A DNA stretch of 33,995 nt, taken from positions 1-33,995 of IMG/VR virus record IMGVR_UViG_3300035182_000761, one strand, 5' to 3'. Position numbers and translations under genes: made by a program. Below the pieces are notes generated by a model that ran no database searches, was not told the DNA's origin, and saw only the letters and a list, made by a program, of their open reading frames with translations. Shown one piece after another: positions 1 through 33,995 of this stretch; position 1 is the stretch's first letter; each line of letters opens with the position of its first letter. Source of the DNA: a virus.

Positions 1-2
1 TC

Positions 3-626
3 CTCGTGGCCGGAATTAGCGGCGTTGACTGCGTTTTTTCAGGTTGCGCTGTGACGGCTCAGGTTACCCCGGATATGACGGTTGCCGTCGCATCAGGCTC
101 GATCCGCTCCAACAGCGTTACCCGAACAGTGACTGGTGCCAACGCCACAATCTCCGCATCGAACGCCAGCAACCCCCGCCTTGACCTCGTGGTCATCACC
201 TCGGCGGGGGCGATAGCGGTAAGAGCCGGAACGGCGGCGACGGCGCCTATTCCTGCCGCCCGTGTCGCAAATGACGTGGTTCTCGCAGTGGTCTATGTCC
301 CCGCCTCAGATACCGCAATTCAGGCAAACCAAATTGTTGATCTGCGGGTAACCGAGGGCAGTACCAATGTGGCTGTCACTGGGGGGTCTATCAACGGAAC
401 CCCTATCGGCGGCACAACTCCCGCTGCTGTTGCGGCTACCACGTTGAGTGCGACAGCAACAATCGCAACTGGAGTCTACACCGTGGCGACTCTCCCCGCC
501 GGTGTGCAGGGGCAACGGGCTTACGTCACTGACGCAACTGCCCCCACTTTCCTTGGCGCTTTGACTGGCGGCGGGACGGTTAAGTGCCCCGTGTTCCGTA
601 ATGCTACAACTTGGGTTTCTGCGTAA
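3..626 (+). CDS. Phage tail protein, 5' truncated by the window edge
   Basis: The frame is open to the left edge, so the N-terminus is missing; the GTG at 6 is only the first possible start in view. What remains is about 206 residues rich in Ala, Thr, Val and Ser, with the look of a beta-structured virion protein. The stretch NPRLDLVV with a following NDVVLAVVYVPA, and an end resembling N-A-T-T-W-V-S-A, are patterns I know from phage tail or fibre-associated proteins. It lies just upstream of the L-K-I-J module, which supports a tail role. No enzymatic motif is seen. It could be an accessory fibre or a tail-tip decoration protein; I cannot choose between these. Confidence 0.7.
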   Translation, partial: LVAGISGVDCVFSGCAVTAQVTPDMTVAVASGSIRSNSVTRTVTGANATISASNASNPRLDLVVITSAGAIAVRAGTAATAPIPAARVANDVVLAVVYVPASDTAIQANQIVDLRVTEGSTNVAVTGGSINGTPIGGTTPAAVAATTLSATATIATGVYTVATLPAGVQGQRAYVTDATAPTFLGALTGGGTVKCPVFRNATTWVSA

Positions 627-635
627 GGGGTCGAT

Positions 636-1400
636 GTGCCTTCTCTTATCATAGGGGATTCCGGGAGTTTTGTTGGCGAGGCTTGGGTCGGCGGCGCGGT
701 AACTAATCAAGCCGTTTCAAATCTGCAATCGCTTGCCCCCGGCACAATCGTCGATATGTTCTCAATTGACGCCACCGCCTACGGGTTGGGGCTGCTTAAC
801 TACTCGCCCGAGACAAATGCCTTGGGGAATGATGTCGTGTGGCAGGGAGTGACATACGTGCGGTTCCCCGTTATCGTGGATGGGTATCAGAAAAGCAGCC
901 AAGGATCCTTGCCACGCCCCACCATGACTCTCGGCAACGTGGGCGGGATACTCAGTCCTTTACTCAAGGCGTACAACAGCCTATTAGGCTGCAAGGTTAC
1001 GCGGCGGCGGACGCTATCGAAGTATTTGGATCCAGTGAACTTCTCTGGCGGGGTAAACCCAACGGCAGACCCAAATTCCCATTTTCCAGATGAGGCGTAC
1101 TTCATTGACCGAAAGTCGGGGGAAAGCGCTCTAGCCATCCAGTTTGAGTTAGCCGTCGCGTGGGATGTAACTGGTGTAAAATTGCCTTTACGTCAAGTGA
1201 TTCGGGACTCTTGCCAATACACGTACCGAAGTGCCGAATGCAGTTATATTGGGGGTGCGGTGGCGAAGGTCGATGACAGTGCGACGGCAAACATAGGTGA
1301 AGACCGTTGTAGCAAAACCCGTGTGGGTTGTACGTTACGATTCGGCGTAAATAACCCTTTACCCGCCTCTTTCTTCCCTTCCGTTGGCTTAATCCGATGA
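636..1400 (+). CDS. L: Phage minor tail protein L (tail tip, iron-sulfur type)
   Basis: The gene has a GTG start with AAGGGG upstream and encodes 254 residues, close to the usual size for lambda gpL. The C-terminal third carries four cysteines at about residues 193, 202, 225 and 232. This is the arrangement that binds an Fe-S cluster in lambda gpL (known for the family). The protein is expected at the tail tip, joining the tail tube to the gpJ hub. Its TGA stop overlaps the ATG of the next gene (ATGA), as expected in the L-K-I-J cluster. Assignment rests on order, size and the cysteine pattern. Confidence 0.9.
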   Translation: MPSLIIGDSGSFVGEAWVGGAVTNQAVSNLQSLAPGTIVDMFSIDATAYGLGLLNYSPETNALGNDVVWQGVTYVRFPVIVDGYQKSSQGSLPRPTMTLGNVGGILSPLLKAYNSLLGCKVTRRRTLSKYLDPVNFSGGVNPTADPNSHFPDEAYFIDRKSGESALAIQFELAVAWDVTGVKLPLRQVIRDSCQYTYRSAECSYIGGAVAKVDDSATANIGEDRCSKTRVGCTLRFGVNNPLPASFFPSVGLIR

Positions 1401-2098
1401 CCCCTGAAGCCTTAGCCCACGCCCAGTCCGACATAGACCGCGAAGTCTGCGGCCTCTTTGTTATCCGTAAGGGGCGCGAAGAGTACATCCCATGCCAAAA
1501 CACCGCAGAGCACCCGGCAGATGACTTTATAATCGACCCGGACGATTGGGTTAAAGCCGACGCACTCGGTGAGATTGTAGGCATTTTCCATTCGCACCCG
1601 AGGTCACGCCCGCTGCCCACCCAGGCAGACCTTGTGTCGTGCGAACGCTCTGGCCTGCCTTGGACAATTGCGAACCCCAGAACTGGGGAAGTCCACACAT
1701 TCCAACCTACGGGCTACGAAGCTCCGTTGTATGGCCGCGAATACTGCCACGGCGTACTGGATTGCTATTCGTTCGTCCGCGACTTTTACCGTCAGGAGTA
1801 TGGGATCGAGCTGCGGGATTATGAGCGCGAGGATGAGTGGTGGCTCAAGGGGTTTGACCTGTACAGGGACTACATGAGGGATGAGGGGTTCCGCCCGATC
1901 GACATCTCAGATATGCGAGTTGGCGATGGTATTATTATGAACATAGCCTCAGACGTGGGCAATCATGGGGCAATTTACATAGGGGAGGGTCAGATGGCTC
2001 ACCACCTATACCAACGCCTAAGCAGCCGCGACATCTACGGCGGGTACTATCGAAAGCACACGTTACTCGTAGTGCGCCACAAGGATTTGAACAATTGA
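1397..2098 (+). CDS. K: Tail assembly protein K: JAMM peptidase fused to NlpC/P60 hydrolase
   Basis: Two catalytic domains are visible in 233 residues. The N-terminal half is a JAMM/MPN fold with Glu16 and the zinc motif H65-x-H67-P followed by D78; the usual Ser before the Asp is Thr here. The C-terminal half is NlpC/P60-like, with Cys123 in the context HGVLDCYSFVRDFY and His190 in NHGAIYIGEG. Lambda gpK homologues act during tail-tip assembly and are thought to cut peptidoglycan. The start overlaps the gpL stop, and the stop overlaps the TTG start of gpI, so translation is probably coupled. Confidence 0.93.
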   Translation: MTPEALAHAQSDIDREVCGLFVIRKGREEYIPCQNTAEHPADDFIIDPDDWVKADALGEIVGIFHSHPRSRPLPTQADLVSCERSGLPWTIANPRTGEVHTFQPTGYEAPLYGREYCHGVLDCYSFVRDFYRQEYGIELRDYEREDEWWLKGFDLYRDYMRDEGFRPIDISDMRVGDGIIMNIASDVGNHGAIYIGEGQMAHHLYQRLSSRDIYGGYYRKHTLLVVRHKDLNN

Positions 2099-2679
2099 AA
2101 ACGATCAGGCTTCATGGGTGGCTCGGGAAACGGTTTGGCAAGCAATTCCGCCTCGATGTGGCTTCGCCTGCCGAGGCTGTGCGCGCGCTTTGTTCCCAGC
2201 TAGCTGGGTTTCAAAAAGCTCTCACTGACGACGTGCATGGGTTTCGGGTTCGAGTACAAAAGACAGCCTTGGTGGAGAAGGAGCTGCAATATCCGTTTGG
2301 GGCTTCTGAAACTCTGCACTTAGTTCCCGCCGTATCGGGATCTGGGGGCAAGGGGGGTATTGGGCAAATCTTTCTCGGCATCGCGTTGATCGCAGCCTCT
2401 TTCCTTTTCCCACCAGCCTTTACTTTATTCGGCGTTGCAGTTGCCCCTGCTTTGGCCAGCTTTGGCTTCTCCATGATCCTCGGGGGCGTTGCCCAGTTTC
2501 TGTTCGCCCCACCGTCTTCCAAGGTTACGGAGCGCCCCGAGAACAAGCCAAGCTACGCGTTCAATGGCCCAGTCAACACTGTGCAACAAGGCAACTGCGT
2601 CCCCGTGCTTTACGGCGAGCTCATCATCGGGTCGCAAGTCGTGTCCGCCGGACTATTCACGGAAGACCTCGCCGTATGA
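2095..2679 (+). CDS. I: Tail assembly protein I
   Basis: The 194-residue product begins at TTG, which overlaps the gpK stop as TTGA. No in-frame ATG lies close by, so coupled initiation at TTG is the best choice. The N-terminal part is a ubiquitin-like segment (KTIRLHGWLGKRFG), typical of lambda gpI. A Gly/Ala-rich hydrophobic segment (about residues 85-145) with possible transmembrane stretches follows, then the conserved end with NTVQQGNCVPVLYGEL. GpI is required for tail assembly and is absent from the mature tail in lambda (known). The stop overlaps the gpJ start. Confidence 0.92.
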   Translation: MKTIRLHGWLGKRFGKQFRLDVASPAEAVRALCSQLAGFQKALTDDVHGFRVRVQKTALVEKELQYPFGASETLHLVPAVSGSGGKGGIGQIFLGIALIAASFLFPPAFTLFGVAVAPALASFGFSMILGGVAQFLFAPPSSKVTERPENKPSYAFNGPVNTVQQGNCVPVLYGELIIGSQVVSAGLFTEDLAV

Positions 2680-5600
2680 GCAAGATATACGGTTCCGGTG
2701 GCGGGAAATCAGCCGGTAGCGCTCCACAAGAATCCCCAGACAGCCTTCGCTCGCGCCAAAAGGCTCGCATCGTGGAGGTGCTCTCTGAGGGCGAAATTGT
2801 CGGGCTGGTAACTGGCCTTAAATCGGTCTACTTGAACGACGTCGCCGTCCAGAACGCCGACAACTCGTATAACTTCAACGACGTGACGATGGTATCTACC
2901 GTCGGCACACAAGTCCAAGACTACATACCTGGCTTCTCTGGGTCGGAGGCGGAGACGGCGGTAGGGGTGAAGATTGTTCAAGCGACGCCGTACATCATTT
3001 CCGTACCCGCTCGTTCATCTTCAGGTGCAGATGCTATTCGTTTGACTATCGGAGTCCCCGGCTTAACTTTTCTTGATGATAAGGGGAACATCAATGGCAC
3101 GAATGTAGACCTCCTCATCCACGTTGAGCATAACGGCGGTGGCTACGTGCAGAAGGCGGCAAACACCATTTCCGGCAAGACGACCAGCCGCTACCAGCGC
3201 AACTACCGCCTCTCGTTACCGCAAACCGAGACTGGCCCATGGAACGTGCGTATCACCCGCGTAACGGCAGACTCGGCAAGCGCCAAACTCGTCAATGACC
3301 TTTACATCGACTCGTACACTCTGATCTCCGAGTTGAAGATGCGCTATACCAATAGCGCGGTGGTCGGATTGGAGATCAATGCCGAGCGCTTCAGTTCTAT
3401 CCCGACGCGCGGATACCACGCGCAGGGCTTGAAAATTAAAGTGCCGACCAACTATAACCCGACGACGCGGGTTTACACGGGGTTTTGGGATGGCACTTTT
3501 CAAACTCTGTACTCCAACAACCCCGCGTGGGTGATGTACGACTTGCTGACCCAAAGCCGGTATGGGCTGGGTCGGTACGTGGACGTGGGACTGGTGAACA
3601 AATGGAACCTTTATACCATCGCGCAGTATTGCGACGCCCTCGTTCCCGATGGCTACGGTGGGACAGAGCCCCGGTACACCTGCAATTTATACCTACAGTC
3701 GCGGGAGGAAGCGTTCAAGTGGATTCTCAACGTGGCTTCGGTATTTCATGCAGCGGCCTATGGTAGCGGGGGAGGCATCGACTTCGTACAGGATGCCCCG
3801 CGTGATCCTATCGCCCTCTATACGCCAGCCAATGTAATCGAAGGGATTTTTGAATACTCCGGTGCTAGCATCAAGGCTCGGCACAATGTCGCCTTGGTGT
3901 CGTGGAATGACCCAGCGGACATGTACCGGCAAAAGATCGAGTACGTAGAAGACCCGGATGACATCGCCCTCTATGGCCTGGTACAGACCGAGGTCGTGGC
4001 GCTCGGCTGTTCGTCACGAGGGCAGGCGCGACGTTTCGGACGCGCCATCTTGTATGCCGAGAAATATGAGAGTGAAGGAATCGCATTTACGGCGGGGCTA
4101 GACACGCACAAGGTCTTCCCTGGTGCCGTCTTCAATGTGGCCGACCCAACGCGCGCGCAGGTACAAAACGGTGGGCGGCTGCTCTCGGCTACGACGACCT
4201 CCATCACAATTGACCGCCCCATTACAATAGGGGTAGGGGTAAGCCACACGGTGCGAGTGGTGCTGCCCGACGGTACGGTGGAGGCGCGCACCGTGTCCAA
4301 CTCGGGGGCTGGCCTGACCGTTCTTAACGTCAGCGCAGCGTTCTCGCAAGTCCCCTTGTCGATGGCGATGTGGGTAATCGAGTCAACCGACAAGCCGACC
4401 GAGAGTTGGGTATGTTTGTCAGTTACAGAGGACACGGCGTCCAGCAATATCGCGGTAGTTGGGATGGCCTACCACCCGGAGAAGTTCGCGCTTATCGACG
4501 CTGACCTGCCGTTGCCCGCGACCCCAACATACAACCCGTACTTGGCTTCGCCGCCTCCGACTTCGCTGGCAGCCTCAGTTTACCTAAGCAACCAGAACGG
4601 GCTGGATTTACTCGTGTCGTGGGTGCCAGCAGAGGGCACTCGGTTTGCGAGGATCGCATACGCGCTGGCCAACGAGAACTTCACTGTGATCGACGCGCTG
4701 TACTCGAACTCCTTTACGATTCCAAACGTCTCGATAGGCGCGTACACAATCCTGGTGAGCACACTCAATAGTGCCGGGGTTCCGTCTCCCGAAGCGTCCT
4801 TGACGTATAGCGTGGTGTCGGCTGCGGTACTTCCGGACGTGACGGGACTGGCTCTCCAGCAACCTTTTGTCGATCAGTTCGCGGCGTTCGTCTGGAACGG
4901 GCTACCTACCGCTGACAGTTATAGAGTGCAGATACTCGTCTCGGGCGTAGTCAAGCGCGACGTTACTATCTCATCCGTGTGGTTCCGTTACGATTATGCC
5001 GAGTCGCTGGCGGACGGCGGAGGCACGCCTCTGCGGGCATTCGATATTCGGATCAAAGCCAAATTCGGGACATTGGAGTCAGGCAATTGGCTACAAATTT
5101 CGGTGGCCAACGCCGCCCCCGCCGCACCTTCTATCTCGGTTACTGCCCTTCCGTTGGCTATTCAGGTGATCGCCACTCTGCCAGCAACGGTCACGGACTA
5201 TGCGGGCATGATCGTGTGGGCGAGTACGACGCCTGGGTTCGCCTTGATTGACGCAAACAAGATATTCGATGGGGTTACCAACACTGCCACAATCAACGGG
5301 CTTACCGCAGGAATCCCTCTTTACGTTCGGAGCGCCTTCTATGATGTGTTCGGTAAGACCGGCCTGAACGCAACCTCGGAATTTACCGTAACCCCCTTCG
5401 CCAACTCAGCCAACCTGCCGATCGTCAACACTCTGCCGTCAAGCGGCCTGGCCGAGGGTCAGGTGATATACCTGACCACCGACGACAAGCTCTACCGATA
5501 CAATGGCACGGCGTGGGTAACGTGGGTCGATGGGTCTGACATACTCGCTGCCTCAGTTACGGCGGGCAAAATCACAACGACGAGTCTGTCGGCAATTAGC

Positions 5601-6752
5601 GTCAACATGGGCACTTTGACGGCGGGTAATATCACGCTGGATACCTCTGGGTTCATTCGTGGCGGATCGACCGCCTATGACACAGATACAGGATTCTGGC
5701 TAGGCTACAGCAGCGCAGCGTACAAATTCAGCCTAGGTGACCCTGCCGGTAACAAACTGACTTGGGACGGAACCAATCTAAACATCGTTGGAGGCGGCAC
5801 ATTTAGCGGCGCATTGTCGGCAGCCACAGGGACGTTCGCTGGGTCACTATCGGCAGCCACAGGGACGTTCGGTGGGTCACTATCGGCAGCTACAGGGACG
5901 TTTGCTGGGTCACTATCGGCAGCTACGGGGACGTTCGGTGATCTCACAGTAGCATCCGGCGGCAACGTCAAGATGGGTCAGACCGCGTACAATACTGGGA
6001 CAGGATTCTGGCTTGGCGACGCTTCGGGGACGGCAAAATTTAGTCTGGGCAATAGCACAAACTTCATGCGATGGACAGGAACCGCACTTGAGGTGAGTAG
6101 CAGCACAAACACACAAACGTTCAATGCGAGCGGCACTTGGACAAAACCAAATTTCGGGACGATGGCTTTTGTCGAAGTTTGGGGTGGCGGTGGTGGTGGC
6201 GGTGGCGGCTACAATGGCGGCGGAGCTCCCAGTTACGGTGGCGGTGGCGGTGGCGGTGGCGGTTACTCAACTCAACTGTTTCTTCTTTCAGGGTTAGGCG
6301 CTACTGTGGCGGTAACAGTTGGCGCGGCTGCGGCAGGCGGCGTAAGCGGCGCAAGCGCCACATTCGGAACTGACGGACATCAATCGAGCTTCGCCGCATC
6401 AGTGATCGCACTCGGAGGGAAGGGCGGTAAATACTCAAGCGGAAATGCTCCTGGCGGTGTAGCGGGAGTTGGTGGTGGTAACGGTGGAACCGGATCAAGC
6501 TCAGATACAACAGCAGGGACGGCTGGGTCGCAAGGGACAAATGGTGGCGGTGGTGGCGGCGGCGGATCTGGCAACAATTACTCTGGCGCCAACGCCGCCG
6601 GAGGAACGAGTGGCGGTGCGGGCGCAGGCGGGGCTGGCAATGGGGGTTCCGGCATAGCGCCCGGTGGTGGCGGTGGAGGTGGTTACCAGGGTACATTTCC
6701 GAATAATGGCGGAAGTGGCGCGGCTGGACGTGTTCGAATTACGGTTTTCTAA
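2676..6752 (+). CDS. J: Tail tip host-specificity protein J with repeat and glycine-rich C-terminus
   Basis: This 1358-residue protein is longer than lambda J (1132). The first ~600 residues are the conserved hub region; the start MSKIYGSGGGKS is typical. Fibronectin-like segments follow (about 610-900), then a fibre-type stretch with LTTDDKLYRYNGTAWV. A pair of related modules (GFWLG...KFSLG...W-x-G) flanks four 11-residue repeats of the LSAATGTF type (about residues 1045-1088). The last ~190 residues are extremely glycine-rich and end in GAAGRVRITVF, like receptor-binding tips built on glycine-rich folds in other phages. It forms the central tail tip and decides host binding. The start overlaps the gpI stop by ATGA. 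Confidence 0.95.
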   Translation: MSKIYGSGGGKSAGSAPQESPDSLRSRQKARIVEVLSEGEIVGLVTGLKSVYLNDVAVQNADNSYNFNDVTMVSTVGTQVQDYIPGFSGSEAETAVGVKIVQATPYIISVPARSSSGADAIRLTIGVPGLTFLDDKGNINGTNVDLLIHVEHNGGGYVQKAANTISGKTTSRYQRNYRLSLPQTETGPWNVRITRVTADSASAKLVNDLYIDSYTLISELKMRYTNSAVVGLEINAERFSSIPTRGYHAQGLKIKVPTNYNPTTRVYTGFWDGTFQTLYSNNPAWVMYDLLTQSRYGLGRYVDVGLVNKWNLYTIAQYCDALVPDGYGGTEPRYTCNLYLQSREEAFKWILNVASVFHAAAYGSGGGIDFVQDAPRDPIALYTPANVIEGIFEYSGASIKARHNVALVSWNDPADMYRQKIEYVEDPDDIALYGLVQTEVVALGCSSRGQARRFGRAILYAEKYESEGIAFTAGLDTHKVFPGAVFNVADPTRAQVQNGGRLLSATTTSITIDRPITIGVGVSHTVRVVLPDGTVEARTVSNSGAGLTVLNVSAAFSQVPLSMAMWVIESTDKPTESWVCLSVTEDTASSNIAVVGMAYHPEKFALIDADLPLPATPTYNPYLASPPPTSLAASVYLSNQNGLDLLVSWVPAEGTRFARIAYALANENFTVIDALYSNSFTIPNVSIGAYTILVSTLNSAGVPSPEASLTYSVVSAAVLPDVTGLALQQPFVDQFAAFVWNGLPTADSYRVQILVSGVVKRDVTISSVWFRYDYAESLADGGGTPLRAFDIRIKAKFGTLESGNWLQISVANAAPAAPSISVTALPLAIQVIATLPATVTDYAGMIVWASTTPGFALIDANKIFDGVTNTATINGLTAGIPLYVRSAFYDVFGKTGLNATSEFTVTPFANSANLPIVNTLPSSGLAEGQVIYLTTDDKLYRYNGTAWVTWVDGSDILAASVTAGKITTTSLSAISVNMGTLTAGNITLDTSGFIRGGSTAYDTDTGFWLGYSSAAYKFSLGDPAGNKLTWDGTNLNIVGGGTFSGALSAATGTFAGSLSAATGTFGGSLSAATGTFAGSLSAATGTFGDLTVASGGNVKMGQTAYNTGTGFWLGDASGTAKFSLGNSTNFMRWTGTALEVSSSTNTQTFNASGTWTKPNFGTMAFVEVWGGGGGGGGGYNGGGAPSYGGGGGGGGGYSTQLFLLSGLGATVAVTVGAAAAGGVSGASATFGTDGHQSSFAASVIALGGKGGKYSSGNAPGGVAGVGGGNGGTGSSSDTTAGTAGSQGTNGGGGGGGGSGNNYSGANAAGGTSGGAGAGGAGNGGSGIAPGGGGGGGYQGTFPNNGGSGAAGRVRITVF
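5808..5939 (+). repeat. Four 33-bp tandem repeats inside the J gene
   Basis: Four consecutive 33-bp units encode the 11-residue repeat GSLSAATGTFA/G, with synonymous and Ala/Gly variation between units. In-frame units of this kind, with GTF and small residues, are common in the trimeric stalk parts of phage fibres. Copy number could change by slippage, altering stalk length. Confidence 0.9.
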
Positions 6753-6832
6753 GGATTTAGAAATGAAAAGCGTAGTTCTTGTGGCAAGCTTGTTATGATT
6801 ACGGACGAGCCACCCATTAAACACTGATCGCC

Positions 6833-7192
6833 ATGACCCCAAACCAGACGCGCAGGCGCAAAACTGACCCCGAAGAATCGCAAGCCCATGTCCACCGACG
6901 CAAGTCTGATTCTGATTCGATACTCCACATGCACAACCGACTTGACGACTGTGAGGAATCCATCAAGCTGCTGCTTGAAAGTAACCGCGACACCGCTGAA
7001 TTGCTCAAGTCTCTGACTGGAGAACTTGGCCGCGTGGCTGAAGTACTGGAGGCGTGGAATAATGCAAAGGGCTTCATTCTGACTCTGAAACTAATCAGCG
7101 GCGGGGTGAAGATCATTGTGCCCCTCATCGCATTCGTCGTGATCGTATGGGTGTTCATCAAGACCGGAAAATGGGTTGCTAGTGCTGGATGA
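6833..7192 (+). CDS. Small coiled-coil protein with C-terminal membrane segment (lysis-region, possibly XhlA-like)
   Basis: This 119-residue protein has a highly charged N-terminus, a helical segment with heptad-like leucines (about residues 35-75), and one strong membrane span near residues 95-112 (IIVPLIAFVVIVWVFI) followed by a short Lys-containing tail. The layout resembles hemolysin XhlA-type or other holin-associated proteins. I infer this from topology and from its position between the tail genes and the endolysin, not from a specific motif. Two micro-ORFs (6763-6798 and 6795-6827) lie between the J stop and this start, and the Shine-Dalgarno of this gene itself is weak. Confidence 0.75.
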   Translation: MTPNQTRRRKTDPEESQAHVHRRKSDSDSILHMHNRLDDCEESIKLLLESNRDTAELLKSLTGELGRVAEVLEAWNNAKGFILTLKLISGGVKIIVPLIAFVVIVWVFIKTGKWVASAG

Positions 7193-7296
7193 TGAACGAT
7201 TTTGACACACTTGTTTCTGCGGTAATTGTCCGTGAGCGCGGCTTTGTCGATCACCCGCCCCGCCTCTTAACAATATGCACCCGGCGGGCTTTCTGA
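7189..7296 (+). pseudogene. Possible N-terminal remnant of a GH108-type muramidase
   Basis: A 35-codon frame starts at ATG 7189, overlapping the previous stop. It reads MMNDFDTLVSAVIVRERG, then FVDHP, then a divergent end finishing in TRRAF. FD...REGGYVDHP at the N-terminus and a following Y-G-I-T segment are the signature of phage N-acetylmuramidases of family GH108. Here RERGFVDHP matches well, the catalytic-region Glu is retained (VRERG), and the reading then degenerates and stops. I infer a truncated endolysin gene left beside the present M15 endolysin. It may instead be a short bridging ORF whose similarity is accidental. Confidence 0.35.
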
Positions 7297-7313
7297 GCAC
7301 AGGAGACACATCA

Positions 7314-7658
7314 ATGCCCACTGAAACTCTCTTACAAAAGCAGTTCCGCTTCATGCGGATGGTGCCCCGCCTTCTAGACAAGGCTCACGAAATGGGCTTT
7401 GAGGTTACAGAAGGTGATGCCTTCCGCGATCCCCGTGTTCATGGGGCTGTAGGTGTAAAGATGGGGTACGGCCACCCAAAATCCTGCCATAAGATCCGGC
7501 TTGCGATAGACCTCAACCTCTTCAGGGATGGGAAATTCCTTGACAGTTCGGAGGTTCACAAGCCTCTGGGGGAATGGTGGGAGTCCCAAGGTGGGTCTTG
7601 GGGTGGGCGCTTCGATGATGGAAACCACTATAGCCTTGAGTATAAGGGGATGCGGTGA
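7314..7658 (+). CDS. M15 family endolysin (VanY-like peptidoglycan endopeptidase)
   Basis: The start at 7314 is chosen because AGGAGA lies 8 bases upstream. An in-frame start at 7275 has no such site. The 114-residue product matches the phage M15 endolysin pattern: GDAFRDPRVHGAVGVK, then HKIRLAIDLNLF and WGGRFDDGNHYSLEY. The zinc ligands and catalytic residues are visible as His59, Asp66 and His105. These enzymes cut the peptide cross-links of Gram-negative peptidoglycan at the end of infection. There is no signal peptide, so release should depend on the downstream holin. Confidence 0.93.
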   Translation: MPTETLLQKQFRFMRMVPRLLDKAHEMGFEVTEGDAFRDPRVHGAVGVKMGYGHPKSCHKIRLAIDLNLFRDGKFLDSSEVHKPLGEWWESQGGSWGGRFDDGNHYSLEYKGMR

Positions 7659-7686
7659 TGCGTGCCCACATGAAGGGGATAAACCC

Positions 7687-7866
7687 GTGAATGCACCAGA
7701 CAATAAAACTTTTGTGCTCGCCTTTGTTGGACTCGTTGCATTCTGCATCTGGTCGGCAATGGCTTACAATGACCCTGCGCTGCGACCTGATTACCTCAAG
7801 TTAATCATGGCGACCGTTGCAACCGTCGTCGCAGTAGCACTGCGCGATTTACCTCCACCACGCTGA
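7687..7866 (+). CDS. Holin (two transmembrane segments)
   Basis: The start is GTG at 7687, with AAGGGG 8 bases upstream. The 59-residue protein has two hydrophobic helices: FVLAFVGLVAFCIWSAMAY and YLKLIMATVATVVAVAL. They are joined by a short charged loop, and a Pro-rich basic tail follows. Size, topology and position directly after the endolysin fit a small holin that permeabilises the inner membrane to release the M15 enzyme. A 10-codon micro-ORF (7658-7690) bridges the endolysin stop and this GTG. A longer in-frame ORF from 7528 overlaps the endolysin in another frame and is not used. Confidence 0.82.
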   Translation: MNAPDNKTFVLAFVGLVAFCIWSAMAYNDPALRPDYLKLIMATVATVVAVALRDLPPPR

Positions 7867-7877
7867 AAGGAATTGAA

Positions 7878-8171
7878 ATGCAAGTAATCGTAAACATCGC
7901 CCCCGTAGACACCCAACTCGCAGCCGGTCAAACTCTGGCTGATTGGGTAATTGACATTCTTGACGCGTCCGGCACCGTCGTCCAGTCGCAGACCACAGGC
8001 ACGCCTTCCGCTACGTTCGGCATTTCGACAGATGGCATCTACACCGCGCAGGCCAAGCGGCTTGATTCTACTGGCGATCTGTTCGGGGCTGTGAGTGTGT
8101 CAGACCCGTTCACCGTCGCTGCGCCTCAGTTGGGCCAGTCTGCCGGTTCGGTCACCGTCACCGTAGGCTGA
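7878..8171 (+). CDS. Small beta-rich phage protein in the lysis cluster
   Basis: This 97-residue protein has a clear AAGGA Shine-Dalgarno before ATG. It has no signal peptide or membrane span. Alternating hydrophobic/polar stretches and Thr/Val/Gly content (ADWVIDILDASGTVVQSQTT, DGIYTAQAKRLD) suggest an Ig-like beta-sandwich. I know similar unnamed proteins beside holins in other siphophages. The C-terminal motif GQSAGSVTV reappears, slightly changed, in the next gene. Its stop TGA overlaps the following ATG (TGATGA). Function unknown; an accessory virion or lysis-associated role is possible. Confidence 0.75.
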   Translation: MQVIVNIAPVDTQLAAGQTLADWVIDILDASGTVVQSQTTGTPSATFGISTDGIYTAQAKRLDSTGDLFGAVSVSDPFTVAAPQLGQSAGSVTVTVG

Positions 8172-8284
8172 TGAAGCGCGCCATTCGCCTATGGCGCTGG
8201 CTTATCAGGCTGATTCTTCGCCTGTTCGGACGGCGCTATGGGCAATCCGCTGGAACTGTGACTGTCCGAAAGGGGAAGCCATGA
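8171..8284 (+). CDS. 37-residue cationic amphipathic peptide, disruptin candidate
   Basis: ATG at 8171 overlaps the previous stop, and the TGA overlaps the ATG of the lipoprotein gene, so this frame exactly fills the intercistronic gap. The peptide begins MKRAIRLWRWLIRLILRLFG. It has 11 Lys/Arg, no acidic residue and two Trp. Arginines at 3, 6, 9, 13 and 17 alternate with Leu/Ile/Trp, giving one charged and one greasy face on a helix. Phage disruptins, known from coliphage phiKT, are cationic peptides that break the outer membrane in place of spanins. No Rz/Rz1 pair is visible here. The assignment is inferred from composition and place; a non-functional bridging ORF is the alternative. Confidence 0.55.
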   Translation: MKRAIRLWRWLIRLILRLFGRRYGQSAGTVTVRKGKP

Positions 8285-8550
8285 AATACGGAATGGTTCT
8301 GGCCGCGCTTGGATTGATGTTGACCGGCTGCGCTACGCAACAAGCAGCCATCAACGCAGGCGAGGCCGCTGCACTTGTGGGCATCAAAGCTGCAAACGAC
8401 AACGCTATCCATATATGGGTGGCGGCGGCTTGTGGCACACCGTTAAGTGCTGCGATTCGCAACCCCGAAATCATCCCGGCGCTCAAGGTTTTGTGCCTAC
8501 CTGCGGGCGCAGAATCAAGCCCGATTACACTTTTGGATGCAATCAAGTGA
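8281..8550 (+). CDS. Phage lipoprotein in the lysis cluster
   Basis: The start at 8281 is set by AGGGGAAG just upstream; a longer in-frame ORF begins at 8191. The 89-residue product has a lipoprotein signal (MKYGMVLAALGLMLTGC), with the lipobox LTGC and the lipidated Cys at 17. The short mature part, ATQQAAINAGEAAALVGIKA and onward, has no long proline-rich linker, so it is not a typical Rz1 outer-membrane spanin. It has two further Cys residues and probably sits on the periplasmic side of a membrane. An o-spanin-like or superinfection-exclusion role is possible but unproven. Confidence 0.8.
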   Translation: MKYGMVLAALGLMLTGCATQQAAINAGEAAALVGIKAANDNAIHIWVAAACGTPLSAAIRNPEIIPALKVLCLPAGAESSPITLLDAIK

Positions 8551-9050
8551 CTATCATTAAAGCATTCTGGCTGTTGATCGCCGCAGTCGCCGTGCTGATA
8601 GTGTTATGGTCGTGCTCGGCTTTGGCGGGTGTGCTGCCTGACCCAGCCCGCACGCCTGGCGCAATCAATCCAGATGTGACCCAGGCCACCATCGGAAAGA
8701 CGATCTGCGTATCAGGATGGACAAAGACCGTGCGACCACCGGCCAGCTACACCAACCGGCTGAAGGTCAAGCAGCTTGCGGCCTGGCACTATGCTGACCA
8801 GAAACCGGCGGACGAGGAGGAGGATCATTTGATTAGTCTCCAGCTTGGCGGATCACCAACTGACCCGGCGAACCTATGGCCGCAAGCCTACGCTGGAACT
8901 TGTGGGGCGCGTACAAAGGACGTGGTTGAGACGAAACTGAAGCGGCTTGTCTGCTCTGGCACAATCCCGCTGAAAACGGCACAGCAGGCCATTGCAACCG
9001 ATTGGGTAAAAGCTTACCGGGTATATGTCGGAGCGATTAAATGCAGGTGA
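8547..9050 (+). CDS. Exported or membrane-anchored HNH-nuclease-like protein
   Basis: GTG at 8547 overlaps the lipoprotein stop (GTGA) and gives a 167-residue protein. Residues 5-28 form a signal peptide or anchor (AFWLLIAAVAVLIVLWSCSALAG). The rest matches a secreted family with the pattern PGAINPDVTQ, ICVSGWTKTVRPP, EEDHLISLQLGGSPTDPANLWPQ. The DHLI...GG...NLWPQ core is the HNH/treble-clef-like signature I recognise in that family. Nuclease activity is inferred, not proven. Its position in a late lysis cluster with an export signal suggests action in the periplasm or outside the cell. Confidence 0.75.
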   Translation: MTIIKAFWLLIAAVAVLIVLWSCSALAGVLPDPARTPGAINPDVTQATIGKTICVSGWTKTVRPPASYTNRLKVKQLAAWHYADQKPADEEEDHLISLQLGGSPTDPANLWPQAYAGTCGARTKDVVETKLKRLVCSGTIPLKTAQQAIATDWVKAYRVYVGAIKCR

Positions 9051-9427
9051 CAAAATCAGGATTCCTTACGCCATTTGAGGCTGTACTCTTGGACGAGCGC
9101 ACGCGGGAAGGTCGCCGATTGTGGCGCTTGACCCGGCAGATGGTGTACTGGAGCGAGTCGCTACAGATTTTAATTACAGTGCGCGAAGGATTCATCACCG
9201 ACCTGAACAGCACGCCACGGCTACCACTTATTTATTGGATGGTGGGCGACGTAGCAGATGAGGCTGCGTGCCTTCACGACTTCGCCTACTCCGTCAAACT
9301 GTTTCCCCGCGCAAAGTGCGACAACCTGCTGAAAGAAGCTGCACTGTCAACGAATACGCCACCCTGGCAGGCTGCGTTGCTGTGGTTAGGTGTTAGGGTC
9401 GGCGGGGCTTCGCATTACTCGACGTAA
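9041..9427 (+). CDS. DUF1353 family phage protein
   Basis: The 128-residue product carries the DUF1353 pattern: REGFITDLNSTPRLP, then a central AACLHDFAY, then CDNLLKEA with W-x-A, and GVRVGGASHYS at the end. The family is widespread at the end of tail/lysis operons of siphophages. Its biochemical role is not established; the conserved His-Asp (HDF) hints at an enzymatic or metal site. It overlaps the preceding gene by ten bases in another frame. It is the last plus-strand gene before the convergent minus-strand block. Confidence 0.88.
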   Translation: MQVTKSGFLTPFEAVLLDERTREGRRLWRLTRQMVYWSESLQILITVREGFITDLNSTPRLPLIYWMVGDVADEAACLHDFAYSVKLFPRAKCDNLLKEAALSTNTPPWQAALLWLGVRVGGASHYST

Positions 9428-9456
9428 CTGATTTTGCACATATCACGGGTTAGGCA

Positions 9457-9726
9457 CTACTGCCACTCCCCGCAGTTCGGGCAGTAATACCCGTCTGGTG
9501 TCGAGTAGAACAGGTCGTTGCCGCAGTTGCAGTGCCAATGCTCGCCGTCTCGTTCAACCTGAGCCACATATCGCCCACGTTCCAGAGTGCATTCCGGGCA
9601 CTCCAACCAAATCACTCCGATAGGCGCAACCGCAACCCATTCGTGCTTGCACGCAAGGCAGCGCGCTTCCCCGTTCAAGTGCGGTTCGCGCTCTTTCCTG
9701 GCTTGTTCAAGGTCTATCACGCTCAT
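9457..9726 (-). CDS. Small double zinc-ribbon protein
   Basis: The 89-residue product has four Cys pairs: C23-x2-C26, C43-x2-C46, C66-x-C68 and C82-x2-C85. This suggests two zinc knuckles, and it ends in YYCPNCGEWQ. The real start has no good Shine-Dalgarno of its own. A GAGGAG site upstream instead serves a 7-codon micro-ORF (9746-9723) whose stop overlaps this ATG, so translation may be coupled. It is the last gene of the leftward operon. A nucleic-acid-binding or protein-contact role is likely; nothing more specific can be said. Confidence 0.78.
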   Translation of the reverse strand: MSVIDLEQARKEREPHLNGEARCLACKHEWVAVAPIGVIWLECPECTLERGRYVAQVERDGEHWHCNCGNDLFYSTPDGYYCPNCGEWQ

Positions 9727-9747
9727 GGGTTATCGCCGCGATTCATT

Positions 9748-9966
9748 TCATTCTCCTCGTGCTTCTATTAAGTTAGATGGACTGAAGTATCTAATCAGCG
9801 CAAACGTGTCGTCCTTGTCTTGCGACCATTCGCACTTCACAAGAATCCGGATTGTCGTGTTCTCGCCTTCCTTGGGTCGCAGCACCTTTATCACTTTTGC
9901 CCAGCAATACCTTGGATGACCTTTGTACCTGTAGCTCTTGCCAATCACTATGTAGTTTGCTTTCAT
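9748..9966 (-). CDS. Hypothetical small phage protein
   Basis: The start at 9966 is preferred because GGAG lies at ideal spacing. The adjacent ATG at 9969 is too close to it, and the ATG at 9993 has no site. The 72-residue protein starts MKANYIVIGKSYRYKGHPRY and continues with WAKVIKVLRP and a basic/acidic mix. The pattern suggests a small beta-barrel (SH3- or KOW-like), but this is only an impression. No known family recognised. Confidence 0.65.
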   Translation of the reverse strand: MKANYIVIGKSYRYKGHPRYCWAKVIKVLRPKEGENTTIRILVKCEWSQDKDDTFALIRYFSPSNLIEARGE

Positions 9967-9998
9967 CATTTTCTCCGTATCAAATGCGCTCAAGCGGG

Positions 9999-10385
9999 TT
10001 ATGGGGGGAGGGAGGTCAACAGTCTCCAGTGCGTATGTGGCCCCTCTCCGTACTCCGTCGAGAACTCACCGGTCACGCCTTCCTCGATCCCGTTGTCAGT
10101 CTTGTCGAAATGTACAGACCATTCTGACCACTCGCCAATGTCGAGCTTTCCGTTTTTACCAAGCAGTTCAATCATGGTGCCGTCGTGCGGGGCTGTCGCA
10201 ATCGGCTGCCAGCCCCCGACATTTACGTCAAGCTGGTTAGGCGTCTTCATCACACGCGGTACTCGTAGTGAACGGCAGCCCATCGCTTCGTGTCTGTCCA
10301 ATCTGGCGCGCATGGTCTGACGGAAATAATTCTGGTTGCCGGTAGCGCGTTGATCGAAGCGCACAGTTCTAGCAGCGTGTTCCAT
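9999..10385 (-). CDS. DUF551-like phage protein
   Basis: The 128-residue protein contains GGWQPIATAPHDGTMIELL near residue 57 and HTHWRLLTSLPP at the end. This is the signature of the DUF551-like family found in many phages and prophages (W-x-P-x2-x-A-P-x-D-G ... H-W-R/M-P-L-P-x-P). The N-terminal ~55 residues are basic and not part of the core. A GGAG site precedes the chosen ATG. Function unknown; these proteins are usually in early accessory operons, as here. Confidence 0.75.
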   Translation of the reverse strand: MEHAARTVRFDQRATGNQNYFRQTMRARLDRHEAMGCRSLRVPRVMKTPNQLDVNVGGWQPIATAPHDGTMIELLGKNGKLDIGEWSEWSVHFDKTDNGIEEGVTGEFSTEYGEGPHTHWRLLTSLPP

Positions 10386-10426
10386 CTAATCTTCTCCGTC
10401 CTGTAACTCAATACTTCAAACATAGT

Positions 10427-10651
10427 TTACTCTGGCTGGGGAACGTCAAGGAATCTCACATGCTCTACAGGTACATTGCTTATAGTTCCATCTGGCCACT
10501 CAACAATTGCAGTTGTGTAGTTACCCGCACAAGCCTCAAATTCTTCGTAGTTCACGCCGAATTGGTGAAACATCGCTTCGCCCTTTTCTTCCAGATACCA
10601 TATTCCGCTAGATACTTGTGTTTTATGCTCACTTACCATTACTTTGCGCAT
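10427..10651 (-). CDS. Hypothetical small phage protein
   Basis: The start at 10651 has AAGGGG followed by ATTGAA and ATG, the same initiation context as the micro-ORF before the MT-A70 gene. The longer in-frame start at 10693 lies inside the upstream gene and lacks a site. The 74-residue product (MRKVMVSEHKTQVSSGIWYL...) has the segment TAIVEWPDGTISNVPVEHVRF, which looks like a small beta-barrel. No family recognised. Confidence 0.65.
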   Translation of the reverse strand: MRKVMVSEHKTQVSSGIWYLEEKGEAMFHQFGVNYEEFEACAGNYTTAIVEWPDGTISNVPVEHVRFLDVPQPE

Positions 10652-10661
10652 TTCAATCCCC

Positions 10662-11009
10662 TTATTCTTCACACTCAATACGAACACAGGCAATAAGACC
10701 CGGAACAGCGCTAGCTCGTGCGTCTTCTTCGGTTTTATGTATGCCTCCTATTGACTTTCCACCCTTATAGATATTGACCCAGCCTTCACTCTTAACTGGA
10801 GCCATGAATAAATCACGGGTAAAGTCTCTGTTTTCAATGTGGAATAAATATCCTTTCTCTGTGAAAAGAATGATTCCCCCATCTATTACTGCACCAACCT
10901 TGTAGACACCGATTGCTGATGGGAAATACGCAATGTCAGTTACCGGTTTTCTCTGACCGTTCATTACTTTTGCCCCGGCCAGTGCTTCTTCTAAAACAAA
11001 TGGTTTCAT
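10662..11009 (-). CDS. Hypothetical phage protein
   Basis: The 115-residue protein has GGGAG before its ATG. It opens with MKPFVLEEALAGAKVMNGQR, then IAYFPSA and a beta-rich middle, then SIGGIHKTEEDARASAVPG, and ends in CVRIECEE. The opening and the KTEEDA/T segment occur in many small proteins of enterobacterial and other phages that I know only as hypothetical. It is translated in a tight leftward series; the next gene upstream ends one base away. Confidence 0.7.
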   Translation of the reverse strand: MKPFVLEEALAGAKVMNGQRKPVTDIAYFPSAIGVYKVGAVIDGGIILFTEKGYLFHIENRDFTRDLFMAPVKSEGWVNIYKGGKSIGGIHKTEEDARASAVPGLIACVRIECEE

Positions 11010-11010
11010 T

Positions 11011-11268
11011 TTAATCTCCCTCTATGGTTGTGAAGTAAGTATGGAAATACTCGGCCCGCTCAGTCATACTGCCCATCAGATGAAGGTACACGCAGCCAAT
11101 ATCACACTCTTCGGGTTTGGGATGATCGGGGAACTCATCATCCCAATTAACCATGGCTATGTCGGTGCGCCACTGTAGAGCCTGCTCCTTAGTCTTGAAC
11201 ACCCGCACTTCCGTGCTGTTTACTGTTTCGTATAGTGCTACCGCAACTACTTGCTGTTCTTTACTCAT
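11011..11268 (-). CDS. Hypothetical small acidic phage protein
   Basis: The 85-residue acidic protein (MSKEQQVVAVALYETVNSTE...) has AAAGGAAAG before the ATG. Four His residues and a CDIGC pair are present but form no standard zinc motif. It sits between the MT-A70 methyltransferase gene and 10662-11009 with almost no intergenic space, so it is surely co-transcribed. No function can be given. Confidence 0.65.
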   Translation of the reverse strand: MSKEQQVVAVALYETVNSTEVRVFKTKEQALQWRTDIAMVNWDDEFPDHPKPEECDIGCVYLHLMGSMTERAEYFHTYFTTIEGD

Positions 11269-11269
11269 T

Positions 11270-11839
11270 TCAGCTTTCCTTTGTTATTGATAGCACCTCT
11301 GGTGTCGGCACCATTTCAATGTCACTTTCTACTTCGTTTCCCCAGACAGCCCATCCATCTCTTTTCTGCCGAGCAAACACGTCTATCCGCTTATTACCTA
11401 ATGGTTCAAGCAGTTTGTAAAACTCGTCAGGCTTCGCAGAATGCCTTGCGGACTTCCCCTTGAAAACTGTTGGTATGGCTTTGCGCCGAGGGTACATTTC
11501 AATTTTCCCTTTGTACCCAAACAAACAGAGCTCGGTTCTATGGTGAAATCCGAAAAAGCAGACCCCGTTCGCCTTATCCCACGTCAAGCACCGCTGGTAC
11601 TTAAAACCCCATGACCGCATCACACCAAAAGCGGCTTCGAGGAATGCGTGGGTAGTCCACAAAAACAAAACAGAGTTTTCTGCGCCCAACTCACCAATAG
11701 GCAAAGCCTTTATTTCAGGCAGAGACATAGTTTTATAGTCCAGTTCTGCCTTCTGGTTTGGGCGCACTTTACGCACTATTTTCTTTACCGGCCAAGGCGG
11801 GTCAACAACGATGACATCGAAGTTAGAGCATGTGTTCAT
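11270..11839 (-). CDS. MT-A70 family DNA N6-adenine methyltransferase
   Basis: The 189-residue protein has the catalytic DPPW motif at about residues 13-16 in the context FDVIVVDPPW. Further family features are LFLWTTHAFLEAAF (the LW-T element), CFFGFHHRTELCLFGYKG, SARHSAKPDEFYKLLE and KRIDVFARQKRDGW. These place it in the MT-A70 family that transfers methyl from SAM to adenine N6. It probably methylates phage DNA against host restriction, since no restriction enzyme gene is nearby. The ATG at 11839 has no Shine-Dalgarno of its own. It lies inside a 14-codon ORF that does have one, which suggests coupled or frameshift-dependent expression. Confidence 0.9.
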   Translation of the reverse strand: MNTCSNFDVIVVDPPWPVKKIVRKVRPNQKAELDYKTMSLPEIKALPIGELGAENSVLFLWTTHAFLEAAFGVMRSWGFKYQRCLTWDKANGVCFFGFHHRTELCLFGYKGKIEMYPRRKAIPTVFKGKSARHSAKPDEFYKLLEPLGNKRIDVFARQKRDGWAVWGNEVESDIEMVPTPEVLSITKES

Positions 11840-11867
11840 CGGCTGTCATTTCGTAATTTGTTCGCAT
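11823..11867 (-). other. Upstream micro-ORF overlapping the MT-A70 start
   Basis: ATG at 11867 follows TAGGAGATTGAA, a strong ribosome-binding site matching that of the gene at 10651. It opens a 14-codon frame (MRTNYEMTADEHML, stop TAA). The methyltransferase ATG lies inside it in another frame. It may tune or couple translation of the methyltransferase; a sequencing frameshift is the alternative. Confidence 0.4.
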
Positions 11868-11907
11868 TTCAATCTCCTAGCTTGCCGCACTCCAACTGCC
11901 ATAGGTT

Positions 11908-12102
11908 TCATACGGCCTGTTCGCATTTGTTACACGTCGAGCCGCAACCAGCGTGAGCCACGCCACGACAGGGTCTCTGGCGTGCCGCCCGCTCCTTCCA
12001 CGCGCACCAAGCGAGCTCCACGTTGTAAAACGGCAGGGCGCTGATCCAGGCTTCAAAAGCCTTGCGTTCCGTCGCCTCTACTGCTGCCTTCAGTTCATCC
12101 AT
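11908..12102 (-). CDS. Small Trp/Cys protein of the FEAW type
   Basis: The 64-residue product has AAGGAG before ATG. It has the pattern KAFEAWIS...YNVELAWCAWKERAARQR, known from many short phage proteins (E-x-x-AFE-x-W ... W-x-AW-x-x-RAA). A Cys cluster follows at the end (GCGSTCNKCEQ). The gene at 22173-22406 carries a related FEAW...AAW pattern. No biochemical function is known to me. Confidence 0.65.
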   Translation of the reverse strand: MDELKAAVEATERKAFEAWISALPFYNVELAWCAWKERAARQRPCRGVAHAGCGSTCNKCEQAV

Positions 12103-12125
12103 CTTGCTTCTCCTTTAATACCCAT

Positions 12126-12317
12126 CTAACTTTGACGCGCACCTTGACCCCTTTGGTTCGGGATTGCTTTTGCGCGGCTGCTCCCCTTGTGTACTGTTCG
12201 CCACGGGCGTTCTTGGTCGATCGTGGTGATTTTATCGTCCGGCAGCAGGCGACTGAGGCGTGGCTCAATTCGGTTTTTTTCCGCTTGTTTCAAAATTTCT
12301 ATGTTGACTTCCGTCAT
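12126..12317 (-). CDS. Hypothetical small basic protein
   Basis: The 63-residue frame begins MTEVNIEILKQAEKNRIEPR and is preceded by AGGGGATAGAG, the same initiation context as the zinc-ribbon gene just upstream. It is basic, with no Cys and no membrane span. The N-terminal half is probably helical and the end is low in hydrophobics. It fits the compact leftward operon, but the coding claim rests mainly on the ribosome-binding site and spacing. Confidence 0.5.
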   Translation of the reverse strand: MTEVNIEILKQAEKNRIEPRLSRLLPDDKITTIDQERPWRTVHKGSSRAKAIPNQRGQGARQS

Positions 12318-12326
12318 CTCTATCCC

Positions 12327-12536
12327 CTAGTTAGCAGTTATGCTGTATCCACACTTCTTGCACTTCAAGCAATCGACCAGCTTCCCAGCTCCGCCCGGCG
12401 ACATCGTTATGCCGCGTTGATCGCCAGGGAAATCCCGCCCACCGGCAGACCAAGTTTGCTGTATTGCTTTTCCCGGCTTCATCGTTCCACCGCATTTCTT
12501 GCACTTGTTGTTTTGATGTTTCATTGTTTTGGCCAC
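12327..12536 (-). CDS. Small zinc-ribbon protein
   Basis: GTG at 12536 is chosen because GAGGGGATAGA lies directly upstream, giving 69 residues beginning MAKTMKHQNN. An ATG at 12524 is also possible. Two Cys clusters, CKKCGG near the N-terminus and CLKCKKCGYS at the end, form a four- or five-Cys zinc ribbon. The middle is Gly/Ser/Pro-rich. It follows the DNA polymerase by 26 bases in the same operon, so a nucleic-acid-linked role is plausible. The longer in-frame reading reaching 13130 is a shadow of the polymerase gene. Confidence 0.65.
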   Translation of the reverse strand: MAKTMKHQNNKCKKCGGTMKPGKAIQQTWSAGGRDFPGDQRGITMSPGGAGKLVDCLKCKKCGYSITAN

Positions 12537-12562
12537 TCTATCCCCTCGTCGTTGCGGAACTG

Positions 12563-14776
12563 CTATTTCCGGTATCTCTTCCCACGCCAACCTCCGTGCG
12601 CCTTGATCGGCCAGTCGGCACACCAGGCGGGTAACTGCCCCATGATGTGCTCGAACTCCTCGACGCTGCCGAAACCCTCCGGCACCTCGGACACATTTTC
12701 GTCGTAGACGTGCAAGACGACAGGGTAGCCTGCGCGTTCTAGCGCCATAACGCCGTGCCACTGGATGTCCCGACACTGCGCTTGGTTGATGTTCTCCACC
12801 ACGCGCGAGCCCCAGGTCTCCATCCGATACCAACCCATCGGCCCGTTCTTGGGGTTGCTGTTCCACCCCTCGTAGCTGATCGAAAGCGTCCCGGCGCGCC
12901 GGGTGCTCGGAGTTAGACGCGGGCGATGGTAGGTCAGCTCGCGGCCAGAGAGCAACCGCACGAAGAGCACGTCGCCGCGCATCTGGAAGTCCATCCCGTG
13001 CGTCCGGTACACCGAGCCTGGGTAGAGTATGGCCTGGATGAACATTCCCTCGACGCCGTAATACTCTTGCCGCCAATTGCGCTCCTGGCCGCCCCACAAC
13101 TCGACGATAGCTGGGGACGCCGCGCGCCACGCAAGGATCGCGTCCTTCATCTCGGGCTCGGTCATAAATTCTTCAGCCCCAAAAGCCTTCATGCTCCCCA
13201 GCCAACCACCATATCCGCAGGCCAGCTCCATCACTTTTCCGAGCTTGCGGGCTTGGTGGTGCTGCCCCGTCTTAACTTTATGCTCCAGGATGTCCTCCAA
13301 GGGCACCCCGACCACCTTAGAAGCCGACATCTCATAAATCTTTCCGTGGGTGCGAAACAAGTCAATGCGCCACTGCTCCCCTGCCAACATAGCCAAACCG
13401 ACCGCCTCAATGCTGGAGTAGTCCGAACAGATTAGATCATGCCCAGGTGCAGCCACGAAGAGCGCCCGCAGGCTGCCGGAGAGGGCGGGCATGGCGCTGC
13501 CCCACACATACTCTGCCCATGCCAGCGAGCGAGGCTTGAATGACTCCAGCGCGTCCTCGGCACACTCGATGCCCCACTCAACCCTGTGGGCGAATACCGA
13601 CGACGCGCCGCACCAAGGGCATGAGGTAACGTCAGCGCCATAGTGCTTATCGCAACCTTCACACTGCATGGCGAAGACACCGGCGCTGTTGGGCAAATTT
13701 GTGGGCTGCGGCCCACTACCGGTACACCGACCTGTCCTGGCTCCGTGGTAGATGAACAGGTCGTGCAGTCGGCCATCGCGCGTCACGATATTGTCCATCG
13801 CGTAGACTTTCTTAACCGACGCGCTGCCGACCAATTGCCTGATCTCAAGCGCGCGGCGCGCGGCGGGAGGCAAAGGCTCTTCAAGAGGGTTGAGCGGGTT
13901 AAGCATTGCGCCAATCGCTTCTTCGTCCATTGCCACCGCATGAACCCCCTGCGCCCCGAGCCACCCCTGCAACTTGGCGAGCTCACTGGCACGCGCCACG
14001 GTGCCGCCAGTGAGCGTGTGCAGCTCGCGGTTGTATTGTGCGTGCGCTTGGTCGATGATGGCGATGCAGTCCCGCACGCCCTCAATATCGATGGCCACAC
14101 CCCGATCATTGATTGCCCGGTCGCATTGCCACGACGCGAGTTCTTGCGGTGACAGCGGCGGGATACGCGAGGTTGCCTCCAGCTCAGTAAGCACGTCCTG
14201 GTCACAGTAGGCGTACAGCCGTTCGGCGTCCACCGGATCGTCGGCGGGCTTGATACGCAGCGCGGCATTGGCTTTGGTCGAGTTGCGCGGGATACTGAAC
14301 TTGTCGAGCAGGCGCTTGCCATCGGCATTCTTGAGCTGCGCCAAGCCCATCACCTCGGCAGCTTTACCCAACGCGCCGGGGAGACAAAAGGCGCGAGCGG
14401 ATGCCATCGAGTCCCGCACCTGTGAAAGTGGCAACGGCGGCCAAAAGTACCGCTCGACGCAATGCTTCCACACTTTCATCTCGAAGCCGCCTGCGTTCCA
14501 ACCGGACACCAAACCTCCCGCCGCGACATGAGCCAACAGGTCAACCGGCGGTGGGAGACCGGGTTGCCAACGCTGGATCCCCCTGCGACCATCAAGGCAG
14601 TATGAGAGTGTGAGCACCTCGAAAGTAGGGTGCTCAACGTAGACCGACGCGCCAACGACCGGCAACCCCTTCTTGCCTTGAGAAGCGCCCGGAAGCGCCG
14701 CCCATTTGTCGCGGGCGGCATCCCAAACAAACCCAGCCTCCGAGTAGGTCTCGAAGTCGATGTTGGCTATGGTCAC
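12563..14776 (-). CDS. Phage family A DNA polymerase with 3'-5' exonuclease domain
   Basis: The product has 737 residues. The exonuclease domain opens with NIDFETYS (Asp7, Glu9); a second element (GWNAGGFEMKVW) has N94 and E99 where Asp is common, and YCDQDV gives Asp192/194. Polymerase motif A is SDYSSIEA (about 451-458), motif B contains RKLGKVMELACGYGG (510-524), and motif C is HVYDEN (689-694). A CxxC...CxxC zinc knuckle at 372-389 is inserted between the exonuclease and motif A. It should be the replicative polymerase of this phage. The start overlaps the stop of the SSB-like gene by ATGA. Exo II is atypical, so proofreading strength is uncertain. Confidence 0.95.
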   Translation of the reverse strand: MTIANIDFETYSEAGFVWDAARDKWAALPGASQGKKGLPVVGASVYVEHPTFEVLTLSYCLDGRRGIQRWQPGLPPPVDLLAHVAAGGLVSGWNAGGFEMKVWKHCVERYFWPPLPLSQVRDSMASARAFCLPGALGKAAEVMGLAQLKNADGKRLLDKFSIPRNSTKANAALRIKPADDPVDAERLYAYCDQDVLTELEATSRIPPLSPQELASWQCDRAINDRGVAIDIEGVRDCIAIIDQAHAQYNRELHTLTGGTVARASELAKLQGWLGAQGVHAVAMDEEAIGAMLNPLNPLEEPLPPAARRALEIRQLVGSASVKKVYAMDNIVTRDGRLHDLFIYHGARTGRCTGSGPQPTNLPNSAGVFAMQCEGCDKHYGADVTSCPWCGASSVFAHRVEWGIECAEDALESFKPRSLAWAEYVWGSAMPALSGSLRALFVAAPGHDLICSDYSSIEAVGLAMLAGEQWRIDLFRTHGKIYEMSASKVVGVPLEDILEHKVKTGQHHQARKLGKVMELACGYGGWLGSMKAFGAEEFMTEPEMKDAILAWRAASPAIVELWGGQERNWRQEYYGVEGMFIQAILYPGSVYRTHGMDFQMRGDVLFVRLLSGRELTYHRPRLTPSTRRAGTLSISYEGWNSNPKNGPMGWYRMETWGSRVVENINQAQCRDIQWHGVMALERAGYPVVLHVYDENVSEVPEGFGSVEEFEHIMGQLPAWCADWPIKAHGGWRGKRYRK

Positions 14777-15618
14777 GAAGCCATCATCCCCATCTGAACC
14801 AGGGTAGCGTCAGTCCAGCCCGCAGCGATCATCTGCTCGTAAGTCGCGCCGTTGGCTGGCGGCAGCATAACATGAGCAGGGGCAGCGGGCGGCGGCACAA
14901 GGAGGAAGGCAGGTGCAGGCGGTGGGGCAACCGCTGCGGGAGCGGGCGGTGGGGCAACTGCTGCGGGAGCGGGAGGAGTGAAGCTGGCCACCGGGGTAGC
15001 CATCGCACCGATCGGCAATGCGCTGTTCCCGAATCCAGCCTCGGTTGCATCGAAGCCGTAGCTGATTTCCTCTCCAAAGGCGCTAAGGGCGACCATCTTG
15101 TGATTGAGGTAAACGCCGGGTCTTTGCCCCGAGGCGTTTCCCGTCACGTCACCGTTGACCTGGATGAAGTAACCGGGCTTGATTGACTCCGCTTCGACCT
15201 TGGCGCTGCCATCGCGGTTGTACGTGGCCGGTGCAAACGAAGACGAGAATTTGAGAATCCAGTTACCGGGGTAACCTACGCCATCGCACGGGCGCTTGCC
15301 TGGTTTTTTAGGGTCGGCACTTTGGCGTGGGATGGTGCTATCTCCGTCCTCAACTTTCCAAGAGAAAGTTGGGTAATCAGCTTGCCCGGCGGGAAACGCC
15401 TCATGCCCGGTCTTCCAGATTTCGGCGCCCCAAGCAGTTTGTGACCAGTGCTGTTCTCCGGCTTTGGGGATGGCAATACCGATGAAATAGGTGGTACGCG
15501 GCTTACCAGCATCCGCGCCGGTTTTGTAGACCAGCGGGTGACCTTCCGCATCGGTGGTCTGGGGTTTGGTCAGGCTGCCGCTAACGAAGCGACCAACGGG
15601 GGTAGTGAAAATGCTCAT
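14773..15618 (-). CDS. ssDNA-binding-type protein (DUF2815-like) with Pro/Ala-rich tail
   Basis: The 281-residue protein starts at ATG 15618 with AAGGAGAAG just upstream. The first ~190 residues match phage proteins of the DUF2815/SSB-like kind: TPVGRFVSGSLTKPQ, YFIGIAIPK, KPCDGVGYPGNW-like and KPGYFIQVNGDVTGN, then PGVYLNHKMVAL. A repetitive Pro/Ala linker (two near-identical APAAVAPPP units) follows, then a short C-terminal helix. Adjacent polymerase and DUF2800 genes support a replication or recombination role coating single-stranded DNA. SSB function is inferred from family and context. A 16-bp palindrome lies just upstream of the start. Confidence 0.82.
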   Translation of the reverse strand: MSIFTTPVGRFVSGSLTKPQTTDAEGHPLVYKTGADAGKPRTTYFIGIAIPKAGEQHWSQTAWGAEIWKTGHEAFPAGQADYPTFSWKVEDGDSTIPRQSADPKKPGKRPCDGVGYPGNWILKFSSSFAPATYNRDGSAKVEAESIKPGYFIQVNGDVTGNASGQRPGVYLNHKMVALSAFGEEISYGFDATEAGFGNSALPIGAMATPVASFTPPAPAAVAPPPAPAAVAPPPAPAFLLVPPPAAPAHVMLPPANGATYEQMIAAGWTDATLVQMGMMAS

Positions 15619-15634
15619 TTACTTCTCCTTATGT

Positions 15635-15650
15635 GCTGGGTTAACCCAGC
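15635..15650. promoter_or_regulatory. Perfect 16-bp palindrome upstream of the SSB-like gene
   Basis: GCTGGGTTAACCCAGC is a perfect inverted repeat with no spacer. It is placed 16 bases before the SSB-like start, in the only real gap (15619-15695) of the leftward replication operon. It could be an operator for a dimeric regulator or an mRNA hairpin controlling translation. No T-run follows, so it is not a standard terminator. Confidence 0.5.
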
Positions 15651-15695
15651 GTTCAATTCGGACTCCGCAAAAGTGCGAAGCCGGTTAATTCAAAT

Positions 15696-16826
15696 TCATG
15701 CCGTGCGACCAAACGCCCGACGTGCTCCTGCGCTGCTCGACGAAACTAGCTTCAGTCCGCCTACCTTGCGTTCAGAGTAAGACCCCACCAAGTCCTCTGG
15801 CAACCCGGCTTTAATTGCCTGTGTCGGGGTGCAAGCGCCGGGCTTGCTGATGTCCACACCCATCATTTGCCCGAGAGCGATGACCTCTTCAATGGGCTTC
15901 GTCCACCCAACGCGACCCGAGGTTGACTCCAGCGCAAAGCCGGGGACGACCTTACCCGCTTTAATCTCAGACGCAGCCATCTCTTCGAGGCCGGTCTTAC
16001 GTGCTTCAAGCCGCGCAAGATGGTGGTTGAGTAGGGAGAGCTCGGTGCCCAAGGCTGCGTCGGATAGCACAAGGGGAACAGGGCTGCCCGAGTATTCCAT
16101 CGCGCTAAACCCCGCCTGTTGCACCGCCTCGCATACGTGCCGCGCCGAGCAGTACCGGCACTCTGAGTTCGGTACACACTTGGCATCGACGCGCAACCAT
16201 GCGGCTCCTGCTGCGGCACGCAGAATGTTGAAGTAGGGGCGAAGCTCGCTGGCGTTAATGACCCATTCGCGGATCGGGCCATCCCGATGATAGTTGCGTG
16301 GTTGCACGACACGGAAGCGAAGGGTGAAGAACTGGTCATCTACATCGGATCCCCGCTTTACCCCAAGTTGCTCCAGGATGCCCGCCGCGTAGGTAATAAG
16401 CTGCCAGTTCTCGAACACATCAACGAACCCGTGCCCGTATTTGAAATCCCAAATCGTGATGATGCCCGAATCGTGATGCCAGGCGTCCGGGGTGCCGCCG
16501 CAATCCGAGTGGATCGCGTGGCAAGCCATCGTTTTCTCGATGTGCAGCGCGCCGCCGAGACGAGCGACATCCAACACACTCATAGCGTACATGTCGGCGG
16601 CGTCCAGCATTTCCTCGGTGACTTCGACGCCATTGGGTGCTACCGTGCCGATCGATGCTTGTGCATTGAGGATGCTCTCGCTCGCTACCCAATGCGCCGC
16701 CGTACCTTCAAGCGAAGCGGGGGAGTCTTCACCGGGGTAGAGCGCGCATAAAGCCACGCTGCCGGGGCAGGCCACCCAACGCGCCGCCGACGAGGCGGCC
16801 AGGGGGAAGTGGAAAAGCTCGCTCAT
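15696..16826 (-). CDS. DUF2800 PD-(D/E)XK nuclease-like protein
   Basis: The 376-residue protein has the RecB-like nuclease layout of DUF2800. It starts with AASSAARWVACPGS, then GTAAHWVASE (Glu40 region), GGTPDAWHH with Asp114, IWDFKYG with Asp127 and Lys129, and WQLITYA with Gln142. A Cys cluster near residues 215-232 (CVPNSECRYCSARHVCEA) resembles the Fe-S cluster of Cas4/AddB-type nucleases. It probably processes DNA ends during replication or recombination. The ATG overlaps the upstream gene's stop. The family is common beside this type of polymerase and SSB in phages. Confidence 0.88.
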   Translation of the reverse strand: MSELFHFPLAASSAARWVACPGSVALCALYPGEDSPASLEGTAAHWVASESILNAQASIGTVAPNGVEVTEEMLDAADMYAMSVLDVARLGGALHIEKTMACHAIHSDCGGTPDAWHHDSGIITIWDFKYGHGFVDVFENWQLITYAAGILEQLGVKRGSDVDDQFFTLRFRVVQPRNYHRDGPIREWVINASELRPYFNILRAAAGAAWLRVDAKCVPNSECRYCSARHVCEAVQQAGFSAMEYSGSPVPLVLSDAALGTELSLLNHHLARLEARKTGLEEMAASEIKAGKVVPGFALESTSGRVGWTKPIEEVIALGQMMGVDISKPGACTPTQAIKAGLPEDLVGSYSERKVGGLKLVSSSSAGARRAFGRTA

Positions 16827-17509
16827 ACGACCAATCCCAGCTCACGAGCAACGGCAGGAATCAGATCGGGGCGGTTGATAAGCCCCGGTAGGTTGGACAC
16901 GCCATGCTTGACACAGGCATCGACAATATCATCACGCGTGAACCGTTGCGAAGTTACGCCAGCAGTCACGTGTGACATGAACTCAGGGAAACTGTAACCG
17001 GTAGACGGTGCAGGCGGCGCGGGTGGCGCAGGTGGCGCAGGTGGCGCAGGTGGCGCAGGTGGCGCAGGTGGCGCGGGTGGCGCAGGTGGCGCAGGTGGCG
17101 CAGGTGGCGCAGGTGGCGGCACAAGATCGGGCGCGGCGGGAGCCATCTGCGCTACCCGTGCATCCGTGACCGCACGGTCAACCTCGGCTTGGTCGATGCC
17201 GCGCTTGCGCTTCCAGACCCCTTCGACCGTTTTGGTTTTGGTAGAGGCATGGATACGCCCATCCCACGGGAGACCATCTTTGTCGAGGCCGTCAACTACG
17301 GGGGGGTCGCTGGGAACGGTAGCCCGTGCCGCTTCCGTGGGAGGGGAAATGGAGGTCGGGCCGTTCGTAGCAATGGGCGACCCAAACACCAAGGGGGAGT
17401 CGCTGGGAGCAGTGCATGGGGCGATAAACGCCGTCAGGTACTTAACGACGAGCTCAAGCTCAATGGGATCAGTTGAAGCTGGGTTGGTAATTCGTATCTC
17501 TACACTCAT
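16823..17509 (-). CDS. Phage replication-operon protein with (PPA)n linker
   Basis: The 228-residue protein is the first gene of the leftward operon; AAGGAG precedes its ATG. The N-terminal ~130 residues contain DKDGLPWDGRIHASTKTKTV followed by GVWKRKRG, a pattern I recognise in phage proteins of this operon type without a known function. A run of about a dozen PPA units follows, forming a stiff linker. A C-terminal helical domain (~60 residues, YSFPEFMSHVT...) resembles a small protein-protein contact module. It may bridge replication proteins; this is inference. The stop overlaps the DUF2800 start. Confidence 0.78.
   Translation of the reverse strand: MSVEIRITNPASTDPIELELVVKYLTAFIAPCTAPSDSPLVFGSPIATNGPTSISPPTEAARATVPSDPPVVDGLDKDGLPWDGRIHASTKTKTVEGVWKRKRGIDQAEVDRAVTDARVAQMAPAAPDLVPPPAPPAPPAPPAPPAPPAPPAPPAPPAPPAPPAPPAPSTGYSFPEFMSHVTAGVTSQRFTRDDIVDACVKHGVSNLPGLINRPDLIPAVARELGLVV
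17013..17119. repeat. 9-bp tandem repeat encoding the PPA linker
   Basis: About a dozen nearly perfect copies of GGTGGCGCA (plus-strand reading) are translated on the minus strand as Pro-Pro-Ala. Only occasional A/G changes are seen. Copy number is prone to slippage but stays in frame, so linker length can vary freely. Confidence 0.92.
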
Positions 17510-17527
17510 TTTTTCTTTAACTCCTTA

Positions 17528-17556
17528 TTGACGAAGATTCAAGCGTAGCGTATATT
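17528..17556 (+). promoter_or_regulatory. Rightward sigma70-type promoter
   Basis: TTGACG at 17528-17533 and TATATT at 17551-17556 are separated by exactly 17 bases. This gives a near-consensus promoter about 30 bases before the first rightward gene at 17592. It should drive the helicase-methyltransferase-primase operon. Confidence 0.68.
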
Positions 17557-17570
17557 GACATTCTTGTCAA
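17542..17570 (-). promoter_or_regulatory. Leftward sigma70-type promoter
   Basis: On the minus strand TTGACA (17570-17565) is a perfect -35 box. After 17 bases comes TACGCT (17547-17542), a weaker -10. The first leftward gene starts at 17509 behind an AAGGAG site. The promoter overlaps the rightward one, so the two compete for polymerase. Confidence 0.55.
17555..17570. promoter_or_regulatory. Palindromic operator between divergent promoters
   Basis: TTGACATTCTTGTCAA is a perfect 6-bp inverted repeat around a TTCT spacer. It covers the end of the rightward -10 and start site, and all of the leftward -35. A dimeric repressor bound here would silence both operons. The regulator is not identified; the TetR-type HTH protein at 23996 is one candidate. 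Confidence 0.55.
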
Positions 17571-17591
17571 CAACTTTAGAGAGGCTAAGAA

Positions 17592-17849
17592 ATGCTGGAC
17601 TATCTTGAAGTAAAACGGTTCTACGCCGATAAGCTGCGCGACGATGCCGACGGTATAGGCCGCGTGGAATCCGCTTTCTTCCACACGATCAAAATGGCGT
17701 ACCTGAGAGGCGTTGCGGATGGTGAGCGAGGGAATCGGAGCAGTGTGGATGAAGCCGTTGCCTGGCTTACCGACCGTGGCACAATGTACTTCGACAAAGA
17801 AGACGCCCAGCGGGACTGCGACGGAATCATCCAACCGCTCTACGAATGA
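17592..17849 (+). CDS. Hypothetical small phage protein
   Basis: The 85-residue acidic protein starts MLDYLEVKRFYADKLRDDAD and ends in GIIQPLYE. It is the first gene of the rightward operon and has GAGG before its ATG. It is mostly helical in appearance, with AFFHTIKMAYLRGVADGER in the middle. No known domain. Its stop overlaps the helicase ATG (ATGA), so the two are translated together. Confidence 0.72.
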   Translation: MLDYLEVKRFYADKLRDDADGIGRVESAFFHTIKMAYLRGVADGERGNRSSVDEAVAWLTDRGTMYFDKEDAQRDCDGIIQPLYE

Positions 17850-20506
17850 TCGTCCTCCGTGATTACCAAGAACAGCTTTACGGCGATATTCACGCTGCGT
17901 GGGATAGAGGCGTGCGCAACGTGCTGGCAGTAGCGCCCACCGGTAGCGGCAAGACAAGCGTGTTCGCCAAAGTCATTTACGATCACCCTGGCGCGTCGAT
18001 CGCCATCGCCCACCGGAATGAGCTGGTGAGCCAGATCAGTATGGCGCTGGCGCGTAATGGCGTGCGGCATCGCATTATCGGGTCGAAAGAGGCGGTGCGA
18101 ACGTGCGTCAGCCTGCATGTGAGCGAATTGCGCCGGTCGTACTTCGATCCTGACGCGGCACACGGTGTCGCTGGCGTTGACACACTGGTGAAGCGCCCGC
18201 CTGACGATCCGTGGTTTCGTCGGGTTTCGTTGTGGGTTCAGGACGAGTGCTTCGTCGCCGGGACTTTGGTGGACGGGAGGCCCATCGAGACTATCCGCGT
18301 GGGCGATATTGTGACTGCTTTCGATGAGGCCGCCGGGACTTTTCATCAGCGTTCGGTCACCCGCCTTTTTCGCAATCTCGCTCCAGAAAACATGGTGCGG
18401 GTAGAAACAAAAGGGCGTCATGTCTTATATTGTACTCCCGGCCATCCTTTCTGGACGAAACGCGGATGGGTTGAAGCCGGGAACCTGCTCAAAACTGATG
18501 AGGTATTAAGCCATGAACTGCACGCAATGCGGAGTCCCGGTGCCGGAAACGAACGAAGCGCAGCGGTATCGCTATCGGAAGACTGGCAACATCTTTTGTA
18601 CCAAAAAGTGTGGGATGTTGTTCAGAGAAGCCAAACGAACCCCCGAGTGGTCTACTCGCCCGGTTGTCGAGCGGGAAAAAGTATCGTGCCACGTATGCTC
18701 GAAGCCGTCCGATCTCTCGGGGCACAGGGCAAGCCAGTACCTAAAGACTGGGCGAGCGTATTGCAGTCGGGAGTGCTCAAACAAATACCGGGCGCAGCGA
18801 TCTTCCGAGACGGTGACACTGACCAACCAAAAGTATGCTTCTGCCCGAATGAAAGCCAACAACCCGATGCGAAACCCAGAGACGCGAGCCAAGGTGAGCC
18901 TGCGGCTCAAAGCGACGGGACATCAGCCGGTCGTGCGCGGGGGGAATGGTCGCCCTGCAACTCTGCCGGAACAAACACTACTGACGCTATTCGCGGGGCT
19001 GGGGTTCATGGCGCAACCGGCGATCCGAACTGGGGTGAAAAAAGGAGATATTCGCCGAATCCCGCCGTCGTACAAACCGGACTTGGGGAATTTCCAATTG
19101 AAGATTGCCCTGGAAGCGGACGGCGGAAGCCACTGTGGGCGGAAGCACCTGGACGAGAAGAAGGATGCTTTTCTGAATGGGTTGGGCTGGACAGTATTGA
19201 GGTTTGCCAACGCGGAGATCCTGGAACGCCCAGACCAAGTGGTGACGACGGTTATGTCTACAATCTTGAAGTCGCTGGGTTCCACACCTACGTCGCCAAC
19301 GGCATAGTCGTTCACAACTGCCACCACCTCCTCGCTGATAACAAGTGGGGCAAGGCCACCGCCCTTTTCCCCAATGCCAAAGGGCTCGGCGTGACCGCCA
19401 CACCGACGCGCGCCGACGGCAAAGGGCTGGGTCGGCACGCTGACGGCCTGATGGACGTGATGGTGGAATCGCCGGGGATGCGGGAACTGATCGGGCTAGG
19501 GTTTCTGACAGATTATCGAATCTTCGCGCCACCCAGCGACATCAACCTGGCCGACGTACCGACCAGCGCGAGCGGCGACTTCAGCCCCGAACCGCTGCGC
19601 GCCGCCGTCCACAAATCTCACGTGGTTGGTGACACGGTGCAACACTACCTGCGCATTGCTCCGGGCAAACTGGGGGTGACGTTTGCGGTGGACGTGGAAG
19701 GCGCAACGGAACTGGCGGCAGCCTACCGTCAAGCCGGGGTTCCCGCCGAAGTGGTAAGCGCCAACACCCCACCCGCCTTGCGCGCCGCCATCCTCGCCCG
19801 CTTCGCTCGGGGCGACCTGAAGCAACTGGTGAACGTTGACCTTTTTGGCGAAGGGTTTGACTTGCCCGCCATCGAAGTCGTCAGCATGGCGCGACCCACG
19901 CAGTCCTTCGCACTCTTCTCGCAACAATTCGGTCGCTCGCTACGCCCGCTGCCCGGCAAGAGCCACGCGATCATCATTGACCACGTGAGCAACGTCATGC
20001 GCCACGGCCTACCCGACGCACCGCGAGTGTGGACGCTGGATCGCCGCGAGCGCCGGGCGCGCGGTAAACCCGACGATGTAATCCCGGTTCGCACCTGCCC
20101 GTCGTGCCTATCTGTCTACGAGCGCATCTACCGGGAATGCCCGTTCTGCGGCCACTACCCGGAACCCGCCGGGCGCTCAGGGCCAGAGATGGTTGACGGC
20201 GACCTCGCCGAGCTATCACCCGAAGCGTTGGCGCGGTTACGTGGCGAGATCGACAAGCCGCTGGTACTGCCGTTCGGTGCCGCGCCGGAGGTGGTGGGAG
20301 CGGTGAAGAAGCGCCATCGTGAGCGCGAGCAGGCACAGTTGGCCCTGCGGGAAGCGATGGCGCGTTGGGGCGGCGCGCGGGTGGCCGAGGGGATGACTCT
20401 GAGCCAGGCGCAACGGCGGTTTTATATCAGCTTTGGCATCGACGTGGCTTCAGCGCAAGCGCTGGGACGGGCAGATGCGGACACATTGCGGGGGAGGCTG
20501 GAATGA
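17846..20506 (+). CDS. DExH-box helicase interrupted by an intein
   Basis: The precursor has 886 codons; removing the intein (residues 135-491) leaves a 529-residue superfamily 2 helicase. Visible motifs are LRDYQEQLY (start), Walker A PTGSGKT at 31-37, IAHRNELVSQ (Ia), the DECH box split by the intein, GVTATPTR (III), VNVDLFGEGFDLPAIEVV (V) and QQFGRSLRP (VI). A zinc ribbon (CPSC...CPFCGH) begins at precursor residue 751. It should unwind or remodel DNA during phage replication or repair. Because the intein separates DE from CHH, only the spliced protein can hydrolyse ATP. The start overlaps the preceding stop, and the stop overlaps the next start. Confidence 0.95.
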   Translation: MIVLRDYQEQLYGDIHAAWDRGVRNVLAVAPTGSGKTSVFAKVIYDHPGASIAIAHRNELVSQISMALARNGVRHRIIGSKEAVRTCVSLHVSELRRSYFDPDAAHGVAGVDTLVKRPPDDPWFRRVSLWVQDECFVAGTLVDGRPIETIRVGDIVTAFDEAAGTFHQRSVTRLFRNLAPENMVRVETKGRHVLYCTPGHPFWTKRGWVEAGNLLKTDEVLSHELHAMRSPGAGNERSAAVSLSEDWQHLLYQKVWDVVQRSQTNPRVVYSPGCRAGKSIVPRMLEAVRSLGAQGKPVPKDWASVLQSGVLKQIPGAAIFRDGDTDQPKVCFCPNESQQPDAKPRDASQGEPAAQSDGTSAGRARGEWSPCNSAGTNTTDAIRGAGVHGATGDPNWGEKRRYSPNPAVVQTGLGEFPIEDCPGSGRRKPLWAEAPGREEGCFSEWVGLDSIEVCQRGDPGTPRPSGDDGYVYNLEVAGFHTYVANGIVVHNCHHLLADNKWGKATALFPNAKGLGVTATPTRADGKGLGRHADGLMDVMVESPGMRELIGLGFLTDYRIFAPPSDINLADVPTSASGDFSPEPLRAAVHKSHVVGDTVQHYLRIAPGKLGVTFAVDVEGATELAAAYRQAGVPAEVVSANTPPALRAAILARFARGDLKQLVNVDLFGEGFDLPAIEVVSMARPTQSFALFSQQFGRSLRPLPGKSHAIIIDHVSNVMRHGLPDAPRVWTLDRRERRARGKPDDVIPVRTCPSCLSVYERIYRECPFCGHYPEPAGRSGPEMVDGDLAELSPEALARLRGEIDKPLVLPFGAAPEVVGAVKKRHREREQAQLALREAMARWGGARVAEGMTLSQAQRRFYISFGIDVASAQALGRADADTLRGRLE
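18248..19318 (+). mobile_element. Intein in the DExH box of the helicase (357 residues)
   Basis: The intein begins with Cys1 in CFVAGTLVDGRPIETIRVGD (block A). Block B is YCTPGHPFWTKRGWVEAGNLL, with the TxxH-type residues. The C-terminal blocks read GYVYNLEVAGFHTYVANGIV and end in VHN, followed by extein Cys+1 (CHH). Nucleophile, penultimate His, terminal Asn and +1 Cys are all present, so splicing should work. The N-terminal splicing part ends near 18512 and the C-terminal part starts near 19244. The ~240 codons between them are open but show no LAGLIDADG or HNH motif. That segment instead carries a homing-endonuclease-like gene in another frame. Confidence 0.95.
18513..19307 (+). CDS. EDxHD-type homing endonuclease nested out of frame within the intein
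   Basis: The 264-residue ORF starts at ATG 18513, with GAGG ten bases upstream, and lies in a different frame from the helicase-intein. It has two zinc-finger-like units, C3-x2-C6-x22-C29-x3-C33 and C59-x2-C62-x21-C84-x3-C88. A NUMOD3-like segment (NPMRNPETRAKVSLRLK, 117-133) follows. The nuclease core resembles Vsr/PD-(D/E)XK proteins: Glu153, Asp190, E201-x-D203-G-x-x-H207 and Asp214, then GWTVLRFANAEI. EDxHD enzymes are known beside split inteins in phage metagenomes. It fills exactly the intein linker and its last ~20 codons overlap the splicing domain. It probably cuts intein-free helicase genes to spread the element. Confidence 0.9.
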   Translation: MNCTQCGVPVPETNEAQRYRYRKTGNIFCTKKCGMLFREAKRTPEWSTRPVVEREKVSCHVCSKPSDLSGHRASQYLKTGRAYCSRECSNKYRAQRSSETVTLTNQKYASARMKANNPMRNPETRAKVSLRLKATGHQPVVRGGNGRPATLPEQTLLTLFAGLGFMAQPAIRTGVKKGDIRRIPPSYKPDLGNFQLKIALEADGGSHCGRKHLDEKKDAFLNGLGWTVLRFANAEILERPDQVVTTVMSTILKSLGSTPTSPTA

Positions 20507-20757
20507 GCCACCTCGCCCTCTTCGCCTCCGCGTTCTTCACCGTATTCTTGTTGGGTTTCCAGCAAAAGAACGTCCACGGCGGCCACTATTTCGCAGCGGC
20601 CATCACCAGTTTTGGCATCGGCACGGCGCAGATTTTCCTGTGGCGGCTGGTTCCACACGCCAACGCCAGCGAGATCGCAGCTACCTTGCTCGGCGGGCCG
20701 GTCGGCATCGTCGCGGCGATGTGGCTACATCCACGAATTATGAGGAAACACAAATGA
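20503..20757 (+). CDS. Small phage membrane protein
   Basis: The 84-residue protein has about three hydrophobic helices: SHLALFASAFFTVFLLGFQQ, YFAAAITSFGIGTAQIFLW, and ATLLGGPVGIVAAMW. The end is basic (HPRIMRKHK). I recognise this LLG-QQ-NV...AAAITS-GIG...GG--GI-A-MW pattern in many phages, always without assigned function. ATG overlaps the helicase stop. It is an inner-membrane protein expressed early, possibly acting on the host envelope or on superinfection. Confidence 0.82.
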   Translation: MSHLALFASAFFTVFLLGFQQKNVHGGHYFAAAITSFGIGTAQIFLWRLVPHANASEIAATLLGGPVGIVAAMWLHPRIMRKHK

Positions 20758-20954
20758 TCTGCATAAACGAACAAGAAATCGGCTATTACCGTGACACTCT
20801 GGCGCTGCTGCTGGCCGTCCACTCTCTCGACCCTGATCCTTCCTTGCGCGCGGCAGCGCTTGAGATACTCGCCAAGGATGGCGCGACAGATACCGCGAGT
20901 GCGCAGACCGTCCTGCTTGGGCGCATCCTTGAAATGTCGGAGAAGTTCTTATGA
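20754..20954 (+). CDS. Hypothetical small acidic protein
   Basis: The 66-residue acidic helical protein (MICINEQEIGYYRDTLALLL...) is preceded by GAGGAAA. Its ATG overlaps the previous gene's end, and its stop overlaps a 16-codon micro-ORF leading to the VRR-NUC gene. No domain recognised. Confidence 0.68.
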   Translation: MICINEQEIGYYRDTLALLLAVHSLDPDPSLRAAALEILAKDGATDTASAQTVLLGRILEMSEKFL

Positions 20955-21001
20955 GATACCTGATCGGCATCAAAGTCATGGAGGCGGTATGGACAGTTTA
21001 G
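20951..21001 (+). other. Micro-ORF bridging to the VRR-NUC gene
   Basis: A 16-codon frame (MRYLIGIKVMEAVWTV) begins at an ATGA overlap with the previous stop and ends just inside the VRR-NUC coding region. It may keep ribosomes on the message between the two genes. Whether the peptide matters is unknown. Confidence 0.3.
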
Positions 21002-21462
21002 AAGCGTGGGCAATGCGTCATCACGTCGGTCTCGATGCCCTGGTCGAACTGCGGGCACTCCTGCTGCCCTCCGACGTGGGCGTGGCAGTAGCGGGCGCCA
21101 GCGAGGCCGCCATCCAGACACAGGTGCGGCTCGAAGCCTCGCGGCTCGGCGGGCGCTTATGGCGCAATAACGTAGGCGCGGGGGTACTGCAAGACGGCTC
21201 GTTTATCCGTTGGGGATTGTGCAATGACTCGGCGCAGATTAACAAAGTTGTCAAGTCGGCGGATTTATGTGGCATTATGCCGGTTCTGATTACTCAGGAG
21301 CAGGTTGGCCAAGTCTTTGGCCGTTTTGTGAGCCGGGAAATCAAGGCTGCGGGCTGGAAGTATCGCGGGACTGACCGGGAAGTGGCTCAAGCGCGTTGGG
21401 CTGAAATGATTAACGCGCTGGGCGGAGATGCCCGCTTTGCAACCGGAACTGGGACATTATGA
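20989..21462 (+). CDS. VRR-NUC domain nuclease
   Basis: The start at 20989 is selected because GGAGG lies four bases upstream; the longer in-frame ORF runs over the previous gene. The 157-residue product has a VRR-NUC fold: Glu39 and Gln45 in SEAAIQTQVRLEA, RLWRNNVGAG, SADLCG (Asp92), E117-x-K119 and AQARWAEMI, ending in GGDARFATG. This is a PD-(D/E)XK nuclease family found in phages, related to Holliday-junction and flap-cleaving enzymes. A role in recombination or replication-intermediate processing is likely. Confidence 0.85.
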   Translation: MDSLEAWAMRHHVGLDALVELRALLLPSDVGVAVAGASEAAIQTQVRLEASRLGGRLWRNNVGAGVLQDGSFIRWGLCNDSAQINKVVKSADLCGIMPVLITQEQVGQVFGRFVSREIKAAGWKYRGTDREVAQARWAEMINALGGDARFATGTGTL

Positions 21463-22160
21463 GAGTGCTTATTGCCTGCGAGTACAGTGGCGTAATGCGG
21501 GAAGCGTTCCGCGCCCTTGGCCACGAGGCTTTTAGTTGTGACCTGCTGCCGAGCGAAGACAACAGCCGCTTTCATATTCAGGGCGATGTAGCGCCTCTGC
21601 TCGTTGAGGGGTGGGATTTGATGATCGCGCACCCGCCCTGCACTTATTTGAGCGTGAGCGGGATGCACTGGACGACGCGCGGATTGCGCGACCCACAGCT
21701 TACCGAGGACGCGCTTGAGTTTGTACGCCTGCTGATGGATGCACCGATACCACGAATCGCTGTAGAAAACCCAGTGAGCGTAATTTCAAGTCGCATTCGC
21801 AAACCTGACCAGATCATAAACCCGTATCAGTTTGGCGACGATGCCAGCAAGAAAACCTGCTTATGGCTGAAAGGCTTGCCGTTGCTTACCCCGACACAAT
21901 ACATTGAGCCGAGAATTGTGAACGGGAAAAAGCGGTGGGCGAATCAGTGCGATTCTGGACAAAACAATTTGGGGCCAAGCGATGACAGATGGAAAGAACG
22001 ATCAAGGACATTCGCCGGAATTGCAAAATCTATGGCAGACCAGTGGGGAGGAGCTGGCATATTTACTGGGGATAACTGCGGGGAAATTACGCGACCTGAA
22101 AAGCAATCCACAATTTTCGAGCTATTCGGAACGGATAGCGTACCGGGCAGGACGGATTAA
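21459..22160 (+). CDS. Cytosine-C5-methyltransferase-like protein
   Basis: The first ~200 of 233 residues match the phage family starting MRVLIACEYSGVMREAFRAL. It has HIQGDV, the PPC catalytic element in IAHPPCTYLSVSGMHW, the ENP element in IAVENPVSVISS, and RSRTFAGIAKSMADQWG. Homologues usually end there. The remaining ~30 residues lie over another reading frame that looks coding. It probably methylates or binds phage DNA; the GxG SAM loop of classic C5 enzymes is modified (ACEYSG), so activity is likely but unproven. ATG overlaps the VRR-NUC stop. Confidence 0.85.
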   Translation: MRVLIACEYSGVMREAFRALGHEAFSCDLLPSEDNSRFHIQGDVAPLLVEGWDLMIAHPPCTYLSVSGMHWTTRGLRDPQLTEDALEFVRLLMDAPIPRIAVENPVSVISSRIRKPDQIINPYQFGDDASKKTCLWLKGLPLLTPTQYIEPRIVNGKKRWANQCDSGQNNLGPSDDRWKERSRTFAGIAKSMADQWGGAGIFTGDNCGEITRPEKQSTIFELFGTDSVPGRTD

Positions 22161-22176
22161 GGGAATGACGCAATGA
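21982..22176 (+). CDS. Small protein overlapping the methyltransferase 3' end
   Basis: The 64-residue frame begins inside the methyltransferase gene and runs 16 bases past its stop. Its TGA forms an ATGA overlap with the next gene, as real neighbours do here. The C-terminal ~45 residues (GEELAYLLGITAGKLRDLKS...) look like a natural helical protein, perhaps HTH-like. The true start may be further downstream than ATG 21982. If real, most of it is encoded in two frames at once. Confidence 0.5.
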   Translation: MTDGKNDQGHSPELQNLWQTSGEELAYLLGITAGKLRDLKSNPQFSSYSERIAYRAGRIKGMTQ

Positions 22177-22406
22177 CAACTGAGCAACCGCAACCCACAA
22201 ACGAAACCGCTTGCGGAGCGTCCCTCTCGGATGCCGAGTTAGGGCGTAGCAGTTTCGAGGCGTGGGCCGAAATGCAGGCGTATTTTGGCTATGAAGAAGG
22301 CGACCAGCTACTACTGGAACGGGACGGGGAAGGCTACACCGACTCATGTGTTCACGCGGCATGGATGGGCTATTTACTCGGGTCTGACACGAAAAGGGGA
22401 GCGTAG
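22173..22406 (+). CDS. Small FEAW-type phage protein
   Basis: The 77-residue acidic protein contains SSFEAWAEMQAYFGYEEGD and later VHAAWMGYLLGS. This FEAW...Y...AAW-x pattern is common in short phage early proteins and is shared with 11908-12102 on the other strand. Its ATG overlaps the stop of the 64-residue frame before it. No function known. Confidence 0.7.
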   Translation: MTTEQPQPTNETACGASLSDAELGRSSFEAWAEMQAYFGYEEGDQLLLERDGEGYTDSCVHAAWMGYLLGSDTKRGA

Positions 22407-22409
22407 GAA

Positions 22410-22601
22410 ATGGCAGACAGTGCGCTGAAAAAGATTTTGCGAGAAACGATTTTTATCTTGGCGGTTATCGCCTTGACCATTCTTGTTGTTTTGACGATTG
22501 ACGCTATCCAGGCAACAAGAGACTTTGCGACCGCTCCCGCTAGTGCGCTGATTGCGATAGTGATTAGCTTTGTCTTGTCCAGGATAAGGCGCTGGCTATG
22601 A
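22410..22601 (+). CDS. Small membrane protein with two spans
   Basis: The 63-residue protein has AGGAA before its ATG. It has two hydrophobic helices, IFILAVIALTILVVLTIDAI and ALIAIVISFVLSRI, with a basic C-terminus (RRWL). It lies in the early operon, far from the lysis genes, so a holin role is less likely than host-envelope modification. No family recognised. Confidence 0.68.
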   Translation: MADSALKKILRETIFILAVIALTILVVLTIDAIQATRDFATAPASALIAIVISFVLSRIRRWL

Positions 22602-22649
22602 ATTCAGGGGCGGGCGGCTGGTAAACGAAGGCACAAAAGGATGAATGCG

Positions 22650-22940
22650 ATGACACCGGAATACTTGAAAGAATTGGCCGACCTCGCTGACCCCGGCAAG
22701 CTGTGGCGCACGTCTGGATTGGCGCAGGACTGCTTCACGCCGGAACAGAAGCGCCAACTTGACACCGGGGTCGCGTTGCGGCGCCAGGCCGACCATGTGC
22801 GGCGACTGCGCGAACTGCTGGGCACTGGCAAGAGCCTGCTGATTACGCCACTGTCTCTAAGCTGCGCTGATTTACGCGTCGTGCCAATGCCGGACGACAT
22901 CAAGAAGAGGCTGGCCGCAACAACAGGAGATAAGCAATGA
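22650..22940 (+). CDS. Hypothetical phage protein
   Basis: The start is placed at 22650 because AAAGGA lies at good spacing; the in-frame ATG at 22641 touches that site. The 96-residue helical protein (MTPEYLKELADLADPGKLWR...) has the segment RRQADHVRRLRELLGTGKSLLITPLS. GTGKS resembles a P-loop but no Walker context surrounds it. Its stop overlaps the next ATG. No function assigned. Confidence 0.68.
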   Translation: MTPEYLKELADLADPGKLWRTSGLAQDCFTPEQKRQLDTGVALRRQADHVRRLRELLGTGKSLLITPLSLSCADLRVVPMPDDIKKRLAATTGDKQ

Positions 22941-23791
22941 GTGAAACGCAAGAAACAACCGAAGCCACTGACGCAGCAGGCGCAGTAAGCAATGCGCTGC
23001 GCCACGCGTACAGCCTGGGCCAAACGTATTGGCAGCAGGCCGATAGCGAGAGCTACAGCCAAAACAAAAAGGCTGATGAAACAGAGCGGCGCTTTGCCAC
23101 GCTGGTGAAAGAAACCCGCGCGATGGTGCTGGCTGAAGAGCTGGTGCGCGACCCATTGACCGAAGTGTTAGGCCAGATGCTTTCCGCGCTGGAGATTGCG
23201 CAAAAATTTTGCGGTTCCCTTTCGGCGGATGACTTCCCCGATACGGTAGCAATCCCAATTACCAACGCAGTAAATGAAGGCCGGAAAGCTCTAACGAAGC
23301 CAGATGGCGCGGCGTCCTTGTTGAGCGACGTGTTAGAGCTTTTGCCGTGCCCGTTTTGCGGTGGAGAAGCGCGGCCAACTGCGCACCTGACGTATTCATG
23401 GTTCGCGCCAGTATGCAAATCGTGCGGCGTGAGCGGCCCATCAGTCCGAATTGCAAGCGGAGCTGACCGGCAGAAGCTGCGCGAACTCATGAACAAGGCG
23501 GATGCGCTATGGAACACTCGCGCCCCTAACGCGGGTTATGCCACACACCCTTTAGAGGGGCTGGAGAAATATCATGTTGAAATACCGGTGGCTGGTGAAG
23601 AAAGACAAACTGCAAATGTGGTTCGCATGGAGACTCCCGAAGTGGTTGGTGAAGTGGGCTGCGGTGCGGCTAATGGCACACGCAACGACGGGCGAGTATG
23701 GTTCAACGGTGGTGCCGGAACTCACTGCGATGGATGCGCTGAAACGGTGGGATGGGGCGTAAAGTGGGTTTTTACACCAAGTGACGCATAA
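22937..23791 (+). CDS. Lar-like zinc-ribbon protein with unusual C-terminal extension
   Basis: In 284 residues, the first ~130 are helical and acidic. A restriction-alleviation (Lar)-type zinc ribbon follows: LPCPFCGGEA with C138/C141, VCKSCG with C160/C163, then ADALWNTRAP at 189-197. Lar proteins modulate type I restriction in Rac prophage; this role is only suggested here. Lar-type proteins normally end soon after the WN-R element. The extra ~90 residues overlap a different frame (23574-23762) that looks more natural, so the extension may be a by-product of dual coding. ATG overlaps the previous stop. Confidence 0.72.
   Translation: MSETQETTEATDAAGAVSNALRHAYSLGQTYWQQADSESYSQNKKADETERRFATLVKETRAMVLAEELVRDPLTEVLGQMLSALEIAQKFCGSLSADDFPDTVAIPITNAVNEGRKALTKPDGAASLLSDVLELLPCPFCGGEARPTAHLTYSWFAPVCKSCGVSGPSVRIASGADRQKLRELMNKADALWNTRAPNAGYATHPLEGLEKYHVEIPVAGEERQTANVVRMETPEVVGEVGCGAANGTRNDGRVWFNGGAGTHCDGCAETVGWGVKWVFTPSDA
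23574..23762 (+). CDS. Small conserved phage protein nested in the Lar-like gene
   Basis: The 62-residue product starts MLKYRWLVKKDKLQMWFAWR and continues with LPKWLVKWAAVRLMAHATTG, then VVPELTAMDALKRW. I recognise the AWRLP...WAA-R-...HATTG-YG-TVVPELTAMDALKRW pattern in many phages. GGAG lies at good spacing before the ATG. It is entirely contained, in another frame, within the C-terminal part of the 284-codon ORF. The conserved pattern makes this the more credible coding frame here. Function unknown. Confidence 0.78.
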   Translation: MLKYRWLVKKDKLQMWFAWRLPKWLVKWAAVRLMAHATTGEYGSTVVPELTAMDALKRWDGA

Positions 23792-23814
23792 CGCCGCTTT
23801 GATAGGAGAATGAA

Positions 23815-23922
23815 ATGGCTGAAACAGTACAGTTGATAACGACAGTGACGGACTGTGGGATGTGCCCTAATCGTGAAAGCAAACGCTTCCACACGGCGGA
23901 TGTATGTGAGCAATACCCCTAA
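23815..23922 (+). CDS. 35-residue Cys-containing small protein
   Basis: ATG at 23815 has a strong GGAGAA site seven bases upstream. The product begins MAETVQLITTVTDCGMCPNR and ends in DVCEQYP. A CxxC pair and a third Cys could bind metal with a partner. It is short, but its ribosome-binding site is among the best in the region. Confidence 0.5.
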   Translation: MAETVQLITTVTDCGMCPNRESKRFHTADVCEQYP

Positions 23923-23942
23923 CGCGAGTTACGCATAACGAA

Positions 23943-23999
23943 ATGCTGACGATAGAAGAAGCCACCCGCAAACTCAACAAGTTTAGAGCAACCAAATGA
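23943..23999 (+). other. 18-codon micro-ORF before the TetR-type gene
   Basis: The frame MLTIEEATRKLNKFRATK ends in ATGA shared with the next gene's start. It lacks a Shine-Dalgarno and may be the 3' stub of a lost gene. It is recorded because similar bridging frames recur in this genome. Confidence 0.3.
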
Positions 24000-24289
24000 A
24001 AAACGACCGCAAGGCACAGATACTCGGCGCGGCACTCGTGATCGCACGAACCAATGGGTACAGTAAAGCCACCTTGCAAGACGTGGCAAAGCAAGCCGGA
24101 TGCACGCATGGTCTCGTTCTGTACTATTTTTCAACCGCAGTCCAACTCCGGCGCGCGATCATGTCGGAGGCGATCCGGGTGCGGGATGCCGCCATCCTGG
24201 CGCAAGGGCTGGCCATCGGGGACTCAAAAGCCAAGCGAGCGCCGCCGGAGTTAAAGGCTGCTGCCGTTGCTTACTTGATGGAGGCGTGA
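23996..24289 (+). CDS. TetR-type HTH DNA-binding protein, HTH domain only
   Basis: Residues 1-55 form a TetR N-terminal helix-turn-helix: KAQILGAALVIARTNGYSKA, then LQDVAKQAGCTHGLVLYYF with the usual recognition-helix Tyr-Tyr/Phe end. The full protein has only 97 residues and lacks the ligand-binding domain of TetR repressors. I know similar short phage proteins with ...QLRRAIM...QGLA-GD...AP.ELKA.A. It could control this operon, perhaps at the palindromes found here. The start overlaps the preceding micro-ORF. Confidence 0.85.
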   Translation: MKNDRKAQILGAALVIARTNGYSKATLQDVAKQAGCTHGLVLYYFSTAVQLRRAIMSEAIRVRDAAILAQGLAIGDSKAKRAPPELKAAAVAYLMEA

Positions 24290-24292
24290 GTC

Positions 24293-25240
24293 ATGCCTCA
24301 TTCAAATAAGGTCTTCTTCGGGGACTGCCGGGAATCCATGTGCGAAATGATCGGCCTCGGCATCAAGGCACAAACCTGCGTTACCTCGCCCCCCTACTTT
24401 GGCCTTCGGGATTACGGACATCCCGGTCAGCTTGGCCTCGAAAGCACAGTTGAAGAGTACGTTGCCAACTTGGTGACGGTGTTCCGCCTTGTGCGCGAAC
24501 TGCTGGCTGATGATGGCGTGCTTTGGCTGAACTTGGGCGACAGCTACGCCGCGAATAGAAGTTATCAAGTGCCTGATGGACTTAAAAATAAAGACCTGAT
24601 CGGCATCCCGTGGCGCGTGGCGCTGGCGTTGCAAGCCGATGGTTGGTATTTGCGCCAGGACATCATTTGGCACAAGCCTAACCCGATGCCGGAAAGCGTG
24701 ACGGATCGTTGCACCAAGTCCCACGAGTACCTATTCATGCTGACCAAGAACGCCCGATATTACTTTGACTCGGAGGCGATCAAGGAACCAATAACCGACT
24801 CAAGCGCCATCCGACTGTTGCAGAAAGTCGAGGAACAAACGGGGAGTGACCGAGTTCCGGGGAAGACCAACGGGAACATGAAGGCGGTTGGGCGTAAGCC
24901 CTTCGACCCGTCGATGGCTGGGGGAGGAACGAGCTACGTGGGGCATAGCGGGTACTTTAAGGCTGACGGGACGTGCATGGTGCGTCCCACCCGCAACAAG
25001 CGCTCCGTCTGGACGATCAGCACCAAACCCTACAAAGGCGCACACTTCGCCACCTTCCCCCCGGAACTGGTCGAGCCTTGCGTGTTGGCGGGCAGCCGCC
25101 CCGGCGACCTCGTGTTTGACCCGTTCCTCGGCAGCGGCACGACGGTGATGGTGGCCGCGCGACACGGGCGACGATGGGTTGGATGTGAGCTGAATGAAGA
25201 GTACGGCCCCCTCCAAGAAGAAAGGTTGCTCAAAGCATGA
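24293..25240 (+). CDS. N4-cytosine/N6-adenine DNA methyltransferase
   Basis: The 315-residue protein carries catalytic motif IV TSPPYFGLRDYG at residues 31-42. SPPY favours N4-cytosine or beta-class enzymes. It also has WLNLGDSY, DIIWHKPNPMPESV, and the SAM-binding DPFLGSGTT at 276-284, in the permuted beta order. It modifies phage DNA; no cognate restriction endonuclease is seen nearby. GGAGG precedes the ATG. The stop overlaps the primase-helicase start. Confidence 0.93.
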   Translation: MPHSNKVFFGDCRESMCEMIGLGIKAQTCVTSPPYFGLRDYGHPGQLGLESTVEEYVANLVTVFRLVRELLADDGVLWLNLGDSYAANRSYQVPDGLKNKDLIGIPWRVALALQADGWYLRQDIIWHKPNPMPESVTDRCTKSHEYLFMLTKNARYYFDSEAIKEPITDSSAIRLLQKVEEQTGSDRVPGKTNGNMKAVGRKPFDPSMAGGGTSYVGHSGYFKADGTCMVRPTRNKRSVWTISTKPYKGAHFATFPPELVEPCVLAGSRPGDLVFDPFLGSGTTVMVAARHGRRWVGCELNEEYGPLQEERLLKA

Positions 25241-27597
25241 ACGCTCATTCAAAGTGGCTTGAAGCCCGCCAGTTCATCACATACAAAGCCGTTTGGCACG
25301 AAGCCGCTCAAAAGTGGAATAAGCTGCCAACTGACCCAGTGACCGGTCAGGTAGTCAACCCGCATGATCCCCAGTATTGGGTGAGCCATGGGGAGGCTGT
25401 CGCTACCGGCCAGCCTGCCGCATTTGTGCTGACCGAGGCCGACCCATATTTTTGCCTGGACATCGATGGCTGCTACGACCCCGTTACCCAAGCGTGGAGC
25501 GCCGAATCCCTCAAGGTGGTCGCGGCGTTCCCCGGCGCGATGGTTGAGGTATCCATGTCGGGCAAGGGTCTGCACATCTGGGGGCGCTATTCTGGCGTTG
25601 TCCCGGAGCATAGTTGCCGGAGCTCCGTGCTGGCAGGCTTCGAGCTATATCACACGAAGCGGTTTATTGCCCTCGGCCACCCCAACGCTACCGGCGACAT
25701 CGAGACTGACTGCACTGCGGCTCTGGCTGCCGCCGTGGTCGCTTGGTTTCCCCCAGGCGAGGCTCTTGATCCCGGCAAGGACTGGACGACCGAGCCAGTG
25801 CCCGAATGGGGTGGCCCGATCGACGACGATGACCTGATCGCGCGCGCGCTGCGCTCCGGTAGCGCCGCCAATGCCTTCAGCAAGCGGGCGAGTTTCAGAG
25901 ACCTTTGGGAAGCCAACGCCGAGGTGCTGGCGAAAGCCTACCCCTCGAAGTCGGGGCAAGCCTACGATGCCAGTAGCGCGGACATGGCGTTGGCTTCTCA
26001 CCTCGCGTTTTGGACTGGACGTAACTGCGAGCGGATGCGGCGGCTGATGGAGCGTTCGGCACTCAAGCGCGACAAGTGGGAGCGTGAGGAGTACATTCAG
26101 ACGACTATCCTCAAAATGGCAAGCGGGGCGCGCGAAGTATTCACGGTGCGACCAAACGAGTCTACCGATACGGCGCGACCAAACGAGTCTACCGACGGAA
26201 CCTCCCCAATACCCCTTGGGATGTGCTGGCCCGAAGAACAAGCGCGGCTGTTCAAAGGCTGTGTCTACGTACAGACTGGTTACCAAGCGTTTGTTCCAGG
26301 CGAGGGTCTTTTGAAGCCCGACCAGTTCAAAGTCCACTTCGGGGGGCGGTCGTTCCCTATCGACGCGGGCAATACCAAAGTATCGAAGGACGCGTGGGAA
26401 GCATTCACGCAGTCCCAGATAAGCGTGTGCTTGCGCGCCAAAACAACTTGTTTCCGACCGGAAATGAGTCCCGGCACTATCACAGTTAAAGAAGGAATAG
26501 AGATGGTAAACCTTTGGTCTCCCGCACGAACAGAACGTAAATCCGGCGACCCAAGCCGATTCCTGAACCACCTTGCCAAAGTATTACCCGACCGAGGTGA
26601 CCAGGATATTTTCCTCGCGTACATGGCTGCCATCGTGCAGTACCCCGGAATCAAGTTCAAATGGGCTCCGTTTCTGCAAGGGACGCCAGGCAACGGCAAG
26701 TCCTTGTTCTCAGAATGTGTCGCGCGCGCTGTTGGGCGTGAGTTTTCCCATTACCCGAAAGCAGCAGAGATCGCATCGAAGTTCAACGGTTGGATATATC
26801 GAAAGCTGTTTATCGCGCTGGAGGACATCTACGTGAGCGAGAAACAAACCGACGTGATGGAGGCTTTGAAACCCATGATTACCGGCGAATGGTTGGAAAT
26901 TGAGCAAAAGGGGGAAAACCAGATCACCCGAGAAATATGCGCCAATTTCATCATCAACTCCAATCACCGAACGGGGCTGCGAAAGCACAAAGATGACCGC
27001 CGGTTCGCCCCGTTTTTCTCGGCGCAACAGTGCAAGGAAGACCTGGTTCGGGATGGCATGAGCGGGCGGTATTTCCCTGATTTGTACCAGTGGCTTCAGT
27101 CCGAAGGGTACGCCATCATCAACGAGTATTTGCACCAGTACGCTATCCCCGATGAGCTCAACCCCGCCATGTTTTGCCACACAGCGCCCATCACATCCAC
27201 GACGGCGGAAGCAATCGGGGCAGGGCTAGGACGGGTTGAGCAGGAAGTCATGGAGATGGTTGAGCAGTGCGCCCCCGGCTTTTGCGGTGGATGGATCAAT
27301 TCCCGCGCGCTCGATGACTTGCTGGAGAGGCTACGCGCAAGCCATGTTTTGCCACGGAACAAACGCCGAGAGGTACTTGTGAGTCTGGGGTACGACTGGC
27401 ATCCGGGGTTATCCAATGGCCGCGTGAATAACCCGATGCCAGACGGGTCAAAGCCAACCTTGTTTATCAAGGAGGGTCATTGGGCTCTTGGACTACAGGG
27501 AGGGAGCGCGGTAACGAAAGCGTATCTCGACGCCCAGAGCGGAATACCGCAGGCAGTTCCGGCGTCAATACTGGCGTTCGGCCCCCACGGTGCGTAA
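25237..27597 (+). CDS. Primase-polymerase / SF3-type helicase replication protein
   Basis: The 786-residue protein has a PrimPol-like N-terminal domain: FCLDIDG with Asp75 and Asp77, MSGKGLHIWG with His113, and HTKRFIALGH. The C-terminal helicase has Walker A GTPGNGKS with Lys488, ALEDIY (Walker B region) and a sensor-like FIINSNHRTGL. A 9-residue tandem duplication (RPNESTD) lies between the two halves. It should synthesise primers and unwind DNA at the origin, working with the family A polymerase. ATG overlaps the methyltransferase stop. The 3' end is overlapped by an opposing gene. Confidence 0.93.
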   Translation: MNAHSKWLEARQFITYKAVWHEAAQKWNKLPTDPVTGQVVNPHDPQYWVSHGEAVATGQPAAFVLTEADPYFCLDIDGCYDPVTQAWSAESLKVVAAFPGAMVEVSMSGKGLHIWGRYSGVVPEHSCRSSVLAGFELYHTKRFIALGHPNATGDIETDCTAALAAAVVAWFPPGEALDPGKDWTTEPVPEWGGPIDDDDLIARALRSGSAANAFSKRASFRDLWEANAEVLAKAYPSKSGQAYDASSADMALASHLAFWTGRNCERMRRLMERSALKRDKWEREEYIQTTILKMASGAREVFTVRPNESTDTARPNESTDGTSPIPLGMCWPEEQARLFKGCVYVQTGYQAFVPGEGLLKPDQFKVHFGGRSFPIDAGNTKVSKDAWEAFTQSQISVCLRAKTTCFRPEMSPGTITVKEGIEMVNLWSPARTERKSGDPSRFLNHLAKVLPDRGDQDIFLAYMAAIVQYPGIKFKWAPFLQGTPGNGKSLFSECVARAVGREFSHYPKAAEIASKFNGWIYRKLFIALEDIYVSEKQTDVMEALKPMITGEWLEIEQKGENQITREICANFIINSNHRTGLRKHKDDRRFAPFFSAQQCKEDLVRDGMSGRYFPDLYQWLQSEGYAIINEYLHQYAIPDELNPAMFCHTAPITSTTAEAIGAGLGRVEQEVMEMVEQCAPGFCGGWINSRALDDLLERLRASHVLPRNKRREVLVSLGYDWHPGLSNGRVNNPMPDGSKPTLFIKEGHWALGLQGGSAVTKAYLDAQSGIPQAVPASILAFGPHGA

Positions 27598-27676
27598 CCG
27601 CGCCGTTTATAACCACGTAGTGCTGTTGTGGGTTGGCTGCAAGGAAGTCTTGCGCCATCTTAGTTGCGTCATCCAT
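27467..27676 (-). CDS. Small protein overlapping the primase gene antisense
   Basis: The 69-residue frame (MDDATKMAQDFLAANPQQHY...) starts at ATG 27676 behind AAGGGG, just inside the end of the upstream gene. Its last ~43 codons run antisense to the primase-helicase 3' end. The N-terminus looks natural (helix plus YVVINGAVTHRGG). The Pro/Arg-rich end is probably only the antisense reading. A short functional N-terminal part with a tail imposed by the overlap is the simplest view. Confidence 0.55.
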   Translation of the reverse strand: MDDATKMAQDFLAANPQQHYVVINGAVTHRGGRTPVLTPELPAVFRSGRRDTLSLPRSLPVVQEPNDPP

Positions 27677-28376
27677 GTTTTGCCCCTTCCGGCTTTAGGC
27701 CGCGCGCCGCGTCAATCGCCTTCAAAACTACGGCGATCCTGTCCGATGGCGCGCAATGCTTCGCAATCCTCCCGCGCCAATCCTCCAGCGTGATTTTCTC
27801 GCCCATTTCGATCAGGTGGGAAAATTTGCCGAGTGCATAAATAAAAGTTTTATGCGTTTCATCGCCCAAGGTTTTACCCGGCAAAGCCTGCGCTCTGGTG
27901 CCCTCGTGGTCGCGCTGAATAGTGAACTCACGCGGTGCGTGCGCGGCGTGGTCAAGCATGGCGGCGAAGTCTTCTGCGGTGGCGGTCAGCAGATCAGCCT
28001 GGCCGTGCAACAGCTCGCCGACGCCATCGCGCACGCGCCAGAATACCGCCGCCACATTGCGCCCAGCGCCGACGTGCTCACACTCAGCCGTAATGCGGAA
28101 AAACTGCCCGTCGCGGGTCATTCTGAGCGGCCATTGATAACGCTGGGCATCCCAGCCCAGCCCACGCAGTGCATTCCTGATGTCGATCATGCGCCTACTA
28201 AAAAAGCTGTCCAGGGCATCCTGCCAGTACAGCAGCGCGGCTGGGTTGTTGGCGATCAGTGCGTAATTTTCGGATGTATGCGGATTGAAGCTGGCCGCCC
28301 GCCAGACTTCGCCCAGCGCGTGCGTGGCGGCCATCATATCGGCCTGGCCGCGTAGTTGCATGTCATTGGTAATCAT
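27669..28376 (-). CDS. Hypothetical phage protein
   Basis: The start at 28376 is chosen because AAAGGAGA lies directly upstream; the longer frame from 28535 covers the neighbour gene. The 235-residue protein begins MITNDMQLRGQADMMAATHA, continues with ALIANNPAALLYWQDALDSF and a beta-rich middle with CEHVGAGRNVAAVFW, and ends with a helical tail. No known domain is evident. It is encoded in the leftward small-gene operon and is one of its largest members. Confidence 0.7.
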   Translation of the reverse strand: MITNDMQLRGQADMMAATHALGEVWRAASFNPHTSENYALIANNPAALLYWQDALDSFFSRRMIDIRNALRGLGWDAQRYQWPLRMTRDGQFFRITAECEHVGAGRNVAAVFWRVRDGVGELLHGQADLLTATAEDFAAMLDHAAHAPREFTIQRDHEGTRAQALPGKTLGDETHKTFIYALGKFSHLIEMGEKITLEDWRGRIAKHCAPSDRIAVVLKAIDAARGLKPEGAKHG

Positions 28377-28572
28377 GTCCGTCTCCTTTAGTCGTGTTTT
28401 CCGGGCTATCTGGAACGTAATCCTGCATCCCGTCGAGTCCGTAATCGAAACCGGCGTTATATGCCTCCAGGGCTTCTCCGGTTCTCGCGCCGGGGAAGCG
28501 GTATGGGTTCGTCCTGGCGCCATCGGATAAACCAACCCGCCAGTCCTGATAGTAAAGGCTGTCGTGATTCAT
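28363..28572 (-). CDS. Hypothetical small acidic phage protein
   Basis: The 69-residue product (MNHDSLYYQDWRVGLSDGAR...) has GGGAG before its ATG. It is Tyr- and Asp-rich with AYNAGFDYGLDGMQDYVP near the end, a pattern seen in small phage and plasmid proteins with YxxGFxxG. Its ATG overlaps the previous stop via AAAACATGA, and its end overlaps the start of 28376. Function unknown. Confidence 0.68.
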   Translation of the reverse strand: MNHDSLYYQDWRVGLSDGARTNPYRFPGARTGEALEAYNAGFDYGLDGMQDYVPDSPENTTKGDGHDYQ

Positions 28573-28754
28573 GTTTTGCTCCCTGTGTTATTGCGGCGCG
28601 CATCTACCCCTGGATGGCCGGGGTTTTGCTTACGCCATGTTTTGAGGCCAAGCGAAACCGTCGCCTGAGTAATGTCGTATAGTAATGCCGCTTGAGACTG
28701 GGTTCGACCCGGCCCGCCTAGCAACCAAGCGACAGCTTGAGACGTTTTGCTCAT
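28569..28754 (-). CDS. Small helix-turn-helix protein
   Basis: The start at 28754 follows AGGAG. The 61-residue protein reads MSKTSQAVAWLLGGPGRTQS then QAALLYDITQATVSLGLKTW. The AALLYDITQATVSLGL part fits the helix-turn-helix of TrfB/KorA-type or Cro-like repressors. It may regulate this leftward operon. It is small enough to be only the DNA-binding domain. Confidence comes from the HTH pattern and the ribosome-binding site. Confidence 0.72.
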   Translation of the reverse strand: MSKTSQAVAWLLGGPGRTQSQAALLYDITQATVSLGLKTWRKQNPGHPGVDARRNNTGSKT

Positions 28755-29062
28755 GTTTCTAACTCCTCTAAACACATGGGGATTGAAGGATCGTATTCAG
28801 GCGATGGATTCGGCAAGGGTACGAACGCACAATATTTCATATAGCCATCCTCTCTAAACTGAGTGATATATTCGTCGCCAGTCATCCCAGAGTGAAAGAC
28901 GGGGAAGCCCTGGTTGGGAGTTCGGTACTGTACAAAGCCCTTACGGGCCGCTTTATGGAAAACGGTTTTGCGCTTATCCAGTTTGGCGATGGCTTCCCGG
29001 ACTTTTTCGGCATTTTCGGGATGGCAAGTAAAGCGGCATGTTTTATAAACGATGGTTATCAT
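28751..29062 (-). CDS. Hypothetical phage protein
   Basis: The 103-residue protein (MITIVYKTCRFTCHPENAEK...) has CGGAG before its ATG. The middle contains FVQYRTPNQGFPVFHSGMTG, and the end is acidic. It is probably an alpha/beta fold. No family recognised. The stop overlaps the HTH gene's ATG. Confidence 0.65.
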   Translation of the reverse strand: MITIVYKTCRFTCHPENAEKVREAIAKLDKRKTVFHKAARKGFVQYRTPNQGFPVFHSGMTGDEYITQFREDGYMKYCAFVPLPNPSPEYDPSIPMCLEELET

Positions 29063-29066
29063 GTTT

Positions 29067-29249
29067 TCAACTCCGTTCGACTAAGTAAAGGGGGCAGGCG
29101 TTTACTTCCCGCAGGCCGTACGTGGTTAGAGACGCGCGCGGATCCGGTGGGAATATAGGCGTGGGCCAATTCCGTGTTTTGCGGATGTCGGTATCACGCG
29201 CACTCACATAAACGCGCTTCGGGTTTGTGATAGGCAAGTCGGGTTTCAT
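29067..29249 (-). CDS. Hypothetical small phage protein
   Basis: The start at 29249 follows GGAG and an AAAACATGA junction. An in-frame start at 29342 lies inside the neighbour gene. The 60-residue product begins MKPDLPITNPKRVYVSARDT and continues with the Pro-rich TRNWPTPIFPPDPR. No domain. Coding is supported mainly by the junction shared with its neighbours. Confidence 0.55.
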   Translation of the reverse strand: MKPDLPITNPKRVYVSARDTDIRKTRNWPTPIFPPDPRASLTTYGLREVNACPLYLVERS

Positions 29250-29533
29250 GTTTTCAACTCCAGATCGTGAAGTAAAGTTTCGACCGCGCACAGCGTTGCC
29301 CAGGTCGGCGCTTGAACCGTCCCTAGTTTCTCGCCGTCGCATTCATTCGCCAGCCTGCGCAAGGCCGCCAGCATATCCGGGGCCGCCGCGATTAAGTAGG
29401 CGTTCGCTTTTTCGGTTGCTAGGGTCAGCTCCTCCATGCTGTCGCATTGGCAGATAATGTCTATCCCGTCGCGTGCGTAAACACGTGGGGGGTTGAAGCC
29501 TTCGACGACCCAGGGGCCGGGTGTGTATTTCAT
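29246..29533 (-). CDS. Conserved small phage protein (TPGPW family)
   Basis: The 95-residue protein carries the pattern MKYTPGPWVV...EKANAYLIAAAPDMLAALRRL, which is very common in phage early regions. GPW near the start and (E/A)ANA-LIAAAPDML are its hallmarks. Function is not established. AAGGAT precedes the ATG, and both ends overlap neighbours. Confidence 0.85.
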   Translation of the reverse strand: MKYTPGPWVVEGFNPPRVYARDGIDIICQCDSMEELTLATEKANAYLIAAAPDMLAALRRLANECDGEKLGTVQAPTWATLCAVETLLHDLELKT

Positions 29534-29805
29534 GTTTTCATATCCTTAAAAGTTTGACGGGCGAATGTCTGCACGTCGGGGGGCAAAGCCTCAAAAGGTA
29601 CGCGCGCGCCCAGGTGCGTGCCCGCCGTTGCTTCTACGTGCATTCCGAAGCCTTGCGGATGGAAGGGTAACGCGCTGGCCGCTATGGCTTCCCATAGCAA
29701 GCCGCCAGCCGCGCGGCGAGACCATCCGCGTACCCAGCGCGCCGGGAGGATGGTATAGCGGTCGCATGTTTTGCCGCCGTTGTCGTAGCATCTAACGGGC
29801 ATCAT
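29530..29805 (-). CDS. Hypothetical phage protein (GGKT-DRYT type)
   Basis: The 91-residue protein begins MMPVRCYDNGGKTCDRYTIL and ends ARQTFKDMKT. NGGKTxDRYT at the N-terminus followed by a substrate-like G-M-H motif is a pattern I have seen in phage and bacterial proteins without known function. The start overlaps the previous stop and lacks a strong own site, so coupling is probable. Confidence 0.72.
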   Translation of the reverse strand: MMPVRCYDNGGKTCDRYTILPARWVRGWSRRAAGGLLWEAIAASALPFHPQGFGMHVEATAGTHLGARVPFEALPPDVQTFARQTFKDMKT

Positions 29806-30512
29806 CTGTAATTAACCGCTGTCCAGTAATCGCCCTGGCGCGCCGCGATGACTGCGAAAGCATCGCGCCGATGGTCAAGCATCGCGCCGACTTGTGCGCG
29901 TAATGCTGAACACACGGGAGCGGCATACGCACCGCCCGCCTGTTTGATAGCCGCAAGGAGCGCCAGGCATTCCTTATTTATGCCGTGAATACCCGCGCGC
30001 GCTTCGTCAATATCCTGCTCCGCTTTATCTTTGGCGCTATCCTCCCGCGCTTCTTCGGCCTGAATTTCGGCGAGTCTGTCCGCGCGTATAGCCGCCTCCC
30101 TGATAGCTTGATCGTGCGCGGCTTGGTCGGATCCGCGCGGCACGCGCTCAGCATCGGCTAAGTAATGTATTGCGCCGTCCCAGTCGTCGCGTGATGTCAC
30201 GGGGATATATAGCGCGCCGCGCGCCGTGCGCAGTCGGCATACTCCGCCGATGATTAGCGCATCCTGGAATATGTCGGCATACCATCCAGAATGACGAACG
30301 ACGCGCGGCGCGATTTTCTCCGCCGTCCCCAGGTAATCCCCTATTTGTTCGACCGTTTCAGTAAATCGCTGGCCCTTATCGCCGGTGGTGCTATACGGCA
30401 CCGACCACAAGGGCCGCCGCCAATAACGCCAAAGCTTAGCGTCGGGATACGTGTTGCGAGTGTCGGCGGCCTTAGCACGATAGGCGGCCAGGCGGGTGCG
30501 TGATGTTTTCAT
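29802..30512 (-). CDS. Hypothetical phage protein with coiled-coil segment
   Basis: The 236-residue product has GAGGAT before its ATG. Residues ~35-120 contain WRRPLWSVPYSTTGDKGQRF and GALYIPVTSRDDWDGAIHYL. A long charged helix follows (about 130-170, rich in Glu/Lys/Arg/Ala), then a helical end. This looks like a globular domain plus coiled coil. The GWYAD...GGVCRLRTARG segment may be a nucleic-acid-related beta fold, but I cannot name a family. Confidence 0.7.
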   Translation of the reverse strand: MKTSRTRLAAYRAKAADTRNTYPDAKLWRYWRRPLWSVPYSTTGDKGQRFTETVEQIGDYLGTAEKIAPRVVRHSGWYADIFQDALIIGGVCRLRTARGALYIPVTSRDDWDGAIHYLADAERVPRGSDQAAHDQAIREAAIRADRLAEIQAEEAREDSAKDKAEQDIDEARAGIHGINKECLALLAAIKQAGGAYAAPVCSALRAQVGAMLDHRRDAFAVIAARQGDYWTAVNYR

Positions 30513-30533
30513 GTTTTCATATCCTCAAAAGTG

Positions 30534-30770
30534 TTACGGGAAGACTTGGCGAAAATGCACGGTGTCAAAATACGCCGGTTCAGACAGGCCATAGTTAACC
30601 GGCTTGCGACGGTACAGCTCCCAACATTCGACACCAGCAACAACAACGGGCTTCGACCTGACCCCATAATTTTTCATAGTGTCACCGAAAAAATACATTG
30701 TTCTACGATCGAAAAAGTTCGGAGCATTGCCGCCAAAGGAAACACGGGCTTTCAATTCTGATGCGTTCAT
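30534..30770 (-). CDS. Hypothetical small phage protein
   Basis: The 78-residue protein starts MNASELKARVSFGGNAPNFF behind AAGGAGG, formed by the end of the upstream gene. It is aromatic-rich (RRTMYFFGDTMKNYGVRSK, ...CWELYRRKPVNYG). Short beta-rich fold likely; no known family. Confidence 0.65.
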   Translation of the reverse strand: MNASELKARVSFGGNAPNFFDRRTMYFFGDTMKNYGVRSKPVVVAGVECWELYRRKPVNYGLSEPAYFDTVHFRQVFP

Positions 30771-30773
30771 GAT

Positions 30774-31619
30774 TCAAGCCTCCTTGATGTCGTAAAGGTA
30801 GGGGAACGCGTCGCCCTGGGCATCCAGGATGTCCCGCAGGTCAGAGCATTGCGCCGGGCTCAGGGCGTTACGCCATCCGAAGTTGAAGCGCCCCGTGTGT
30901 TTGTAATAAATCACATTCTCGATTCCCAAAAACCCGTGATCCATTAACCATGTAAGCGCGTTTGTTTCTGTGTGCGCTCTTTGGATACTGGCCGCCGCTT
31001 CAGATTCTGCGTCGGGTACCAGGGCCGCAATGGCCAGGCGCCGCTTAGATAGTTGTGCCGCTTCCCGGCTTTGCTTTCCTAGCCCTTGCGCTTCGCGCCA
31101 GCGCGCCACTAACACACTCGCCTCCTCCTCCGTTAGTGGCGCGCGGTCGCTCTTGTCAGAAACCGGAACGAGGCGGGTTAAATGAAGGTCTTTTTCGGTC
31201 AAGTATTCTGAGCCAAAACATTCTGAACAAAACGAAGCCGCCGCCGCGTCCGGTTCCTGATGGCCGCAATATCCACACGCAACGGTATGCTTACGCGCAG
31301 CCGTCATTTCCCGCGTGATGGTCAGGTAATGGCCGCGCTTGATTTTTTTATCGGGCATATAATCTTCGGCCCAGTCAAAAACCCGCCGGCCTCCCGCGAC
31401 TCCGCCGGGTGCTGTATTCCACTGATTCTCGAAAAGATGCTTTGTTTCCAGGGTCACGGGCACGCCTTCGGCCCAGTCGGGCTCGTAATGCGAACCCATG
31501 CCCCAACTGATAAAACATTTCCCGTTCGTTTTCCCCAGACTTGCGGCGAGCGCTTTATATGCGGCGGCCTCTTCCGGGTGACTGGTATTGAAATGATAGG
31601 ATTTAATTGTCGTTTCCAT
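30774..31619 (-). CDS. Hypothetical protein, full-length paralogue with zinc ribbon
   Basis: The 281-residue protein starts METTIKSYHFNTSHPEEAAA behind AAGGAG. The first ~110 residues are repeated in the next gene. A zinc ribbon follows (CGYCG near 115 and CSECFG near 133), then a helical region, and an end with WLMDHGFLGIENVIYYKHTG. Similar proteins with a METTI/SYHFN start occur in phages and conjugative elements as hypothetical. It may bind nucleic acid through the ribbon. Confidence 0.72.
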   Translation of the reverse strand: METTIKSYHFNTSHPEEAAAYKALAASLGKTNGKCFISWGMGSHYEPDWAEGVPVTLETKHLFENQWNTAPGGVAGGRRVFDWAEDYMPDKKIKRGHYLTITREMTAARKHTVACGYCGHQEPDAAAASFCSECFGSEYLTEKDLHLTRLVPVSDKSDRAPLTEEEASVLVARWREAQGLGKQSREAAQLSKRRLAIAALVPDAESEAAASIQRAHTETNALTWLMDHGFLGIENVIYYKHTGRFNFGWRNALSPAQCSDLRDILDAQGDAFPYLYDIKEA

Positions 31620-32038
31620 GGCTTAGGCTCCTTCGTTGATGATCGATCCGGGTGCAGTGGTCACGTTCTTACGCGCCGCCGTCATTTCGGGCGTTATGGT
31701 CAGATAATGGCCGCGCTTGATTTTTTTATTGCGCATACAATCTTGAGCCCAGTCAAAAACCCGCCATCCTCCCGCGACTCCATCGGGTGCCGTATTCCAC
31801 TGATTCTCGAAAAGGTGCTCTGTTTCCAGGGTTACGGGCACGCCTTCGGCCCAGTCGGGCTCGTAGTGTGAGAACGGGCTCCAACTGGTGAAGCATTTCC
31901 CGTTCGTTTTCCCCAGACTTGCGGCGAGCGCTTTATATGCGTCGGCTTCCTCCGGGTGACTGGTATTGAAATGGTAGGATATAAGCGTCGTTTCCATGAT
32001 TTAGGCTCCTTCGTTGATGATCGATCCGGGTGCAGTGG
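31290..32038. repeat. 378-bp tandem duplication
   Basis: Segments 31290-31660 and 31668-32038 align at a constant offset of 378 bases with moderate divergence. The unit contains the first third of the METT gene plus the last ~38 bases of the gene before it. The copies have diverged, so the event is not recent. Confidence 0.85.
31623..31997 (-). CDS. Truncated paralogue made by tandem duplication
   Basis: The 124-residue protein copies the N-terminal ~111 residues of the downstream paralogue, with scattered changes. It then switches to TTAPGSIINEGA, which is the C-terminus of its upstream neighbour (32001-32372). It lacks the zinc ribbon and everything after it. The hybrid end marks the junction of a 378-bp tandem duplication. 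AAGGAG is retained before the ATG, so it is probably expressed. Confidence 0.7.
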   Translation of the reverse strand: METTLISYHFNTSHPEEADAYKALAASLGKTNGKCFTSWSPFSHYEPDWAEGVPVTLETEHLFENQWNTAPDGVAGGWRVFDWAQDCMRNKKIKRGHYLTITPEMTAARKNVTTAPGSIINEGA

Positions 32039-32372
32039 CAGCGGCTAGGACTGAGGCCAGCACAAACAAGGCGCGCGGGCATTCGCTGGCATTGATAGCC
32101 TTGGTCACGTCGTCGGGGTGAGCGCCTTTGAGCTCATGCGCCAGGCGGATGGCTTCGAGGGCTTGTTTGTTGGTTATGGTGTAAATGGTCATTTTGTTTG
32201 CTCCTTTAACTTGAATCCTTGCTTGCATCCGGTTCGGGTTGCCATACCAAACCGCCGTGTAATCCTTGTCTTTCGCTTGACGCTTTGCCGCGCGCTTTGC
32301 CGCCGCTTCCGTTTCAAAGTAGGTCACTACGTCTTTATTGATTTTTCCAAGGGTCGCTTGTGTGTAGAACAT
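32001..32372 (-). CDS. Small protein with an internal second start (two fused small genes)
   Basis: ATG 32372 and the in-frame ATG 32192 are both preceded by the same 15-base leader AAAGGAGCAAACAAA. The full product has 123 residues: a basic half (MFYTQATLGKINKDVVTYFE..., with AAAKRAAKRQAKDKDY) and a second half (MTIYTITNKQALEAIRLAHE...). The second start alone would give 63 residues. Both are probably made. The first half resembles small stress or phage proteins with TYFETEAAAKRAA. The upstream frame to 32441 is promoter region. Function unknown. Confidence 0.65.
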   Translation of the reverse strand: MFYTQATLGKINKDVVTYFETEAAAKRAAKRQAKDKDYTAVWYGNPNRMQARIQVKGANKMTIYTITNKQALEAIRLAHELKGAHPDDVTKAINASECPRALFVLASVLAAATAPGSIINEGA

Positions 32373-32405
32373 TTTGTTTGCTCCTTTATCTGTTTGTGAG
32401 TCCTT

Positions 32406-32411
32406 ATTATA
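32406..32411 (-). promoter_or_regulatory. Probable -10 box of the 32372 gene
   Basis: TATAAT lies 33 bases before ATG 32372. It is followed by a leader (CTCACAAACAGA...AAAGGAG) nearly the same as the leader of the 32867 gene. No clear -35 is visible, so an activator or the upstream TAGTACATTA box may be needed. Confidence 0.4.
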
Positions 32412-32431
32412 GCGAGTGCATATAATAGGTA

Positions 32432-32449
32432 TATAGTACATTATGACTA
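32432..32449. promoter_or_regulatory. Repeated regulatory box, copy 1
   Basis: TATAGTACATTATGACTA lies just upstream of the -10 of the 32372 gene. The same box with one change occurs at 32947-32964, upstream of the next gene. This placement suggests a shared operator or activator site. Confidence 0.42.
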
Positions 32450-32483
32450 ATCCGCCTATTTACTCAAACAAGATGGCGGCTCA

Positions 32484-32867
32484 TTAGACCGACCATGCTA
32501 AATCGTCGTAACCGGGCAGGTTATAGATGGCGGATTTTATGATTGCGTTAGTGATTGTGGCTGCTGGCGTGCGCTCGTAGTCGTTAACATCGCTGGCTTG
32601 GTAGTTGAAACAGTTGCAGAGTTTAATTATCTGCATTGGTGACTGGTATTTATCGGTCATTTTGTACTTAATACCAGTGGCCACGTCGTCATCGCCGTAT
32701 CTGACATGTAGCGATTCTTTATTAGCTGTTTCTAATATATCAATAATGCGCTGCTCGTTGCCCGTAATATTGATCCTTTCATTATTTATGCGCACCGATC
32801 CAGCATGTCTGGACGCATAGGCGACGATAGCGTTTAAGTGTAGGTCTGAAACCATATATGCTGACAT
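32484..32867 (-). CDS. Hypothetical phage protein (first gene of the leftward accessory operon)
   Basis: The 127-residue protein starts MSAYMVSDLHLNAIVAYASR behind AAAGGAG. The middle has ERINITGNEQRIIDILETAN and later IIKLCNCFNYQASDV. The end is YNLPGYDDLAWSV. I know proteins beginning MSAY-VSD-HI-A-V from phages and plasmids, without a function. A consensus promoter lies directly upstream. The mRNA leader resembles that of the next gene. Confidence 0.75.
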   Translation of the reverse strand: MSAYMVSDLHLNAIVAYASRHAGSVRINNERINITGNEQRIIDILETANKESLHVRYGDDDVATGIKYKMTDKYQSPMQIIKLCNCFNYQASDVNDYERTPAATITNAIIKSAIYNLPGYDDLAWSV

Positions 32868-32898
32868 TTGCTGCTCCTTTGTCTGTTTGTGAGCCTCT

Positions 32899-32926
32899 AT
32901 TATAAGGGGTCAAGAAAACCTGTCAA
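32899..32926 (-). promoter_or_regulatory. Consensus sigma70 promoter of the leftward accessory operon
   Basis: On the minus strand TTGACA (32926-32921) and TATAAT (32904-32899) are both perfect consensus, with a 16-base spacer. Transcription would start near 32892, about 25 bases before the ATG at 32867. This is the strongest promoter in the window. Confidence 0.8.
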
Positions 32927-32946
32927 GCTCTTTTGATGATTATTAT

Positions 32947-32964
32947 TATAGTACATTAGGACTA
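32947..32964. promoter_or_regulatory. Repeated regulatory box, copy 2
   Basis: TATAGTACATTAGGACTA matches copy 1 at 17 of 18 positions. It sits ~20 bases upstream of the -35 of the consensus promoter, a usual place for an activator or operator. Confidence 0.42.
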
Positions 32965-33282
32965 TACGCACACCCGGAACTTGTTCCGTGTGGGGTCGCG
33001 GGTATCCGTTCCGGGTATTATAAAACCCTTTACAATCAACAGCTTATAAGGGATTTACCCGCACACACGGGATACCCGGAACTCCCCGCATATCCACGCC
33101 CACACAGCCTATACTGTGGCACGCCATATTATAGACGACGGCGCGCCGTGGCGTAATTTATGCGCTTGTCCCGTGTGCTCCGTGTATTGTTATTCTAAGT
33201 TATTGAATATAAAGAGTAATAGGGATACCCGGAAGGTACACCCGGAACAGATACCCGTGACGCGTTCGTCCCGTGTGTGTGA
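32965..33282. other. Gene-free, repeat-rich region, candidate replication origin
   Basis: No ORF with a ribosome-binding site is seen. ACCCGGAA occurs directly at 32972, 33074, 33227 and 33242 and inverted at 33008. CCCGTGTG-type words recur between them. A long dyad joins GTTCCGGGTAT (33008-33018) to ATACCCGGAAC (33072-33082) around an AT-rich centre. ACGGCGCGCCGT (33138-33149) is a perfect palindrome, and an AT-rich tract runs at 33185-33222. Iterons, dyads and AT-rich DNA together suggest an origin or a partition site. Operators for the nearby operon are the alternative. Confidence 0.5.
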
Positions 33283-33395
33283 TGGTTGCGCCTGGTTGCG
33301 CTGGTTGCGCCTGGGTTGCGCTGGTTGCTATGGGTTGCGCTGGTTGCTATGGGTTGCGCTGGTTGCTATGGGTTGCGCTGGTTGCTATGGGTTGC
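33283..33395. repeat. 19-bp tandem repeat array A (G/T-rich on the plus strand)
   Basis: From 33323 the unit GGTTGCTATGGGTTGCGCT is repeated 3.8 times without change. It is preceded by shorter degenerate GGTTGCGCCTG units. No start or stop signals support coding. The reverse complement resembles the start of array B. Confidence 0.9.
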
Positions 33396-33434
33396 CCCGC
33401 ATTTGTGCTCTGTGTCACAAGCGTGCCGCGCGCG

Positions 33435-33995
33435 CCACCGCAACCCAGCGCCAGCCAGCGCGCCAACGCCAGCCAGCGCACCCCACGCCAGCCACCGCAC
33501 CCAGCGCACCCAGCGCGCCAGCCAGCGCACCCAGGCGCACCCAGCGCCGACCACCGCACCCAGCGCCGACCACCGCACCCCACGCCAGCCACCGCACCCA
33601 GCGCACCCAGCGCCGACCACCGCACCCCACGCCAGCCACCGCACCCAGCGCACCCAACACCAACCACCACACCCAACACCAACCACCACACCCAACACCA
33701 ACCACCGCACCCCACGCCAACCAGCACACCCAACGCACCCCACACCAGCCAGCGCACCCAACACACCAGCCAGCGCACCCAGGCGCACCCAGCGCCAGCC
33801 AGCGCACCCCACGCCAGCCAGCGCACCCAGCGCACCCCACGCCAGCCAGCGCACCCAGCGCCGACCACCGCACCCAGCGCCGACCACCGCACCCAGCGCC
33901 GACCACCGCACCCAGCGCCGACCACCGCACCCAGCGCCGACCACCGCACCCAGCGCCGACCACCGCACCCAGCGCCGACCACCGCACCCAGCGCC
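33435..33995. repeat. 19-bp-based tandem repeat array B (C-rich on the plus strand), runs to the window end
   Basis: About 560 bases are built from variants of GCACCC, AGCGCC, and AGCCA/ACCACC words. From 33851 to the end, the unit GCACCCAGCGCCGACCACC repeats 7.6 times exactly. Long open frames exist on all three minus frames, but 19 is not a multiple of 3 and the units lack stops, so openness means nothing. I see no gene. The array may continue beyond the window. Confidence 0.9.

Follow-up and report, generated by a model that had tools for sequence, protein, structure and literature searches.

Can an intein keep its homing endonuclease in a reading frame other than its own? Inteins are taught as single polypeptides that combine splicing and homing activities. 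The window, i.e. the whole stretch of DNA analyzed here, comprises the 33,995 bases of a virus record in IMG/VR and has siphophage-type genes (lambda J-like tail fibre, DNA polymerase A, exonuclease and primase). It also encodes, on the minus strand at 16823-17509 and adjoining the helicase region, a protein whose long (Ala-Pro-Pro)n repeat is encoded by GGCGCAGGT-type tandem repeats. Anti-restriction functions are suggested by a Lar-type restriction-alleviation domain in the protein at 22937-23791 and by an N6/N4 DNA methylase at 24293-25240. The original prediction placed at 18248-19318 a helicase intein with a nuclease gene nested in a different frame. These coordinates were correct; the helicase ORF spans 17846-20506 and the nuclease ORF 18513-19307. 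We consider it very likely that a mobile cis-splicing intein resides in a phage SF2 helicase and that its homing endonuclease is encoded separately, by an overlapping gene, with internal initiation, splicing, the cleavage site and homing being inferred.

The helicase ORF comprises 886 codons and is free of stops throughout the intein. Alignment to intein-free phage helicases revealed that residues 1-134 and the last 395 residues form one helicase, while residues 135-491 are an insert. This insert is an intein of 357 residues (junctions LWVQDE/CFVAGTLV...ANGIVVHN/CHHLL), located between DE and CHH of the helicase motif II box. The Pfam matches to ResIII/Helicase_C, PT-HINT and Intein_splicing all lie in one frame, and intein features were found with NCBIfam as well. 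Intein-free alleles of the host gene exist, and the precursor is one continuous ORF. In Shewanella phage SppYZU01, the helicase of which is 61-62% identical to that of the window, the site is empty (DE/AHH). The helicase frame contains the following features:

17846-18247, plus strand: helicase N-extein, ending in DE of motif II (Pfam ResIII; alignment to intein-free helicases ends ...WVQDE).
18248-18517, plus strand: N-terminal splicing block with Cys1 and the TPGH block B, ending ..KTDEVL (PT-HINT/intein_Nterm; AF2 pLDDT 93-97 for residues 1-90, Hint fold).
18518-19147, plus strand: stop-free linker of ~210 residues, with hardly any conservation beyond what the nuclease imposes.
19169-19318, plus strand: C-terminal splicing block with blocks F and G and His-Asn (intein_Cterm; AF2 strands at residues 308-322, 336-342, 347-350 and 353-356).
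19319-20506, plus strand: helicase C-extein, starting Cys+1-His-His (Helicase_C; alignment to intein-free helicases).

The splicing residues, predicted to be intact, were all found (Cys1, T..H of block B, His-Asn and Cys+1). Residues C1, T63, H66 and H356-N357 are invariant in 33 relatives, and the +1 residue, Cys in the window, is either Cys or Ser in relatives. In the AF2 model the Hint fold is confident in two parts, residues 1-90 and residues 308-357 (pLDDT ~95 for the halves), and the stretch of ~210 residues between them is predicted to be disordered (pLDDT ~42). The best structural matches of this model were the Mtu RecA intein (2IMZ, top Foldseek hit, E 1.1e-5) and other mini-inteins. 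From its residues, the Hint fold and the continuous ORF we infer a class 1-type cis-splicing intein; the splicing activity is likewise an inference. A group I or group II intron was rejected, an Rfam search of 17500-20800 having returned only one chance lncRNA match outside the intein.

The +1 frame of the same DNA contains, as predicted, a complete ORF of 264 residues:

18500-18504, plus strand: GAGGT Shine-Dalgarno (SD) core within the intein-frame codons for D-E-V, 8 nt before the nuclease ATG (frame-specific SD enrichment).
18513-19307, plus strand: Vsr-like/DUF559 homing-type nuclease, 264 residues, +1 frame (ORF, DUF559 match, structure model, purifying selection).
18519-18611, plus strand: first zinc-finger-like Cys pairs, C3, C6, C29 and C33, missing in several relatives (sequence and alignment).
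18687-18776, plus strand: second zinc-finger-like Cys pairs, C59, C62, C84 and C88, invariant or nearly so (alignment; weak zf-FCS/zinc-ribbon matches in some members).
18837-18917, plus strand: conserved, DNA-contact-like segment ASARMKANNPM...RAKVS (near-invariant alignment columns).
18954-19280, plus strand: catalytic domain, residues ~148-256 (VIA-align to 3HRL, 3R3P and 1CW0).
19178-19274, plus strand: dual-coding zone, intein strands WVGLDSIEV..VYNLEV and nuclease GWTVLRFAN...STILK (both frames above synonymous-shuffle nulls).

The nuclease matches DUF559 (PF04480) with an E-value of 3.5e-13 and 49.8 bits, against a gathering cut-off of 20.6, and this domain was matched by all 43 nuclease members (Pfam, E<=1). 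The structure model has a pLDDT of 91, and its catalytic domain aligned with VIA-align Z scores of 13.4 to 3HRL, 11.8 to I-Bth0305I (3R3P) and 9.2 to Vsr (1CW0). On the basis of this model the catalytic fold of I-Bth0305I and Vsr is predicted with high confidence, and nuclease activity is inferred. As candidates for the E, D, H and D catalytic residues of I-Bth0305I, D190, D203, H207 and D214 are invariant among the relatives and E201 is nearly so; in the HMMER alignment, D203 is paired with an Asn of I-Bth0305I (3R3P). Two zinc fingers and a NUMOD3-like segment had been proposed in addition. The Cys pairs of the second finger are invariant or nearly so; the first finger is not universal, several relatives beginning at the second. 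A conserved RMKxNNPM-type segment is present, but NUMOD3 was absent from the 25 commonest Pfam matches of the 43 members (E<=1), and the resemblance is by eye only.

Relatives of the nuclease were detected by tblastn in 41 phage-collection records, mostly of Vibrio phages but also of Pseudomonas phage MR14 and Corynebacterium phage phi673. None of the isolate records inspected annotates the nuclease, only a helicase or a hypothetical protein being listed at the locus; hence, nuclease censuses miss nested nucleases. Profile scans of IMG/VR and of bacterial and archaeal genomes added ~100 loci. In plasmids the matches were to the helicase alone, and all fell short of 80% query coverage. Loci were classified on six-frame ORFs, with one profile each for the nuclease, the N-half and the C-half. 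In the majority of loci selected by the nuclease (98 of 123) a single ORF contains both intein halves and the nuclease is in +1. At six more, only the N-half was found in the spanning ORF, again with the nuclease in +1, and at one only the C-half (+1). Four loci, representing one intein, carry the nuclease in frame, and 14 are chromosomal DUF559 genes without an intein. Neither nesting in +2 nor a split intein occurred among these 123 loci.

The bias of a nuclease-based choice was removed in a nuclease-blind sample, for which loci were picked by the intein N-half alone. The search profile was built from 13 N-halves, since a 29-member profile was too diverse. The result was repeated: at 76 of 80 loci the nuclease lies in +1 within one ORF, although two of these (L188 and L203) retain only a truncated remnant. 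The remaining four comprise three mini-inteins without nuclease (two distinct) and one +1 case ended by the contig end. Ascertainment bias was thus rejected. Both samples together contain ~119 non-redundant nested copies, differing by more than 5%, and in every classified case an intein-borne nuclease that is out of frame is in +1. A chance ORF is excluded by the relatives in 41 phage-collection records and by the constant +1 arrangement, and a sequencing artefact by the identical layout in isolate genomes from several laboratories. As the layout recurs in more than 100 distinct phage and bacterial sequences, it is an evolved packing of a selfish element and not an accident. The nested intein is also present in contigs assigned to bacteria, whether as prophages or not (L101-L112; e.g. 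Riflebacteria, Elusimicrobia and Planctomycetota).

Natural inteins of 130-170 residues occupy the same helicase site (L153, L158, L203 and L188); they have lost the nuclease wholly or mostly and kept the splicing frame. Related nested inteins are not confined to helicases: L005 and L060 have them in SNF2-type proteins, L011 (808-2982) and L014 (1473-4346) in radical SAM proteins. In the latter two, the inteins sit at cysteine-rich radical SAM motifs and contain other +1 nucleases without a Pfam match, a hint that the +1 slot can accept different nucleases.

How do two frames share this DNA? For the analysis of stops, the nuclease codons of each copy were shuffled among synonymous sites, keeping protein and codon use. 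Across 84 copies, 720 stops were expected in the intein frame and none was observed, while the third frame, used as a control, had 1156 against 1070 expected. In the nuclease-blind set the intein frame again contained no stop (447 expected). In fifteen independent pairs, substitutions in the overlap were distributed 295/264/737 over nuclease codon positions 1/2/3. The corresponding amino-acid change was 0.16 in the nuclease, 0.30 in the intein and 0.31 in the third frame. Because position 3 of the nuclease codon is position 1 of the intein codon, the linker changes amino acids faster than the nuclease, at twice its rate and equal to the third frame. Outside the overlap the third-position excess lies in the helicase/intein frame, both in the N-intein (157, 106 and 365 substitutions by codon position) and in the C-extein (683, 463 and 1630). 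The wobble signal therefore moves over by one base where the nuclease begins and returns once it has ended. Thus, codon variation reveals the purifying selection in the nuclease frame and the stop-free intein frame that the original prediction had named as its check, and homologues of both frames were found.

Over nuclease residues 10-215, intein-frame conservation (identity 0.218) hardly differs from that forced by the nuclease alone (0.210); from residue 222 onward it is far above the null. In the reverse test the nuclease frame exceeded its null up to ~19274 and hardly after 19277. The claim that the last ~64 bases are conserved in both frames therefore needs to be redrawn: it is valid for ~19178-19274, where the nuclease contributes GWTVLRFAN and its last helix, but not for 19277-19307, which is conserved as intein only. 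Several relatives end the nuclease earlier than the window copy. Short inteins without nuclease retain the matching segment (e.g. KVESVTI...DGYVYNIEV in L203), supporting the place of the dual-coded strand in the splicing domain. Most of the intein frame is hence an unconserved, disordered linker that is held only stop-free, and true dual coding is limited to ~100 nt where the C-terminal splicing block begins.

The nuclease had been predicted to possess its own ATG and a GAGG site. The ATG lies at 18513, and the ribosome-binding site could be refined to the GAGGT core, which is provided by the intein codons GAT GAG GTA (D-E-V). The same D-E-V-borne GAGGT precedes the nuclease ATG in CP-T1, 1.027.O, MR14, 104E43.1 and others. 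An SD sequence of at least 5 nt near the junction was found at 32 of 69 loci with an ATG in the nuclease frame; ATGs in the other two frames, which served as controls, had one in 1 of 17 and 2 of 51 cases. The Glu codon at D-E-V is GAG in 12 of 14 cases compared to 43% elsewhere, although these events are not independent. No ATG was present near the junction in 13 of 82 copies, so the clearest SD and start are not universal.

We propose that ribosomes in the helicase frame would produce the N-extein, one Hint half, the disordered linker of ~210 residues, the other Hint half and the C-extein, whereupon the intein would fold, excise itself and restore the DECHH helicase motif. Other ribosomes would initiate at the internal ATG via the SD built from the D-E-V codons and release a free, 29-kDa Vsr-like nuclease. 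This enzyme is presumed to cleave, at the motif II site, helicase genes that lack the intein, whereupon the whole element would be copied in by repair. Observed are the two ORFs, the intact splicing residues, the empty alleles, selection on two frames and the recurrent +1 arrangement. The earlier idea that one DNA segment gives rise to a spliced linker and a separate nuclease fits these data; the products themselves are unobserved. The sporadic occupancy of the site is in agreement with mobility. The nearest exteins are those of L030 (66%, nested), L025 (64%, nested) and SppYZU01 (62%, empty), and as the nearest empty allele is only ~61% identical, recent homing is not demonstrated. Divergence of extein and nuclease is correlated (rho 0.69), from which long stretches of vertical inheritance appear likely.

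Other readings of the locus have to be considered. The nuclease might not be initiated separately, a programmed +1 frameshift instead yielding a fusion of N-extein, N-intein and nuclease. In some relatives (L044, L061) the nuclease frame is indeed open far upstream over the N-intein. However, a stop in this frame lies 3 nt or directly before the ATG in the window and L002, and a stop no more than 36 nt upstream, found in 48 of 71 copies with a junction ATG, rules out the fusion in many copies. Since the SD enrichment, too, is specific to the nuclease frame, we regard such a frameshift as very unlikely. It is even less probable that the intein is non-functional and the helicase carries the entire insert, comparable to the retained insertion of ShiLan: the residues for splicing are present and their motif columns invariant over 33 inteins, the model has a Hint fold, and copies without the nuclease keep the splicing blocks only. 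Moreover, the insert splits the Walker B motif, so its retention should kill the helicase.

The out-of-frame ORF could also be the relic of an in-frame endonuclease that was shifted out, only the intein frame being of importance; in L006-L009, another intein indeed holds a related nuclease in frame. This reading can hardly be maintained; it is already contradicted by the stop, substitution and conservation tests, in which purifying selection across the linker falls on the nuclease frame while the intein frame, except for stop avoidance, evolves like a non-coding frame. Finally, the intein may splice and the nuclease be made, with a main role other than homing, e.g. against the DNA of competing phages or of the host. 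Bacterial chromosomes do contain DUF559 relatives that lack an intein, and homing itself is inferred. Nevertheless, the nuclease accompanies the intein at one conserved site class (DE/C) in diverse helicases, it is cleanly lost in mini-inteins, and it structurally matches a homing enzyme, which makes this role unlikely.

Beyond this locus, we lean, with considerable reserve, towards a widespread and unrecognized class of mobile inteins that distribute splicing and homing over two overlapping genes, with the ribosome-binding site of the endonuclease in intein codons and the same DNA coding for a beta-strand of the intein and one of the nuclease. In one lineage, present in isolate phages, uncultured viruses and bacterial assemblies, the endonuclease is an overlapping gene. 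In such a class, expression of the nuclease would be separated from that of the helicase, and the nuclease would be tied to the host gene, because a frameshift in it would destroy the helicase; this would be a natural counterpart of synthetic sequence entanglement. The element offers a clean system for studying internal initiation in a translated gene and the fitting of two folds onto one DNA sequence, and for asking whether entanglement slows the decay of a selfish endonuclease and whether nuclease dose is separable from that of the host protein. With a disordered, apparently dispensable linker and natural derivatives of 130-140 residues, these inteins may serve as insertion-tolerant splicing tools.

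In conventional homing inteins such as PI-PfuI and Mtu RecA the endonuclease normally shares the frame of the intein and is excised with it. The window element shares with them the Hint fold, an endonuclease between the N- and C-terminal splicing blocks and the sporadic occupancy of a conserved motif, but its endonuclease lies outside the frame of the splicing blocks, as it does in every nested copy (+1). L006-L009 (ORF 838-4104) provide a conventional counterpart from which the origin of the nested form can be approached: a related DUF559/Vsr nuclease lies in frame in the intein of a Phage_Mu_F-like head protein. I-Bth0305I, an EDxHD enzyme, belongs to a mobile group I intron. Its catalytic fold and that of Vsr are shared by nuclease residues 148-256, whereas its residue aligned to D203 is Asn. 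Dassa et al. reportedly described, in 2009, split inteins with an EDxHD endonuclease ORF ('fractured genes'). There, too, a nuclease of a related superfamily lies between the intein halves in its own ORF; however, the host gene is broken and splicing occurs in trans, while the window has one continuous ORF, is inferred to splice in cis and contains the nuclease in an overlapping frame. No split intein was found among loci with this nuclease. The sole split-like case, L010 (2406-3971), has a different ORF: the N-half ORF stops and is followed by an ORF with RMKANNPM-type segments and then by the C-half, which resembles a split intein accompanied by an endonuclease of its own (HNH-like by eye).

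The literature searched yielded ShiLan but no description of a true intein with an out-of-frame endonuclease; such absence is unproved, as Gorbalenya 1998 ('Non-canonical inteins'), Dassa 2009 and Gosselin 2025 were outside the scope of the search. The last of these, a bioRxiv study of actinobacteriophage inteins by Gosselin, Arsenault and Gogarten, is cited by PMC11855218 for overlapping actinophage frames; with its 'non-canonical architecture', it may include nested endonucleases and overlap with the inteins presented here. The closest precedents are the EDxHD enzymes next to split inteins and ShiLan, a phage element without splicing domain in which an out-of-frame endonuclease lies in a stop-free host frame (PMC11855218). 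As in ShiLan, a complete homing-type endonuclease is out of frame in a stop-free phage gene and separate translation is proposed. Whereas the ShiLan nuclease is of the HNH type and has no identified ribosome-binding site, the nuclease of the window is Vsr-like/DUF559, lies within a bona fide Hint intein and is preceded by an SD formed from codons of that intein, one splicing strand of which is dual-coded. The present layout thus joins the out-of-frame nesting of ShiLan with the pairing of EDxHD nuclease and intein, within one continuous intein.
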